A stretch of 64,000 nt of DNA from Hyphomicrobiales bacterium (GTDB lineage: Bacteria; Pseudomonadota; Alphaproteobacteria; Rhizobiales; RI-29). Numbering within the stretch: the stretch's first letter is position 1; every line of letters begins with the position of its first letter. The stretch is taken from contig WGLQ01000019.1 in assembly GCA_016125495.1 (NCBI GenBank), positions 1-64,000 on the forward strand, written 5' to 3'. The position numbers and the translations under genes were made by a program. Shown here piece after piece: positions 1-64,000 of the stretch. The notes below the pieces were generated by a model. That model was not told the DNA's origin. It saw only the letters and a list, made by a program, of their open reading frames with translations, and made no database searches.

Positions 1-119
1 CCCCACCCCCCCCACAACTACACACGCGCCCGGGGTCGGCATCACCAGCCCCCGCCCGCGGTACCGGCGGGGGGCGCCGGGGGGGGGGGGGGCGCGTCGG
101 CCTCGCGCGTGCCTCGCGC
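1..119. other. low-complexity window edge, probable contig end
   Basis: The first 13 bases are almost only C and positions 79-92 are an unbroken run of 14 G. No gene reads convincingly through this stretch, which lies just downstream of the usp stop codon on the minus strand. Such homopolymers at the very edge are typical of low-quality assembly ends, so the bases here should not be over-interpreted. Confidence 0.6.
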
Positions 120-623
120 TCAGGCGAGGGCGAGAATGTCCTCGGGCTTCAACGTTCCGGGGACGATGTAGATCGGGATCGGAAAGCTGCCGGCCATCTT
201 GCCGGCGAGCGAGGACACCAGTGGTCCAGGGCCTTCGGCCTCGCTCGAAGCGCCGAGCACGAGGATCGCGATATCCTCGTCGGCCTCGATCAATTCGATG
301 ATTTCCTGTGCTTTCTTGCCTTCCCTGATGATCTCCTCGGGCTCGAGATCACCACAGCTCACCTGCTCGAGCTTCATGCGTGCCATGCGGAACAATGCCC
401 GGGCGCGCTTGGTTTCCTCCTCACGCCGGATGGCCTCGACGCCCATCCAGTGATGGAAGTCGCCCGGCTCGATCACATAAAGAAAGACGAGCGAGCCGCC
501 GGTGCGACGCGCGACACGGGCAGCGAAGGTGAGGGCGACCGCGAATTCCGGGCTCTCGTCGACGACGACCAGGAACTTCCGTCGGTGGCCGGACTCGAAG
601 ACCTTGCGTAAACGGTGTGCCAT
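120..623 (-). CDS. universal stress protein, UspA family
   Basis: A 167-residue single-domain protein of the UspA alpha/beta fold. It opens with the family's typical first strand (KFLVVVDESPEF, about residues 16-27), followed by a helix and the hydrophobic second strand LVFLYVIEPG. The C-terminal nucleotide-binding loop is only partly kept: the usual G-x2-G-x9-G(S/T) pattern appears as VLGASSEAEGPGPLVSSL. ATP binding is therefore uncertain. Usp proteins are cytosolic and help survival under starvation or stress. It is the last gene of a minus-strand series (mutS, glnD, murJ, trpS, usp) whose order is familiar from Hyphomicrobiales. The gap from trpS is 122 bases and contains a hairpin, so it may have its own promoter. 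Confidence 0.88.
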   Translation of the reverse strand: MAHRLRKVFESGHRRKFLVVVDESPEFAVALTFAARVARRTGGSLVFLYVIEPGDFHHWMGVEAIRREEETKRARALFRMARMKLEQVSCGDLEPEEIIREGKKAQEIIELIEADEDIAILVLGASSEAEGPGPLVSSLAGKMAGSFPIPIYIVPGTLKPEDILALA

Positions 624-706
624 GTGCGCTCCTGCCGTGCCTGCGCGTCTGGACAGACCAAATAGTGTGTCAGATGTGCGGTCCCGTGCAAACCGTTTTG
701 ACGCCT

Positions 707-738
707 CGCCGCTCGGGTTGCATCGCCATCGAGCGGCG
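707..738 (-). repeat. hairpin just downstream of trpS
   Basis: A perfect 9-bp inverted repeat (CGCCGCTCG at 707-715, CGAGCGGCG at 730-738, 14-base loop) starts 7 bases past the trpS stop codon. No T-run follows it on the minus strand, so it is at best a weak terminator or attenuating structure between trpS and usp. Confidence 0.4.
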
Positions 739-745
739 GTCGGCC

Positions 746-1789
746 TCAGCCGATGAAGCCCATGATCCGGCGCACATCTCGCATGACCTCTCCGGCGATC
801 ACCCTGGCGCGGGACGAACCATCGGCGAGGATACGGTCGATTTCGGCGGGGTCCGCCATCAGCCGACGCATCTCGTCGCCGACGGGGCTCACCTTCTCGA
901 CCGCAAGATCGATCAGTGCCTTCTTGAAGGTGGAGAACTGTCCGCCGCCGAATTCACCGAGGACCGTCTCCGTCGTGGCCCCGGCGAGCGCTGCGTAGAT
1001 GCCGACGAGATTGCGCGCCTCGGGGCGCCCTTCGAGACCGGCGATTTCGGTCGGCAACGGCTCGGGGTCGGTCTTCGACTTCTTTATCTTCTTGGAGATG
1101 GCGTCGGCATCGTCCGTCATGTTGATGCGCGAGAGATCGGAAGGATCCGACTTCGACATCTTCGATGTCCCGTCGCGCAGCGACATGACACGCGTCGCCG
1201 GGCCGGTGATGAGCGGCTCGGGCAGCGGGAAGAAGCCGTCCGGATAGCCGGCGTCGGCACAGGAATCGGCAAAGTCCATGTTGAATTTCTGGGCGATGTC
1301 GCGGGCCAGCTCGAGGTGCTGCTTCTGGTCCTCGCCAACCGGCACATGAGTCGCCCGGTAAGCGAGAATGTCGGCGGCCATCAGATTGGGATACGCATAG
1401 AGGCCGACGGACGCGTTCTCCCGGTTCTTGCCGGCCTTCTCCTTGAACTGGGTCATGCGGTTCAGCCAGCCGATACGGGCCACGCAATTGAAGATCCAGC
1501 CGAGTTCGGCATGGGCCGAGACCTGGCTCTGGTTGAAGACGATGTGGCGCGTCGGATCGATGCCGGCGGCGAGATAGGCGGCAGTCACCTCACGGGTATT
1601 GCGGGCGAGTTCGGCCGGGCCACCCCAGACGGCGCGGTCCTGGGTGATCGCGTGCAAGTCGACGACGCAGTAGATGCAGTCGTAGCTCTCCTGCATCTCG
1701 GCGAAGCGCTTGATGGCACCGAGATAATTGCCGAGGTGCAGGTTGCCGCTCGGCTGCACGCCCGAAAACACGCGCTCCTTGATCTTCAT
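746..1789 (-). CDS. trpS: tryptophan--tRNA ligase
   Basis: This 347-residue class I aminoacyl-tRNA synthetase charges tRNA-Trp with tryptophan in the cytosol. The N-terminal Rossmann fold carries the HIGH-type signature as HLGN (residues 18-21 within [16 protein letters not shown]). The second signature, KMSKS, lies near residue 210 ([10 protein letters not shown]). Length and motif spacing match bacterial TrpS. The start [10 protein letters not shown] places the first signature at the normal distance from the N terminus. It lies between murJ (92 bases upstream) and usp and reads in the same direction. Nothing in the gene looks unusual. Confidence 0.97.
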
Positions 1790-1881
1790 GACCCACCTTT
1801 CCGAGAAATCGCCGGCTTTATTGCTCGCGCCCGCGGCCGGCGCAAGGGTGTCACGACAGATCGCAGGTGAGGACCGGGCAA

Positions 1882-3483
1882 TCAGGCCCGGGCATCGGGC
1901 CGTGCACGCCGTCGGCGCAGCTTGCGCATGATCGCTCCGATGTCGCCCGCGCCGGTCACCGCGCAGAGCACCCCGTAGACGACGGCGCCGGAGCCGACCA
2001 GCGCCGCAAGCGCCATGAGCTGCACGAGCAAGCCGCTCTCAGGCCCGAAAGCCGGCCGCAGCCAGACCGACAACCACCAGACCACGGCGGCCATGGCGAA
2101 GGCGCAGAGGATGATGCGTGGAAGCCGGCGAAGCAACCTGGCGTCGGCGATGAATTGGCCCCGAGCAACGAGTGTCGACCAGAGGAGGCCCGCGTTGATC
2201 CAGCCGGCGAGCGATGTCGCGACGGCGATGCCGACGTGCGGGTACCAGCCGGCTGCCACGAACGCGTAGAAGAGCGCGAGCGAGCCGACCACGTTCACCA
2301 GCATGCCCACGCCCGCATAGCGCATCGGCGTGCGCGTATCCTCACGCGCGAAGTAGGCCGGCGAGAAAACCTTGATCATGACGAAGGCCGGAAGGCCGAT
2401 GGCGAACGCGGCGAGGGCGAGCGAGACGGCCTCGGTGTCCGTCGACGAAAACGCACCCCGCTCGAACAGCACGCGGATGATCGGCTCGGGAATGGCGAAA
2501 AGGGCGGCGGCGGCCGGCAGCGTCAGGAGCAGGGAGAACTCGAGCGAACGGTTCTGGCTGTCCTGGACGGCCACCTCGTTGCCTGCACCGAGCTGGCGCG
2601 AGACATCGGGCAGCAGAACGACGCCGATGGCGATCCCGACGACGCCGAGCGGAAGCTGATAGATGCGGTCGGCATAGTAGAGATAGGCGATGGCGCCTGC
2701 CTCGAGGGAGGCGATCATCGTTCCGACGACAATGTTGATCTGGGTGATACCTCCGGCGACGAGACCCGGAATGCCGAGCGAAACCAGCCGGCGGACATCG
2801 GGCGTCAAGCGCGGCCGGCGCAGGGCGAGCGTCACGCCGGCGTTGCGCGCCGCGGCCAGGAGCATGACGAGCTGGAGAACCCCCGCGACCGCGACGCCCC
2901 AGGCGAGTGCGAGCCCCGCGTCACTCGAATTGCCGAGGCCGAACAAATGGGCAAGTCCGATCGCCGCGATCAAGACGATGTTGAGGAGGATCGGCGCAGC
3001 AGCGGCGGCCCAGAAGCGGCGCAGCGCATTGAGCAGCCCCGAGAGCAAGGCAACCAGCGACATGCAGAGCAGGTAGGGAAATGTGATCCGCGTCAGCAAC
3101 ACGGCGAGGTCGAACTTCTCGGGGCTCGCTGCAAAACCCGGCGTGATGGCGAGCACGAGCCAGGGCATCGCGATCTGGGCCACGGCCGTCAGGACCAGCA
3201 GCACCAAGACGAGGCCAGCCATCGCTTCCTCGGCGAAGCGGCGGGCATGATCGTGACCATCGGTTTCGAGCTTCTTGGCAAAGAGCGGAACGAACGCCGA
3301 GTTGAAAGCACCCTCGCCGAACAGTCGGCGAAACAGATTGGGCAGACGGAACGCGGCAAAGAACGCATCGGCGACAACGCCGGTGCCCAGCACGCCGGCG
3401 ATGAGGATATCGCGAACGAAGCCGAGCACGCGGCTCACCATGGTCAAGCCGCCGACCGTCGCGAACGCCCTGTAGAGCCCCAT
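1882..3483 (-). CDS. murJ: lipid II flippase MurJ (MviN)
   Basis: A polytopic inner-membrane protein of 533 residues from the chosen start. MurJ moves the undecaprenyl-linked peptidoglycan precursor lipid II to the periplasmic face, as a member of the MOP exporter superfamily with about 14 membrane helices. The N terminus [25 protein letters not shown] is the family's signature opening, and the motif [15 protein letters not shown] follows near residue 60. The open frame extends 20 residues further upstream, but that part is not MurJ-like, so the internal ATG at 3483 is used. It sits 72 bases after glnD; the glnD-murJ adjacency is common in alphaproteobacteria. The last dozen residues form a short Arg-rich cytoplasmic tail. 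Confidence 0.95.
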
Positions 3484-3555
3484 GCCACCTCTCTCCGGCC
3501 ACTCGCGGGCGGCCACTTCACATGAGCTGCCGCCCCTGCCCAATACCGTCCTTCG

Positions 3556-6357
3556 TCAACCGGCGGCTTCGACCTCGTCACCCGTGCGCGAGAGCACTTC
3601 GAGGAGGCGCTCGCGCACCGAGCGCTGCCTGGCCGGCTGGACGATCTTCCTGCCGGAGAGGTCGGTGACGTAGAAGACGTCGACGACGCGCTCGCCGAAC
3701 GTCGTGACATGCGCGGAATTGATGTCGAGGTCGAGTTCCGAGAGCGCGCTCGTCAGCTCGTGGAGCAGGCCCAGCCGGTCGCGCCCGCTCACTTCGATCA
3801 CGGTGAAGGCATTCGACAGGGAATTGTCGATCGAGACGTCCGGCGCGACGGAAAAGGCCGCGAGGCGCGGCGCCAGGCGGCGCTTGCCCTTCATGAGGCG
3901 GGCAAGCGTCGTCTCGCCGCGCAGGAGCTTCTCGATGGAGGCGACAATTCGCCCGGCGCGACGTTCCTCGTCGGCATCGCTGCCGAGATCGCGCGAAATG
4001 AGGAAGGTGTCGAGGGCCATGCCATCGCGCGTCGTATAGACCCGAGCGCTCACGATGTCGGCGCCAGCGGACGAGCAGGCGCCCGCCATCAGTGCGAGAA
4101 TCGCCGGATGGCTCTGCGTGTATATGGTCAGCGAGGTCAGCGCGGCGAACGGATCGGTCGCCAAGTGGGAGGCCACCGTTCTGCCGGCGGCGTCCGCCTC
4201 GAGCATGAGGCGGGCATCGGCAATCTGCTGCTCGCGGCCGGTGCGCAGCCAATAGCCCGGATGGTGACGCGCAATGAGGCCCTCGACGACATCGGAATGG
4301 AGATCGCCGAGCGCGGTGCGGAACGCCGCCTCGGCACGCGCCACCTTCTCGACCGTCGTCGGGGCCGCACTGTCGCCCGCGAGCAGCGGCTCGGTCGCGT
4401 AATAGAGCTGGCGAAGCAGCTGGCCCTTCCAACCGGTCCACACGCCGGGACCCACCGCCCTGATGTCGACGACCGTCAGCACGAGGAGGAGACGAAGGCG
4501 CTCCAGCGTCTGCACGATCTCGGCGAAGTCGCGGATCGTCTTGGGGTCCGCCAGATCGCGCGACTGGGCGAAGTTGCTCATGACGAGGTGGTTCTCGATG
4601 AGCCAGGCGACGGTGTCGGTCTCGGCGTCGGTCAAGCCGAAGCGCGGACAGAGAGATTTCGCGATGCGGGCGCCCGCGATCGAGTGATCCTCCTTGCGGC
4701 CCTTGGCGATGTCGTGGAGGAAAGCCGCGACGTAGAGCAGGCGCGAATTCTTCAGATGGGGAAAAATCTCGGTGGCGAGCGGGTGATCCTCCTCGAGCTG
4801 GCCCCGTTCGATACGCGAGACGAGGCCGACCGTGCGGATCAGATGCTCGTCCACCGTGAAGTGGTGGTACATGTTGAACTGCATCATCGCGACGACGCGG
4901 CCGAACTCGGGAACGAAACGGCCGAGCACGCCGGCCTCGTTCATCTTGCGCAGCACGGGTTCGGCTCCGGCCTTCGACGTCATCAGCTTGAGGAAGATGG
5001 CGTTGGCGACGGGGTCGGCGCGCAAGCCGTCGTCGATGAGCCGCAGCGAGCCGTGCACGAGCCGGATCGCCTCGGGATGAAACAACAGGTCGTGCTGCTC
5101 GGCGAGCTGGAACATGCGGATGATGTTAACGGGATCGCGCCGGAACACGTCCCGATCCTCGAGCGTCAAGCGGCCGTGCTCGACCTTGAAGTCGGTCATG
5201 CGCCGGATCTTGATGCGACTGCGCCAGCCGAGGCCGCGAACCAGCGCACCCAGGCTCGGGGTGGATTTGAGCTGCCGCAGTTCGAGCGCCGCGCAGAGGA
5301 TGCGCGTCAGTTCACCGACCTCCTTGGCGACGAGAAAATAATGCTTCATGAAGCGCTCGACGGAGCGCAGCCCGGCGTGGCCCTGGTAGCCGAGGCGCGT
5401 GGCCATCTCCGGCTGGAGGTCGAACGTCAGGCGCTCGTCCGCACGCCCAGTGAGGAAATGGAGGTGGCAGCGCACCGTCCAAAGGAAGTCCTCACAGCGG
5501 CGATAGGCGTGGTACTCCGAGGGACTGAAAACACCACCCGCGACCGCACCCTCGCCCGGTTCGGCGTCGTGCAGATACTTCATCAGCCAGTGCAGCGTGT
5601 GGAGGTCGCGCAGGCCGCCTTTTCCATCCTTCACATTGGGCTCGACGAGATAGCGCGATTCTCCGGTGCGGGCGTGGCGGTCGTCGCGTTCCGCGAGCTT
5701 GGCCTCGACGAACTCCCGGCCGGTGCCCGGCACGAGCGAAGCACGGAACTTCGTTTCGAACGCGGTGAACAGCTCCGCCTCACCGTGAACGTGGCGGGCA
5801 TCCAGGAGGGAGGTGCGGATCGTCATGTCGGAGCGCGCGGCGTTCATGCACTGGTCGACGGTGCGCGTGGCATGACCGACCTTGAAGCCGATGTCCCAGA
5901 GCAGATAGAGAATGTACTCAACGACGGTTTCCCCCCACGCGGTCTGCTTGTAGGGGAGGAGAAACAGGAGATCGATGTCGGAGCCGGGCGCAAGCAGGCC
6001 GCGGCCGTAGCCGCCCGTCGCGGCCACAGCGATGCGCTCGCCGCTCGAGAGGTTGGTGGCGCGGTAGACGTCGGTCGCGGCATGGTCGAAAATGAGTCGG
6101 ACGAGCTCGTCCTGGAAATGCGAGAGCCCGGCGGCGCAGGCGCGCCCCTTGCCGTCGGCGAGAAGGCGGCGCTCGGAGGCCGCCAGGGCGTGCCGCCGCA
6201 GGTACTTGAGGCGCTCGAGGAGTGCAGGACGCGCGCCTTCGCCGTGCTCGGCATGAAGGGCGGCGAGTTCGGCGCGCAACCGTGTGGGATCGAAATAGGG
6301 CGGCGACGGCAGAAGTGCCTCGTCAGTCCGGGCCGTAGTCGTGTGCATGGCGGTCAA
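3556..6357 (-). CDS. glnD: [protein-PII] uridylyltransferase/uridylyl-removing enzyme
   Basis: A 933-residue bifunctional nitrogen sensor. It adds UMP to PII proteins (such as the GlnK in this window) when glutamine is low and removes it when glutamine is high. The domains are in standard order: a nucleotidyltransferase domain with the metal-binding motif GSDIDLLFL near residue 127; a helical GlnE-like segment; an HD hydrolase domain with HDIAKG near residue 547; and two ACT domains for glutamine sensing (about 735-790 and 847-900, the latter beginning FTVIEVSGRDRLGLLHEL). Its start overlaps the mutS stop by four bases (ATGA), so mutS and glnD are probably translationally coupled. Both catalytic centres look intact. 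Confidence 0.97.
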   Translation of the reverse strand: MTAMHTTTARTDEALLPSPPYFDPTRLRAELAALHAEHGEGARPALLERLKYLRRHALAASERRLLADGKGRACAAGLSHFQDELVRLIFDHAATDVYRATNLSSGERIAVAATGGYGRGLLAPGSDIDLLFLLPYKQTAWGETVVEYILYLLWDIGFKVGHATRTVDQCMNAARSDMTIRTSLLDARHVHGEAELFTAFETKFRASLVPGTGREFVEAKLAERDDRHARTGESRYLVEPNVKDGKGGLRDLHTLHWLMKYLHDAEPGEGAVAGGVFSPSEYHAYRRCEDFLWTVRCHLHFLTGRADERLTFDLQPEMATRLGYQGHAGLRSVERFMKHYFLVAKEVGELTRILCAALELRQLKSTPSLGALVRGLGWRSRIKIRRMTDFKVEHGRLTLEDRDVFRRDPVNIIRMFQLAEQHDLLFHPEAIRLVHGSLRLIDDGLRADPVANAIFLKLMTSKAGAEPVLRKMNEAGVLGRFVPEFGRVVAMMQFNMYHHFTVDEHLIRTVGLVSRIERGQLEEDHPLATEIFPHLKNSRLLYVAAFLHDIAKGRKEDHSIAGARIAKSLCPRFGLTDAETDTVAWLIENHLVMSNFAQSRDLADPKTIRDFAEIVQTLERLRLLLVLTVVDIRAVGPGVWTGWKGQLLRQLYYATEPLLAGDSAAPTTVEKVARAEAAFRTALGDLHSDVVEGLIARHHPGYWLRTGREQQIADARLMLEADAAGRTVASHLATDPFAALTSLTIYTQSHPAILALMAGACSSAGADIVSARVYTTRDGMALDTFLISRDLGSDADEERRAGRIVASIEKLLRGETTLARLMKGKRRLAPRLAAFSVAPDVSIDNSLSNAFTVIEVSGRDRLGLLHELTSALSELDLDINSAHVTTFGERVVDVFYVTDLSGRKIVQPARQRSVRERLLEVLSRTGDEVEAAG

Positions 6358-9344
6358 CCTCCCCGCTCGCGGTCCGACGGGCTGCCATCGCGGGTGAGTT
6401 CGCGCAGTCGGTAGAGAAGCTCGAGCGCCTCGCGCGGGGTGAGCTCATCCGGGCTCGCCGATCGCAGGAGTACCAGTGCCGGATGCTCAGGAGCGGTATT
6501 CTCACGCGAGGGTGCGGCAGAATTCGGTGTGGTGGCCGCGAACAGCGGGAGATCGGCAACGAGGGCCGCTGGATCGGGCCGGGCGCCCTCGGCCTCGAGG
6601 CGCTGCAGTATCTCCCTGGCCCGGGCGATGACGGGAGATGGCAGACCTGCGAGCTTGGCGACCTGGATGCCATACGAGCGGTCCGCGGCACCGGGGACCA
6701 CTCGGTGGAGAAAAACGATCTCGTCCTTCCATTCCCGCACATCGATCGTGGCGTTGGCGACGCCGGGCAGCCGCCCAGCGAGTGCCGTCAGCTCATGGTA
6801 GTGGGTGGCAAAGAGCGCGCGGCACCGATTGACGGAATGCAAATGCTCGATCGTCGCCCAGGCGATCGAAAGACCGTCGAACGTGGAGGTGCCGCGGCCG
6901 ATCTCGTCGAGGATGACGAGGGAATGCTCGCCGGCCTGATGCAGGATCGCCGCCGTCTCGACCATTTCAACCATGAAGGTCGAGCGTCCCCGGGCGAGGT
7001 CGTCGGAGGCGCCGACGCGACTGAAAACCCGATCGACGACGCCGATCCGGGCGCGTTCGGCGGGAACGAACGAGCCCATCTGGGCAAGGATGGCGATGAG
7101 CGCATTCTGGCGCAGGTACGTCGACTTGCCGGACATGTTCGGTCCGGTCATCACCAGGATGCGCGCGCGAAGGGTCTCGTCGAAGCCGGGCCCGGCCTGG
7201 GCGCTCGCGGCGGAAAGCGGCTGCTCGGGCAGAGGCCCCTGCGGCAAGGCTCCGGCGCTCTTGGAAGGCGAGCGGCGGCGCGAGGTGGCCTGCCGCGGGC
7301 CCGGTACACTCGGGGCGCTCGGAGCGGCCAAACCAAGCATGCAGTCGTTGGCGATGAAGGGCGCCTCACGGGCAGCCGCCTGGGCCTGCTCGACGACCGG
7401 GTGGCGCCCCGCCTCGATCTCGAAGGCGAGGCCCTCGACAACCGACGGGCGCACGTAGTTGCGCTCGCTAGCGAGTTCGGCGAGCCCGGCGTGGACATCG
7501 AGTTCGGCGAGGGCATCGGCCAAGGCGGCGAGACGATCGGCCTCGGCACCGACGAAGTTGGCGAGTTCGGCGAAGACCTCCTGTTCGATGGCCAGCGTGC
7601 GCTCGGCGGCGGCGGTGATGCGGCCTTCGATCGATTCCAGCTCGTCGGTCGAAAAGCGCAGCGCCGAGACCAGCGTCTGGCGATGGCGGAAGCGCTCGCT
7701 CAGCGGCGGCTTCAGGAAGCGCTCACCATGAGTCTGGGTCAGCTCGATGAAATAACCGAGCATGTTGTTGTGGCGCACCTTGAGTGAGGCGACACCGGTC
7801 TCGGTCTGATAGCGCGTCTGCAGCTCGGCCAGAACCTGCCGGCTGCGATCGCGCAACAGGCGGTTCTCGTCGAGTTCGGCACGAAAACCCTCGCGAACGA
7901 AACCGCCATCGCGGCGCGCGATGGGCAATTCGTCGGCGAGGGCGCGCTGGAGCTCGTCGGCAAGCGTGCGGTTGCCAGCCGAGAGAATGGCGGCGATGCG
8001 CGAGAGCGCCTCCGGCAGGCCGGCGAGGCCGGCGGCCCCCACGAGGAGATCGCCCGCAGTCACGGCACGATGGAGGGCGTCGCGCACGGCACCGAGATCG
8101 CGCGGCCCACCGCGCGACAAGGCCAGCCGCGAGACCGCGCGCGGGACGTCCGGGGCGCCGCGCAGTACGCCTCTGAGGCCTTCGCGCAAGCGCGCATCGG
8201 TGAGGAGGAAATCGACCGCATCGAGGCGGGCGGCGATGGCGGAAGGATCGCGCAGCGGCGCCGAGAGCCGGCGAGCCAGCTCGCGGGCCCCGCCGGGCGT
8301 TACCGTGCGGTCGATGGCGGCGAGCAGGCTGCCGCGACGCTCGCCGGAAATGGTGCGTTCGAGCTCCAGATTGCGGCGCGTGGCGGCGTCCATGACGAGG
8401 TTGGCGGTGGTCCCGAAACGGACCGGTTCGCGCAGGCGGGCGCTGGCGCCGAGCTGCGTCAACTCGACATAGCGCAGGACCGCGGCGATGGCCGCCAACT
8501 CGGGCCGTGTGAAGCCACCGAGGCTTTCGAGATCGGCGAGCCCGAGGCGCTCCTTGAGGTCGCGGGTGCCGGTGGCGCTGTCGAAGTAGGGCGCCGGGAC
8601 CGGCGTCGCAGAGGCCCGCGTCATACCGATCGCCCGGTCGCGCAGCGCATCTCGCGCGAGATGATCGGCGAGCAGGACCTCGCCCGGATCGAGGCGGACG
8701 AGTTCGCCGGCGAGATCGGCGGCCGCGACCGTGCCGACGCAAAAGTCACCCGTCGAGATGTCGACGGCGGCGAGCGCGTACGCCGTCGCGTGACCCGGAA
8801 CACCGGGCGAGGGCTGCGTCGTGGCGGCATGCGGAAAGAGGGCGAGAAGGAAGTTGTTGCGGGCCGCATCGAGGAGATTGTCCTCGGTCAGCGTGCCGGG
8901 TGTGACGAGGCGGACGACCTCACGCCGCACGACGGCTTTGGAGCCGCGCTTGCGCGCCTCGGCGGGATCCTCGGTCTGCTCGCAGACCGCTACCCGGTAG
9001 CCCGCCTGGATCAACTTCTGAAGATACTCGTCGCCGCGCGCCACGGGCACGCCGGCCATCGGGATGTCCTCGCCCCGGTGCTTGCCGCGCTTGGTCAGGG
9101 CGATCGACAGTGCTCGGCTCGCGACGACGGCGTCCTCGAAGAACAGCTCGTAGAAGTCGCCCATCCTGTAGAACAGCAGACAGTCCGGATTGGCCGACTT
9201 GATCTCGATGTATTGGGCCATGACCGGCGTCGCGCCATCGCCGGCCGGCTCGCCGAACGGATTGCCGTCCGCGCCGTCCGCCGAACCCCTGCCGGGGCGG
9301 CAAGCATCGTCGGTCGCCCTTGTCACCCGGCCGGCTCCGTCCAT
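6354..9344 (-). CDS. mutS: DNA mismatch repair ATPase MutS
   Basis: MutS binds base mismatches and small loops and starts repair with MutL. From the ATG at 9344, which has an AAGGA ribosome site just upstream, the protein is 996 residues, longer than the usual 850-910. The mismatch-binding domain keeps the Phe-x-Glu element (FYRMGDFYELFFEDA). The ATPase domain has Walker A TGPNMSGKST near residue 735, Walker B with ILDEIGRGTSTFDG, and the helix-turn-helix dimer region. Two stretches explain the length: an N-terminal tail of about 40 residues, and a Pro/Ser/Arg-rich low-complexity insert (about residues 670-716) just ahead of the ATPase. A TTG at 9377 is an alternative start. Confidence 0.95.
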   Translation of the reverse strand: MDGAGRVTRATDDACRPGRGSADGADGNPFGEPAGDGATPVMAQYIEIKSANPDCLLFYRMGDFYELFFEDAVVASRALSIALTKRGKHRGEDIPMAGVPVARGDEYLQKLIQAGYRVAVCEQTEDPAEARKRGSKAVVRREVVRLVTPGTLTEDNLLDAARNNFLLALFPHAATTQPSPGVPGHATAYALAAVDISTGDFCVGTVAAADLAGELVRLDPGEVLLADHLARDALRDRAIGMTRASATPVPAPYFDSATGTRDLKERLGLADLESLGGFTRPELAAIAAVLRYVELTQLGASARLREPVRFGTTANLVMDAATRRNLELERTISGERRGSLLAAIDRTVTPGGARELARRLSAPLRDPSAIAARLDAVDFLLTDARLREGLRGVLRGAPDVPRAVSRLALSRGGPRDLGAVRDALHRAVTAGDLLVGAAGLAGLPEALSRIAAILSAGNRTLADELQRALADELPIARRDGGFVREGFRAELDENRLLRDRSRQVLAELQTRYQTETGVASLKVRHNNMLGYFIELTQTHGERFLKPPLSERFRHRQTLVSALRFSTDELESIEGRITAAAERTLAIEQEVFAELANFVGAEADRLAALADALAELDVHAGLAELASERNYVRPSVVEGLAFEIEAGRHPVVEQAQAAAREAPFIANDCMLGLAAPSAPSVPGPRQATSRRRSPSKSAGALPQGPLPEQPLSAASAQAGPGFDETLRARILVMTGPNMSGKSTYLRQNALIAILAQMGSFVPAERARIGVVDRVFSRVGASDDLARGRSTFMVEMVETAAILHQAGEHSLVILDEIGRGTSTFDGLSIAWATIEHLHSVNRCRALFATHYHELTALAGRLPGVANATIDVREWKDEIVFLHRVVPGAADRSYGIQVAKLAGLPSPVIARAREILQRLEAEGARPDPAALVADLPLFAATTPNSAAPSRENTAPEHPALVLLRSASPDELTPREALELLYRLRELTRDGSPSDRERGG

Positions 9345-9438
9345 ACCGTTCCTTGCCGCCGTTCGCGGCGGCCCCAAGCTTTAGCGGTTCCGGCCGGCCA
9401 GGAAAACCGGCGCGCGGGGCCGTCCGCCGCCTCGTGCC

Positions 9439-9798
9439 TCATCCGAACGGAGCGGAAAAGATCATCCAGGCGCCGAAAGCGATGAAGGCAAAGCCGAGCA
9501 GATGGCTGATTGTGATCGCTTCCTTCAGGTAAAGAACCGAAAACGCGCAAAACACCACCAGCGTGATGACTTCCTGGATCGTCTTGAGCTGGGCCGCTGA
9601 ATAGACGGCATGACCAAGTCGATTCGCCGGTACCGCCAGCCAATACTCGAAGAACGCGATGCCCCAACTTGCGAGAACGACGATCCAAAGGGGCGCCGAC
9701 TTGAAGCCGAGGTGGCCGTACCAGGCGAACGTCATGAAGACGTTCGAGGCGACGAGAAGGACGATGGGCAGCACGTAGACGTGGATCGAGGCGGACAT
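9439..9798 (-). CDS. small four-helix membrane protein, DMT type (DUF486)
   Basis: A 119-residue protein consisting of four hydrophobic segments. It resembles the DUF486/DMT-like family, which is related in layout to small multidrug-resistance proteins. Characteristic stretches are VFMTFAWYGHLGF, FFEYWLAVPANRLGH and the final helix LLGFAFIAFGAWMIF. No substrate can be assigned. The chosen ATG at 9798 opens MSASIHVYVLPIV, directly before the first membrane helix. The frame continues 24 residues upstream but that part is not membrane-like. It lies between mutS and the olsB-like gene with its own upstream region containing an inverted repeat. Confidence 0.85.
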   Translation of the reverse strand: MSASIHVYVLPIVLLVASNVFMTFAWYGHLGFKSAPLWIVVLASWGIAFFEYWLAVPANRLGHAVYSAAQLKTIQEVITLVVFCAFSVLYLKEAITISHLLGFAFIAFGAWMIFSAPFG

Positions 9799-9844
9799 GG
9801 GAACCTCGGGCGATACGTCGAAAGGATTCCGGGGGTTGGTTCTG

Positions 9845-9874
9845 GCGAATGGTCGACCAATCGCGTCCATTCGC
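9845..9874. repeat. inverted repeat upstream of the DUF486 gene
   Basis: GCGAATGG (9845-9852) and CCATTCGC (9867-9874) form an 8-bp inverted repeat with a 14-base spacer, about 50-75 bases upstream of the ATG at 9798. Spacing and position would suit an operator for a dimeric repressor, but no known motif is recognised. Confidence 0.35.
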
Positions 9875-9977
9875 GAGCCACGCGGCAGCGATCCATCGTA
9901 CCGCCGCTCGCAAGGCGCGCCGGCACGCTGGCCAACTCACGGTCTGGCGGACAGCCGTCCAGGCCTATCCGAGCCAC

Positions 9978-10961
9978 TCACATGACGCACTTCGGGTCAC
10001 GGGCGATGCGCGCCTTCTGCTCGTCGGGCGCTCCGAAGTGAGCGAAGTAGCGCGGGTCGATGGCCGATACGGGCAGCACGATCAGGACATCCGTGGTGGC
10101 GAACTGATGGTCGATGACGGCACCGTTGCCGATGTAGGCCCCGAGGCGCAGATAGCCCTTGATCAGGGGCGGCATGCCCTTCAATGCGGCCTTCGCATCG
10201 ATCTGGTCGGCCGGGAGCAGATTCATCTCAGTATAGAGGTGGGGATGCGCCCGGGCACGCCATTCCGGCGGCGCGATGTGGTGGTGGTGCAGATAGCTCA
10301 GCGCCATGGCGTGGGCCGATGGGTCGGTGCCGGGAAAGCTGGCACAGCCGACCATCACGTCGACGCCATGCTCGCGCACATAGGTCCAGAGGCCGTGCCA
10401 GAGGAGCTCGACGGTGCGCCGGTTGCGGTAGGGTTTCAGAACGCAGGAGCGGCCGAGTTCCATGAACTTCGCCTGCGGCCGGGCCGCGATGAGCGGCGCG
10501 ATGTCGTACTCGCCTTGCGTATAGAAGCCGCCGTGCGCCTCGGCCACGTCCTGTCGCAATATGCGATATGTGCCGACGACGGCCGCGCGGCGATGCCACG
10601 GGTTGGCGCGCGAGCGCACGAGATTGGCATGGTCGACGACGAGCAGATGATCGCAAATCCGATCATACGCATCCTCGTCCCGCCGCCGCCGCATGGCGCG
10701 TGGACTGGGAACCGCCGACATCTCCTCGTAGAAAACCTCGTAGCGCAGCCGCTGGGCGCGGCGGATGTCGGCACGGGTGCGGGCGAGACGAACCTCGAGG
10801 CTGCCGATGGCACCATAGACCTTCATCGGCAGGGAGCGCAGGCGGAACCGGCCCTTGCGCCAAGCGAGATCCTTGTCGTGGCGCAGCTTGGCGAACCCGA
10901 GCGCGCGTATTGGCCGAAGCCGCCGCGCGAGTGACCTCGGACTGATTGGCGTCAGCCGCAT
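9978..10961 (-). CDS. OlsB-like ornithine N-acyltransferase (GNAT, hemolysin-like family)
   Basis: A 327-residue protein of the acyl-ACP-dependent GNAT group that includes OlsB, which makes lyso-ornithine lipid from ornithine and 3-hydroxyacyl-ACP. Recognisable elements are the core LEVRLARTRADIRRAQRLRY with FYEEM, the strand-helix VVGTYRIL, and FMELGRSCVLKPYRNRRT followed by MVGCASFPGTDP. These fit the acetyltransferase-5 fold. The start MRLTPISPRS (10961) is preferred, because the preceding 76 residues of open frame read as non-coding and reach into the next gene. No olsA-like partner is next to it, so the exact product is inferred. Ornithine lipids replace phospholipids under phosphate limitation in many Hyphomicrobiales. 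Confidence 0.78.
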   Translation of the reverse strand: MRLTPISPRSLARRLRPIRALGFAKLRHDKDLAWRKGRFRLRSLPMKVYGAIGSLEVRLARTRADIRRAQRLRYEVFYEEMSAVPSPRAMRRRRDEDAYDRICDHLLVVDHANLVRSRANPWHRRAAVVGTYRILRQDVAEAHGGFYTQGEYDIAPLIAARPQAKFMELGRSCVLKPYRNRRTVELLWHGLWTYVREHGVDVMVGCASFPGTDPSAHAMALSYLHHHHIAPPEWRARAHPHLYTEMNLLPADQIDAKAALKGMPPLIKGYLRLGAYIGNGAVIDHQFATTDVLIVLPVSAIDPRYFAHFGAPDEQKARIARDPKCVM

Positions 10962-11185
10962 CAAACCCCTCCATCGGCCGGTGCCGGGCCTGTCGGCCGG
11001 CTCCAAACACCGCTGAACCGACCGGGGATGGTGGTTCTCGCATCTTCGACCCCGGTGTTCCCGCGTCTGGGGGGTTATTCTCGCCACAAATCCATGTGCA
11101 ACACAATGACTTTGAGGGCTCACCGCCAGTTTTACACGGCCGCCCACATGGCCGCCGGAGCGGCGCTCCGACCCGCGCGAACCCC

Positions 11186-13699
11186 TCACGCGGCGTTGGC
11201 ACCATCCAGTTCGGGCGCGTCGGGCGTACCCTCACGTGGCCCTTTGGCCGGACCGCCAGGCTCGCCAGTTTCGACTTGCTCGTTCGTCTCGAGGCACCGC
11301 TCGATGGCCGAAAGCAATTGCTCACGCTCGAAGGGTTTCGCGACGTGATCGTCCATGCCGACCGCGCGTGAACGGTCGCGATCCTCGGGAAAGGCGCTCG
11401 CGGTCAGAGCGATCAGGGCCGGACGCCGCAAGGACGGGCGGGCGTGATAGAGGGCACGTATGGCACGGGCGGCTGCCAGTCCGTCCACCTCGGGCATCTG
11501 GACATCGAGCAGGACGACATCGAAACGGCCCGAGCATCGATCTTCGAGCGACTTCTCGACCTCGGTGATCGCGCGGCGGCCGTCGCCGACGATCACTACG
11601 TCGAAGCCCGCCAACTCGAGCATGCGCCGCGCGAGCAGCGCGTTCACCGGGTGGTCCTCGGCAACGAGCACGCGTCGGCGCGGGGCGTCGCCAGCGACGC
11701 CCGGGCCAACCGGTTCGGGGCTCACCGGCGCGAGGGCTCCGCCGGCGGAATCGCCGCCATGCGCCAGTGTTCCGTCCACACAAGAGAGCAGCGTCGACGG
11801 GCGTACCGGGCGAACGAGATAGCCAACGAACCCGGCGCGGCGCCAAGCATCCAGGCTCGAACGCTCGAGCGGATCGATGACGACGATGGCCCGGGCGGAA
11901 GGGGTGGCGGGGGCAGCGTGCTCGGCTGAACCGCCGGCCGCCCTCAGGCGTGCGAGGACCCGTTCCGCAGCGGTCAGGCCGATTGCCGAATCGACGATGA
12001 AAACATCCGGTTTCGCAAGAAGATCCGCTTTCAACGATCCAGTCGCGAGGCGCACGTCGTGGCCGCGCTCCGCCAGGGTTTCAGAGAACGACTCGCGCTC
12101 GAGGGGGCCTTGCAGTGCGATCAGCACGCGGTGCGGCGCGGCGACATCGCCATCGGTGGCGGCCGTCTCGTCGGCGGGGTCCTTACCGGCATCGAGCGGG
12201 CCCGTATCGGCACCGGCCGCCACGACGACAGGGAAGTGGAGGGCGAAGAGGGAGCCCTCGCCAGGGGTGCTCGTCGCGGTGATCCGGCCGCCGAGCGCGT
12301 CGGCGATGCGCTTGGAAATGGCGAGACCGAGGCCGGAGCCGCCGTGGCGGCGCGTTGCGGTGTCGTCAGCCTGCTCGAACTCCCCGAAAACGCGCTCGAG
12401 GGTCGTGTCGTCGAGCCCGGGACCGGTGTCGCGGATGCGAAAGACCAGCGTGGCCCCACCGACCGTCGCGCGCCCGGCCTCGCCGCGTTCCGGCACAGCC
12501 GGGATGCCGGTTCCGGTTTCGACCGATGCACCGGCCGGATCCGCGACGGCAATCTCGACCGCGATGCCGCCCTTTTCAGTGAACTTCACGGCATTGCCGA
12601 TCAGGTTGACCAGGATCTGGCGCACCCGGGCGGCATCCATGACGACAGCGCGTGGCACGTCCGGACGCAGGCTCCAGACGAACTCGAGGCCCTTTTCCTG
12701 GGCGCGCGGGGCGAGCAGCTCCATGACATCGCGAACCAGCGCCTCGGGCGATGCCTCCTGGAGATGCAGCTGCAGCCGGCCGGCCTCGATACGCGCGAAA
12801 TCGAGGATTTCGTCGATAAGTGAGAGCAGCGTGCGCGCGGAGGTGCGAACGCCCGTGGCATAAGTGCGCTGCTCGGGCGTCAGCGCCGTCGAGAGCAGGA
12901 GGCCGCTCATGCCGAGGATACCGTTCATCGGCGTGCGGATTTCGTGGCTGATCATGGCGAGGAAACGGGACTTGGCCTCGCTCGCCGCCTCGGCGCGTTC
13001 GCGCGCGCTACGCAGGGCTTCTTCCTCCCGGACCGTGGCCGTGACATCGCGGATCAGCGTTTGAAGTTCCTCGCCCGCCGGTTCACCAAGCGGGGAGACG
13101 ACCGCGACCACGCGATCCTCGAAGGACAGCCAGCGCCGGCCTCGGGCGGTGTCGACCTCGACGACGTACTCGCGACGGCCGTCCAGTGCATCCGGCCAGG
13201 TCTCGGCGGGCACCTCGCCGGTCAGGACCGCGGGAGCAAACCTCCAGCTCGAAAGCTCGGCGTCGTCGGCAAGGCCCATAAGCGTGCGAAACGCCCGATT
13301 GGCGAACAGTAGCGATCCGGTCCGGTCGCGGCGAATCAGGGCGTCGTCCTGGCTGTCGAGCAGATCACGATAGCGGACCTCGTTCTCGCGCAGCTCCCAT
13401 TGCAAGTCCTTGAGCGCTTCGAGGCCGAGATCCGTCGGGGCACCGGGGCGCGCGACCGCCCCGACCTCGGCCTCGCCCGAAAGCCGACCGCACCAGAAGG
13501 CCACTGCGGGGGCCGACAGGGCAAGAAGCGCACCAAGGTACGACCAGAACGAGCCGCCGCCATGGGCGAACACGATCCCCGTGGTCGTGGCGATCGCGAG
13601 GGCGAGCACCGCCAAACCCGCGAGCAACCCGCCGCCCTGCCGGACCACGCCGTTGCGTGGCCCCTTCGCACCGGCGCTCCTCAGCCCTCGCTCTACCAT
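11186..13699 (-). CDS. membrane-bound hybrid sensor histidine kinase/response regulator
   Basis: An 837-residue phosphorelay sensor. Two membrane helices lie at about residues 22-70. A PAS-like sensor (about 105-225) is followed by a HisKA domain with HEIRTPMNGILG (phosphoacceptor His near 251) and a catalytic ATPase domain with N box ILVNLIGNAVKF, DTGPGLD and GGSGLGLAISKRIADALGG. Two receiver-type modules come next. The first (about 520-640) lacks the N-terminal acidic pair (VLIALQG) and has Arg in place of the conserved Lys, so it looks like a pseudo-receiver. The second (about 665-790) is complete, with VLVAEDHPVNALLARRML and acceptor Asp in VVLLDVQMPEVDG. No cognate regulator is adjacent and the stimulus is unknown. 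The start at MVERGLRS precedes the first helix. Confidence 0.92.
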   Translation of the reverse strand: MVERGLRSAGAKGPRNGVVRQGGGLLAGLAVLALAIATTTGIVFAHGGGSFWSYLGALLALSAPAVAFWCGRLSGEAEVGAVARPGAPTDLGLEALKDLQWELRENEVRYRDLLDSQDDALIRRDRTGSLLFANRAFRTLMGLADDAELSSWRFAPAVLTGEVPAETWPDALDGRREYVVEVDTARGRRWLSFEDRVVAVVSPLGEPAGEELQTLIRDVTATVREEEALRSARERAEAASEAKSRFLAMISHEIRTPMNGILGMSGLLLSTALTPEQRTYATGVRTSARTLLSLIDEILDFARIEAGRLQLHLQEASPEALVRDVMELLAPRAQEKGLEFVWSLRPDVPRAVVMDAARVRQILVNLIGNAVKFTEKGGIAVEIAVADPAGASVETGTGIPAVPERGEAGRATVGGATLVFRIRDTGPGLDDTTLERVFGEFEQADDTATRRHGGSGLGLAISKRIADALGGRITATSTPGEGSLFALHFPVVVAAGADTGPLDAGKDPADETAATDGDVAAPHRVLIALQGPLERESFSETLAERGHDVRLATGSLKADLLAKPDVFIVDSAIGLTAAERVLARLRAAGGSAEHAAPATPSARAIVVIDPLERSSLDAWRRAGFVGYLVRPVRPSTLLSCVDGTLAHGGDSAGGALAPVSPEPVGPGVAGDAPRRRVLVAEDHPVNALLARRMLELAGFDVVIVGDGRRAITEVEKSLEDRCSGRFDVVLLDVQMPEVDGLAAARAIRALYHARPSLRRPALIALTASAFPEDRDRSRAVGMDDHVAKPFEREQLLSAIERCLETNEQVETGEPGGPAKGPREGTPDAPELDGANAA

Positions 13700-13852
13700 G
13701 CAACATCCACCCGATCGCCGACACACCCGGTGGAACTGAAACAGGATTTGTTCAAGAACAGGTTAGTGGCGCTGGTCGACGCTGGAGGGAACCGGACGCA
13801 TGCCGACCGACCGCCGGACACGCCTGCGGGCGCCGCATCCAGTGCGAACCGC

Positions 13853-15382
13853 TCAGGCGGCGACGGCCGCCCCGAGCGTCTCGCCGCGATAGCTCAGGGC
13901 TTCCGCGACATGCACGGCGCGCACGCCGTCGGCTCCGTCCAAGTCGGCGAGGGTGCGCGCCACCCGCAAGGTCCGATGATAGCCGCGCGCGCTCAGTCCC
14001 AACCGTTCGGCGGCCTGGAGCAGCAGACGACGGCCGGCCTCGTCCGGAGCCGCGACCCGCTCGAGGGCGGCGTTGCCGGCGGCGGCATTGGTCAGAACGC
14101 CCACCACGCCGAGCGCGCGATAGCGCTCGCGCTGGATGCCACGCGCGCCGATCACCCGTGCCCGGACCGAGGCGCTCGTTTCACCCGAGGCGGGCAACGA
14201 GAGATCCCCGACCGAGACGGCCGGCACCTCGATCTGGAGGTCGATGCGGTCGAGCAACGGGCCGGAAAGGCGCGCCATGTAGCGCTCCCTGCAAGCCGCG
14301 CCCGTGCGGCACGGACGGCCCGGCTGCCAACTGCCGCAGCGACACGGGTTCATCGCCGCGACCAGCTGGATACGTGATGGATAAGTGATGCGATGATTGG
14401 CGCGGGCGACGGCCGTCTCACCCATTTCGAGGGGCTGGCGGAGCGAATCGAGCACCTGGGGCTGGAACTCGGCGAGTTCATCGAGGAAGAGGACGCCGTT
14501 GTGGGCCAGTGCCACCTCGCCCGGCCTCGGACGAGAGCCACCGCCGACCAGGGCGGCCATCGAGGCGGAGTGGTGAGGGGCGCGAAAGGGCCGCTGGTCA
14601 CCGATCCGGCCACCTGCCAGCTCGCCGGCGAGGCTTCGGATCATGCTGACCTCCAGCATCTCCTCGGGCGACAATGGCGGCAATATCGAGGGCAATCGCG
14701 CGGCGAGCATCGACTTGCCCGAACCCGGCGGCCCTATCATCAGCAGGTTGTGGGCACCGGCGGCGGCGATCTCGAGGGCGCGCTTGGCGCTCTCCTGGCC
14801 GCGAATGTCGACCAGATCCGGCAGCCCGTCCGGTGCCTGCTCGCGCAACGGCTCGGGCGGCGTCAGTGTCTGTAAACCCTTGAAGTGATTGATCAACGAC
14901 AGCAGGTGCGGGGCCGCCAGGATTTCCATGTCGGCCGAAGCCCAGGCCGCCTCGGCGCCCGAGGCGGCAGGGCAGATCAGCGCCTTCGAGAGCGCGTTGG
15001 CGCCGATCGCGGCCGGCAGCACGCCGACAATCGGTGCGATGGCGCCGTCGAGCGCGAGTTCCCCCACGGCGCAGCAGCCGGCGATGGCGTCGTGGGAGAC
15101 GGCACCGCACGCCGCCATCAGCGCGAGCGCGATCGGGAGGTCGAAGTGACTGCCCTCCTTCGGCAGATCGGCCGGCGCCAAATTGACGGCGATGTGCTTG
15201 GGCGGCAGCCCGAGCCCCAGGGAGTGGAGCGCCGCACGCACCCGCTCACGGCTTTCGGCGACGGCTTTGTCGGGCAATCCCACGATGGCGAAGGCCGGCA
15301 TTCCAGGCGAAATCTGCACCTGAACGTCGACGGGCCGGGCCTCGATACCGACGAATGCGAGGGTGGTTATCGATGCGTACAT
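13853..15382 (-). CDS. comM: YifB/ComM-family AAA+ ATPase (branch-migration helicase)
   Basis: A 509-residue hexameric AAA+ protein. ComM in naturally competent bacteria promotes branch migration during recombination. The N-terminal Lon-S5-like domain ends before Walker A GPPGSGKSMLA (near 220); Walker B is GVLFLDELAEF (near 297). The Cys-rich insertion typical of the family (MNPCRCGSWQPGRPCRTGA) and the C-terminal Mg-chelatase-like segment with SGPLLDRIDL are present. An AGGAGG ribosome site lies five bases before the ATG. A GAAC-N7-GAAC LexA box sits 50-64 bases upstream, and comM has been reported as an alphaproteobacterial LexA-regulon member, so DNA-damage induction is likely. It stands alone, divergent from the EVE-domain gene. 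Confidence 0.93.
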   Translation of the reverse strand: MYASITTLAFVGIEARPVDVQVQISPGMPAFAIVGLPDKAVAESRERVRAALHSLGLGLPPKHIAVNLAPADLPKEGSHFDLPIALALMAACGAVSHDAIAGCCAVGELALDGAIAPIVGVLPAAIGANALSKALICPAASGAEAAWASADMEILAAPHLLSLINHFKGLQTLTPPEPLREQAPDGLPDLVDIRGQESAKRALEIAAAGAHNLLMIGPPGSGKSMLAARLPSILPPLSPEEMLEVSMIRSLAGELAGGRIGDQRPFRAPHHSASMAALVGGGSRPRPGEVALAHNGVLFLDELAEFQPQVLDSLRQPLEMGETAVARANHRITYPSRIQLVAAMNPCRCGSWQPGRPCRTGAACRERYMARLSGPLLDRIDLQIEVPAVSVGDLSLPASGETSASVRARVIGARGIQRERYRALGVVGVLTNAAAGNAALERVAAPDEAGRRLLLQAAERLGLSARGYHRTLRVARTLADLDGADGVRAVHVAEALSYRGETLGAAVAA

Positions 15383-15431
15383 GTTGGCCTCCTGCCGGAG
15401 TCCAGTAGATCGAAGAACCGGCCCGTGTCAA

Positions 15432-15446
15432 GAACGAAAGAGGAAC
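15432..15446. promoter_or_regulatory. LexA (SOS) box upstream of comM
   Basis: GAAC at 15432-15435 and GAAC at 15443-15446 are separated by exactly seven bases, the direct-repeat SOS-box architecture of alphaproteobacteria (GTTC-N7-GTTC on the other strand). The site lies 50-64 bases before the comM start codon, where repression of its promoter would be expected. A third GAAC follows directly at 15447-15450. Confidence 0.7.
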
Positions 15447-15607
15447 GAACAATCGCGATCACAGCGTGCATGGGCGAGACGGTCGCCACGACGATCGCCT
15501 CGCGGGCGGCGTCGTGCTGCCTCGCGCCGTGAATCGGGCTATGGCACGAAGAGGTCCGGCTGGAGGTTCCGGCCGGGTTCGGGATCGCGCGAACGACGGG
15601 GTACGCC

Positions 15608-16090
15608 ATGGCAAGGAAAACGCAAGCGATCGTCAAGCCTGCGGCAACGGAACGGATCGACCGCTGGCTCCTCAAGTCGGAGCCGGACGTGTTTTCCTTC
15701 GAGGACCTCAAGGCGAAGGGGCAGCCGGAGGAGTGGAACGGCGTGCGCAACTACCTCGCTCGCAACAACATGCGCGCCATGCAGGTGGGCGACCTCGGGT
15801 TCTTCTATCACTCCAACATCGGCAAGGAGATCGTCGGCATCGTACGCATCGCCAGCCCCATACATCGGGATTCGACGACGGACGACGAGCGGTGGGAGTG
15901 TGTCGACGTCGAAGCATTCTGCGATATGCCGCAGCCGGTGTCCCTCGCCGCCGTCAAGGCCAACGCCAAGCTCGCCAAGATGAGCCTGGTGACATCGATG
16001 CGGCTCTCCGTTCAACCGGTGACCGGCGAGGAATGGCTGGAGGTCTGCCGGATGGGGGGCCTCGACGGCGACAAGCTCGAAAAGAGCTGA
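15608..16090 (+). CDS. EVE domain-containing protein
   Basis: This 160-residue protein is essentially one EVE (PUA-like) domain. It begins after a short basic leader with the signature WLLKSEPDVFSFEDL (about residues 20-34), followed by WNGVRNYLARNNMRAMQVGDLGFFYHS and GIVRIAS. EVE domains bind nucleic acids carrying modified bases through an aromatic cage, but the physiological target of stand-alone bacterial members is mostly unknown. Length and motif order are normal. It is transcribed away from comM and towards the DUF1761 gene. No restriction or modification genes are adjacent, so a defence role is not supported by context. Confidence 0.93.
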   Translation: MARKTQAIVKPAATERIDRWLLKSEPDVFSFEDLKAKGQPEEWNGVRNYLARNNMRAMQVGDLGFFYHSNIGKEIVGIVRIASPIHRDSTTDDERWECVDVEAFCDMPQPVSLAAVKANAKLAKMSLVTSMRLSVQPVTGEEWLEVCRMGGLDGDKLEKS

Positions 16091-16204
16091 TCGCGGCCGG
16101 TCCAGTGGTCCGGCGCCGGGAGGGCCGACCCCGAATTGCGGCCCCAAGCCCCTCCATGTCAGGATGGGGAGGTTGTTCCGGGGCAGTCATCGGGGAGGAT
16201 GAGC

Positions 16205-16621
16205 ATGGCATTCGCAGGATTGAGCTGGTGGGCCGTACTGGCGGCCGCGGTCATCAGCTACGCGTTCGGGGCCGCCTATTACATGGCGCTCTCGAAGCCA
16301 TGGCTGGCGGCGGTCGGCAAGACGGAAGCAGAGATCCGAGCGTCGCCCAGTCCGTTGCCTTTCATCGTCGCCTTCGTGTCGCAGTTGGTGATGGCCATCG
16401 TGCTCGCGGGCGTGATCGGGCACGTCGCGGGGACCGGACCGCTGAGTCTGAAGCTGGGCCTCATTTCAGCGGCACTCTGTTTCGTCGGATTCGTCGCCAC
16501 GACGCTGGCAACGAACCACGGCTTCCAGGACGCTCCTCGCACGTTGACGCTGATCGATGGCGGCCACTGGCTCGGTGTTCTGCTGATCCAAGGCGCGATC
16601 ATCGGGGCGATCGGCGTCTGA
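16205..16621 (+). CDS. DUF1761-family membrane protein
   Basis: A 138-residue integral membrane protein with four predicted helices. The DUF1761 hallmark is the first helix WWAVLAAAVISYAFGAAYYMAL with the following KPWLAAVGKTE. Its function is unknown. Three starts are possible in frame; the ATG at 16205 (MAFAGLSWWAV) is chosen because the strong GGGGAGG ribosome site at 16192-16198 is six bases away, whereas the ATG at 16199 would touch it. It ends shortly before a terminator that belongs to the convergent OmpW gene. Confidence 0.83.
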   Translation: MAFAGLSWWAVLAAAVISYAFGAAYYMALSKPWLAAVGKTEAEIRASPSPLPFIVAFVSQLVMAIVLAGVIGHVAGTGPLSLKLGLISAALCFVGFVATTLATNHGFQDAPRTLTLIDGGHWLGVLLIQGAIIGAIGV

Positions 16622-16637
16622 GCGGTGCTTTCGGCAC

Positions 16638-16669
16638 AAAAAAACCGGACCCGATCTTCCCGGGTCCGG
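16638..16669 (-). terminator. intrinsic terminator of the OmpW-like gene
   Basis: A perfect 9-bp GC-rich stem (CCGGACCCG at 16645-16653 with CGGGTCCGG at 16661-16669, 7-base loop) is followed on the minus strand by seven T. It lies about 80 bases past the OmpW stop codon, between two convergent genes. Confidence 0.9.
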
Positions 16670-16749
16670 CCAGCTCGCGATACAGCGCATTCCAATCGGA
16701 TCGCAATGCCAGGATCGGCCCCTCACGCAGGGGCCGCGCCGAGGCCGCT

Positions 16750-17493
16750 CTACTTCATCGACGCCGTGTGGCGCGAGAAGAGATCGAAGCGGTAGCCAAG
16801 GCCGAAGCTGACGACCCATGGATCGAGCTCGACGTCCGCGACGATGGGGTTCAACGCGTTGTTGGTGACCCAGCGGGCTTCCGTGTCGAGGAAGATCTTC
16901 TTGACGTCGGCGGTGAGCCACCAGTTGTCGCCGAGCGAGACGTCGATGCCGGCCTGCAGCGCAAAGCCCCACTCGTCGTCGATCGAAGCGGAGGTCGCAC
17001 CCAGCGCATTGATGGCGCCCGCACCCGGCTTGGTGTCGAAGAAGTTGATGTAGGTCACGCCGGCGCCGACGTAGGGCTTGATGTTGCCCATGCCGGTGAA
17101 GTGGTACTGGAGCGTCACGGTGGGCGGGAAGATCCAGGTCTCCGCCAACTCGCCAACCGGGCCGAGAACGGCACCCTCACCCTTCACTTCGTGCTGGGCA
17201 ACACAGCAGAAGAGTTCGACGGCCATGTTCGGCGAGAAGAAGTAGGTGAGCGTAGCCGCCGGGATGAAGGCGTCGGTCACGTCGGCGCCGAGGGCGGGAT
17301 TGACCGGTCCGCCGCCCGTGGAAATTCCGATCTCGGTGTCGGGCAGAACGCCCGCGCCGAGCACGCGGATCATGAAGTTGCCATGGCTCTGGGGCTCGGC
17401 CCAATCGCCGGCCGAAGCCGATCTGATGTCATAGGAAGAAAGGCCGGCCAGCAAACATGCCGCCAAGGCCCATGTCGCAAATATTCTAGGCAT
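16750..17493 (-). CDS. OmpW family outer membrane protein
   Basis: A 247-residue secreted beta-barrel protein. The first 28 residues form a signal peptide (MPRIFATWALAACLLAGL, cleavage expected after SASA). The mature part has alternating hydrophobic strands typical of the eight-stranded OmpW barrel: GNFMIRVLGAGVLP, AATLTYFFSPNMAVELF, PTVTLQYHF, KPYVGAGVTYINFF and a final strand near WVVSFGLGYRFDL. OmpW proteins form a narrow hydrophobic channel in the outer membrane, often linked to stress or small hydrophobic compounds. The ATG at 17493 has a GGGGGA site upstream; the open frame before it is not signal-like. It diverges from acs and ends in a strong terminator. Confidence 0.9.
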   Translation of the reverse strand: MPRIFATWALAACLLAGLSSYDIRSASAGDWAEPQSHGNFMIRVLGAGVLPDTEIGISTGGGPVNPALGADVTDAFIPAATLTYFFSPNMAVELFCCVAQHEVKGEGAVLGPVGELAETWIFPPTVTLQYHFTGMGNIKPYVGAGVTYINFFDTKPGAGAINALGATSASIDDEWGFALQAGIDVSLGDNWWLTADVKKIFLDTEARWVTNNALNPIVADVELDPWVVSFGLGYRFDLFSRHTASMK

Positions 17494-17821
17494 AAGGGGT
17501 CCCCCAGCTCGTCTTGCGATCCCAAGATGAGACGGCCGCACACTCGCGGCCGGCGCCCCCACGCACCAAGACGGCTACCAGCAGTCGACCGGATTCGCCA
17601 AGGCTTCGAATTGACCTCGATCAAGCCGAGCCACGCGGCCTTCCGCAAATGCGAGAGGTGCGGCAAACGTGCAACGGTCGGTGCAGGTGACGGCCCACGT
17701 CCCGTTCGCTCGCGCGGGGCGTGACGCCGGATGGGGTTCGACCAACGGGGCGCTTGCAGCCGGGTGATCGCTTTGCCTATTCCTATTGCAAAGGCAAAGG
17801 ATGCGCCGGGAGGAAACTGGA
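17494..17821. other. intergenic region between OmpW-like gene and acs
   Basis: These 328 bases hold divergent promoters for the OmpW-like gene and acs. No open frame in it looks coding. The only distinct element is the TTTGC/GCAAA repeat cluster at 17771-17799 near acs. Confidence 0.6.
17771..17799. promoter_or_regulatory. TTTGC/GCAAA inverted repeats ahead of acs (possible ScfR/RamB-type operator)
   Basis: The stretch begins CTTTGCC and ends GGCAAAG, a 7-bp inverted repeat, and also contains an internal GCAAAG next to the outer half-site. It lies 23-51 bases upstream of the acs ATG. Short-chain acyl-CoA regulators of the RamB/ScfR/PccR type are known to recognise TTTGC-containing repeats at acetate and propionate genes. 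No such regulator is encoded in this window. Confidence 0.4.
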
Positions 17822-19774
<1,953 letters not shown>

Positions 19775-19864
19775 GGCGAAAAGTCGATCGGCGGTCGGGA
19801 TGTGCGGCCGCCGGTCCGCAAGCGCCGAAGGCGACGCGGTGGGGAGGTGCCGGGGAGCAGCGTA

Positions 19865-20968
19865 ATGGCACGCATTTTCCTCAGCTATTCTCGGGCGCAG
19901 CGCGCAACGATCGAAGAACTCGCCGCGCTGCTCGAGGCGAACGGCCACGAAGTCTGGTGGGACGCCGAACTCATCAGCGGCGAACCGTTCCGCACCGTGA
20001 TCGATCGGGAGATCAATCGGGCGGACGTCGCCATCGTCGTGTGGACCCCGGACTCCATCAACTCGAACTGGGTCATCGCCGAGGCCGACCATGCCGAACG
20101 GCAGGCCAAGCTGCTGCCGCTCAGAACCGCCGAAGTGGAGCCGTGGCAAATTCCCAAGCCATACGGCACGTTACACGCCGAGTTGGTCGGCAACGAGGAT
20201 CGAGTGCTGGCGGCCGTTGCAGCAGCGGCGGCACGGGTCGTATCGGGTGCGCCAGCCGGCGAAGCGCAGGAGAGCGCCGGTGGCACCGTCGTGGGCCGGC
20301 AGGATCAGCGGCACGTCGCCACCAAATATGCGCCGACGACACAGCCGGCCGCGGAAAAGATGACGACGGTCCTGATCGCGGCGGCGGTGCTTCTGGGGAC
20401 CAGCGCGGTGGCCGGCGGCTACTGGCACCGAGACGGCTCGGCCGACAAGGCCTGGCTCGCGATCCCGGGTGGCGCGGTGGCGTCCGTGGTGCTGGGATCG
20501 ATCCTCTTCGGGTTGGCCGCGCAAACGCGTCAGCCGCTCTATCGGGCACTTGCCGCCTATCTCATCGTCAACATCATGCTCTTTGCCTGGCCGGCAGTCG
20601 CACTCGTCGCCGCCTTTGGCGACGGGCTCGCGGATGGGTCGTTCCTTGCCCGCTATCCGAGAACGCTTGCCATCTGCGCCGCCGGAGTGCTCGGTTTCAC
20701 GGCCCTGCTACTCGCCCAGCGACGGGGGGTGGCATCCGTGCTGACCATCGCGCAACTCGTGGCGGGAGCCCTCGCGGCCATCCTCGGGGTCGCGAGTTAC
20801 CGACAGATCCTTCGGTCGGGTGCCGAGCCGACATGGCTGACCACGCACGTCGAGGCACTCAACCATCTGCTGACCATCGCCGCCGGGCTGGCGGGAGCGG
20901 CTCTCGCCATCATGTTCCTCGTGGCAAGCGTACTGCTCGCATCCCGCAGGCCGGCGCCACGGCTCTGA
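19865..20968 (+). CDS. TIR domain protein with six C-terminal membrane helices
   Basis: A 367-residue protein joining an N-terminal TIR domain (about 1-110) to six membrane helices (about 165-360). The TIR box is ARIFLSYSRAQR, followed by GHEVWWDAELISGEPF and the block WTPDSINSNWVIAEADHA. Glu73 in the W-x3-E motif is at the place of the catalytic glutamate of NAD-cleaving TIR domains. A linker of about 50 residues rich in Ala, Gly and Gln leads to the membrane part. Bacterial TIR domains act as NAD hydrolases or nucleotide-signal makers, often in phage defence; TIR-membrane fusions are poorly characterised. The ATG at 19865 directly precedes the TIR box. The downstream neighbour on the same strand is a cyclic-nucleotide-binding-fold gene. 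Confidence 0.85.
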   Translation: MARIFLSYSRAQRATIEELAALLEANGHEVWWDAELISGEPFRTVIDREINRADVAIVVWTPDSINSNWVIAEADHAERQAKLLPLRTAEVEPWQIPKPYGTLHAELVGNEDRVLAAVAAAAARVVSGAPAGEAQESAGGTVVGRQDQRHVATKYAPTTQPAAEKMTTVLIAAAVLLGTSAVAGGYWHRDGSADKAWLAIPGGAVASVVLGSILFGLAAQTRQPLYRALAAYLIVNIMLFAWPAVALVAAFGDGLADGSFLARYPRTLAICAAGVLGFTALLLAQRRGVASVLTIAQLVAGALAAILGVASYRQILRSGAEPTWLTTHVEALNHLLTIAAGLAGAALAIMFLVASVLLASRRPAPRL

Positions 20969-21121
20969 ACCGGCCGAAGGGCGTGCCTTGCGGCAACCGC
21001 GTCGCCATCCCCAATTTTCGGCACGCCGGCGGATGGACCCGACCTCAGCGAATCTCCTAGCGTCGGCATTATTCGGGTTGCAGAAGCAGCCCTCCACGCA
21101 TCCGTTCGAGGCGGGTCAATC

Positions 21122-21616
21122 ATGTCGATCGACAACATCATCATGCCGATGCTTTCGGTGCCCTTCTTCGAGGGCCTCGCCATCTCGCAGCTCAAGTCGC
21201 TGGCGGTCGGCGCCGAACGGCTGGTCTTCAACGATGGGCAAGTCCTGATCCGTGAGGGCGCCAGCGGCAACGCCGCTTACCTCGTCGTCGACGGCAAGGT
21301 TCTGGCCTACCACGGAGCGGCGCCGGGACCGGATGCCAAGGTGCATGGTGTCGGGACGATGCTGGCCGAGATCGCAATGGTCACCGAAACCAACCACGTC
21401 GTCACGGTTCGCGCCCTCGGCAAAGTGCGCGTTCTCGGCTTTTCGCGGCACATGATGCATGCCTACTTCGCCGAGGATCCGGGGCTGGCGCAGCATTTCC
21501 TCGAAGTGCTGACACACCGGCTGAAGGAAATCAGCGACGTGCTGCGCGAGACCGACGCCATGCTCGGCGCAGACGCGGAACCCGCGGCTCCGACACCAAA
21601 TCGACGGGTCGCCTGA
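21122..21616 (+). CDS. stand-alone cyclic nucleotide-binding domain protein
   Basis: A 164-residue protein with the Crp-type beta-roll (about 14-115) and a C-terminal helix, but no DNA-binding domain. Typical elements are PFFEGLAISQLKSLAVGAERLVF, VLIREGASGNAAYLVVDGKV and LGFSRHMMHAYF (each a segment of the fold). The phosphate-binding cassette is degenerate: AEIAMVTETNHVVTV keeps Glu83 but has His92 where the cNMP-binding Arg is expected. Ligand binding is therefore doubtful. Such proteins are frequent in Hyphomicrobiales without known function. It lies 153 bases after the TIR gene on the same strand and converges with the candidate small RNA and lolA. Confidence 0.82.
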   Translation: MSIDNIIMPMLSVPFFEGLAISQLKSLAVGAERLVFNDGQVLIREGASGNAAYLVVDGKVLAYHGAAPGPDAKVHGVGTMLAEIAMVTETNHVVTVRALGKVRVLGFSRHMMHAYFAEDPGLAQHFLEVLTHRLKEISDVLRETDAMLGADAEPAAPTPNRRVA

Positions 21617-21698
21617 AGGCGGCTGGCCCACCATACCCTGTCACCGTGGCCCAGTGTGGTCTCACCAACGGCCCGGACATCGAACCCCGATCGCAAAC

Positions 21699-21732
21699 AA
21701 AAAAGCGCCCAACCAAAGACTTGGTCGGGCGC
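21699..21732 (-). terminator. intrinsic terminator downstream of lolA
   Basis: GCGCCC (21705-21710) pairs with GGGCGC (21727-21732) and ACCAA with TTGGT inside it, with one mismatch and a four-base loop. On the minus strand the stem is followed by six T. It ends the lolA transcript, the candidate small RNA, or both. Confidence 0.92.
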
Positions 21733-21838
21733 TCATCTGCGCTTCAGCGCATGCGCCGGGAGGGAAGCCGACGCTGCTCGCGGTGCTCGCCGGCTAGACG
21801 GGGGGGCGTGGCCGGATTACGAGAGCACCACTTGCTCA
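21699..21838 (-). ncRNA. candidate structured small RNA (or structured lolA 3' UTR)
   Basis: On the minus strand this stretch folds into a series of local hairpins ending in a strong terminator. From 5' to 3': GAGCA/TGCTC (21823-21837); a 7-bp stem GCGTCGG/CCGGCGC with the pyrimidine-rich loop CTTCCCTC (21753-21774); TGCGC/GCGCA closing a four-base loop (21738-21751); and the terminator. A sigma-70-like promoter precedes it (TTGACC at 21865-21870, TAAAGT at 21843-21848, 16-base spacer). C/U-rich loops complementary to Shine-Dalgarno sites are a known feature of alphaproteobacterial small RNAs. No family match is claimed. It may instead be part of the lolA transcript, whose stop codon is 65 bases upstream. 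Confidence 0.5.
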
Positions 21839-21842
21839 TACC

Positions 21843-21870
21843 ACTTTAACAGTATTCCGGAACAGGTCAA
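21843..21870 (-). promoter_or_regulatory. possible sigma-70-type promoter for the candidate small RNA
   Basis: On the minus strand TTGACC (21865-21870) and TAAAGT (21843-21848) are 16 bases apart, between the lolA stop codon and the hairpin series. The -35 box is good; the -10 box matches the consensus only partly. Confidence 0.35.
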
Positions 21871-21900
21871 TCCACCCTGTGGATAAACCGCGACTGGTGT

Positions 21901-22647
21901 TCAACGCTGATTCGCGTGGGCGTTCTGCAGGCCGACATCAGACGGCTTGAAAAGGTTCGGATCGGCCGGCTCGCCCAACGCCAGACCCGCCACCTCGATA
22001 CGCGTATCGAGCCCCTGGGCATCGGTCACGACCCATTCGCGCAGGGCCAACGCGTTGTCCGCGCCACGATCGAAGACGAGGCGCAAACGACCATTGCTGG
22101 CGTTCTCCTTGTCGATGATCGTCAGGTTGACCCCGGTCGGCGCCATGGCGATATCCGCGATCTCGGCGTCGCGAAGAACATCGACCGTTTCAGCGAGTAG
22201 GATGCGGAACGGCGTCGAGGACAGCGAATAGCGCTCGACGGTTTCGAGTTCATGGTCCTCGATGGAAAGATAGGTTCCATCCGATAGGATGACCATCTTG
22301 CTCGGCGGCGAGTAGACGAAACGGAACCGACCCGGCCGGCTGACGAAAAACCTGCCGCGAACCCTCTGCTGCTGAGCATCCGTCTGAACGAACTTGCCGT
22401 TCATGTGCTGGATGCCATTGAAGTAGCCGTTGACATCCTCGATCAACTTCAACTCTTCCGCCGAGAACGTCCGCCCGATGACGCCGCCGGGCTGGACCTC
22501 TGCCTGCCAGCCGGAGCCGGCGCCCACGGCATTGACGGCAGGCGCGGTCGGCTGCGTCTGGGTCTGGGCCTGCGCGGGCGCAATAGGCGGCAGGGCAACG
22601 CAGGTCAAGAGGCCGAGCGCCGCAAAGAAGCTGGTCCTGAACACCAT
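21901..22647 (-). CDS. lolA: LolA family outer-membrane lipoprotein carrier
   Basis: A 248-residue periplasmic protein. LolA accepts lipoproteins from LolCDE and carries them across the periplasm. The first 28 residues are a signal peptide (MVFRTSFFAALGLLTCVALP, cleavage after AQA). A low-complexity Gln/Thr/Pro stretch follows, then the LolA half-barrel: DVNGYFNGIQHMNGKFVQT, RGRFFVSRPGRFRFVYSPP, SDGTYLSIEDHELETVERY, PFRILL and a C-terminal LREWVVTDAQGLDTRIEV. The start at 22647 is chosen because it opens the signal peptide; 55 further upstream residues of frame are not protein-like. It follows ftsK by 174 bases, an order often seen in Hyphomicrobiales. Confidence 0.9.
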   Translation of the reverse strand: MVFRTSFFAALGLLTCVALPPIAPAQAQTQTQPTAPAVNAVGAGSGWQAEVQPGGVIGRTFSAEELKLIEDVNGYFNGIQHMNGKFVQTDAQQQRVRGRFFVSRPGRFRFVYSPPSKMVILSDGTYLSIEDHELETVERYSLSSTPFRILLAETVDVLRDAEIADIAMAPTGVNLTIIDKENASNGRLRLVFDRGADNALALREWVVTDAQGLDTRIEVAGLALGEPADPNLFKPSDVGLQNAHANQR

Positions 22648-22821
22648 CTCATCCCCCTGAATGGAAACTCCGGCAGGCCTCGGTCGAGGCGTCCGAACAT
22701 GGCACGGTTCCGCGCGACTCGCCGCGACAGCCGATGCCCACACCCGGCAAAGTATGTGCCGCGCATCTCGCCCGCAACCGTCGGCGCCGGGTATCCCCGC
22801 ATTATGGGGCAATTGAGGCCG

Positions 22822-25458
22822 TTACGGCGCGTGACCGAGAACTTCCCGGCGGCCGGCGGCATTCGGGCCGGTGACGAGGCCGGCTTGTTCCATCTGCTGG
22901 ACCAGCGTCGAAGCGCGCCCGTAACCGATCGAAAGACGGCGCTGAAGATAGCTGGTCGAGACACGGCCGTCACGCAGCACCATGGCCACCGCGCGATCGT
23001 AGAGGTCGTCGGCGCGCTCCACCGCTCCAGCGGTGCCGGACGAGGCCGGCGCGGTGGCCGCAAGCAGGGCCGGGACATAACGTGCCTCGCCCTGTGACGC
23101 GAGGAACGACGTGACCGCCTCGATCTCCTCCTCGCCGACGAACGGTCCGTGCAGGCGCACGAATTCGCCTCCACCCGCGCTGAACAGCATGTCACCGGCT
23201 CCGAGTAGCTGCTCGGCGCCCTGCTGGCCGAGCACGGTGCGGCTGTCGGCGGCACTCGCCACCTTGAAGCTCAACCGGCTCGGCAGGTTGGCCTTGATGA
23301 CCCCGGTGACGACATCGACACTCGGGCGCTGTGTTGCCGCCACGAGGTGGATGCCGGCGGCGCGGGCCATCTGAGCCAAACGCTGAACGGCGGCCTCGAA
23401 CTCCTTGCCGGCGGTCAGAACGAGATCGGCCATCTCATCGATGACGATGACGATGTAGGGCATCGCCTCGAGGTCGAGATTCTCGTTCTCGAACACGGGC
23501 TGACCGTCGGCGCGATCGAAGCCGACCTGTACGGTGCGGTTGAGAGCCCGACCCATTCGGCGGGCGTGGGCGATCCGGTTGTTGTAGACCTTGATGTTGC
23601 GCACGCCGAGGCTCGCCATGCGCTTGTAGCGCTCCTCCATCTCCCCGACCGCCCACTGCAGAGCCGATACGGCCACGCGGGCATCGGTGACGACGGGGCA
23701 GAGCAGGTGCGGAATGCCGTTGTAGGCCGAAAGCTCCAACATCTTGGGGTCGATCAGCAGCAAGCGACAGGCGTCCGGCGTCAGACGGTAGAGCAGCGAC
23801 AGGATCATGGCGTTGAGGCCGACCGACTTGCCGGAGCCGGTGGTGCCGGCAACGAGCAGATGCGGCATCTGCGCAAGATCGACGACCACGGGTTCGCCGT
23901 CGATCGCACGGCCGAGCGCGATCGGAAGCGCTGCGTCGGTGTGGCGGAAGGACTTCGATTCGAACATCTCGCGCAGCACGACAGGCTCACGGCGCACGTT
24001 CGGCAGTTCGATGCCGATTGCATTGCGGCCGGGAACAGTGGCGACGCGCGCCACCGCGACACTCATGGAGCGGGCGATGTCGTCGGAAAGGCCGATGACG
24101 CGCGAGGCCTTCACGCCGCGCTGCGGCTCGAGTTCATAGAGTGTGACCACGGGGCCGGGCCGCACGTTCACGATGCTGCCCTTGATGCCGTAGTCCTTGA
24201 GGACATCCTCGAGCAATCGCGAGTTGCCACGCAGGACGCTCTGCGTGAATTCGGCCCCGAGTTTGGCGCCGCGCCCCTTTGCCAGGAGCTGGATCGACGG
24301 CAAGCGGTGATCGTTCGCGGGTGTAGCGGCAGCCGCCGAGAGGGCCTCGACCAGCACGGGATCGGCGAGGGGAGCGTCGTTGATCGGCAAGGTCGGCGAT
24401 GTCGTGCGCGAGGCAGGCGCGAAACGGCGGGCAAGGTCGCGGCCGCGCTCGTCGAGGGAGTTCGAGGTGTGGCGGCTCGACCCGACCCCGCCGAGCATGG
24501 CGGCGCCGGCGAAGACACCCCCGGCGACGGCGGCCCCCGCCAGGGCATTCGACGGGTCGTCCAATTCGGATGGAGATGGCACGTCGCTGAAACGAGGCTC
24601 GCTGCGTGCGCCGGCATCACGTCCCGACGGGCCGCCGGGGCGGGCCGAGGCGGCGGTCGCCGCGCCGAATTCCGCCCCCGCAGCGAGAGCGGCGTCGGCG
24701 GCGGCGGTGAGACCACCGATGCCGGACGCACCGCGACCGGCGGCCGCAGGGGCAGCGGATCGGAAGCGAGGCCTCAGGACCCAAGCGAGAGGGGCGAGCG
24801 AGGCGAGCGCGAGGCCCGCGACCATGGCGAGGCCGCGCGGGCGCTCGAGGGTATCGTCGCTCGGCTCGAAGGCACGGCGCAGGTCCTGAAGCTGAATGCC
24901 GAAGGCGCGCACGTAGATCGCCGCCCCGGCCCAGGCCATCAGCAGCCCCGCGGCGATCGGCCCGAACGTCGGATCGACGGTAACCGCGAGGCCCGTCATG
25001 GCGAGCGCCGCCGTGTCGCCGGCAAGGCCACCGAAGCCGTGGTGCAGCGGCCAGGCCTCGAGCCGAGGCAAACCCGAGAACGCGGCCGCCAGCAGGCCCG
25101 TACCGACTGGCCAGAGGATCAGCTTGCGTGGCAGATTGCGCACGTGCTTGCGCCGATAGAGATCATGCCCCCAGGTCGCGATCGGCAGAACGAAGAGCAC
25201 CGCCGCCAGACCGAGCGTCTGGAAGAGGAGGTCCGCAACGAGCGCTCCCGGTGCGCCGAGCAGGTTGTGAGCGAGTTCGGAGGGGCCGCCGTGGAGGCTC
25301 GGATCGGTCGCCGACCAGGTGGCGATCGCGAGCCAGATCGCGATGGCGGCGGCCATGAGGGCGAGGCCCGTGCCCTTCAAGGACCAGGTTCTGACCAGTT
25401 CCTCGATGTCATCGCGGTCGATGACTTCGGCATTCTTGCCGCCAGTTTCCGACGCCAT
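22822..25458 (-). CDS. ftsK: DNA translocase FtsK
   Basis: An 878-residue septum-located motor that pumps chromosome termini during division and activates XerCD at dif. Four membrane helices occupy about residues 25-195. A low-complexity Ala/Gly/Pro linker follows (about 215-360). The RecA-like motor has Walker A VAGTTGSGKSVGLNAM near 540, Walker B YIVIVIDEMADLV, and the C-terminal winged-helix gamma domain (about the last 65 residues, DGRVSTSYLQRRLSIGYGRA) that reads KOPS sequences. The linker is short compared with enterobacterial FtsK but usual for alphaproteobacteria. It begins 15 bases after the aminotransferase gene ends, so the two are probably co-transcribed. Confidence 0.96.
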   Translation of the reverse strand: MASETGGKNAEVIDRDDIEELVRTWSLKGTGLALMAAAIAIWLAIATWSATDPSLHGGPSELAHNLLGAPGALVADLLFQTLGLAAVLFVLPIATWGHDLYRRKHVRNLPRKLILWPVGTGLLAAAFSGLPRLEAWPLHHGFGGLAGDTAALAMTGLAVTVDPTFGPIAAGLLMAWAGAAIYVRAFGIQLQDLRRAFEPSDDTLERPRGLAMVAGLALASLAPLAWVLRPRFRSAAPAAAGRGASGIGGLTAAADAALAAGAEFGAATAASARPGGPSGRDAGARSEPRFSDVPSPSELDDPSNALAGAAVAGGVFAGAAMLGGVGSSRHTSNSLDERGRDLARRFAPASRTTSPTLPINDAPLADPVLVEALSAAAATPANDHRLPSIQLLAKGRGAKLGAEFTQSVLRGNSRLLEDVLKDYGIKGSIVNVRPGPVVTLYELEPQRGVKASRVIGLSDDIARSMSVAVARVATVPGRNAIGIELPNVRREPVVLREMFESKSFRHTDAALPIALGRAIDGEPVVVDLAQMPHLLVAGTTGSGKSVGLNAMILSLLYRLTPDACRLLLIDPKMLELSAYNGIPHLLCPVVTDARVAVSALQWAVGEMEERYKRMASLGVRNIKVYNNRIAHARRMGRALNRTVQVGFDRADGQPVFENENLDLEAMPYIVIVIDEMADLVLTAGKEFEAAVQRLAQMARAAGIHLVAATQRPSVDVVTGVIKANLPSRLSFKVASAADSRTVLGQQGAEQLLGAGDMLFSAGGGEFVRLHGPFVGEEEIEAVTSFLASQGEARYVPALLAATAPASSGTAGAVERADDLYDRAVAMVLRDGRVSTSYLQRRLSIGYGRASTLVQQMEQAGLVTGPNAAGRREVLGHAP

Positions 25459-25473
25459 GGCCAGCCAACACGC

Positions 25474-26667
25474 TCACTTCGCCAATTCCACGATCCGTTG
25501 GAGCGCCTCGGACGTCGTTGCGCGGTCGTGCACCAGGGCCACCCGGACGTAGGGTGCGCCGGGATTGTGGCCGGTCGGGTCCGGCTGACCGAGGTAAGCT
25601 CCAGGCAAGACCTTTACACCGTATCCTTTCCAGAGGGTTACCGCGGCCGCCTCGCCACCGCCGAAACGTGCCGTTTCGAGCCAAAGGAAGAAGCCGCCGG
25701 CAGGCCGGCGGTAGCCGAGCGCGTTCCCGAGGATGCGGTCCGCGAGGTCGAATTTCTCGCGATAGAGGTCCCGGCTCGCCTCGACGTGCGCCTCGTCGGA
25801 CCAGAGCACGGCGGAGGCATGCTGGACCGGGACGGGGGTCTGCGGCGCCGCGACGTTACGGAAGCGCTGAAGCGAGGAAAGAAATGTCGCATCGCCGGCC
25901 ACGAAGCCCGAGCGCAGTCCCGGCACATTGGAGCGCTTGGAGAGGGAATTGAAGGAGACCGCCCGCGAGAGGGAGCCGGTGCGCGCGCTGGCGACTTCGA
26001 GAATGCCGGGCGGCGGTGACACCGAATAGATCTCCGAATAGCACTCGTCCATCAGCAGCCAGAAGCCGTGCCGGCGGGCGAGATCGAGCGCGCGGGAGAG
26101 ATAATCGGGGTCGGCGACGGCGCCCTGGGGATTGGCCGGCGAGCAGAGCACGAAGGCCGCGGTGCGCGCGAGCAGGTCCGCATCGCCAGCGAGAGCTTCG
26201 AGGTCCGGCAGGAAGCCGGTGTTGGCGCCAGTGTCGAGCAGCACCGGCTCGCCGCCCGCCGAAATCGCACCGGCGGCATAGCATTGATAGAAGGGGTTCG
26301 GCATCAGCACCCGGTCGCGGCCGGCGGCGCGCGCCTCGGCAAGGGCGACAACGATGGCCGAGACGATGCCCTCGCGAGAGCCGTTCAACACCATCACCTC
26401 GCGATCAACGTCGAGGTCGATGCCATAGCGGCGCCGGTGCCAATCGGCGAGGGCGGCGCGCAGTTCGGGCGTGCCCTGTATCGGAGGATATTTCGCGTAA
26501 TCGGCCGCGGCCTCGGCGAGGGCCGGGGCGAGAATCTCCGGCAGCGGATGGCGCGGCTCACCGATCGTCATGTCGATCGGCGCGAGGCCCTCGGGCGGGG
26601 CGATCCCCTCCAGCAGGGCGCGTAGACGAGGGAACGGTGACTGGATGAGATCGAGGCTGGTGGGCAT
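25474..26667 (-). CDS. dapC: class I/II aminotransferase, probable N-succinyldiaminopimelate aminotransferase
   Basis: A 397-residue PLP enzyme of fold type I. The active-site lysine lies in FNSLSKRSNVPGLRSGF, a signature shared with DapC-type succinyldiaminopimelate aminotransferases of the lysine/peptidoglycan pathway. Other conserved parts are TIGEPRHPLP, YPPIQGTPELRAALADW, the Asn-Pro block SPANPQGAV, and the Asp-Glu-x-Tyr element LLMDECYSEIYS. Substrate specificity cannot be proved from sequence; DapC is the best guess. The start MPTSLDLIQSPFPRL (26667) is chosen, since the 65 residues of frame before it include the amtB terminator region. It directly precedes ftsK in transcription order. 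Confidence 0.8.
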   Translation of the reverse strand: MPTSLDLIQSPFPRLRALLEGIAPPEGLAPIDMTIGEPRHPLPEILAPALAEAAADYAKYPPIQGTPELRAALADWHRRRYGIDLDVDREVMVLNGSREGIVSAIVVALAEARAAGRDRVLMPNPFYQCYAAGAISAGGEPVLLDTGANTGFLPDLEALAGDADLLARTAAFVLCSPANPQGAVADPDYLSRALDLARRHGFWLLMDECYSEIYSVSPPPGILEVASARTGSLSRAVSFNSLSKRSNVPGLRSGFVAGDATFLSSLQRFRNVAAPQTPVPVQHASAVLWSDEAHVEASRDLYREKFDLADRILGNALGYRRPAGGFFLWLETARFGGGEAAAVTLWKGYGVKVLPGAYLGQPDPTGHNPGAPYVRVALVHDRATTSEALQRIVELAK

Positions 26668-26784
26668 GGCGGCATGTCCCGGCATCCGAGCGGGCCGACA
26701 GGGCCCGGTCCATCCGCGAGGACATGCCGCAAAACGAAGGGGAACACCAGAACGTGCGGGGGCGCCGGGTGGCAGGGGTCCGGC

Positions 26785-26829
26785 AAAACGAAAGGAACGG
26801 CCCGGAGAGCTCACGATCCGGGCCGTTCC
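26785..26829 (-). terminator. intrinsic terminator of glnK-amtB
   Basis: A perfect 13-bp stem (GGAACGGCCCGGA at 26794-26806 with TCCGGGCCGTTCC at 26817-26829, 10-base loop) is followed on the minus strand by TTTCGTTTT. It is 52 bases past the amtB stop codon and separates the nitrogen operon from the aminotransferase-ftsK unit. Confidence 0.92.
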
Positions 26830-26880
26830 AGGTGCCGGCGCAAAGGGGGATGCGCCTGGCACATCCCGCCGGGGCAGGGA

Positions 26881-28221
26881 TCAGAAGCGCTGGCTGCCGA
26901 CCCCGAACTCGGGATAGGCCTCGATGCCGATCTCGGCCTTGTCGAGGCCCATTGCCTCCTGCTCCTCACTCGGACGCAGGCCCATCACCACCGAGAGCAC
27001 GAGCCAGACGGCCGCACTCGCCAGGCTGACGAAGACGCCGACCGCCACGACGCCAACTGCCTGCACGGCAAAGCTCGCGTCGGCGTTGGTGAGCGGCACG
27101 GCCATGGTGCCCCAAATCCCGGCGAGAAGGTGGACCGGGATCGCGCCCACCACGTCGTCGATCCTGGCCTTGTCGAGGAGCGGCACCGCAATGACGACGA
27201 TGACGCCGCCGATGCCGCCGATGAGCAGGGCCATCGGCACGCTCGGCTGGAGCGGCTCGGCGGTGATGGCAACGAGGCCGGCGAGCGCGCCGTTGAGCGC
27301 CATGGTGAGGTCGACCTTGCCGTAGAAGAGCTGGTTCAAGAGCATCGCGACGACGACGCCGGCGGCCGCCGCAAGGTTGGTGTTCACGAAGATGCGGCTG
27401 ACGTCGGAGACGTCGCTGACCGTGCCCATGGCGAGCTGCGAGCCGCCGTTGAAGCCGAACCAGCCGAGCCAGAGGATGAACGTGCCGAGGGTCGCCAGCG
27501 GCATCGAGGAGCCCGGCATCGGGTGGACCATGCCGTTCGGGCCGTACTTGCCCTTGCGCGCGCCGATGATGATGGCACCGACGAGGGCCGCCCAGCCACC
27601 GGTGGAATGCACCAGCGTCGAGCCGGCAAAGTCCGAAAAGCCCATGTCGTCGAGCCAGCCGGTGCCCCATTCCCAGGAGCCCTGGATGGGGTAGATGATG
27701 CCCGTGAGGACGGCCGTGAAGATGAGGAACGGCCAGAGTTTGACGCGCTCGGCGACGGTGCCCGAGACGATCGAGGCGGTCGCCGCACAGAACACCATCT
27801 GGAAGAACCAGTCCGAGGCCACCGAATACGAGCCCTGGTCGATCCCCGCTCCGGCCGCCTGGGTCGGATAGGGCTCGAGCTTGCCGACGACATCGGAGAC
27901 GAGCCAGTTGCCGTCACCCGGATACATCAGCGCGTAGCCGACCACCCAGAACATGATGCCGGAGATCGAATAGAGCGCGATGTTCTTGGTGCACTGCATC
28001 GCCACGTTCTTGGAGCGCACCATACCCGCCTCGAGCATGGCGAAGCCGGCTGCCATGAACATCACGAGGAAGCCGCCCATCATGAAGAGCAGCGTGTTGA
28101 AAATGAAGCCGACATCGGGCGAGACGCCAGCCGGCGGCGTCGCGTCCTGGGCCAGTGCGGCGACGGGCAGAGCCGTCGAGGCGACCACCACGGCCGCCAA
28201 AGCTGCGATTTTCCGTCTCAT
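26881..28221 (-). CDS. amtB: ammonium transporter AmtB
   Basis: A 446-residue inner-membrane trimeric ammonia/ammonium channel. It starts with a cleavable signal-like segment (MRRKIAALAAVVVASTALPVAALAQ), as many proteobacterial AmtB proteins do, and then has 11 helices. Conserved pieces are FMAAGFAMLEAGMVRSKN, the vestibule and pore regions with FAGSTLVHSTGGWAALVGA, LGWFGFNGGSQLA and the C-terminal helix whose tail contacts GlnK. It starts 21 bases after the glnK stop codon. GlnK blocks the pore when nitrogen is sufficient. A strong terminator follows. Confidence 0.97.
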   Translation of the reverse strand: MRRKIAALAAVVVASTALPVAALAQDATPPAGVSPDVGFIFNTLLFMMGGFLVMFMAAGFAMLEAGMVRSKNVAMQCTKNIALYSISGIMFWVVGYALMYPGDGNWLVSDVVGKLEPYPTQAAGAGIDQGSYSVASDWFFQMVFCAATASIVSGTVAERVKLWPFLIFTAVLTGIIYPIQGSWEWGTGWLDDMGFSDFAGSTLVHSTGGWAALVGAIIIGARKGKYGPNGMVHPMPGSSMPLATLGTFILWLGWFGFNGGSQLAMGTVSDVSDVSRIFVNTNLAAAAGVVVAMLLNQLFYGKVDLTMALNGALAGLVAITAEPLQPSVPMALLIGGIGGVIVVIAVPLLDKARIDDVVGAIPVHLLAGIWGTMAVPLTNADASFAVQAVGVVAVGVFVSLASAAVWLVLSVVMGLRPSEEQEAMGLDKAEIGIEAYPEFGVGSQRF

Positions 28222-28242
28222 ATGCTGTCCCCCTTCATCGGA

Positions 28243-28593
<351 letters not shown>

Positions 28594-28685
28594 TCAGTGA
28601 CGCGCCCGAGCCCCGCTCGATCGAGACGGCAGCGGCCGCCAAAAGCCTCTCCGCCGTCGCGCGACGACGAATTGGTTAAGGACAA

Positions 28686-28701
28686 CTCAAGGCTCGTGCC
28701 A
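28686..28701 (-). promoter_or_regulatory. sigma-54-like promoter for glnK-amtB
   Basis: On the minus strand TGGCAC (28696-28701), a five-base spacer and TTGAG (28686-28690) match the RpoN consensus TGGCAC-N5-TTGCW except at the -12 element, where GC is GA. The site is about 105 bases before the glnK ATG. An AT-rich tract lies just upstream. Confidence 0.55.
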
Positions 28702-28824
28702 GACTCGTGTTCTGAGCACTATCTATTTGTTATTGTTGAGTTTTAAGCGATTTCCGTCGTCGCGGGACGGGCGACTGACGAGGCGCCTCTGCCTAATCCG
28801 TAAGCAGAAACCCGAAACTGCCTA

Positions 28825-29718
28825 TCAGCGCGCCAGATACTGACTCGGGCGTTGGCGCATCAGGCCTTCCTGGGCGACGGAGGCAACGAGCCGGCCATCA
28901 CGGGTGTAGATCGAGCCTCGGCAGAAGCCCCTCGCACCACCGGCCCAGGGGCTGTCCTGGACGTAGAGAAGCCATTCGTCGGCGCGAAAATCGTCATGCA
29001 CCCAGAGCGCATGGTCGAGGCTCGCCAGCTGGATGTCGGCATCGAAGAGCAGCTTGCCGTGCGCGATGAGCGCGGTGTCGAGCAGCGTGAAATCCGAGGC
29101 ATAGGCGAGGACGCACTGGTGCAATGGGCGGTCGTCCGGCAAGCGGCCGTTGGCGCGGAACCAGACGAGCTGCTCGGGGCGCATCGGCTCGCGGGTGGCA
29201 TAGCGCGAGAGGTCGACCGGGCGCATCTCGATCGGGCGATCGCGCTCCCAGTATTGGCGCATGTTCGCGGGAAGCTTCTCGATGAACAGCGCCTTCAGTT
29301 CGCGCTCGGTCGGCAGGCCCTCGGGCGCCGGCACGCCCGGAGGCATCGACGCCTGATGGGTGAAGCTCACCTCGTCGATATGGAACGAGGCCGACATGGC
29401 GTAGATCACCTCGCCGTGCTGGCGGGCGATGACGCGGCGGGTCACGAAGCTCTTGCCGTCGCGCAGGCGGTCGACTTCGTAGATGATCGGCACGCGCGGA
29501 TCGCCCGGACGCAGGAAATAAGCGTGCAGCGAGTGGCCATGGAGTTCACCGTCGACGGTGCGCGAGGCAGCAACGAAGGCCTGACCGATGACCTGGCCGC
29601 CATAGACCCGCTGCCAACCATCCTGCGGGCTCTGGCCACGAAACAGGTTCACCTCGAGCTGCTCGAGGTCGAGAATGGCGAGCAGGGCTTCGAGGGCCGG
29701 TTGCGGATTGGCGGGCAT
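28825..29718 (-). CDS. tesB: acyl-CoA thioesterase II
   Basis: A 297-residue double-hotdog thioesterase that hydrolyses medium- and long-chain acyl-CoA. The first hotdog carries FRGQSPQDGWQRVYGGQVIGQAF and SLHAYFLRPGDPRVPIIYEV; the second has the loop LASLDHALWVHDDFRADEW with the catalytic Asp, followed by GFCRGSIYTRDGRLVASVAQEG, the TesB signature with the Gln partner. Length agrees with the family. The start MPANPQPALEALLAIL (29718) is preferred over a frame reaching 147 residues further, which overlaps the divergent monooxygenase gene. Confidence 0.95.
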   Translation of the reverse strand: MPANPQPALEALLAILDLEQLEVNLFRGQSPQDGWQRVYGGQVIGQAFVAASRTVDGELHGHSLHAYFLRPGDPRVPIIYEVDRLRDGKSFVTRRVIARQHGEVIYAMSASFHIDEVSFTHQASMPPGVPAPEGLPTERELKALFIEKLPANMRQYWERDRPIEMRPVDLSRYATREPMRPEQLVWFRANGRLPDDRPLHQCVLAYASDFTLLDTALIAHGKLLFDADIQLASLDHALWVHDDFRADEWLLYVQDSPWAGGARGFCRGSIYTRDGRLVASVAQEGLMRQRPSQYLAR

Positions 29719-29863
29719 GGGCGGGCTCCTTGCCGGGGCGAGGCGGGGCGGCGCATCGGTCGCCCGCCCGCGAGACTTTATGCCACGAGCAGGCTGTGGC
29801 ACATGGACGTGCGGGAGCAACCGGGCGCTGTCAACTGGCGCCCCGGCCAGCAGGGAGGTCGGC

Positions 29864-31201
29864 TTGCGACAGGGCGAGACGTCAGGGCGCGACCACCAAC
29901 GCGTTCGTGACATCGACGATCTCGACGTGCTCGTCGCGGGCGCCGGGCCAACCGGGCTCGCGCTCGTTGCCGCCCTGCAAACGCTCCATCCCGCAGGGGC
30001 GCGGATCGGCATAGTCGACGGGCACGATCCGCGCGTCGCGAGGACGGGAGCCGACCGGCGCGCATGGGCCATTTCGGCGGGCAGCGTGCGCATGCTCGAG
30101 GCGATCGGGGCGTGGTCGCAGTGCCGCCCGCATGCCGAGCCGATGCTGACGATCGACATCACGGACGGGCCGCTCGATTCGCCGATCCGTCAGGTCATGC
30201 TCAACTATGCCAACGTCCTCGACGACGGCACGCCCGGTTCCTGGATCGTGCCGAACGAGGTGCTGACGGAGGCGCTGCGGGACGCCTGCGATTTCTCGCG
30301 CGTTGCGGTCCATGCCGCCACGGATGTCACGGACATGACGGTCGGGGGCGACTTTGCCGAAGTGCGCCTCGAAGGGATGGCCGGTGAGGCACGGGTGGCG
30401 CGCAGCCTCAGGGCACGGCTCGTCGTCTCGGCCCAGGGGCGGGGGGCAAGCCTTCGCCGGCGGGCCGGTATAGACGTGGTCGGCTGGCGCTACCAACAGA
30501 CGGCGATCGTGACGACGATCACACTTCGCGAGCCCCATTCCGGCCGCGGCACGCAGCATTTCCTGCCGGCCGGCCCGTTCGCCATTCTGCCGCTCCCGGG
30601 GCGGCGCGCCTCGATCGTCTGGAGCGAGCGGAGCGAGGAGGCGGAGCGCATCCTCGCTCTCGAACCGGCGGATTTCGAAGAGGAATTCCTGCGGCGGATC
30701 GGGCCGTCCTATGGCCATGTCGAGACGATCGAGCGCCCGCAAGCCTTCCCGCTTTCGTTGCAGCTCGCGCGGGAGCTGACGGGGGATCGCTTCGCCCTGG
30801 TCGGCGACGCGGCGCACGGCGTCCATCCCCTCGCCGGGCAGGGCCTCAATCTGGCGCTGCGCGACGTTGCCGCGCTCGCCGAGCTCGTGGTCGATGCGCT
30901 GCGCCTCGGGCTCGATCCGAGCGGCCCGGCCGTGCTGGATGTCTATGGGCGCTGGCGGCGCTTCGACGCGGTGTCCTCGAGCCTCGCGTTCGATGCGATC
31001 AACCGGCTTTTTTCCAACAACCACGAAGGTTTGCGGGCGCTGCGCCGGTTCGGCCTCAGGGCGGTCGGGCGCCTCGACGGACCGATGCGGTCGCTCGTGG
31101 CCGAGGCGGCCGGCGTAACGGGGCAATTGCCGCGGCTGATGTGCGCCGTGGATGGAACGGCCGCCATGACAGCCGGCGGGGGTGGCGATGGCAGGCGCTG
31201 A
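29864..31201 (+). CDS. UbiH/COQ6-type FAD-dependent monooxygenase
   Basis: A 445-residue flavoprotein hydroxylase of the ubiquinone-biosynthesis type. The FAD-binding Rossmann motif is DVLVAGAGPTGLALVAAL near the N terminus, and the second FAD motif is GDAAHGVHPLAGQGLNLALRD. Which ring position is hydroxylated cannot be told from sequence. No ATG is close to the Rossmann fold; a TTG at 29864 has a strong GGGAGG site (29853-29858) with a five-base spacer and is chosen. An ATG at 29780 is the alternative and would add 28 non-conserved residues. Its 3' end overlaps the next gene by 14 bases, suggesting coupling. It is divergent from tesB. Confidence 0.85.
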   Translation: MRQGETSGRDHQRVRDIDDLDVLVAGAGPTGLALVAALQTLHPAGARIGIVDGHDPRVARTGADRRAWAISAGSVRMLEAIGAWSQCRPHAEPMLTIDITDGPLDSPIRQVMLNYANVLDDGTPGSWIVPNEVLTEALRDACDFSRVAVHAATDVTDMTVGGDFAEVRLEGMAGEARVARSLRARLVVSAQGRGASLRRRAGIDVVGWRYQQTAIVTTITLREPHSGRGTQHFLPAGPFAILPLPGRRASIVWSERSEEAERILALEPADFEEEFLRRIGPSYGHVETIERPQAFPLSLQLARELTGDRFALVGDAAHGVHPLAGQGLNLALRDVAALAELVVDALRLGLDPSGPAVLDVYGRWRRFDAVSSSLAFDAINRLFSNNHEGLRALRRFGLRAVGRLDGPMRSLVAEAAGVTGQLPRLMCAVDGTAAMTAGGGGDGRR

Positions 31202-31637
31202 ACTCGATCTCGAGAGCGCCATGCGCATCGTTGCAGCGGCGCTCGCCGGAGAACGTACGGACGCCTCCCGGCGGATCGCGGTGGTCGTGGTCGACCGGGG
31301 CGGGCATACGCTGGCCGCGGTGCGTGAGGCGGACGCCCCGCCGCTCCTCGTCCACATCGCCGAAGCCAAGGCAAAGACCTCGGTGGTCTACGGCAAGCCG
31401 ACGCGCACGGTCATGGCATGGGCGCAAGAGACTCCGCTCTGGTTCCATGGTGTCGCCCGCGTTGCGCAGGAGCGCATGGGGCTGCCGATGATCGCGAGCA
31501 AGGGTGGTGTCATCGTCCGCGACGGGGCCGGCACGCTCATCGGCGCGGTGGGCGTCGCGGGCGAGGCGGGCGATCGCGACGAGACGCTCGCCATCGCGGG
31601 CATCGGGGCGGTGGGGCTCATTGCACAGGTCGCGTGA
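31188..31637 (+). CDS. GlcG/HbpS family heme-binding protein
   Basis: A 149-residue single-domain protein of the GlcG/HbpS (DUF336) family. Conserved pieces are VVVVDRGGHTLAAVREADAPP, then AKAKTSVVYGKPT, the central GLPMIASKGGVIVRDG and the Gly-rich GAVGVAGEAGDRDE. Members bind heme or small ligands; GlcG is linked to glycolate use in E. coli, with unclear function. The ATG at 31188 (GGGGG site upstream) lies inside the 3' end of the monooxygenase gene; a GTG at 31182 is the alternative. The overlap suggests that it is translated from the same transcript. Confidence 0.85.
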   Translation: MAGAELDLESAMRIVAAALAGERTDASRRIAVVVVDRGGHTLAAVREADAPPLLVHIAEAKAKTSVVYGKPTRTVMAWAQETPLWFHGVARVAQERMGLPMIASKGGVIVRDGAGTLIGAVGVAGEAGDRDETLAIAGIGAVGLIAQVA

Positions 31638-31717
31638 ACGAGGCCGCGCGGCAACTTCCACGCAATGCACGATCCGCATGGCTCGCCGCCGCCAAGGCCG
31701 GTTCCGCGCTGAACAAT

Positions 31718-31742
31718 GAACTGCTAGGAGCCGAAGCAGTTC
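31718..31742. repeat. inverted repeat ahead of the MFS gene
   Basis: GAACTGCT (31718-31725) and AGCAGTTC (31735-31742) form an 8-bp hairpin with a 9-base loop, ending 21 bases before the ATG of the following transporter. It is not followed by a T-run. It may be an operator or a leader hairpin. Confidence 0.4.
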
Positions 31743-31763
31743 CTGGAAAGCCCGGACATCGTC

Positions 31764-33002
31764 ATGATCACCGCGCCCTCCGCATCTTCCGAGCGCCGAC
31801 ATTGGGCGAGCCCGACGGTCGTCATCGTCGCCGGCTGCCTCATCGCCCTCATCGGATTCGGCGTACGATCGACCTTCGGGCTGTTCCTCGAGCCGATCAC
31901 CGTCGCGCAGAGCTGGGACCGCGAGACCTTCGCCATCGCCCTCGCGATCCAGAACCTCCTCTGGGGTTTGGGCGTGCCCTTCGCCGGTGCGCTCGCCGAC
32001 AAATTCGGGCCGGCGCGTGTGATCGCCATCGGCGCCGTCATTTATGCGCTCGGCGTCGCCGGAATAACGGTCGCCAGCGAGCCGACGCTCTTTCATCTCG
32101 CGGCCGGGGTTGCGACCGGGCTCGGCGTCGCCTTCACCTCCTTTTCGCTCGCACTGGCCGCGATGGCCAAGGTGGTGGGTCCCGAGCGGCGCTCGCTGGT
32201 GTTCGGCCTCGGCACCGCCGCGGGGTCATTCGGACAAGTGGTGTTCTCGCCGCTCGGCCAAGCTTTCATCGACGGCTATGGCTGGATGAATGCGCTCATG
32301 CTGCTTTCGGGCGCGGTGCTCCTCGTCCTGCCGCTCGCCTTCGTGCTGCCGAGGGGGACGCAAAGCGGCACCGTGGCCGATGCCGAGCAGACGGTCGCGG
32401 CGGCAATCCGCGAGGCGTTCGCGCACCAGGGGTTCGTGCTGCTCACCGTCGGGTTCTTCGTCTGCGGCTTCCACGTCGCCTTCATCGCGGTGCATTTCCC
32501 CGCCTACGTGAGTGATCTCGGGCTCGGCCCCGAGGTCGGAGCCTACGCCCTCGCGCTCGTCGGGCTTTGCAACATCGTCGGCTCGTTCCTTTCCGGCATG
32601 GTCGGGCAGGTGTGGTCGAAGCGGATGGGGCTGAGCGTGATCTATTTCTCGCGCGCGGTCGTCATCGCCGCGCTGCTGATGGCCCCCAAGTCCGCGACCA
32701 CGATTTATCTCTTTGCGGCGGCAATGGGCATTCTCTGGCTCTCGACCGTGCCGCTGACGACCGGCATCGTCGCCCAGGTGTTCGGCCTGCGCTACATGGC
32801 GACGCTGTCGGGCATCGTTTTCTTCAGCCACCAGATCGGCAGTTTCACCGGGGTCTGGCTCGGCGGATATCTCTACGACACGACGGGAAGCTACGACGGC
32901 GTCTGGCAGGCGGGGGTGGTGCTGGGCCTCCTTGCCGCCCTCATCCACCTGCCGATCGACGAGAGGCCGCTGGCGCGGCTCAGGGCGCCGGCCGTTCCAT
33001 GA
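31764..33002 (+). CDS. MFS transporter (oxalate/formate antiporter-like group)
   Basis: A 412-residue protein with 12 predicted helices. The MFS loop 2-3 motif is [23 protein letters not shown], and the first helix region has the monocarboxylate-type pattern GFGVRSTFGLFLEPI. The overall pattern resembles the MCT/oxalate-formate antiporter group, so a small organic acid is a plausible substrate, but this is inference. A second motif copy in the C half appears as GQVWSKRMGLSVIYFSRA. It follows the GlcG-like gene by 126 bases including an inverted repeat, and converges with the Trm112-like gene 18 bases downstream. Confidence 0.85.
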   Translation: MITAPSASSERRHWASPTVVIVAGCLIALIGFGVRSTFGLFLEPITVAQSWDRETFAIALAIQNLLWGLGVPFAGALADKFGPARVIAIGAVIYALGVAGITVASEPTLFHLAAGVATGLGVAFTSFSLALAAMAKVVGPERRSLVFGLGTAAGSFGQVVFSPLGQAFIDGYGWMNALMLLSGAVLLVLPLAFVLPRGTQSGTVADAEQTVAAAIREAFAHQGFVLLTVGFFVCGFHVAFIAVHFPAYVSDLGLGPEVGAYALALVGLCNIVGSFLSGMVGQVWSKRMGLSVIYFSRAVVIAALLMAPKSATTIYLFAAAMGILWLSTVPLTTGIVAQVFGLRYMATLSGIVFFSHQIGSFTGVWLGGYLYDTTGSYDGVWQAGVVLGLLAALIHLPIDERPLARLRAPAVP

Positions 33003-33020
33003 TGCGGCCACTCAACCGCT

Positions 33021-33254
33021 TCAGCGCGAGCGGTCGCGCTCGGCGTCGCTCAGCTGGCGGGCCTCGCCGGCAAGCATGACCGGGATGCCATCGCGGATCG
33101 GATAGGCGAGGCCGGCGGCGCGCGAGACGAGTTCGCCCGCGGCGCGGTCGTACTCGAGGCGGGATTTCGTCACCGGACAGACCAATACCTCGAGGACGCG
33201 TGGGTCGACCTCACGAACGCTCGTCTGCTCTTTATTTTCCGGTTCCTCGCGCAT
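33021..33254 (-). CDS. Trm112/UPF0434 family protein
   Basis: A 77-residue protein with the Trm112-like fold of the YcaR/UPF0434 group: [20 protein letters not shown] and [14 protein letters not shown] are diagnostic. Only one cysteine is present, so unlike eukaryotic Trm112 it cannot hold a four-Cys zinc site. The start [12 protein letters not shown] (33254) gives the family length; a frame extends 16 residues further. It is the last gene of a minus-strand series with the LON-domain and CnoX-like genes. Function in bacteria is unclear; Trm112 proteins activate methyltransferases. Confidence 0.88.
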
Positions 33255-33298
33255 TGTTCGTCGCTCCCCTGCGATCACGCACCCGTTGGCTCGAAGGA

Positions 33299-33988
33299 TC
33301 ACTGCAGCGCCGAAGGCGGACCGTCGTTGCCACCGGTCGCCAGTTCCATTTCGGCAAGGGCGATCAGCGCCTCGGCGCGCCCCGCGACGTCGGCGGCCTC
33401 GAGCAAGGCCTGTTTTTCTTCCGAGCCGTACGGGCAGATCATCGACAGCGTGTTGACGAGGAACGCCGTGCTCGCCGTCTCGACCGTCGACCAGTCGGCC
33501 GCCAAGCCGCTGGCCGTCAGATAGCGACGCAGGACCGACAGCAAGCGCGCGCGATCCACCTCTTCCGGCACCTCGGGCGGGGCGAGGTCGTGCGCGAAAC
33601 GGTCGTATGAGACACGCATGGTCCGGAAGGGATGGTCGCGCTCCTCCTCCGCGACGATCTCGAAGCGGCAGACGCCGGTGAGTGAAATCAGGTAGCGCTG
33701 ATCGTCGGTCTCCTGGAATGCCGTGAGGCGACCGACCGTACCGACAGAGCGCAGGCCTGCCTGGTTGCCCATCGGGGAAAGGCCCGTTGCCACGTCGCGG
33801 CGCGCGGGCTGCACGATGCCGAGCAGGCGCTCGCCAGCCAAAACGTAGTCGATCATGGCGATGTAGCGCGGCTCGAAGACGTTGAGCGGCAACTGGGTGT
33901 GCGGCAGCAGGATCACGCCGGAGAGAGGAAACACGGGGATGATGCCCTCGAGGTCCCGGGTGGTCGAATAGGGGTGCCGCGTCGCCAT
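33299..33988 (-). CDS. LON peptidase substrate-binding domain protein
   Basis: A 229-residue protein matching only the N-terminal substrate-binding domain of Lon protease, with no ATPase or peptidase. Diagnostic parts are [21 protein letters not shown] with [19 protein letters not shown], and [14 protein letters not shown]. Stand-alone LON domains probably bind unfolded or damaged protein. It starts 27 bases after the CnoX-like gene, and the pairing of a chaperone-like thioredoxin with a LON-domain protein suggests a protein-quality-control operon. Confidence 0.92.
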
Positions 33989-34015
33989 GCCGTTTCCTTC
34001 AGTAACGCCCCCCGC

Positions 34016-34978
34016 TCACGAAAAGAGGAGGGACGAAAGCCGACGCCGACCATCGATGGTCATCGGATCCTTCGGACCCCATGCCTCGAAAAGTTCGACG
34101 AGCTGACGGCGCGCCGCCTCATCGTTCCAGGCGCGGTCGGCGCGCATGATCGACAACAGTTCGTCGACAGCCGCCTCGCGATCGCCGGTCGCATTGAGCG
34201 CCACCGCCAACTGATAACGTGCCTCGTGGTCCTTCGGATTGGCAGCGACACGCTGGCGCAGATCACCGAGCCTGCCGGCGGCCTCGGCACCCTTCTCCGC
34301 AAGCTCGAGGGCGGCGCGCGCGCTCGAGACGTCCTGGTCGGTGTCGCCCGCTGGCGGGACGAGGGCGAGGATCTGGCGCGCCTGGTCGAAATTGCCGAGT
34401 TCGATGTGGCAACGGGCGAGCCCCGCCAGGGCCTTCAGGTTCTCCGGCTCGCGCGCGAGGATCGCGCCAAAAATCTCCGCGGCTTCGGCGAGTGCACCTT
34501 CCCCGCGCGCCTGTTCGGCGGCCGCCAGGGCCTCGGCGACATCGTCCACCGCGTCCTCTTCTTCGGGCGCGGCGAGTGCCTGCGGCCCGAAGAGTTGAGC
34601 GAGATACGCGCGAACGCGATCGGCCGGCTCCTTGGACGGCAGGATGCCGACGATCTGCTGCTGGATCAGCAGCACGACGGCGGGAAGCTGGTTCAAGCCC
34701 ATCTGCTGCACGAGGAACTGGTTCTTGCGGGCATCGATGATGGCAAAGAGGACAGGCACCTCGGGCCGCAGCGATTTGGCGATCGTGTGCATCACCGGAC
34801 TATCGGTGCCGCCTTCGAGATGGGCGTGCAGCACGACGAGCTTGGTCGCGGAATCGGCCACCAGACGCTGCAAGGTCTGCTGTGTCACAACGAGCGGTTT
34901 TTCGGGGCTGCTGCCGTCGCCACCTCCGGCGGCGGCATTCTTGCCGTTCTTGCCCAAGGTCGTGAAATCGAGCGTCAT
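34016..34978 (-). CDS. thioredoxin-like co-chaperone CnoX (YbbN)
   Basis: A 320-residue protein with an N-terminal thioredoxin-like domain (about 28-130) and C-terminal TPR-type repeats (about 140-310). The position of the Cys-x-x-Cys active site reads HLEGGTDSP, so it has no thiol redox centre. This agrees with CnoX/YbbN proteins, which act as chlorine-activated holdases that hand substrates to GroEL. The fold is visible in TKLVVLHAHLEGG, VLFAIIDARKNQFLVQQMG and LPAVVLLIQQQIVG; the repeats in EAAEIFGAILAREPENLKAL and YQLAVALNATGDREAAVDEL. The start MTLDFTTLGKNGK (34978) is preferred to a 31-residue longer frame. Confidence 0.9.
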   Translation of the reverse strand: MTLDFTTLGKNGKNAAAGGGDGSSPEKPLVVTQQTLQRLVADSATKLVVLHAHLEGGTDSPVMHTIAKSLRPEVPVLFAIIDARKNQFLVQQMGLNQLPAVVLLIQQQIVGILPSKEPADRVRAYLAQLFGPQALAAPEEEDAVDDVAEALAAAEQARGEGALAEAAEIFGAILAREPENLKALAGLARCHIELGNFDQARQILALVPPAGDTDQDVSSARAALELAEKGAEAAGRLGDLRQRVAANPKDHEARYQLAVALNATGDREAAVDELLSIMRADRAWNDEAARRQLVELFEAWGPKDPMTIDGRRRLSSLLFS

Positions 34979-35137
34979 GCACCTGCTCCCTGAAATCCCT
35001 GGCGGAGAATAGCCCAATGATCGCGCGGCCCGCACCTGCCTGCTCGTGGGGTCGCCGCAACGTGACCCCAAACCACTCTCAAGATGTGGCGCGCGACGAA
35101 ATCCGCAAGCTCCGGTTGCTGCGAACCGTCGCCGACG

Positions 35138-35653
35138 TCACGTCGCGCCCAACCCGTCAACCGGAACGATCCGCGGCTCGTGACCGCACGAGCGAATGAA
35201 CTTTAGCAGATCATCGCGCGCGATGTTGGTCGTCGCGGTATTCTCGAGCGGATGATAGTTGAGCAGGTCGTGCGACATCATGCGCGCATCGAGGATGGGC
35301 TCGACCCGGTTGCCGGTGTCGTTGATGAGGGCGAAGGGTGTCACCGAGCCCGGCCGGATGCCCAGAACCTCCTCGAGCAGCTCGGCGCGCCCGAAGCTGA
35401 GGCGACCGGCGGCGCCGATCAGCTTGTGCAGCGATTTCAGGTCGATTTCGGCGTCACTCAAAGCGACGACCAGGAAGATCCGATTCTTTTTGTCCTTGAG
35501 GAAGAGGTTCTTGGTATGGCCGCCGGGGAGCAGCTCGTGTTTGTGGATGGCATCGCTCTCTTCGACGGTGAAGACGGCCGGGTGCTCGACTGTGTGATGC
35601 CCGATGCCGAGCGCGTCGAGGCGCGCGAAAAGGTCGTTGCGGGTGGCAGGCAT
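35138..35653 (-). CDS. prolyl-tRNA editing protein ProX (YbaK/EbsC fold)
   Basis: A 171-residue trans-editing enzyme of the INS superfamily. ProX hydrolyses Ala-tRNA-Pro, and possibly related mischarged species, that ProRS releases. Motifs include HHTVEHPAVFTVEES, the catalytic lysine segment GGHTKNLFLKDKK (about residues 45-57), LSFGRAELLEEVLGIRPGSVTPF and the tail HPLENTATTNIARDDLLKFI. Length and order are typical of alphaproteobacterial ProX. The start MPATRNDLF (35653) is chosen; the longer frame upstream has no similarity to the family. Confidence 0.92.
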   Translation of the reverse strand: MPATRNDLFARLDALGIGHHTVEHPAVFTVEESDAIHKHELLPGGHTKNLFLKDKKNRIFLVVALSDAEIDLKSLHKLIGAAGRLSFGRAELLEEVLGIRPGSVTPFALINDTGNRVEPILDARMMSHDLLNYHPLENTATTNIARDDLLKFIRSCGHEPRIVPVDGLGAT

Positions 35654-35919
35654 GTCTGCGCCTCGTCGTCTGGCGGTGCTGGACCGAGTGCTGGCGCGCG
35701 TATCGAAACGCTCCGACGGGCGGTGCGGCGCTACGCGCGGCAGAGCGCGTCGATGGCGATGCCCCGCGCATGGTCTGCGGCATAGAACGGACCGCCCTGC
35801 AGAGCAAGGCGTGTCGGCCGCCACCGGCTGCGCCGCACGTCGAGACGGTTGCAAAGGGAAATGCTTTCGGTCATAAAGCGGCTCTCGCCGGCCCGGGTGG
35901 CCGCGCGTACCCCACGGAA

Positions 35920-35994
35920 GCGGGCGTAGCTCAGGGGTAGAGCATTACCTTGCCAAGGTAAGGGTCGTGAGTTCGAATCTCATCGCCCGCTCCA
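35920..35994 (+). tRNA. tRNA-Gly (anticodon GCC)
   Basis: A full cloverleaf can be drawn: acceptor GCGGGCG/CGCCCGC, D arm GCTC/GAGC, anticodon arm TTACC-TTGCCAA-GGTAA with anticodon GCC at 35952-35954, T arm GTGAG-TTCGAAT-CTCAT, discriminator T and an encoded CCA at 35992-35994. It is single, with no integrase or mobile element beside it. Confidence 0.97.
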
Positions 35995-36054
35995 ATCTCC
36001 AACGGACTCTCGCAAAGGCGCGCGGCATCGGGGCCGCTGCCGGCGGCTGGCGTC

Positions 36055-37224
36055 TCATCGCGCCGGCAGGGCCGTCTCGACCAGTTTGACCCAATACGAA
36101 CAGCCGAGCGGGATGATCTCGTCGTTGAAGTCGTATTCGGGATGGTGGAGGCCGGCGCTGTCGCCCTGGCCGATGAAGATGAATGCGCCGGGACGGGCCT
36201 GGAGCATGTAGGAGAAATCCTCCGCCCCCATGACCGGTGGGGCCTTGGCGTCGACCGCGCCGTCGCCGACGATCTGACGCGCAATGCCGACGGCGAATTC
36301 CGTCTCGGTCTCGTGATTGACGAGGACGGGGTAGTCGCGCTCATAGCGATAATGCGCCGTGAGGCCGTAGGCGGCCGCCATGCCCGCCACCATCTCGCCC
36401 ATGCGTCGCTCGACGAGGTCGCGTACCGTCTCGCTCAAGGTGCGCACCGTGCCTGCCATGACGGCGGTCTGCGGGATGACGTTCGTCGTGTTGCCGGCGA
36501 GAACCTTGGTGACCGAGATCACAGCCGCCTCGACGGGGTCGACGTTGCGCGAGACGATGGTCTGGAAGGCCGTCACCAGCTGGGCGCAGAACACGATCGG
36601 ATCGTTGGCGCGGTGCGGGCGGGCGGCATGACCGCCGTGGCCGGTGACCTCGATCTCGAAAACGTCGGCGGCGGCCATGAGTGGGCCCGGCCGCGTTCGG
36701 AAAACGCCGACCGGGACACCCGGCGCATTGTGCATGCCATAGACCTCCTGGATGCCGAAGCGCTCCATCAGGCCTTCCTCGACCATGACACGCCCACCGG
36801 CGCCGCCCTCCTCGGCGGGCTGGAAGATGAGCACGGCCGTGCCGTCGAAGTTGCGCGTCTCGGCGAGATAGCGAGCGGCGCCGAGCAACATGGCGGTGTG
36901 CCCGTCGTGACCACAGGCGTGCATCGTCCCGGGGTTCCGGGAGCGGTGGGGCAGGTCACGCAGCTCCTCGATCGGCAGCGCGTCCATGTCCGCCCTGAGG
37001 CCGATCGTGCGGCCGCTGGCAACGGAACGGCCCCGGATCACGGCGACGACACCACTCGTCGCCATGCCGGTCACCACCTCGTCGACGCCGAGCGCGCGCA
37101 GCTTCTCTGCAACGAAAGCGGAAGTGCGCGGCAATTCGAAGCCGAGTTCCGGATGGCTGTGAAGCTCGCGCCGCCAACCGGCGATCTCGTCGTGCAGGTC
37201 TGCAAAGCGGTTGATGGTCGGCAT
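36055..37224 (-). CDS. M20 family amidohydrolase (hippurate hydrolase/N-acyl amino acid type)
   Basis: A 389-residue metal-dependent amidohydrolase of the M20D group. Metal-binding and catalytic segments are all seen: ACGHDGHTAMLLGAA (His/Asp), FIFQPAEEG-type FQPAEEGGAGG with the general-base Glu, the His of GMHNAPGVPVG, and the last ligand His in VMGAEDFSYML context. The dimerisation lid carries GHGGHAARPHRANDPI. Substrates of this group range from hippurate to N-acetyl amino acids and indole conjugates; no choice is possible here. It lies between the tRNA-Gly and a small secreted-protein gene. Confidence 0.92.
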   Translation of the reverse strand: MPTINRFADLHDEIAGWRRELHSHPELGFELPRTSAFVAEKLRALGVDEVVTGMATSGVVAVIRGRSVASGRTIGLRADMDALPIEELRDLPHRSRNPGTMHACGHDGHTAMLLGAARYLAETRNFDGTAVLIFQPAEEGGAGGRVMVEEGLMERFGIQEVYGMHNAPGVPVGVFRTRPGPLMAAADVFEIEVTGHGGHAARPHRANDPIVFCAQLVTAFQTIVSRNVDPVEAAVISVTKVLAGNTTNVIPQTAVMAGTVRTLSETVRDLVERRMGEMVAGMAAAYGLTAHYRYERDYPVLVNHETETEFAVGIARQIVGDGAVDAKAPPVMGAEDFSYMLQARPGAFIFIGQGDSAGLHHPEYDFNDEIIPLGCSYWVKLVETALPAR

Positions 37225-37319
37225 GACGCGGCGCCCCCTTCTGATGATCGCGCCAAAAGACGCACAAGCGCCGCGCTTGGCAAGGGGGCTCGGTCACCCG
37301 AGGCGATGCCGGATCATGC

Positions 37320-37358
37320 GTCAAGGCCCGCGCCGCGGGTAGCGGGACGGGCCTTGAC
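37320..37358. repeat. long inverted repeat between minus-strand genes
   Basis: GTCAAGGCCCG (37320-37330) and CGGGCCTTGAC (37348-37358) form a perfect 11-bp stem with a 17-base GC-rich loop, 29 bases past the stop of the small secreted-protein gene. Neither strand has a T-run after it, so it is called an inverted repeat rather than a terminator. Confidence 0.5.
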
Positions 37359-37386
37359 TGAGTCGAGACGTCGAGGCGTGCCCTGA

Positions 37387-37827
37387 TTAGCGGCAATGCC
37401 ACCGGCGTGCGCGCTCGTCCCTGACGATGGCATGGCTCGGCACCCAGCCGCGCCAGCCGTCGTGACGCACGGCACGATACTTGACCGGACGCACGAGCAC
37501 GCGCTCGCGGATCGTCTCGTAGACAGCGGGGCGGTAAACCACCACTTTGCCGCCATGGTAGGCGTGGCGGTGGTGCACGGTGCGCAGCGGCGGGCGGACC
37601 ATGACGCGGCGGGTGCGCCACTCGTAACGGGCCGCGCGCTCGACGATGTCGTAGCGACGGCCGACGGTGCCACGGCGCCATGTGCGGATGGCCTTGACCG
37701 GCTCGCGGCAGGTCTTGTGCTCGTAGTAGTCACGGGTGAAGAGGAACTCGACGGCCTCGGCGCGCTCGGGCGGCAGCACGAAGGCTGCGGCCGCGAGAAG
37801 CAGCACGGACAGGATGCGGAACGTCAT
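37387..37827 (-). CDS. small secreted basic protein of unknown function
   Basis: A 146-residue protein not recognised. A clear signal peptide covers the first 25 residues (MTFRILSVLLLAAAAFVLPP, cleavage after AEA). The mature part is rich in Arg, Tyr, His and Val, strongly basic, with repeated short strands such as RRVMVRPPLRTVHHRHAY, VVVYRPAVYETIRERVLVRP and VKYRAVRHDGWRGW. It has two cysteines, one near residue 42 and one two residues from the end, which could form a disulfide. The ATG at 37827 opens the signal peptide. The composition suggests a periplasmic or surface protein that contacts anionic polymers, but that is inference only. Confidence 0.7.
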   Translation of the reverse strand: MTFRILSVLLLAAAAFVLPPERAEAVEFLFTRDYYEHKTCREPVKAIRTWRRGTVGRRYDIVERAARYEWRTRRVMVRPPLRTVHHRHAYHGGKVVVYRPAVYETIRERVLVRPVKYRAVRHDGWRGWVPSHAIVRDERARRWHCR

Positions 37828-37959
37828 ACGCGGGCACTCCTTGCGACGATCGGCGTTGGCGATGCCGGGATAGTGCCAAGCAAGCCCCAATTTTTCATGA
37901 GAAAACAAGGATAACGTTCGGTTACCCGGCGTCCGGCCGATGAACGTTGCCGAACGACA

Positions 37960-38922
37960 TCAGGCGCTCGCGCGGTGCAGCCAGCGCCAGCCGCGCCGGT
38001 GGCCGAGTCGGGTTTCGCGAAACACGATGTAGATCCCGGAGGCCGCCACGATGGATGCGCCGAGAACCGTGTAGCCGTCGGGCAACTCGTCCCAAATCAG
38101 CCAGCCGAGCAGCATCGCCCAGAGCAGCGCCGTGTAGCTGAAGGGGGCGAGGATGGCGATGTCCGCCAGCTTGGACGCCTTGGTGCGGAAGATCTGCGCC
38201 GTGCCGCCGAGCAATCCGATGGCGATCAGGAGCGCGAGGTCCAGCGGGCCGGGCGTCACCCAGACGAACGGCAGCGCCACGGCGGCGCATGCCGTCGTGG
38301 TCAATGTGAAATAGAGGACGATCGCCTCGGTGGTTTCCGTTCGCGTCAGCTTGCGCACGTAGATGGTGGTGACACCGATACAGGCGGCGCCCGCGATGGC
38401 GAACACGGCCGCCCAATCGAACGCTGTCGTGCCGGGACGCACGATGATCAGCACGCCAATGAAGCCGACGACGACGGCCGTCCAACGGTGCAAGCCGACC
38501 CGCTCACCGAGCATCGGAACCGAGAGCGCGGTCGCGAAAAGCGGCGCCGCGAACGTGATCGCGATGGCGTCCGAGATCTTCATCAGCGAATAGGCGGTGA
38601 AGACGGACACCATGGCGGCCACACCGACCAGCGAGCGCACGATGTGGCCCGTGATGTTGTTGGCCCTCAGCGGGCGCAAGTCCCGGCCCTTCAAGAGGAC
38701 GACGCCGAGCGGGACGAGAGCAAAGACACTGCGAAAGAACACGATCTGGATGATGGCAAAGCGCGGCGCTTCCCACTTCACGAGGACATCCATCAGAGTG
38801 AAGAGCGCCACGGCCACGATGGTGAAGCCGATGGCCGTGCCGGGCCGCTCGACCATCGACGAGAGCGCGATGCCGTCTCCTGGTCCGGCGGCGCGGGCTT
38901 CTGGGGCTGGACCATCAGGCAT
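37960..38922 (-). CDS. EamA/DMT family transporter
   Basis: A 320-residue inner-membrane protein with ten predicted helices made of two EamA repeats. The first repeat begins near TAIGFTIVAVALFTLMDVLVK and includes FFRSVFALVPLG and TAYSLMKISDAIAITFAAPL; the second includes GVTTIYVRKLTRTE, GTAQIFRTKAS and the end GIYIVFRET. The group includes exporters of amino acids, S-adenosylmethionine or purines; the substrate here is unknown. Two starts are possible: ATG 38922 (MPDGPAPEA) and ATG 38856 (MVERPGTAIGF), the latter nearer to the first helix. It is divergent from the agmatinase-like gene. Confidence 0.85.
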   Translation of the reverse strand: MPDGPAPEARAAGPGDGIALSSMVERPGTAIGFTIVAVALFTLMDVLVKWEAPRFAIIQIVFFRSVFALVPLGVVLLKGRDLRPLRANNITGHIVRSLVGVAAMVSVFTAYSLMKISDAIAITFAAPLFATALSVPMLGERVGLHRWTAVVVGFIGVLIIVRPGTTAFDWAAVFAIAGAACIGVTTIYVRKLTRTETTEAIVLYFTLTTTACAAVALPFVWVTPGPLDLALLIAIGLLGGTAQIFRTKASKLADIAILAPFSYTALLWAMLLGWLIWDELPDGYTVLGASIVAASGIYIVFRETRLGHRRGWRWLHRASA

Positions 38923-39229
38923 CGGGATTGCGACTTTTGCACCCGGAGCATGCGCCCACGGGATCGATGGCTCGGCGTGCCCGACGGTCGGGCAACAGGA
39001 ACGGACACCGACGATAGCCCAGCGAGTGCGAGGTTGCATATCCCCGCCATTGCAGCCGAGCTGCCCGGCCGGCGCAACGCTGCGTTCGCCTGGAGGGCGA
39101 GCACCGGCAGTAAAGGAACGCTGGCAACCGCGTTTTTCTCGTGTAGCTTCTGGCCCTGACGTCCGGGGCGCGCGCCAGCCGCGACCGGATCGCCAGATCG
39201 AATGGCGGCAACGACAAGGGAGGAAAACC
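38923..39229. other. divergent intergenic region, EamA transporter/agmatinase-like gene
   Basis: These 307 bases lie between the two start codons. They must hold both promoters. No convincing coding frame, repeat, operator or RNA element was recognised by eye. Confidence 0.5.
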
Positions 39230-40210
39230 ATGGCGGGTGACGACGACTTCTTCCAGCCGATCTCAGGGGCCGAGCTGCCGCGCTTTTCGGGTCTGCCGAC
39301 CTTCATGCGCCTGCCCTACGTGCCGTTCGGGCATCCGCGCATCGGCGAAGTCGAGATCGGCCTCGTCGGAGTGCCGTGGGATGGCGGCACGACGAACCGG
39401 CCCGGCCCGCGCCATGGACCGCGCCAACTGCGGGACCTCTCGACGATGGTGCGCTCGCGCCATCCGGCAACCAAGGTCAAGCCCTACTCGCTCGCCAATT
39501 GCGCCGACATCGGGGACGTCGCCATCAATCCGGCTGGCCTCGATGACAGCATGGGGCGGGTCACCAATTTCTATCTCGAGCTGATGGCGCACCGCATCAC
39601 GCCGATGACCGCGGGCGGCGATCACATGATCACGCTGCCAATCCTGAGGGCCCTCGCCAAGGACGGGCCGATCGGCATGATCCACTTCGACGCGCATACC
39701 GACCTCTTCAACGAATATTTCGGCGGTTTTCGCTACACCCACGGCACCCCCTTCCGCAGGGCCATCGAGGAGGGGCTTCTCGATCCCAAACGCGTCGTCC
39801 AGATCGGCATCCGCGGCACGCAGTACGACGGCGAGGACATCGAGTTCGGGCGCGCCAACGGCGTCAAGATCATCGAGATCGAGGAGTTTTTCGAGCGCGG
39901 GGTGGCCGACGTGATGGCCGAGGCGCGCCGGATCGTCGGGGCCAAGCCGATCTATGTCAGCTACGACATCGACTTCATCGATCCGTCGTATGCGCCCGGC
40001 ACCGGCACCCCGGAAATCGGTGGCCCGAGCTCCTTTCAGGGCCAGCAGGTCTGCCGACACCTCTACGGGCTCGACATCGTCGGCGCCGACCTCGTCGAGG
40101 TCTCGCCGCCATTCGACCCTTCGGGCGGCACGGCGTGGGTGGGCGTTTCCATCATGTTCGAGTTGATGTGCGCGCTCGCAAAGGCGGTGGAGGCACGGCG
40201 GACGAGCTGA
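39230..40210 (+). CDS. agmatinase/ureohydrolase family enzyme
   Basis: A 326-residue manganese hydrolase of the arginase-agmatinase family. All metal-binding signatures are visible: AGGDHM, MIHFDAHTD and SYDIDFIDPSYAPGTGTPE. The N-terminal segment GVPWDGGTTNRPGPRHGPRQLR is typical of agmatinases and guanidino-acid hydrolases. Likely reactions are agmatine to putrescine plus urea, or hydrolysis of a related guanidino compound; recent work shows that this family also holds guanidinobutyrase and guanidine hydrolase members, so speB is not assigned. The ATG at 39230 has a GGGAGG-like site (AAGGGAGGAAAACC) just upstream. A much longer open frame upstream is antisense shadow of the transporter gene. 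Confidence 0.9.
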   Translation: MAGDDDFFQPISGAELPRFSGLPTFMRLPYVPFGHPRIGEVEIGLVGVPWDGGTTNRPGPRHGPRQLRDLSTMVRSRHPATKVKPYSLANCADIGDVAINPAGLDDSMGRVTNFYLELMAHRITPMTAGGDHMITLPILRALAKDGPIGMIHFDAHTDLFNEYFGGFRYTHGTPFRRAIEEGLLDPKRVVQIGIRGTQYDGEDIEFGRANGVKIIEIEEFFERGVADVMAEARRIVGAKPIYVSYDIDFIDPSYAPGTGTPEIGGPSSFQGQQVCRHLYGLDIVGADLVEVSPPFDPSGGTAWVGVSIMFELMCALAKAVEARRTS

Positions 40211-40282
40211 GCGGCCTGCTCGGCGACCGGCGCTCGAACCGGCCGACGCTTTTTCCCCGCCTCTGGGGAACAATGAGCGGGA

Positions 40283-41521
40283 TCACTCCGCCGGGACCGG
40301 CGCGGCCTTCGGCTTGTCCTGCGAGAGGGCGGGAAGCGTCGCGACGGCACAGAAGACGAGCGCGGCCGTCGCTGCCAGCACGAGGAACAGCCGGTCGAAA
40401 CCCCAACGGTCGTAGATCCAGCCGATGAACGGCACGCTCAGCGCCATGACTGTTATGGTGGTGGTGTAGCGGACCGCCAGAATGCGACTGCGCCAGGCAC
40501 TCTTGGCGACGCGCCCAACGAGCACGTCGTTGATCGAAATCTGCCCGAACGCCGCCAGCATGAAGCCGACGGCGGCGATGAACGCGGCCGCACCCGTCGC
40601 CCCAATCATCAAGGAAAAGAACAGCACCTGGAGAGCCGCGACCGACATGAAAACGGTGCGCGGCGAATGACGGTCGACCAGGCGGCCGACGATGATCTGG
40701 CCCATCGAGCCGATGGCGAAGGTTGCAAAGGTCAGCCAGCCAACCATGGTGGCCGAGCCGGCGAAGCTGCTGGCGCGCTCGTCGAAGACCTTGGGAAGGG
40801 CGAACGTCGTGCTCTGGTAGACGAGACCGCCGAGCGCCGTGGTAAAGAGGATCACGGATAGGACGCGGATGAAAACAACGCGATCGAAAGCCGGCCGCCC
40901 GGCGGCGGCATCGTTTCCCGGCCGCGACCCGACCGCCGCGCCGGCGTTTCGGGCGAGCGAGGCAGCAATCGCGGCGGGACGCCAGACGAGAACCCCATAG
41001 GCGATCCCGATCAGGATCGAAAACAGGCCCGGGGCGATGAAGGCCGCCCGCCAGCCGGTGACATCGATCAGTCCGGCAGTGACCAGTGCGGCGGCGGCGA
41101 CGCCGAGGTTGCCCCAGACGCCGTTGACCGCGACGCGCATGCCGACAGACCCCTCGCCCTCGAGAACCAGGGCGATGCCGACGGGATGGTAGATCGCGGC
41201 GAACACACCGATCGCGAGAAGGCCGGCGGTCATCGCGACAGGCGTCGCCGCCGCGGCGGTCAGGACGGAGGAGATGCCGATGCCGAGGAAGAAAACCGTG
41301 ATCATCCCCTCGCGGCTCCAGCGATCGGCGAGCCAGCCGGCCGGAATGGCGCAGGCCCCGAAGGCGATGAAACCCGGCGTCGCATAGACGATGAGTTCGC
41401 CGTAACCGATCCCCCATTCGTCGGTGAGCGCGAGGGCCGCCACCGTCGCGAAGATCAGCATGAAATAGTGGTCGAGGAAGTGCCCGACGTTGAGGAAGGT
41501 CAGGTGCAGGGGCTGGCGCAT
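40283..41521 (-). CDS. MFS transporter (Fsr/fosmidomycin-resistance-like)
   Basis: A 412-residue protein with 12 predicted helices. The opening LHLTFLNVGHFLDHYFMLIF and the loop AGWLADRWSREGMITVFFLG resemble the fosmidomycin-resistance (Fsr) branch of the MFS. A second half-motif is VGRLVDRHSPRTVFMSVAAL. The substrate is unknown. It starts 29 bases after the M24-family gene ends on the same strand, so the two are probably one unit; transporter plus hydrolase would fit uptake and cleavage of an amide or imino compound, but this is inference. Confidence 0.85.
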   Translation of the reverse strand: MRQPLHLTFLNVGHFLDHYFMLIFATVAALALTDEWGIGYGELIVYATPGFIAFGACAIPAGWLADRWSREGMITVFFLGIGISSVLTAAAATPVAMTAGLLAIGVFAAIYHPVGIALVLEGEGSVGMRVAVNGVWGNLGVAAAALVTAGLIDVTGWRAAFIAPGLFSILIGIAYGVLVWRPAAIAASLARNAGAAVGSRPGNDAAAGRPAFDRVVFIRVLSVILFTTALGGLVYQSTTFALPKVFDERASSFAGSATMVGWLTFATFAIGSMGQIIVGRLVDRHSPRTVFMSVAALQVLFFSLMIGATGAAAFIAAVGFMLAAFGQISINDVLVGRVAKSAWRSRILAVRYTTTITVMALSVPFIGWIYDRWGFDRLFLVLAATAALVFCAVATLPALSQDKPKAAPVPAE

Positions 41522-41550
41522 CGCCTGGACGTTCTCTTCGAGCCGGTGCT

Positions 41551-42717
41551 TCAGCGCACGACGAGGCCGGTCGACGAGCGCGAGAGCACCTCGCGGCCGG
41601 TCTCGGTGACCAGCGCTGAATGGCCGAGCGTCGCGGCATAGCCGGCTTCGGAATCGAAGATGATCATGTGGAGGAAGAACACCATGCCGGGTTCAGCCAC
41701 GACCGGGTTGCCTTCGAAGAGCATGGGCCAGTCCATCCAGTTCGGGCCGAAGGTCGTGCCCATGGAATAGCCGCAGGCATTGAGACGGTGGGCGGCAAGG
41801 CCGGCGGCATCGAGCGTTCGGGCGTGGGCATCGAACACCTCGCCGATCGGACGGCCCGGTGCGAGTGCCTCCTCGCAGGCCGCGAGCGCATCCTCGGCGG
41901 CGCGGTAGAGATCGGCTTGGCGCTCCGGCACCTTGCCGACCACCAGCGTGCGCATCATGGCGGCGTGATAGTGACGGTAGGTGCCGGCCCATTCGAGGGT
42001 GAGCTGGTCCTGGGCATCGAGGTGGCGGCGGCCGGTGAAGTAGCGGCACATGAGGGCCCCGGGCCCCGAACCGATGATGAATTCGTTACCAGGGTCGTCG
42101 CCGCCGCCGCGGAAAATCTCCCCGTGCATCGCGGCCAGGATGTCACCCTCGAAGGCACCCGGACCGGCGATGGCGACGGCGGCGTCCCAGGCCCGGTCCG
42201 CGAGCTCGGCGGCCTTGCGCGTATAGGCGATCTCGGCCGGGCTCTTGACGAGCCGCAGGCGTGAAACAATGCGCGAGGCATCCTCCAGCGTGCAGAACCC
42301 GTCGAGCGTGGCGGACAGGGCGCGCCCGTTGTTGGCCGTGAGGCCGTAGGCTTCCCACTCGACGCCGAGGCGCCGGCCGCGGCAGCCGTGCTCCTCGAGA
42401 ATGGTGCGGAGATCGACGGCCGGCGCCGCCCCCTCACGGTCGCGCCAGATGCGGACGTCCTCGATGACGGATGTGAAATGCGCCTGCCGCAGGTCGGGCG
42501 CGCGTGTCAGCAAGGTCATGCGCCCGTCGGCGCCGAGATAGAGGCACTGGAAATAGACGTAGCCGAAGGTGTCGTAGCCGGTCAGCCAGTACATGCTCTC
42601 CTGGCGAAAGCAGAGCAGGCCATCGAGGCCGGCGGCCGCCATCGCGGCGCAGGCGCGGGCCCTGCGGTCGGCGAATTCGGCGGTCGTGAAGTGGAGGTGC
42701 TTACCGCTGGTCGACAT
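41551..42717 (-). CDS. creatinase-like M24 family protein (pita-bread fold, metal ligands replaced)
   Basis: A 388-residue two-domain protein of the M24 fold: N-terminal creatinase domain (about 1-150) and C-terminal pita-bread domain (about 160-388). The five metal ligands of Xaa-Pro peptidases are all substituted by alignment: the two Asp of the D-x10-D motif read Glu and Ala in LTLEWAGTYRHYHAAMMRT, the ligand His region reads GYSMG, and the two Glu positions fall in MVFFLHMI and LGHSALVTETG. Creatinase and some other non-peptidase members also lack the metals, so this is probably a hydrolase of a small C-N compound, not a peptidase. The start MSTSGKHLHF (42717) fits the family. Confidence 0.82.
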   Translation of the reverse strand: MSTSGKHLHFTTAEFADRRARACAAMAAAGLDGLLCFRQESMYWLTGYDTFGYVYFQCLYLGADGRMTLLTRAPDLRQAHFTSVIEDVRIWRDREGAAPAVDLRTILEEHGCRGRRLGVEWEAYGLTANNGRALSATLDGFCTLEDASRIVSRLRLVKSPAEIAYTRKAAELADRAWDAAVAIAGPGAFEGDILAAMHGEIFRGGGDDPGNEFIIGSGPGALMCRYFTGRRHLDAQDQLTLEWAGTYRHYHAAMMRTLVVGKVPERQADLYRAAEDALAACEEALAPGRPIGEVFDAHARTLDAAGLAAHRLNACGYSMGTTFGPNWMDWPMLFEGNPVVAEPGMVFFLHMIIFDSEAGYAATLGHSALVTETGREVLSRSSTGLVVR

Positions 42718-42860
42718 ATCCGTTCGCTGCCCCTGAAGGCCGGTCACCACCGGCCGGCTATCCATGATCGCCGATGCTTGCCCGCATCCAGTCAAGACCA
42801 ATATGATCCTCTTGGCCTGCGGTAAACCCAATCCGCTCCCGAACTCGCGCAGGAGACCCG

Positions 42861-43361
42861 ATGCCAGCCCACCCGGACCCAGGTCAACGCCCGAGCTTCA
42901 TTCCCTGGCCGCCGATGCTGCTGGTCCTCCTGATCGCGGCCGCCCTCGTCATGGATCGGCTCTGGCCGATCTCCTTTGCTGCCGGTGGCGCGGCCGGTGA
43001 TGCGCTCGCGGTTCTCGGAGGATTGACGCTGATCGGGGCGCTGTCGCTCGATGCCTGGGCGATCTGGACCATGTTTCGCGCGCGCACCAACATCCTGCCG
43101 CACCGCGCCGCCGACCGGCTGGTGACGACGGGCCCGTTCGCGTGGTCGCGAAACCCGATCTATCTCGCCAACACCGCTTTGATCGGCGGCCTTGGCCTCC
43201 TGCTCGGCAATGGCTGGATGATGCCTGCAATGGTCGCCAACGCGCTACTCGTGCAGCACCTCGCGATACGGCCCGAGGAACGTCACCTCGAAGCGCGGTT
43301 CGGCGCCGAGTGGCGAAGCTACCGTGAGCGGGTCGGGCGCTGGCTGGGTCGCCGAGCCTGA
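42861..43361 (+). CDS. isoprenylcysteine methyltransferase-like membrane protein
   Basis: A 166-residue membrane protein with about four helices, of the ICMT/PEMT-like group. The diagnostic C-terminal half reads LVTTGPFAWSRNPIYLANTAL (SAM-binding region) and RPEERHLEARFGAEWRSYRERVGRWL, the Glu-Glu and terminal Arg/Trp elements of the family. Such bacterial proteins methylate small or lipid substrates at the membrane; the acceptor is unknown. It is divergent from the M24 gene and convergent with the glutathione-transferase gene. Confidence 0.85.
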   Translation: MPAHPDPGQRPSFIPWPPMLLVLLIAAALVMDRLWPISFAAGGAAGDALAVLGGLTLIGALSLDAWAIWTMFRARTNILPHRAADRLVTTGPFAWSRNPIYLANTALIGGLGLLLGNGWMMPAMVANALLVQHLAIRPEERHLEARFGAEWRSYRERVGRWLGRRA

Positions 43362-43391
43362 CCTCCCGACAACCGGCCGCAATGACCGCGC

Positions 43392-44078
43392 TCAACCCGT
43401 CGGCGACTTGCGCAGCACCGCCACGGGCTCCTCACCGACCTCGTCGAAGGGCACCGTCCACGGCTCGACCAGGGCTTCGTCGAGCCAGTCCCGATAGGCC
43501 GGGTGGGCCAACAACGCGTTGAAATACTTGCTGGTCGCGGCGCTGGCGGGCAGGGCATAGGTCTCGAAGCGCGTGGCGATCGGCGTGAACATGGCGTCGG
43601 CCGCGCAATAGTCGCCGAAGAGGTACGCACCGCCGGCTCCGAATGCGGCTCGGGTTTCGGACATCAGCCAGTCGACCCGTGCGATGTCGACCGCGGCCTC
43701 GATGCCACGATCGCGGGTTGCAAAGCGCTTGCCGAGGTTCATCGGGCACGCCTTGCGAAGGCTGGCGTAGCCGGCGTGCATCTCGCTCGAGACGACGCGC
43801 GCCATCGCCCTCGCCCGAGGCTCGCGCGGCCAGATGGCCCGGTCCGGAAAACGATCGGCGAGGTACTCGATGATCGCCAGCGTCTCCCAGAGCGCCAAGT
43901 CACCGTCCACGAGTATCGGCACGGTCGGCGAGGGAGCGAAGGCCTCGCGGCGCGCCTTGGCCGAGGGCGCATCGAGCAGGATGATTTCCTCCTCGAAAGG
44001 CACGCCGAAGGCCTTCAATACCAGCCATGGGCGCATGGACCAGGACGAATACAGCTTGTTGCCGATGACGATCTTCAT
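43392..44078 (-). CDS. glutathione S-transferase family protein
   Basis: A 228-residue protein with a thioredoxin-like N domain (about 1-80) and an all-helical C domain. The N terminus MKIVIGNKLYSSWSMRPWLVL has the catalytic-serine region of Zeta/Beta-like GSTs; the cis-proline region is SPTVPILVDGDLALWET with Glu-Thr for glutathione contacts. The C domain keeps the capping box in LFGDYCAADAMFTPI. Its start overlaps the upstream AhpD-like gene by four bases (ATGA), suggesting coupled expression in a thiol/peroxide detoxification unit. Confidence 0.92.
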   Translation of the reverse strand: MKIVIGNKLYSSWSMRPWLVLKAFGVPFEEEIILLDAPSAKARREAFAPSPTVPILVDGDLALWETLAIIEYLADRFPDRAIWPREPRARAMARVVSSEMHAGYASLRKACPMNLGKRFATRDRGIEAAVDIARVDWLMSETRAAFGAGGAYLFGDYCAADAMFTPIATRFETYALPASAATSKYFNALLAHPAYRDWLDEALVEPWTVPFDEVGEEPVAVLRKSPTG

Positions 44079-44680
44079 CTCGTTCGCTCCTCACTCGTGC
44101 GGGCCATGCCATGGTATTCACGGTTCGGACGCATGTCGGTGGCGGCGGCCAGCCGGTTCGACATGTTGTAGAAGGCGGCGATTGCCGCAATATCCCAGAT
44201 GTCACGATCGCTGAAGCCGGCATCGCGAAGGGCCTGGCGGTCGGGATCGCCGATCAGATCGGGCCGCTCGGTGAGCCGGGCCGCGAACTCGAGCATGGCG
44301 CGGTGACGCGGCGAAAGCGGGGCGGCACGGAAGTTGTGCGCGATCTCTTCGCCGAGGATGGGGTCACCCGAGCGCAGGCGGACAGCTGCGCCATGGGCGG
44401 CGAGGCAGTAGTGGCAGTGGTTGATGGCGCTGACGGCGACCGCGATCATCTCGCGCTCGAGCTTGTCGAGGCCGCTCGGCCCCAGCATCAGGTCGTCGAC
44501 CATGGCGATGAAGGTGGCGAGCTTGCCGGCGTCGAAGGCATAGGCCTCAAGGACGTTCGGCACGAAACCCAGCTTTTCCATACACTTGGCGAAATAAGCC
44601 TCGAGTTCGGGACCGCGCTCGGCCGGTGGGCCGAGTTCCAGCGCGGTGACCTTGCCGGTGTTGCCTGCGCCCTGGCTCAT
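44075..44680 (-). CDS. peroxidase-related AhpD/carboxymuconolactone decarboxylase family protein
   Basis: A 201-residue all-helical protein. It carries the AhpD-type redox motif Cys-x-x-Cys with the acidic/His relay: AVSAINHCHYCLAAHGAAVR. The context LEREMIAVAVSAINHCHYC marks the 'uncharacterised peroxidase-related enzyme' subgroup. It should reduce hydroperoxides using thiols. The start MSQGAGNTGKVTAL (44680) is used; the frame extends 36 residues further without similarity. It overlaps the GST gene by four bases. Confidence 0.9.
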   Translation of the reverse strand: MSQGAGNTGKVTALELGPPAERGPELEAYFAKCMEKLGFVPNVLEAYAFDAGKLATFIAMVDDLMLGPSGLDKLEREMIAVAVSAINHCHYCLAAHGAAVRLRSGDPILGEEIAHNFRAAPLSPRHRAMLEFAARLTERPDLIGDPDRQALRDAGFSDRDIWDIAAIAAFYNMSNRLAAATDMRPNREYHGMARTSEERTR

Positions 44681-44836
44681 GGCGGCGCTCCCTTCGCAGG
44701 AATGAAAGACCCTGGCCGCGAATTGAACGCGCACCCGGTTCAAATTGTCACGCCGACGTGCCAGTGAGAAGGGCAAAGCGAGCGGCACACGCCCATGCGG
44801 GCGACGAAGCCGGGTCCGCCATGGGAGGAATGGGTG

Positions 44837-47800
44837 ATGCTCGAGGGCATTCTGGGGCTGCTTGGGACGCGCGACGGCGGTGGACCTGCCGGTATGACGA
44901 CGTTCGTCTCACAGTTCATCCAGTCGCTGGGGCGCGGCGCGCTCGAGAGCTATGCCGAGAAGGCCGGCGCGACACTCATCGAATCCGCGCTGCGCCACAT
45001 CGAGCACATGCCGGCGGACGGCCGCAGCATCGCGACGGAGAACCACACGCTGCTGCGTACGGGGGGACAGCCGGCCAGCGAGATGACCGTCGTCAACGTG
45101 CTGAACCGCGACAAACCGTTCCTGGTCGATTCGATCGTCGCCGAACTGCTCTCCCACGACATCGCCGCCGAATTGATCGCGCATCCGATCCTGAAGACCG
45201 AGCGCGACGGCGAGGGCAAGCTGACGCGCATCGCCGGCCCGGGCAATCAGCAATGGCAGGAGCACCAGGAAAGCCTCATCCAATTGGTCGTGCCGCGCCT
45301 GCCGGGCGAATTGGCCTCGAAGCTGGTCTCGGGCATCGAACGGGTGCTGGAGGACATCGACAGGGTCGTCGGCGATTGGGGCCGAATGCGCGAGCGCGTG
45401 GCCGAGGTGGCGGCGCTTTACGAGCAACCGGTGCCGGGCGTGGCGGCGGCGGATCTCGAGGAGGCGCGAGCATTCCTCATCTGGCTGGTCGACAACAACT
45501 TCACGTTCCTCGGCGTGCGACGGTATCGATTGCTCGGCGGGCTGGAGGCCGGCGAGGTCGAGGTCGAAGCGACCGAGGGCCTCGGCATCCTCGGCGACCC
45601 CGCCCTGCGGGTCCTCAGGCGCGGCAAGGAGTTCGTCGAGGTCACGCAGGAGTTGCGCCGCTTCTATGCCGGTCCCGCCCCCCTCATCATCAACAAGGCA
45701 AACGCCGTCGCGACCATCCATCGCCGCATGCACATGGACTACATCGGCACCAAGCTCTATGCGGCGGACGGCTCGGTCAGCGGCGAACTGAGGATCGTCG
45801 GTCTCTTCACGTCGACGGCCTATACGCAATCCGTCTACCGCATTCCGATCCTTCGGACACGCGCCAAGCACGTCGCCGACACCCTCGGCTATCCGCCGGA
45901 AAGCCACTCGGGCAAGGCGCTGGCCAATGTGCTCGAGACCTTCCCACGCGACGAACTCTTCCAGATCGAGCAGGGCACGCTCGTCGAATGGGCGACGGGA
46001 ATCCTCGACCTCGGGCTCAGGCCCCGCACCCGTGTCTTCGTGCGGATCGACGAGTTCGACCGCTTCGTCTCGGTTCTCGTCTTTGCCCCGCGCGACCGCT
46101 ACACCACGGAAGCACGCGAGCGCATCGCCAAGCACCTCGCGGAGGTTTATCAGGGCCGGCTGTCGGCCTTCAACCCCAGCTTCGGGCAGGGTCCGCTGGT
46201 CCGGGTGCAGTTCATCATCGGCCGCTACGAAGGGCGCACGCCGCGCATTCAGACGAGCGATCTCGAGGCGCAGGTCGCGGCGATCCTGCGCGACTGGTCG
46301 GACGAGCTCGGCGAGGAGATCGCGGTGAGCCCGGCGGCGCGCGCCATCGGACCCGCCTTCGCCTTGAAGTTCCGCGACGCGTTCTCGGTCGGATACAAAT
46401 CCGATTTCGGTCCCAAGCGGGCCCTCTACGACGCCATCCGCATCGAGCCCCTCGACGACGCAAACCCGATCGCCATCGACATCTACCGGCGCGCCGAACA
46501 ACCGGCCAACGAAGCACGCGTGGCACTCTACAGGATCGATCGTTCGATCCCGCTCAGCCGCCGCGTGCCGTTCTTCGAGAATCTCGGCTTCGACGTGATC
46601 GACGAGCGTTCCTACACGCTGCGCCCGACCTACCCGGACGGGCCCCGGGAGGTGCGGCTGCACGACATGCGGCTCGAGGATCCCACGGGCAATCCGGTGG
46701 AACTCGCCGCCCAGAAGGGCGCGCTCGAGGAGACATTCCACGCGGTCTGGTCGGGGCGGGCCGAGGACGATCACTTCAACCGGTTGGTACGGGCAACCGG
46801 CGCCGGCTGGCGCGAGGCGATGGTGGCGCGCGCCTACGCCGCGTACATGCGTCAGATCCGCCTCGCCTTCGGGCAACGATACATCTCCGACACGCTCGTG
46901 CGCCACCCCGAGGTGACGCGCCGGATCACGGAGCTTTTCGCGCTGCGGCACGATCCGGACAACGGGCTCGATCTCGAGGCCCGCCGGGCGGAGGAGACCG
47001 TCCTGGTCGGCACGCTCGAAGACCTCCTCGAGAAGGTCGAGAATGCCGACGAGGATCGTATTCTCCGGCACTACGTCAATCTCGTGCGATCGACCGTGCG
47101 GACCAACTTCTATCGCCGGGATGCAAACGGACAGCCGCCGGAAACCTTCGCATTCAAGCTCGACAGCCGCATCGTCGATGGCATGCCGGAGCCCAAGCCC
47201 TACCGGGAAATCTTCGTTTATTCGCCGCGCGTGGAAGGTATTCACCTGCGGGGCGGACCGGTGGCACGAGGCGGCATCCGCTGGTCGGACCGGCCGCAGG
47301 ATTTCCGCAGCGAGGTGCTCGGGCTCGCCAAGGCGCAGCAGGTCAAGAACGCCGTCATCGTGCCCGCGGGCGCCAAGGGTGGTTTCATTCCCAAACAGCT
47401 GCCGCGGTCCGGCAACCGCGACGAAGTCTATGCCGAAGGGGTCGCGGCCTATACGATCTTCGTCTCGAGCCTGCTGGACATCACCGACAATCTCGAGGGC
47501 GAGACGATCATCCCTCCCGAACGGGTCGTGCGCCACGACGGAAACGATCCCTACCTTGTGGTGGCCGCGGACAAAGGCACGGCACGGTTCTCCGACACCG
47601 CCAATGCGATCTCCGGACGGCACGACTTCTGGCTGGGCGATGCCTTTGCTTCCGGCGGCTCGGCGGGCTACGACCACAAGGCCATGGCGATCACGGCGCG
47701 TGGCGGCTGGGAGGCGGTAAAGCGTCACTTCAGGGAGATGAACCGCGACATCCAGACATCGCCATTCACGGTCGTCGGCATCGGGGACATGTCCGGTGAC

Positions 47801-49666
47801 GTCTTCGGAAACGGCATGCTGCTCTCGCGCCAGACCCGCCTGCTCGCCGCATTCGATCACCGCGACATCTTCATCGATCCCGATCCCGACGCCGAACGCA
47901 GCTTCTCCGAACGCGAGCGCATTTTCGCCCTCGCACGCTCATCCTGGCAGGACTACGACAGGAACCTCATCAGCACGGGGGGCGGCGTCTTCTCGCGAAA
48001 CGCGAAAGCAATTCCCCTCTCGGCGGAGATGAAGGCGTTGACGGGGCTCTCGGGGGCATCCGCCACACCGAGCCAGGTGATGCACGCGCTCTTGAAGGCG
48101 GACGTCGATCTCATCTGGTTCGGTGGCATCGGGACGTTCGTGAAGTCGGAGGACGAATCCGACGCCGATGTCAACGACCGCGCCAATGATGCCGTCCGGG
48201 TGAATGGCCGGGAGATCCGCGCGAAGGTCATCGGCGAGGGGGCCAATCTCGGCGTAACACAGCTTGGGCGCGTCGAATTCGCTCAGCACGGCGGTCGCAT
48301 CAACACGGACGCGATCGACAATTCCGCAGGCGTCAACTCGTCGGACCAGGAGGTCAATATCAAGATCGCGCTCAGGCCCGCCGTGCGTGCGGGAGCAATC
48401 ACCATGGAGGAGCGAAACGCGCTGCTCGTCGAGATGACGGAAGACGTCGCGAATGCCTGCCTTCGGAACAACTACCTGCAGACGTTGGCACTTAGCCTCG
48501 GCGAACGGCGCGGTCTCCAGGATCTCGGGTTCCAGGAACGGCTGATGCGTCAGCTCGAGGCGAACGGCCTACTCGACCGGACGATCGAGCAGTTGCCGGA
48601 CACGGCCACCGTGGCCCGTCGGGCGGAAGCCAACCTGCCCCTGACCCGGCCAGAGCTTGCCGTTCTGCTCGGCTATGCGAAAATCGATCTCTTCGCGAAG
48701 CTGGTCGCGAGCAAGGTTCCGGACGATCCGTTCCTCGAGAACGTTCTCCTGCAGTATTTCCCCGAACGGATGCGAGAGGCGCATCGCGGCGGCATCCTCG
48801 GACACCGCCTGCGGCGCGATATCATCGCAACGACGCTGACCAACGACGTCATCAACCGGGGGGGCTCGACGATGGTGGTGCGCCTCGTCGAGGAAACGGG
48901 CGAAAATCTCGACGAGATCGTCTACGCGTTCGTCGCCGTTGCGGAGGTATTCGACCTCGGCGATCTTTGGAGGCGGATCGACGCGCTCGACAACAAGGTC
49001 GGAGGGCAGCTGCAGCTCGACCTCTACCTCGAGGTCCAGCACGTCCTGCGCCAGCGCTGCGCCTGGTTCATGGCGCACCACGATTTCGCGCGCGGGCTGG
49101 GTGACACCATAGCCAGCTATCGCGACGGCATCGCCGCCTATGGCGCCACGCTGGCGAGCGACAGCGATAGCGCGCAGGCCAGAGGACGTGCAGCGCGGAT
49201 CGAGGAACTGGTCGGACAGGGCGTCGCCCCGGACGTCGCGCGCGACGTCACCGGTCTTGCCGCGCTCGCCGAAGGGCTCGATGCAGTGCTCGTGGCTCGA
49301 ACGCGTGGGCTCGAGGTCGGAGCCGTTGCGCCAACCTATCTCACGATCGGCGAGCGACTCAGGCTCGGCGAGCTGCGTTCGCGCGTCGGGGAACTCACCA
49401 TTACCGATCATTTCGATCGCCTCGCGATCAATTCCACGATGTCGGGCATCGCGGAGACGCACCGGGCGCTCACCGGCCACGTCCTTTCCCTCGCGGAATC
49501 AGCGGGTGCGGAGGCTTTCGAAAGCTGGCAGGAGACGAGCGCCACCCGGCTCGCCAAAGCCCGTGCGAGCCTCGATGAAATCCTCGCCGGACAGCGGCTG
49601 ACGGTGGCGCAGCTCGCCGTGGCCGCCGCGCAGGTGCGAGACCTGCTGCCGAAGATGGGAGCCTGA
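44837..49666 (+). CDS. gdhB: NAD-specific glutamate dehydrogenase, large type
   Basis: A 1609-residue enzyme of the 180-kDa GDH class that oxidises glutamate to 2-oxoglutarate and ammonia with NAD. N-terminal ACT-like and regulatory helical segments (about 1-690) precede the catalytic core: RGGIRWSDRPQDFRSEVLGL, AKGGFIPKQLP with the catalytic lysine, and DMSGDVFGNGMLLSRQTR in the NAD domain, then FGGIGTFVK and GEGANLGVTQLGR. A C-terminal domain of about 450 residues follows. The ATG at 44837 lies after GGGAGGAATGGGT; ATG 44795 and GTG 44834 are alternatives. The UMF1-type transporter starts one base after its stop codon. The symbol gdhB is used by some authors. Confidence 0.96.
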   Translation: MLEGILGLLGTRDGGGPAGMTTFVSQFIQSLGRGALESYAEKAGATLIESALRHIEHMPADGRSIATENHTLLRTGGQPASEMTVVNVLNRDKPFLVDSIVAELLSHDIAAELIAHPILKTERDGEGKLTRIAGPGNQQWQEHQESLIQLVVPRLPGELASKLVSGIERVLEDIDRVVGDWGRMRERVAEVAALYEQPVPGVAAADLEEARAFLIWLVDNNFTFLGVRRYRLLGGLEAGEVEVEATEGLGILGDPALRVLRRGKEFVEVTQELRRFYAGPAPLIINKANAVATIHRRMHMDYIGTKLYAADGSVSGELRIVGLFTSTAYTQSVYRIPILRTRAKHVADTLGYPPESHSGKALANVLETFPRDELFQIEQGTLVEWATGILDLGLRPRTRVFVRIDEFDRFVSVLVFAPRDRYTTEARERIAKHLAEVYQGRLSAFNPSFGQGPLVRVQFIIGRYEGRTPRIQTSDLEAQVAAILRDWSDELGEEIAVSPAARAIGPAFALKFRDAFSVGYKSDFGPKRALYDAIRIEPLDDANPIAIDIYRRAEQPANEARVALYRIDRSIPLSRRVPFFENLGFDVIDERSYTLRPTYPDGPREVRLHDMRLEDPTGNPVELAAQKGALEETFHAVWSGRAEDDHFNRLVRATGAGWREAMVARAYAAYMRQIRLAFGQRYISDTLVRHPEVTRRITELFALRHDPDNGLDLEARRAEETVLVGTLEDLLEKVENADEDRILRHYVNLVRSTVRTNFYRRDANGQPPETFAFKLDSRIVDGMPEPKPYREIFVYSPRVEGIHLRGGPVARGGIRWSDRPQDFRSEVLGLAKAQQVKNAVIVPAGAKGGFIPKQLPRSGNRDEVYAEGVAAYTIFVSSLLDITDNLEGETIIPPERVVRHDGNDPYLVVAADKGTARFSDTANAISGRHDFWLGDAFASGGSAGYDHKAMAITARGGWEAVKRHFREMNRDIQTSPFTVVGIGDMSGDVFGNGMLLSRQTRLLAAFDHRDIFIDPDPDAERSFSERERIFALARSSWQDYDRNLISTGGGVFSRNAKAIPLSAEMKALTGLSGASATPSQVMHALLKADVDLIWFGGIGTFVKSEDESDADVNDRANDAVRVNGREIRAKVIGEGANLGVTQLGRVEFAQHGGRINTDAIDNSAGVNSSDQEVNIKIALRPAVRAGAITMEERNALLVEMTEDVANACLRNNYLQTLALSLGERRGLQDLGFQERLMRQLEANGLLDRTIEQLPDTATVARRAEANLPLTRPELAVLLGYAKIDLFAKLVASKVPDDPFLENVLLQYFPERMREAHRGGILGHRLRRDIIATTLTNDVINRGGSTMVVRLVEETGENLDEIVYAFVAVAEVFDLGDLWRRIDALDNKVGGQLQLDLYLEVQHVLRQRCAWFMAHHDFARGLGDTIASYRDGIAAYGATLASDSDSAQARGRAARIEELVGQGVAPDVARDVTGLAALAEGLDAVLVARTRGLEVGAVAPTYLTIGERLRLGELRSRVGELTITDHFDRLAINSTMSGIAETHRALTGHVLSLAESAGAEAFESWQETSATRLAKARASLDEILAGQRLTVAQLAVAAAQVRDLLPKMGA

Positions 49667-49667
49667 C

Positions 49668-51104
49668 GTGGCGCACAGCGAGGGCGGCACGGACGCCGCG
49701 GAGGGACGGCTCGGCGAGGGTCGGCCGGTCGGCAACGCGCGAGCGCGATTCGGCTGGATCATGTTCGACTGGGCGCAGCAGCCCTTCTATACGCTGGTAA
49801 CCACCTTCATTTTCGCGCCCTATTTCGCAAATGTCTTCGTGGGGGACGCGACGAGGGGTCAGGCGGTCTGGGGGTATGCAACGGCGCTCGCGGGCTTCAT
49901 CGTTGCATTCACCTCCCCCGTGCTCGGGGCCATGGCGGATGCGTCCGGCCGGCGCCGGCCCTACATCTGGGCGTTCTCGATCATGCTGGTCGCCGGCTCC
50001 AGTCTCCTCTGGTATGCCGAGCCGGGCGCGACCGATCGGCTCTTGTGGCTCCTCGCGGCTTTCGTCGTCGCAACCGTCGCGGCAGAGGGTGCGCTGGTCT
50101 TCATCAACGCCATGATGCCCTCCCTGGCACGGCCGGAAGAACTCGGGCGGCTATCGGGCACCGCCTGGGCCGTCGGCTATGCGGGCGGCCTGGTTGCCCT
50201 CATCGTCATGATCGGACTGGTCTCGGCCTCGCCCGAGAGCGGGCGCACGCTCCTCGGACTCCAGCCGATCATCGCGCTCGACATCGCATCCAACGAAGCC
50301 GACCGGCTTTCAGGTCCCTTCTCCGCACTCTGGTACGCCCTCTTCGTCATTCCATTCTTCCTCTACACGCCCGACCGTCCGACCGGCACCCAGCCGAGCA
50401 TCAGGGCCGGCCTCGCGGCCGTCGGCACGACGGTGAGGGAGGTGGTCGGGCGCTATCGGCCCATCGCAATTTTCCTCCTTGCACGGATGCTCTACATCGA
50501 CGGCCTGCTCGCCATCTTCTCGTTCGGTGGGATCTACGGCGCCGCGACCTTCGCCTGGTCGCCGGTCGAACTCGGGGTGTTCGGGATCCTGCTGGCGCTC
50601 GCCGGCACCATCGGGGCCTATGCCGGTGGCTTCCTCGACGATGCCTTCGGCCCGGCGCGGGTGATCGCCACATGCCTCGTCGTGCTCATGGCGGCGGCCA
50701 TCGCGATCGTCTCCATCGACGCGAACCACATCGGTTTCGTCATCGCCGTCGAAGGGCCACAACCGGGCGACGGCATCCTCGCGTCCCTGCCCGAGCGGGT
50801 GTTCCTCGCCCTCGGGGCGATCATCGGCATCGTGGCGGGGCCGATGCAGTCGTCGAGCAGAACGCTGCTCGCGCGCGCCGCACCGGCCGAGCGCATGGCC
50901 CAGTTCTTCGGGCTCTTTGCCTTCTCGGGAAAAATCACCGCGTTCCTGGCGCCGTTGGCGGTCGGCATCGTCACCGACGTTTCGGGCGACCGCCGCCTCG
51001 GCATCGCGACCATCATCGTCTTCCTGATGCTCGGTCTCGTGGTGCTGCTCTTTTCGGGGCTCGGGCGTTCGGCCCATGCCGAGAGGGTCGGCAGCGGGCC
51101 ATGA
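49668..51104 (+). CDS. MFS transporter, UMF1 family
   Basis: A 478-residue membrane protein with 12 predicted helices, of the UMF1 group (bacterial relatives of the yeast Atg22 vacuolar amino-acid exporter). Signature parts are [39 protein letters not shown] and the C-terminal [16 protein letters not shown] with [14 protein letters not shown]. It begins with GTG at 49668, one base after the glutamate dehydrogenase stop codon, with GGGAG upstream, so translation is surely coupled. This linkage suggests, but does not prove, transport of amino acids or breakdown products. Confidence 0.9.
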
Positions 51105-51119
51105 GCGTGCCGGCCCGCC

Positions 51120-52715
51120 TCAATGGCGGAAGTGCCGCACGCCGGTGAAGACCATGGCAAGCCCATGCTCGTCGGCGGCGCGGATCACCTCGGCATCGCG
51201 GACCGAGCCGCCCGGCTGGATGACGGCCGTCGCGCCGGCGGCGGCGGCTTCGAGCAACCCGTCGGCGAAGGGAAAGAAGGCGTCGGAGGCAACGACGGAG
51301 CCATCGGTGAGGGAGCCTTCGAGCCCGGCCGCCTTGGCCGCCTCCGTCCCTTTCCAGCGGGCGATACGCGCGGAATCCACCCGGCTCATCTGACCGGCAC
51401 CGATCCCGACGGTTGCGCCCGCGCGCGCATAGACGATGGCATTCGACTTGACGTGCTTGGCGACGCGGAAGGCAAAGCGGAGGTCGGCGAGTTCGGCCGC
51501 GCTCGGAGCGCGGCGGGTGACCACCTCGAGCGTCAGATCGGCAACGACCGCGTTGTCGCGCCCCTGGACCAGGAGACCGCCCGCAACCGGGCGCAGCAGG
51601 CGACCAGGCGCCCGCGGATCCGGCAGGCCGCCCGTGACGAGCACACGCGTTCCGCCCGCCGGGTTCTTCTCCCTGCCGAGGGCATCGCAGGCGGCGTCGT
51701 CGGCCGATGGCGCGATGACGACTTCCGTGAAGACCTTGGCGATGGCGCGGGCGGTGGCAACGTCCAGGTGACGATTGACGGCGACGATGCCGCCAAAGGC
51801 GCTCACCGGATCACAGCGCAGCGCCAGCCGATAGGCCTCCTCGAGGGTTTCGGCGACAGCGACACCACAGGGGTTGGCATGCTTGATGATGGCGACGGCC
51901 GCCGCCGCGTCCGGGTCGAATTCGGCGACCAGCTCGAATGCGGCGTCGGCATCGTTGAGGTTGTTGTAGCTCAGCGCCTTGCCGGCGAGCTGGCGGGCCG
52001 TGACGACGCCCGGGCGGGGCGGACCGGCGCGGTAGAGGACGGCGGATTGGTGCGGGTTCTCGCCATAGCGCAGCTTCGCACCGACCTGCTCACCGGCAAT
52101 CGACAGATGGCGCGGCATGAGATCGCCGCTACCCGCCTGGAGCCAGCCGGCGATGGCCGCATCGTAGGCCGCGGTGCGCTCGAAAGCCGCGCGGGCGAGG
52201 GCGAGGCGGAATGCGGAGCTCGTCGCTCCGGCATTGCGATCGAGTTCGCCGAGCAGATCGGGATATTGCGACGGGTCGACGACGACGGCGACGCCGGCAT
52301 GGTTCTTGGCGGCGGCGCGGATCATCGCGGGGCCGCCGATGTCGATGTTCTCGATGGTTTCGGCAAAGCCGGCACCGCGGGAGACCGTCGCCTCGAAGGG
52401 ATAGAGGTTGACCACGAGGAGATCGATCAGGGGAATCCCGTGCTGCCCGGCGGCGGCCATGTGGTCGGCATCGTCGCGCACCGCCAGGAGTCCGCCATGC
52501 ACGCGCGGGTGCAACGTCTTCAGGCGGCCGTCCATCATCTCGGGAAACCCGGTCACGTCGCTGACGTCGGCGACCGCAAAGCCAGCCTCGCGCAGGGAGC
52601 GCGCGGTGCCGCCGGTCGAAACCAACGCGACGCCCCGGGCAACCAGCGCACCCGCCAGTTCCACGAGCCCGGTCTTGTCCGACACCGAAATCAGTGCCCG
52701 CTCGATCTTCCTCAT
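51120..52715 (-). CDS. purH: bifunctional AICAR formyltransferase/IMP cyclohydrolase
   Basis: A 531-residue enzyme for the last two steps of de novo IMP synthesis. The N-terminal cyclohydrolase has the MGS-like fold: [38 protein letters not shown] and [15 protein letters not shown]. The formyltransferase part holds [14 protein letters not shown], the catalytic Lys-His in [13 protein letters not shown], and the end [18 protein letters not shown] with [11 protein letters not shown]. It starts 67 bases after the heparinase-like gene and is the last in the htpX-rsmB-heparinase-purH order; purH ends 15 bases from the convergent transporter. Confidence 0.97.
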
Positions 52716-52782
52716 CTTCCTGCCCTCGATCACGACCCGCGCCGAGGCATAACGCAACATGGCGTCCGCCTCGATACGACGA

Positions 52783-54636
52783 TCAGCTGTCGCCGCGATT
52801 TCCTTCGATCACCGCGAAGCGACGGCGGCGAGCCTCCCTGGCGTCGCCGATCGTGGCGTCATGTCGCTCGAGGCGCCAATGCACGGTCGCCTGGTCGTTC
52901 AGCCGGGCACGCAGAACGATCTGCAGCGAGCGATAGGGGCCGGAGTGGGACGCAAGAAACACGCTTTCCTCCAGGCTGACGCGTGCGCCCGATGCAACGA
53001 AGCGCCAGCGCTCACCATTCTCGAGATCGAGCAGGAGCGGGGCCTCGCCCGATGGGCGCTCGATCTGCACGTCCGGGTGGACGTGGAAATGGATGGCGAA
53101 GCTGACGCCGCCGGCCCGACCGACCGTCATCAAGCCCTGACCGATGCGCAGGCGATCGACGCCGTGCAGGCCATCCCCGAGCGGCAAGAGCCGCAGGGTG
53201 CGCTCGTGGATGATGCCGAAGCGTTCGACGTAGCCGTCGTGCATGGCCCGCACGATGGCGGAGCCGTCCTCCGTGTAGCCGATCTTGGCCTCGACCCGAT
53301 CGGGTCCGACGACGGCGGCACGGGGCGACTGCCCGCGGCCCGGCTGGCCCTGGACGAGGCGGCCGGACGAGACGTCGTTGATGGTCAACGTGGAATGGGC
53401 GGCCGTCGACCTCGAGGCGGCACGCCAAGCCGACTGGCCCGGCCCCGGCGCGCCGCAATTGACGATCACCGGGATCGTGCCAACGCTCAACTCGAAGCTG
53501 AGGGCACCGGCATGCGCGTCCCCGGCGAGCGGCTCGGGAGGCGGTGGGCCGCCATCCATGACGAGGATGGTGGCGCGGCGCTGCAGGCGGACATAGCCGG
53601 TGTCCGGAGCGTCGGTGCGGGCGCTGGCGACGTTCTCGTCGTAGGCGAGTACGGTGGCGAGCAGGTCGGTGCGCGTCTCGCCCATGCCATTGAAGCGCGC
53701 CAGCATGCCATCCCCGAGGCGCATGTAGCGCAGCATCGAGAGGGCGCGCTCCACGACCTTACCCATGGCCTCGGGAAAAGCGCGCTCACGCACCCCGACA
53801 CAGTGCCGTAGCGGCAGGAGATCGAGCAGGATGTCCACTGCCGCTCCCGGATTTCGGGAAATGTGCCCGCCATCGGCAAGGAACTGGCGATCGAGCTCGC
53901 GGACAAGCAGCGGCTCGTGCGCGTCGAGCAGCGCTTCCTGATCGGCGATGCTGAGGCCGGCGAGACAAATGGCCAGCAACGAGCGCAATTTCACACTGCC
54001 ATCGTCGGTTTCAGGCAAGAGGTTGGCGAGGTGGCGGGCGGTGTGATTGAGTTCGGCGAGGACGGCTTCGTAGTCCCTGGCGGGCAGACCCTCGAGCAGC
54101 ACCTGGGCATTGGTCAGCCAGGAGATGAGGCGGCGCGAGGCGATGCGCGGTTGCCAGGCGACATCCCGGTCCCGCTGGTGGCGCCGAATGAAATGCAGCG
54201 CGATCTCGCGGGCGCGGCGGTTGCCCTCGGCATCGTCGGCCATGCGCACATGCCGCAACCAGGAAAACCCCAGGAGCTTTTCGCGCCATTCGGTGTGGGG
54301 CACGACCATGTCGAGCGGGTTTGTCTCACCGCAGGACACCGTGACATTGGCCAGGCTCACCTCACCTTCGAGCAACTCGCTGACGAAACTCGGATCGCAC
54401 GTGCTGAGGTTCTGGGGAACGAGTAGCAGGCGGTCGCCGGGCGGGCCGTACTTGCGGTCGGGTCGGAGCAGCGGCAAGTGGCGGGCGATGAGGCGGCGCG
54501 AACGGTGCAGCGCCAGCAGCGAGCCGGGCGCCAGCGGAAAGCGCAGTCCAAATCCGCTCAACGCCAATTCGATCTCCGTCCACTGAGTGTCGCGCCTTCG
54601 ATGGGTTACACTAGAGATGCGGCCTCGACGAGGCAA
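52783..54636 (-). CDS. heparinase II/III-like protein
   Basis: A protein of up to 617 residues with the two-domain layout of heparinase II/III proteins: an alpha/alpha toroid (about 90-370) and a C-terminal beta-sandwich (about 375-600). Recognisable elements are [31 protein letters not shown]-type [42 protein letters not shown] and, in the sandwich, [17 protein letters not shown]. No signal peptide is visible, so an exported lyase role is doubtful. The same gene lies between rsmB and purH in other Hyphomicrobiales. The start is uncertain: TTG at 54636 has no clear ribosome site, and a start some residues later is possible. Confidence 0.8.
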
Positions 54637-54687
54637 CGCGATCGGCGGTCGGCCGGAACGTCGACCACAGGCGAAGCAACGGGCGCA

Positions 54688-56121
54688 TCAGGCGCGGCGC
54701 ACGAGGCGGGCGGCGAAAAACCCGTCGAGGCCGAGGGACACGAACGGCTTTCCGGGATCAGGGGCGCCCTCGAGCGGCACAGCGTGGCACGGTAGCGTGC
54801 GCAGATCGCCCTTGGGGCTGAACCACTCGCGAGGCCAGTGGGTAGCGACATCCGGTAACCGAGCCCGTTCGACGTCACGGCGACGCGCGAGAAGCGCCTC
54901 GACCTGATCGACACCCTCGGCGGGCTCGAGAGAGCACGTGCAGAAAACGAGAATGCCGCCGGGGCGCAGCATTTCGACGGCAGCATCCAAGAGCCGACCC
55001 TGCAGGGCGACCAGTGCAGCGACTTCAGCGGGCGACTTGATCCAGGGCACATCGGGGTGCCGGCGGATGGTGCCGGTGGCCGAGCACGGAGCGTCCAGCA
55101 AAACGGCATCGAAGGGGTCGGCCGGGCGCCAGATGGCCGCATCCGCCTCGACGATACGAACACGATCGGCAAGACCGAGCCTTTCGAGGTTGGCGGCCAA
55201 GCGCGGGATGCGACGCGGTGCGTTTTCGACTGCGGTCACCAGGGCGCCGGCGGAGGCGAGCTGCGCGGCCTTGCCGCCGGGGGCGGCGCAGAGGTCCGCG
55301 ACGGAGAGACCGCAGACGTCACCGAGAAGGCGCGCCGGAAGGGCGGCGGCCGCGTCCTGCACCCACCAGGCGCCATCGCTGAACCCGGGGAGCTGCTCGA
55401 CGGCCGGCCGGGCCGCGAGCCGAAGCGCGCCACTGGCGAGGAGATCGGCGCCGAGCAGGCCGGCCCACCGGGCCGCGCTCGACGGATCCCTCGGTGTCAA
55501 ATCGAGCGCCGGCGGCTGCTGATTGGCCGCCGCGATCGCCCTTGCGGTTTCGGCGCCGTAGGCCGCCGTCCAGCCTTCGAGGAGCCATGAAGGAGTGTTC
55601 ACCGGGCCGGCCTCGGCCGCATCGAGGGGTTTTGGTGGGTGGCTAGAAAGGCTGCGGAGCACGGCGTTGGTCAGACCGTCGTAGCGGTGGGCGCGGCGGT
55701 CGCGCTTGACCTGGCGAACCGCCATGTCGATGGCGGCATGGGCCGGCACCTCGAGAAAGACGAGCTGGGCCACCGCCGCGCGCAGGATCTGGCGAAAGCG
55801 CGGCGCCTGCTTGGGCCAACCCTTTTCGAGCCGCGCGAGCAAGTGGCCGTCGATCTCGGCGAGGCGCCGCAAAACGGTGAGCGTCAGCAGCCGTGCGAAC
55901 GCCCGATCCCGGTCCGCGAGGCCCGGGGCGCGGTCGGTGTGCTCATCGGCGCGATGCCCAGACTGGCTCTCGAGAGCACCATCGAAGGCTTCCTCGAGCG
56001 GCACCGACCGGTCGAGGATGGCGGCGAGCGTGGCGACCGCGACATCGCGAGCGGCCAGTCCGGCGGGTGGAGCGACGGCGGAAGCGCCCGATCGACCGGG
56101 GCCGCCCGACGTCCGGGTCAA
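54688..56121 (-). CDS. rsmB: 16S rRNA (cytosine(967)-C(5))-methyltransferase-like protein
   Basis: A 477-residue SAM-dependent RNA m5C methyltransferase. The N-terminal NusB-like helical domain (about 30-170) has [23 protein letters not shown] and [16 protein letters not shown]. The catalytic domain has the SAM site [16 protein letters not shown], motif [19 protein letters not shown] with a conserved cysteine, and motif [24 protein letters not shown] with the second cysteine. No ATG lies near the expected N terminus; a TTG at 56121 overlaps the htpX stop as TTGA and is chosen. The frame upstream is a shadow of htpX. Confidence 0.87.
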
Positions 56122-57077
56122 GACCAGGGTCCGCGGCGCGCACCGGCATCGGGCACGCTTCCGGTGCGCGAGCCGCCACGGCCGGTGGTGGCATAGCGCG
56201 AACGCGGCGGCTCGATGACGCCGGTCGATTCCCACTCGCGGTTCAGTTCCTCGAGCGCCCGGATGCGATTGCCGACATCGGGGTGCGTCGAAAAGAGGCT
56301 GTCCATCCGTTCGCCGTTGAGCGGGTTGATGATGAACAGGTGGGCCGTCGCAGGATAGGCCTCGGCCGTCGCGTTGCGGTGCCGGCCCTTCGTGGAGGCG
56401 ATCTTGTCGAGGGCGGAGGCCAGCCACATCGGACGCTGACATATCCAGGCGCCGAGCCGGTCGGCCTCGTATTCGCGGGTGCGGCTGACCGCCATCTGCA
56501 CGAGCATGGCCGCGAAGGGCGCGGCGATCGCCACGAGCATCACCGTCAGCCAACCCGAGCGGTTGCCGTTCTGGTCGCGCGCCCCGCCGAACATCATGCC
56601 GTAGTTGGCGAGCATCGAGATGGCACCCGCGATGGTCGCCGTGACGGTCATGGTCAGGGTGTCACGGTTCCTGATGTGGGCGAGCTCGTGGGCCATCACA
56701 CCGGCGACCTCCTCCTTCGACAGGATCGACAGGAGGCCGGTCGAGACAGCGACCGCGGCATTCGAGGGATTGCGCCCGGTGGCGAACGCGTTCGGCTGTT
56801 GGGTCTTGATAACGAAGACCTTCGGCATCGGCAGTTCCGCGTTGGCGGTGAGCTGGCGAACGATGTCGTAGAGTTCGGGCGCACCATGCTCGTCGACCTC
56901 GACGGCATTGTGCATCCGCAGAACCATCTTGTCCGAGTTCCACAAGGCAAAGAGGTTCATGGCGAGCGCCGCGACGAAGGCGACGATCATGCCCGTCTGG
57001 CCGCCGATGATGCCACCAACGGCCACGAAGATCGCCATCAGGACGGCGAGCATTATTCCAGTGCGAACGAGTGCCAT
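56118..57077 (-). CDS. htpX: membrane zinc metalloprotease HtpX
   Basis: A 319-residue M48 protease of the inner membrane that degrades misfolded membrane proteins together with FtsH. The zinc site is HELAH at residues 130-134, with the third ligand in [10 protein letters not shown] about 70 residues later. Two N-terminal helices (about 5-50) and a second hydrophobic pair (about 145-190) are seen. The start [13 protein letters not shown] (57077) matches the family; ATG 57089 would add four residues. Its stop codon overlaps the rsmB start. The C-terminal 35 residues are Gly/Arg-rich and not conserved. Confidence 0.96.
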
Positions 57078-57249
57078 ATCAACCCACATACTCCGATCGG
57101 TCGCAATCAACGACGTCCGGCGACGACCATGACAACTTCATCGCGCGAACCCAAGTCGATATAAGTGGTCATCGGGCAACCCACCAGACGATTGGGAGCG
57201 CTGGCGGGGCGGGGCGCGAAGTGCGGCGCAAGAATGCGGTGAGGTCGCG

Positions 57250-57444
57250 ATGGCGGAACTGGAGGACTATCGAAGACGCGTCGAGGAAGCGGGCCGCCGG
57301 GCGCGCGCGGAAGCCGAAGAGCGCCGCCGCATCGCGCAGGCCCAGCCAGCGGTCGAGCGTCCGATCGAGAAAGGCGGCCCCAAAGGCGCCGAGCCGGTGC
57401 GGCACGGCGATTGGGAGCGCAAGGGAATCGCGGTCGACTTCTGA
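57250..57444 (+). CDS. succinate dehydrogenase assembly factor 4-like protein (DUF1674)
   Basis: A 64-residue protein with the DUF1674/SDHAF4 signature at the C terminus: GGPKGAEPVRHGDWERKGIAVDF (a 23-residue block, cited here as GGPKGAEPVRHGDWE then KGIAVDF). The N half is a charged helix rich in Arg, Glu and Ala. Family members bind the flavinylated succinate dehydrogenase subunit during assembly. It is divergent from htpX, with no sdh gene nearby. The short length is normal for the family. Confidence 0.88.
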   Translation: MAELEDYRRRVEEAGRRARAEAEERRRIAQAQPAVERPIEKGGPKGAEPVRHGDWERKGIAVDF

Positions 57445-57490
57445 TCAACCCGATCTTTGACCGCAACTTATCAGGGCCGTGGCGCGCTGA

Positions 57491-57509
57491 ATACAATTAT
57501 AAGTTGTAT
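57491..57509. repeat. AT-rich palindrome upstream of the nuclease gene
   Basis: ATACAA (57491-57496) and TTGTAT (57504-57509) flank TTATAAG, forming an AT-rich inverted repeat in otherwise very GC-rich DNA. It lies 48-66 bases before the ATG of the nuclease gene, where a -10 region and operator could overlap. Confidence 0.4.
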
Positions 57510-57556
57510 ATCGCCTCCGCTCGTGCTCTCCTCCCGACAACGGAGGATGGCGCACG

Positions 57557-58105
57557 ATGGCGGACCGCGGCGGATTGCGACTGTTCGGGCTGGCCTGCTG
57601 CCTCGTCCTAGCCATGACGGCCGGGGTGCTGGCTGGTCAGGACGCGGAGTTGGAGGGGCCACTGCCGGCGACCGTGCTGAGGGTCGTCGACGGCGATACG
57701 ATCGATGTCCGGGTGACGATCTGGATCGGTCAGACCGTGGAAACACGCGTCCGGCTGGCTGGTGTCGAGGCGCCGGAACTCACCTCGCGATGTGCGGCGG
57801 AAAGACTGCTCGGCGAGCGCGCCAAGCTGGCGCTCAGCGAGCGCATTGCTGGGCGCACGGTGCTACTGTCGGCCATCCGGCCGGGCAAGTATGCCGGAAG
57901 GGTCATCGCAACAGTCGCGGCCGGCGACATCGCGGACCTCGGCCACTGGCTGATTGCCGGCCGCTTGGCGCGCAGCTATCGCGACGGACGAACCTGCCCG
58001 GGCTGCACGCGGCGGATCGCCTGTGAGGAATGGGCGAGCCTGCTGGTCGCGCGGGACGAGCGACGGAACCGCAGGGGCCCCAACCTCGACCGGATCGCTT
58101 TCTGA
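57557..58105 (+). CDS. secreted thermonuclease-like (SNase) protein
   Basis: A 182-residue exported nuclease-fold protein. A signal peptide covers about residues 1-28 (FGLACCLVLAMTAGVLAG). The SNase OB-fold follows: VLRVVDGDTIDV with Asp45 and Asp47 at the calcium positions, RLAGVEAPE with Arg66 and Glu74 matching catalytic Arg35 and Glu43 of the staphylococcal enzyme, and GKYAGRVIA with Arg115 as the second catalytic Arg. Asp40 of the staphylococcal enzyme is Glu71 here. Near the C terminus a Cys-x-x-Cys (TCPGCTRRIAC) may bind metal or form disulfides. CGGAGG lies ten bases before the ATG. Confidence 0.88.
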   Translation: MADRGGLRLFGLACCLVLAMTAGVLAGQDAELEGPLPATVLRVVDGDTIDVRVTIWIGQTVETRVRLAGVEAPELTSRCAAERLLGERAKLALSERIAGRTVLLSAIRPGKYAGRVIATVAAGDIADLGHWLIAGRLARSYRDGRTCPGCTRRIACEEWASLLVARDERRNRRGPNLDRIAF

Positions 58106-58236
58106 AACCCCTGCCGGCTTAACGCTTTGCTCACCATCTCACGAACACCCGCACGCCTTCGCTCCGCCGCCACGGGCGACTGACCCGATCCTTGCATCCA
58201 CCAGTCCGAACACGCGCTCGGAACTGGGAGGCTCCA

Positions 58237-59514
58237 ATGATCGCTTCAGTCAATTCGAAACTCCGCCGCTTCACTCGCGACGAGAAGGGCGGCGTCCTCA
58301 TCTTCTTCAGTCTCGCTGCCCTCGTCATCATCGGCGTCGTCGGCCTCGCCATCGACGGCGCGCGCGCCTACCACGCCAACACCCGCGTCGGCGCCGCGCT
58401 CGATGCCGCCGCACTCGCCGCGGCCAAGGCGCGCAACGAGCAGGGCCTCGAAGGCGACGCACTGCGCGACTATGCCGAGCGCTTCTTTCAGTCGAACGTC
58501 GCCGGCACCGGCCTCGACCCGGTCAGCTATCGGAACCTCTCGGTCCGGCCGGGCGCAAACGGCCGCATGACGGTGAGCGTCGATACGGTCGTCGAGAACT
58601 ACTTCGGCGGGCTCTTCCAAATCCCGACCTTCGAGTTCACGCGTGCAGCCACCGCCGTCTACAACATCCGCGATATCGAGCTGGCGCTCGCGCTCGACAT
58701 CACCGGGTCGATGTGCAACCCCTGCTCGAAGATCAACGCGCTCAAGGCTGCGAGCCGTGACCTCGTCGACATCCTGATCTCGAACGCCAACAACCCGGCG
58801 CAGAAGGTGCGGCTCGCACTTGCTCCCTATTCGGCCGCCGTCAACGCTGGCGCCATCGCCGACGAGGTGCTCGACCCTGCCGCGCCGCGCGATGGTGACT
58901 GCGCGATCGAACGCTCTGGCGCGCATGCCTACACGGACACCATGCCCGGTGACGGCGCCTGGATCGCGAGCGCCGACCCGGCCGCACCGCCCGCCGACAT
59001 CGACCCGACCGAGAACACCGGCAGCTACTTCTGCCCGAATGCCGAGATCATGCCGCTCACCGACAGCGCCAGCTCGCTCAAGGCACGCATCAACTCGCTG
59101 TCGACCGGTGGTTGGACGGCCGGGCACATCGGCCTCGCCTGGGCCTGGTACATGATCTCCGAGGAGTGGGCCTCGATCTGGCACTCCGGCAGCCAGCCCG
59201 CCCCCTACGGCGACAACGACACCATCAAGGCCGTGCTGATGATGACCGACGGCATCTTCAATACCGCCTATGCCAACGGCGAGAGCGCCGACCAGGCACT
59301 CGATCTCTGCACCGAAATGCGCGACCGGGGTGTGATCGTCTTCTCGGTTGCCTTCCAGGCTCCGACGGCGGCTGCCGACACGCTGCGCGACTGTGCCTCG
59401 CCGGCAGGTGGCGAGTTCGGCCAGACCTTCTTCGATGCGCAGAACGGCACCGAGTTGCGTCAGGCCTTCATCAGCATCGCCAATCAGCTCAACACGCTGC
59501 GTCTGGCGGAATAG
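58237..59514 (+). CDS. TadG-like pilus assembly protein with von Willebrand A domain
   Basis: A 425-residue membrane-anchored protein. One N-terminal membrane helix (about 19-41, GGVLIFFSLAALVIIGVVGLAID) opens the TadE/TadG-type pattern, followed by NTRVGAALDAAALAAAKARN. A von Willebrand A domain covers about 145-420; its metal-ion site is DITGS at 154-158, later ALPYSAAVN-type LAPYSAAVN and MTDGIFNTAY with the Asp of the third loop. A Cys-x-x-Cys (CNPC) sits directly after the DITGSM motif. No other tad/flp genes are in the window, so pilus function is inferred. GGGAGG lies seven bases before the ATG. A terminator follows. Confidence 0.88.
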   Translation: MIASVNSKLRRFTRDEKGGVLIFFSLAALVIIGVVGLAIDGARAYHANTRVGAALDAAALAAAKARNEQGLEGDALRDYAERFFQSNVAGTGLDPVSYRNLSVRPGANGRMTVSVDTVVENYFGGLFQIPTFEFTRAATAVYNIRDIELALALDITGSMCNPCSKINALKAASRDLVDILISNANNPAQKVRLALAPYSAAVNAGAIADEVLDPAAPRDGDCAIERSGAHAYTDTMPGDGAWIASADPAAPPADIDPTENTGSYFCPNAEIMPLTDSASSLKARINSLSTGGWTAGHIGLAWAWYMISEEWASIWHSGSQPAPYGDNDTIKAVLMMTDGIFNTAYANGESADQALDLCTEMRDRGVIVFSVAFQAPTAAADTLRDCASPAGGEFGQTFFDAQNGTELRQAFISIANQLNTLRLAE

Positions 59515-59545
59515 CGAGGGGCATCCTCCCGGCCCGCTCGTCGAA

Positions 59546-59583
59546 GAGGCGCGATCCGCTCCGGGTCGCGCCTCTCTTCATTT
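59546..59583 (+). terminator. intrinsic terminator after the TadG-like gene
   Basis: GAGGCGCGA (59546-59554) pairs with TCGCGCCTC (59566-59574) as a 9-bp stem with an 11-base loop, followed by TCTTCATTT. It ends the TadG-like transcript and faces the convergent response-regulator gene. Confidence 0.8.
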
Positions 59584-59610
59584 CCGGTGCGCCCGGGGGC
59601 CTACCAGCCG

Positions 59611-60297
59611 TCACGGAACCAGCTTGTAGCCACCCGTCTCGGTGATCAGAAGTTCGGCGTTCGAGGGATCGGCCTCGATCTTCTGGCGCAGACGATAGAT
59701 GTGGGTCTCGAGCGTGTGTGTCGTGACGCCAGCGTTGTAGCCCCACACCTCGTGCAGCAGGACATCTCGCGTCACCACCTGCTCGCCCGCCCGGTAGAGA
59801 TACTTCAGGATCGAAGTTTCCTTCTCGGTCAGGCGGATCTTCTGCTCCTTCTCGTTGACCAGGAGCTTGGCGGCCGGCTTGAAGGTGTAGGGGCCGATGG
59901 TGAAGACAGCGTCCTCGCTCTGCTCGTGCTGGCGCAATTGCGCGCGGATGCGGGCGAGCAGGACCGCGAACTTGAACGGCTTGGCGACGTAGTCGTTGGC
60001 CCCGGCATCGAGGCCCAGGATCACGTCCGAATCCGTCGCATTGCCGGTCAACATGATGACCGGCCCCTTGAAACCGTTGCGCCGCAGCACCTTGCACGTC
60101 TCGCGGCCGTCCATGTCCGGCAAGCTGACATCGAGGAGCACGAGATCGACGTGCTCACCCTTCACCGCCTCGATCCCGGCCGTCGCGGTATCCCGCGAGA
60201 TCGCTTCGAACTCCTCGTGCAAGGCGAGCTGATCGGTCAACGTGTCGCGAAGGTTTTCGTCATCGTCGATGATCAGAATTCTCCGCGCCGTGCTCAT
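59611..60297 (-). CDS. OmpR-family response regulator, CenR-like
   Basis: A 228-residue response regulator. The receiver domain (about 5-120) has the acidic pocket in ILIIDDDENLRDTL, phosphoacceptor Asp56 in LVLLDVSLPDMDG, the Thr of VIMLTGNATD, and the Lys of ANDYVAKPFKFAVLLARI. The C-terminal winged helix includes KIRLTEKETSILKYLYRAGE and TTHTLETHIYRLRQKIE. The receiver/linker wording (LRQHEQSEDAVFTIG, WGYNAGVTTHTLETH) is close to CenR, an envelope-control regulator of alphaproteobacteria. The kinase partner is not adjacent. It is divergent from an L,D-transpeptidase gene, which could be a target. The ATG at 60297 precedes the receiver fold; the longer frame is rejected. Confidence 0.88.
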   Translation of the reverse strand: MSTARRILIIDDDENLRDTLTDQLALHEEFEAISRDTATAGIEAVKGEHVDLVLLDVSLPDMDGRETCKVLRRNGFKGPVIMLTGNATDSDVILGLDAGANDYVAKPFKFAVLLARIRAQLRQHEQSEDAVFTIGPYTFKPAAKLLVNEKEQKIRLTEKETSILKYLYRAGEQVVTRDVLLHEVWGYNAGVTTHTLETHIYRLRQKIEADPSNAELLITETGGYKLVP

Positions 60298-60501
60298 CGT
60301 GATCCCTCCCAAGAATCTGCCGAAACTCGAGCGCCTGCAAACCGCGCATCCGACCCACAGGGTCACGACCGCCCAGATGGGCGGCCGGCGGCAGACTAGC
60401 AGAACTCGTTCCGACCCGACATATATGGCGCGAACGTTGGCGCTCAATCCGTATGCTTCGCAACAGGAGGTCACAAGCTGTCACGAGCACGTCAGATCGG
60501 G

Positions 60502-61044
60502 GTGGCTGTGGTGCGCACGCTCAACGCCAGGGCGACGCGGGGCCGATTGACGGCCGGCAACCTCCGTCTGCCGTGCGCGGTCGGGCGAGGCGGATGGCGC
60601 GTCCGTAAGCGGGAGGGCGATGGCGCGACCCCGGCGGGTCGATGGCCAATCCGACTGGTGTTCTATCGGCGGGACGCCGGCGTTCGGCCGGCCGTCGCCT
60701 GCAAACTGCGGCCCATCACGCGGCGCGACGCCTGGTGCGACGTTGCCGGGGACCGCAACTACAATCGTCTCGTGCGTTTGCCCTATCCCGTGCTCGACGA
60801 GCAACTCTGGCGGGGCGACCATCTCTACGACCTGTGCGCGGTGCTCGGCTACAACGACCGCCCGCGCGTCGCTAATAATGGCAGTGCCATCTTCATGCAT
60901 CTGGCGCGGGAAGGCTATCGACCGACGGCTGGATGCGTTGCGCTCTCCAAACGAGACATGACGCGCCTGCTCGCCGTGCTGCGGCCAGGCGCGAGCATCG
61001 CGGTGGCGCCACACATTCGGCCGCGCCCCCTTCGCTCTGGCTAG
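60502..61044 (+). CDS. L,D-transpeptidase-fold (YkuD) protein
   Basis: A 180-residue protein made of the YkuD catalytic domain. The core reads GSAIFMHLAREGYRPTAGCVAL with His133 and Cys145, the pair used for cysteine-peptidase type cross-linking of peptidoglycan (3-3 links) or attachment of proteins. The upstream part has GDGATPAGRWPIRLVFYR and WRGDHLYDLCAVLGYND, typical of the shorter LDT group. No signal peptide is obvious from the GTG start at 60502 (two more GTG codons follow within ten bases), so export is uncertain. It is divergent from the CenR-like gene. Confidence 0.87.
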   Translation: MAVVRTLNARATRGRLTAGNLRLPCAVGRGGWRVRKREGDGATPAGRWPIRLVFYRRDAGVRPAVACKLRPITRRDAWCDVAGDRNYNRLVRLPYPVLDEQLWRGDHLYDLCAVLGYNDRPRVANNGSAIFMHLAREGYRPTAGCVALSKRDMTRLLAVLRPGASIAVAPHIRPRPLRSG

Positions 61045-61059
61045 CCCGGGCGCGCCGCT

Positions 61060-61842
61060 TCAGCGTACGCGGCGCGGATTCATGTAGAGTTCGACCTCCT
61101 GGTGCTCCAGCTTGGGCACGACGCGACCCCGATGCATGCCGCTGACAAGGTCCTCGAGGTGGTGACGGCAGTCATCGTTGAATTTCAGCATGCCGCAGAA
61201 GAGCTGGAGAACGGTGCAGAGCCGCACGTCCGCGTGCGCGGCCGCGACCCGCACCTTCCACTTGCCGCCCAGATTGATGACGCGTCCGTTGAGCTTGCCG
61301 ATCAGTTTGTCGTGCTCGTCGTAGAGCTTGTAGTCGTCCCCGACGCTCACCCAGTTGCGCTTCAGTCGATAGAAGTAGGGCTTGCCGTCATCACGGATGA
61401 TGAAGAATGAGAAATTCTCAGGAATGCCCGGCCACTTGTTCGATGAGCGCTCGATCTGGATGATCTGTTCGTGGTCGGAGATGTTGATACTGAAGGACGT
61501 GACGGGAAGCCCACGGGCGCCGTGGGTCAACTGAAGCGAGCGGCCGAGCAACAGGTCGAGAGTGGCGCGCCAGTTCATGTCCGCTGTGAACAGCTTGATG
61601 ACGAGGCGCTTGTTCATCCCCTCGTTGTTTTCCCAGAGGCCCTTGCGATACGCGATGTAGTGACTGCGCTCGCCGCCCTGCTTGACCTCGGCGAAGATGT
61701 CCATGTCCTTGGTGAACTGGCGCGACTTGGCCCGGTGGCGCGCCTGCTGATAGATGCCGATCTCGGTCGGGTTGAGGTCGGTGATCCAGAGATCGACCTC
61801 GAACTCGACATCGGCGGCCACGGTGCCGGTCTTGCTGCTCAT
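61060..61842 (-). CDS. unrecognised conserved-looking protein, possible tubby/LURP-like fold
   Basis: A 260-residue soluble protein that I do not recognise. It has no signal peptide or membrane helix, and is rich in Lys, Tyr, Asn and His, with codon use like a real gene. The first part contains WITDLNPTEIGIYQQARHRAK and IFAEVKQGGERSHYIAYRKG; the second has INISDHEQIIQIERSSNK, FSFFIIRDDGKPYFYRLKRN and VGDDYKLYDEHDKLIGKLNG, in which the short strand-turn-strand pattern resembles tubby/LURP-one/scramblase folds (weak, by eye). The last part has two Cys in RLCTVLQLFCGML and ends with VELYMNPRRVR. The promoter region holds a perfect 14-bp palindrome. It is convergent with the L,D-transpeptidase gene. 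Confidence 0.75.
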   Translation of the reverse strand: MSSKTGTVAADVEFEVDLWITDLNPTEIGIYQQARHRAKSRQFTKDMDIFAEVKQGGERSHYIAYRKGLWENNEGMNKRLVIKLFTADMNWRATLDLLLGRSLQLTHGARGLPVTSFSINISDHEQIIQIERSSNKWPGIPENFSFFIIRDDGKPYFYRLKRNWVSVGDDYKLYDEHDKLIGKLNGRVINLGGKWKVRVAAAHADVRLCTVLQLFCGMLKFNDDCRHHLEDLVSGMHRGRVVPKLEHQEVELYMNPRRVR

Positions 61843-61885
61843 GACACACCTCCGCTGGCGCGACCGCATGCGTGGCCGCGCGAAT

Positions 61886-61899
61886 CGTTCGATCGAACG
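61886..61899. promoter_or_regulatory. perfect 14-bp palindrome upstream of the unrecognised gene
   Basis: CGTTCGATCGAACG is a perfect palindrome 44-57 bases before the ATG at 61842. In such a position it would cover a core promoter. It is a likely operator for a symmetric DNA-binding dimer; the regulator is unknown. Confidence 0.5.
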
Positions 61900-61996
61900 C
61901 AAGTTTATGACTGGCCAAGGAGGAATAGGGGCAGCGCCTGATCGCTTTATCCACGACGAAAAGCCGCGCGCGCACTCGCAAGCTTTCCGGGCGCCG

Positions 61997-62677
61997 TCAG
62001 GCCGGCTTCGTGCGCGAGCCGAAGATCGCCGAGCCGACACGGACGTGCGTGGCGCCGTGTGCGATCGCCGTCTCGAAATCGTCGCTCATACCCATCGAGA
62101 GGCCAGTGAGGCCATGCTCGGCGGCGAGGCGGGCGAGGAATACGAAATGCGGCGCCGGGTCATCGTCCACCGGTGGCAGACACATGAGCCCCGCGACGTC
62201 CAGCCCAGCGGCACGCGCCTGCTCGAGCAGACCCGCGAGCGCGCCCGGCGCGGCACCCGATTTCTGCGCCTCCGCCCCGGTGTTCACCTGGAGGAAGACC
62301 TCGACGCGGCGACCGACGCGCACCTGCGCCTCGGCAATGGCGTCGACGAGGCGGGCGCGATCGACGGAGTGGATCACATCGAACAGAGCCACGGCGGCAC
62401 GGGCCTTGTTGGTCTGGAGCGCGCCGATGAGATGGAGACGCACGCCCGGATAGGTGGCGACCAGAGCCGGCCACTTGCGCTCGGCCTCCTGAACCCGGTT
62501 CTCGCCGAAGACACGGTGCCCCGCCCCGAGCACGGGCTCGATCGCTGCCGCCTCGAAGGTCTTGCTGACGGCAACGAGGGTCACGGAGCCGGGAGCGCGG
62601 TGCGCCGCGATCGCGGCCTGCGCGATCCGATCGACGATGATACCCAGGCGCGCTGCGGCTCCGTCAGGTCGTGTCAA
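61997..62677 (-). CDS. YggS/PLPBP family pyridoxal-phosphate homeostasis protein
   Basis: A 226-residue PLP-binding TIM-barrel protein of the alanine racemase-N fold. PLP would bind Lys39 in LVAVSKTFEAAAIEPVL. Other conserved segments are FGENRVQEAERKW, LHLIGALQTNKAR, VFLQVNTGAEAQKSG, GLMCLPP and the phosphate site LSMGMSDDFETAIAHGATHVRVGSAIFG (each a family block). YggS-type proteins have no catalytic role known and keep B6 vitamers and amino-acid pools balanced. It is divergent from the antiporter gene. Confidence 0.95.
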   Translation of the reverse strand: MTRPDGAAARLGIIVDRIAQAAIAAHRAPGSVTLVAVSKTFEAAAIEPVLGAGHRVFGENRVQEAERKWPALVATYPGVRLHLIGALQTNKARAAVALFDVIHSVDRARLVDAIAEAQVRVGRRVEVFLQVNTGAEAQKSGAAPGALAGLLEQARAAGLDVAGLMCLPPVDDDPAPHFVFLARLAAEHGLTGLSMGMSDDFETAIAHGATHVRVGSAIFGSRTKPA

Positions 62678-62853
62678 GATCGCACCCCTCGCTCGATCGA
62701 ATGCCGATGCCAGCGCACCCGCGCCCGAGTTTTCAGCCCTTGCGAGGCGCGCGGGCCATTGCCGAAGCCGGCGGCATCGCTAGAGATAGGCGCGCCCTCC
62801 GGCCGAATGCAATCGGACGCAAACCAAGTGCCAGGAGATCCTCGGAGCATTCG

Positions 62854-63801
62854 ATGACGATACTTCTCATGATCGGCGGGCTGGCGCTACTCCTGGTCGG
62901 CGGCGATACGCTCGTGCGCGGGGCCGTGGCCATCGGCAACAGGATGGGTTTGACGCCACTGGTCGTCGGGATGGTCATCGTCGGGTTCGGTACATCGACA
63001 CCGGAACTCTTCGTCTCCGTGCAGGCCAGTCTGGCGAATTCGGGGGCGATCGCGGTCGGCAACGTCATCGGCAGTAACATCGCCAACGTCCTGCTCATCC
63101 TCGGGGCGACGGCGGTGCTCGCGCCGGTGGCGCGACCGAAGCAGAACTTCAAGTCGGACGGCTTCGTGCTGGTGCTGGTGACGCTGTTGTTCCTCGGTCT
63201 CGTCCTCCACGGGCGGCTGGAGCAGCCGGTGGCGCTGGTGCTCATCGGCCTGCTGCTCGCCTTCATCGCCTGGCAGGTCGTGCGCTGCATGGGCCAGCCT
63301 CTCGAGGACGATGGCGAGCATACGGGCGTGACGTTGCCGATCCCCGCGGCGCTCGCCATGCTCGCCTTCGGCTTTGCGGCGCTCTGGTTCGGCTCGGAAA
63401 TGCTGGTCGGGGCGTCGGTCACACTGGCGCGGGACTTCGGCGTCTCGGAGGCCCTGATCGGTATCACCATCATCGCCATCGGCACCTCGCTGCCGGAACT
63501 CGCGAGTTCGATGATGGCGGCCTGGCGCGGCCACGGCAACGTCGCCTACGGCAACATCGTCGGCAGCAACATCTTCAACATCCTCGGCATCCTCGGCGCG
63601 GCGGGCGCCACGGCGCCTGTCGTCTTTCCCGCCGGGATCATGCTGCTCGATGGTCCCGCCGTGCTCGGCGCCGCACTGGTCATGCTCGCGGCAATGGCGA
63701 CGGGGCGCGGCATCGGTAGACTGGAAGGGCTCGCTTTCCTCGGCCTCTATGTTGGTTACGTGGTGCTTCGCGCCCTGTCCGACGCGAGCGCGGCAGCCTG
63801 A
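62854..63801 (+). CDS. calcium/sodium antiporter, CaCA family (YrbG-like)
   Basis: A 315-residue inner-membrane antiporter with ten predicted helices arranged as two inverted repeats. Both alpha-repeat motifs are present: GFGTSTPELFVSVQAS with NVIGSNIANVLLILG in the first half, and AIGTSLPELASSMMAA with NIVGSNIFNILGILG in the second. These hold the ion-binding Glu and Asn residues of the family. The ATG at 62854 is used; the 61 upstream residues of open frame are antisense to the YggS gene promoter region. Substrate could be calcium or another cation in exchange for sodium or protons. Confidence 0.93.
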   Translation: MTILLMIGGLALLLVGGDTLVRGAVAIGNRMGLTPLVVGMVIVGFGTSTPELFVSVQASLANSGAIAVGNVIGSNIANVLLILGATAVLAPVARPKQNFKSDGFVLVLVTLLFLGLVLHGRLEQPVALVLIGLLLAFIAWQVVRCMGQPLEDDGEHTGVTLPIPAALAMLAFGFAALWFGSEMLVGASVTLARDFGVSEALIGITIIAIGTSLPELASSMMAAWRGHGNVAYGNIVGSNIFNILGILGAAGATAPVVFPAGIMLLDGPAVLGAALVMLAAMATGRGIGRLEGLAFLGLYVGYVVLRALSDASAAA

Positions 63802-63849
63802 AAGCGGCCACCACCCGGCAGCCTTCGCGCTCCCCGCGACGCTTGACGG

Positions 63850-64000
63850 TCATCGGGTTTCGGGCTTCAAACGCCCGACGCCATCCCACAGCGCGCCGAG
63901 CAGCCGGTCGGGCCGACGCCATGCCGGCGGGGCCATCGACAGGCGACGGGAAGATTCGAGCGCCAGCAATTCTCGCGACGACCTCACGCACCGCGGACAC
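63850..64000 (-). CDS. possible 3' end of a minus-strand gene running off the window
   Basis: A frame open from the window edge ends with TGA at 63850-63852, giving about 49 residues: LLALESSRRLSMAPPAW and DRLLGALWDGVGRLKPETR are the more protein-like parts. In such GC-rich DNA a short open frame is weak evidence, and a second frame (ending at 63680) is open as well. No product can be named. Confidence 0.25.
   Translation of the reverse strand, partial: CPRCVRSSRELLALESSRRLSMAPPAWRRPDRLLGALWDGVGRLKPETR

Follow-up and report, generated by a model that had tools for sequence, protein, structure and literature searches.

The lolA locus and the promoter of the RNA

The window, that is, the whole 64,000-nucleotide stretch of DNA analysed, carries on its minus strand a conserved ftsK gene (22822..25458; identified by Pfam FtsK domains and synteny) upstream of lolA (21901..22812; Pfam LolA, 7.2e-27), given here as its longest ORF, the real start of which probably lies further in. 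On the same strand, lolA is the upstream neighbor of a small RNA of ~139 nt (21697..21836), which we recognize by its fold, its covariation, and its single copy in the genome and which is likely to belong to the RusT family (see below); the earlier note had put its length at ~135. The RNA is faced by a convergent gene for a cNMP-binding protein (21122..21616, plus strand; Pfam cNMP_binding, 3.6e-12), which occupies the place of xthA in many relatives.

The promoter that the earlier note had claimed at 21843..21870 of the minus strand is present as a sigma-70-like combination of a -35 hexamer TTGACC (21870-21865), a 16-nt spacer, and a -10 hexamer TAAAGT (21848-21843). It has 9/12 consensus matches, and such sites occur 1 per kb, versus 0.2 in shuffled sequences; the transcript would start near 21836. 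Among the homologs described below, a -35/-10 hexamer pair (TTG-type/xA-type, at least 8/12 matches) was recovered in 61 of 108, against 7.4 in shuffles, with the -10 element mostly 36 to 38 nt ahead of the C-tract of the first stem-loop, a nearly fixed spacing. This conserved promoter is an argument for an independent transcript, and it bears on the other origin that the earlier note had offered, namely, a structured lolA 3' UTR that is cut from the lolA mRNA and has no transcription of its own. The shared strand, the distance of only ~30 nt from the lolA stop to the promoter, and the lack of any visible terminator between lolA and the RNA are all compatible with such processing. However, we regard it as unlikely, because in most homologs the promoter pair keeps its nearly fixed distance from the C-tract of SL1; moreover, RusT of Caulobacter, at 118 nt, is reported to be transcribed from a promoter of its own that NtrX controls (PMC11005374). 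Read-through from lolA into an independently transcribed RNA may still take place.

Structure and covariation of the RNA

The stretch from 21836 to 21697 folds at -72.6 kcal/mol (z = -5.5), with 0/200 shuffles equally stable, and it retains a z of -3.1 once the terminator is removed. The fold comprises four stem-loops, all on the minus strand. The largest, SL1 (21776..21835), is a long 5' hairpin in which 11/11 helix pairs show two-sided changes among 51 sequences; its apical loop CCACGCCCCCCCGUCUAG (21794..21811) carries a run of seven C, is more conserved than any other part of the RNA, and is a predicted base-pairing site, given the conservation of the C-run and a receptor complement in the same genome. 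SL2 (21753..21774) has a 7-bp stem with one G-U and the loop CUUCCCUC (21767-21760), exactly as the earlier note had described it; 6/7 of its pairs covary, 99.7% of its cells are paired, and its loop is likewise a predicted base-pairing site on account of its widely kept C/U motif. SL3 (21738..21751) is a small UGCGC-UGAA-GCGCA hairpin with 91% of cells paired and little covariation. SL4 (21697..21734) is the anticipated strong intrinsic terminator, with a stem of 14 pairs (21734-21703), of which 9/11 scored pairs covary, and a T-run that gives the terminal U-tract. Thus, the number of elements foreseen, three local hairpins and a terminator, holds, but the first of them is the long hairpin 21835-21776, whose poly-C loop had been missed.

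We evaluated this structure with RNAalifold on 51 nonredundant sequences, which recovered the same stems. When scored over its 37 pairs in these sequences, the structure shows two-sided changes at 29 pairs (223 such cells) and has 92.9% of cells paired, versus 35 to 42% when the partners are slid against each other. Given this covariation, the pairing above the slid control, and the promoter at a fixed distance, the fold is not due to chance. The compensatory changes that the earlier note had proposed to look for in three stems are thus found in SL1, SL2, and the terminator but scarcely in SL3. Its contrary case, homologous spacers that keep only the terminator, is not what we observe, since SL1, SL2, and SL3 accompany the terminator in many families.

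In Hyphomicrobium loci, including L027, L040, and L045, the loop of the terminator (CUCCCCCCGG) is rich in C as well and would constitute a third C-rich loop. Six loci (L038, L043, L087, L101, L112, and L121) keep SL1 and SL2 and have no intrinsic terminator within 95 nt.

Phyletic range and synteny

In several further families of the order, blastn searches over 61 genomes matched the RNA along its 3' two thirds, mostly downstream of ftsK-lolA; the short matches L010-L024 are mostly coincidences. Exact pattern matching to the loops of SL1 and SL2 retrieved 112 stretches from named genomes, of which Hyphomicrobium, Filomicrobium, Rhodomicrobium, Methyloceanibacter, Methyloligella, and related MAGs account for nearly all; matches L080, L090, and L126 were discarded as coincidences. 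The loop letters are invariant in this set partly because it was selected by the pattern; the stems were not so selected. Two apparent double copies (L025/L087 and L030/L094) look identical and are perhaps assembly duplicates.

A covariance model recovered a single copy in the genome of the window (99.6 bits; next best, 16.4) and matches in 119 of 297 genomes of the order, with weaker matches in other alphaproteobacterial orders. Outside the Alphaproteobacteria it found two matches only, both at ~27 bits, and we therefore took ~27 bits as the noise level. For 68 matches of at least 35 bits (L142-L189 and L201-L220), the flanks were examined; the weak matches L190-L200, which apart from L193 and L194 lack synteny, are left out of this set. 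By our count, lolA and/or xthA stands at the locus in 64 of the 68, the syntenic order being ftsK-lolA-[RNA]-xthA. Three matches at the lolA locus (L185, L187, and L194) measure 117 to 120 nt, near the length of RusT, and may be Caulobacterales copies.

Among 36 model matches outside the training set, the SL1 C-run is kept in 33 and the SL2 CCCCU/CCCUC motif in 30, both counts coming from a model trained on sequences with such loops. In L201, L205, L206, and L207, from two families of the order, SL2 has a short loop without CCCUC and SL1 keeps CCCCCCGUC; in these four, the two proposed pairing sites have come apart naturally. At the level of sequence, the conservation of the SL1 poly-C loop equals or exceeds that of the SL2 CU loop.

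Predicted targets of the loops

We scanned 19 RNA-bearing genomes for ACGGGGGG 3 to 10 nt ahead of an ATG and translated 80 such places. The recurrent or plausible genes among them are envelope genes: as read from the sequence, TonB-dependent receptors (L250, L256, L259, and L267), an outer-membrane protein (L292), and lipoproteins (L272 and L275). We therefore surveyed genes with a Plug domain, and the Pfam Plug search recovered all four of the receptor places. The scan also yielded a small 99-aa exported protein (MQ[VI][FL]K...AADCT), present in two Hyphomicrobium-type genomes (L253 and L258), with UUACGGGGGG at its ribosome site; its first 60 residues have no Pfam match.

The survey comprised 87 Plug-domain genes from RNA-bearing genomes and 46 from relatives in the order without a model match. 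A run of at least five G within 22 nt upstream of an in-frame ATG is present in 27/87 of the former versus 2/46 of the latter (p = 1.6e-4), a comparison in which the RNA-negative relatives come from other families and the genomes within each group are related. The same test against a background of ORFs drawn from lolA neighborhoods gave 27/87 versus 36/296 (p = 7e-5). The G-run precedes the ATG in 0/28 LysR genes of the RNA-bearing genomes and in 5/25 TolC-type genes (the TolC-type outer-membrane genes with such start regions are L501, L511, L512, L516, and L517). GGAGG showed no enrichment in the start regions of the 87 receptor genes.

More specific motifs complementary to either loop (G[AG]GGGA for SL2; CGGGGGG or GGGGGGC for SL1), which were picked after the first matches, occur in 24/87 receptor genes versus 0/46 in the relatives without the RNA, 0/28 LysR genes, and 0/25 TolC-type genes; the reversed SL2 motif occurs in 3/87 receptor genes. 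This agrees, as far as motif counts can tell, with the suggestion in the earlier note that a C/U-rich loop of the RNA is complementary to GGGAG-type ribosome sites. Duplex energies computed with the full SL1 loop separated receptors from controls no better than those of the reversed loop, so the target signal is confined to the C/G runs. In the genome of the window, one of the two receptor genes has AAGGGGGGCGTAACC upstream of its likely GTG start, complementary to ACGCCCCCC of the SL1 loop of this species (-24.0 kcal/mol), a score equaled by 2 of 43 ORFs of the window. Taken together, the loops appear to fit the mRNAs of outer-membrane receptors, not Shine-Dalgarno sites at large.

Relationship to RusT and proposed mode of action

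RusT of Caulobacter crescentus (CCNA_R0199) is a 118-nt RNA with four stem-loops, encoded between lolA and xth, that is induced by iron starvation from its own promoter under NtrYX control and binds Hfq at its third stem-loop (PMC11005374). It represses several TonB-dependent receptors, OmpW, and others by means of a seed in SL2, which was confirmed by compensatory point mutations for two targets, and its homologs were reported in Caulobacteraceae only (PMC11005374). The window RNA resembles it in lying directly after lolA on the same strand, with xthA on the far side in most relatives; in its four stem-loops, the last being a terminator with a terminal U-tract, and similar length; in its conserved SL2 loop, which stands in the hairpin order where RusT has its tested seed; and in its predicted target class, the TonB-dependent receptors. 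The receptor signal was found independently of, and before, the comparison with RusT. The differences are the cNMP-binding gene that stands in the window where RusT has xth, the SL1 C-tract, which is conserved as well as or better than SL2, and the presence of kin across the order and in other orders.

On the strength of synteny and architecture, we file the window RNA under the RusT family. The full reading, that it belongs to the RusT family and represses the mRNAs of outer-membrane receptors, as its locus, architecture, and target class indicate, is in our judgment probable. The CcsR-type likeness drawn in the earlier note gives way to this assignment by locus and architecture, while its central proposal of a small RNA with its own promoter is supported by the conserved promoter, the fold, and the covariation. 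By locus, architecture, and target class rather than by alignment, the window RNA is probably a further member of an sRNA family that was described only recently. The sequence data point to a range of the family far beyond the published one and to a second pairing loop. A wider proposal, to which we would give even chances, is that RusT, far from being peculiar to Caulobacter, is an ancient regulator that controls receptors of the outer membrane in alphaproteobacteria and has stayed at lolA-xthA across several orders. In this proposal, the SL1 C-tract is a second, more conserved pairing site, and its complement has spread among the start regions of receptor genes in all genomes that retain the RNA.

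We envisage that the RNA would be made from its own promoter just past lolA, end at its own terminator, and fold into the four stem-loops. The SL1 C-tract and the SL2 CUUCCCUC loop would then pair with G-rich ribosome-binding sites, foremost those of TonB-dependent receptor mRNAs, and thereby block translation or trigger decay of the message. Hfq would probably be held at SL3 and the U-tract, SL3 being the Hfq site in RusT, and a link of the window RNA to iron is conceivable by the same analogy.

The C-rich loops could serve, not for pairing with mRNAs, but as a decoy or sponge for a protein or the ribosome, in keeping with the conservation of loop letters beyond the C-tract (GUC and UAG) and the two or three C-rich loops per molecule. 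We consider this quite improbable, as complementary sites are present in receptor mRNAs and the pairing of RusT with mRNAs has been established by compensatory point mutations for two targets (PMC11005374). There is even less reason to favor a broad anti-Shine-Dalgarno RNA of the CcsR or alphaR8 type with many unrelated mRNAs as its targets: UCCCUC within the SL2 loop is indeed near anti-Shine-Dalgarno sequences, and alphaR8 RNAs share UUUCCUCCCU, but the receptor set is enriched in G-runs, not in GGAGG-type sites, alphaR8 adjoins the FGase gene, and the window RNA has no Rfam match at curated thresholds. That the region is a mere terminator with chance hairpins is refuted, its chance being negligible, because SL1 and SL2 covary across many families, even though much of the folding energy comes from the terminator alone.

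To our knowledge, few alphaproteobacterial sRNAs stay at one locus across orders. The present analysis gives an sRNA described for one family a structure model and a class-wide range, and it offers a testable code of C-tract loops against the G-run ribosome sites of outer-membrane receptors. Such an RNA, which probably tunes the cell surface in many alphaproteobacteria, would suit the study of how an sRNA evolves jointly with a large set of paralogous targets, and the family is Rfam-ready for the annotation of many methylotrophs and hyphomicrobia.

Other known RNAs

Several further alphaproteobacterial RNAs (EcpR1, GsrN, PmaR, alphaR8/SisA, and ChvR) were set aside by locus or sequence. The alphaR8/MmgR/SisA-D RNAs likewise have a C/U-rich seed (UUUCCUCCCU) and repress several mRNAs posttranscriptionally but are located at the FGase gene and present the seed in an internal single-stranded stretch; the CcsR/alphaR8 group (suhB, MmgR) is ruled out by the different alphaR8 locus and the lack of an Rfam match. 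GsrN of Caulobacter shares a 5' loop with six C and G-rich targets but is sigma-T dependent, activates katG, and lies beside ecfG/phyR in most relatives; this ecfG/nepR/phyR locus, where relatives other than C. crescentus typically carry it, differs from the lolA locus of the window. ChvR, also of Caulobacter, represses a TonB-dependent receptor through its stem-loops, as is predicted for the window RNA, but is C. crescentus-specific, Hfq independent, and encoded upstream of recF/gyrB. EcpR1 of Sinorhizobium is similarly broadly conserved in Rhizobiales and has structured loops but lies by divK-pleD, carries the loop UCCGCCGCAUCU, and has cell-cycle targets. The lolA locus of the RNA is not mentioned in Reinkensmeier's Rhizobiales families or in the Bradyrhizobium and Azospirillum sRNA papers.

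At the Rfam gathering score, neither the window RNA nor 20 remote homologs matched any family, and weak matches to anti-hemB, the PyrG leader terminator, and SNORA77 were dismissed as chance or terminator likeness. The sole Rfam match of the window at the curated threshold is a tRNA gene at 35920-35991 on the plus strand.
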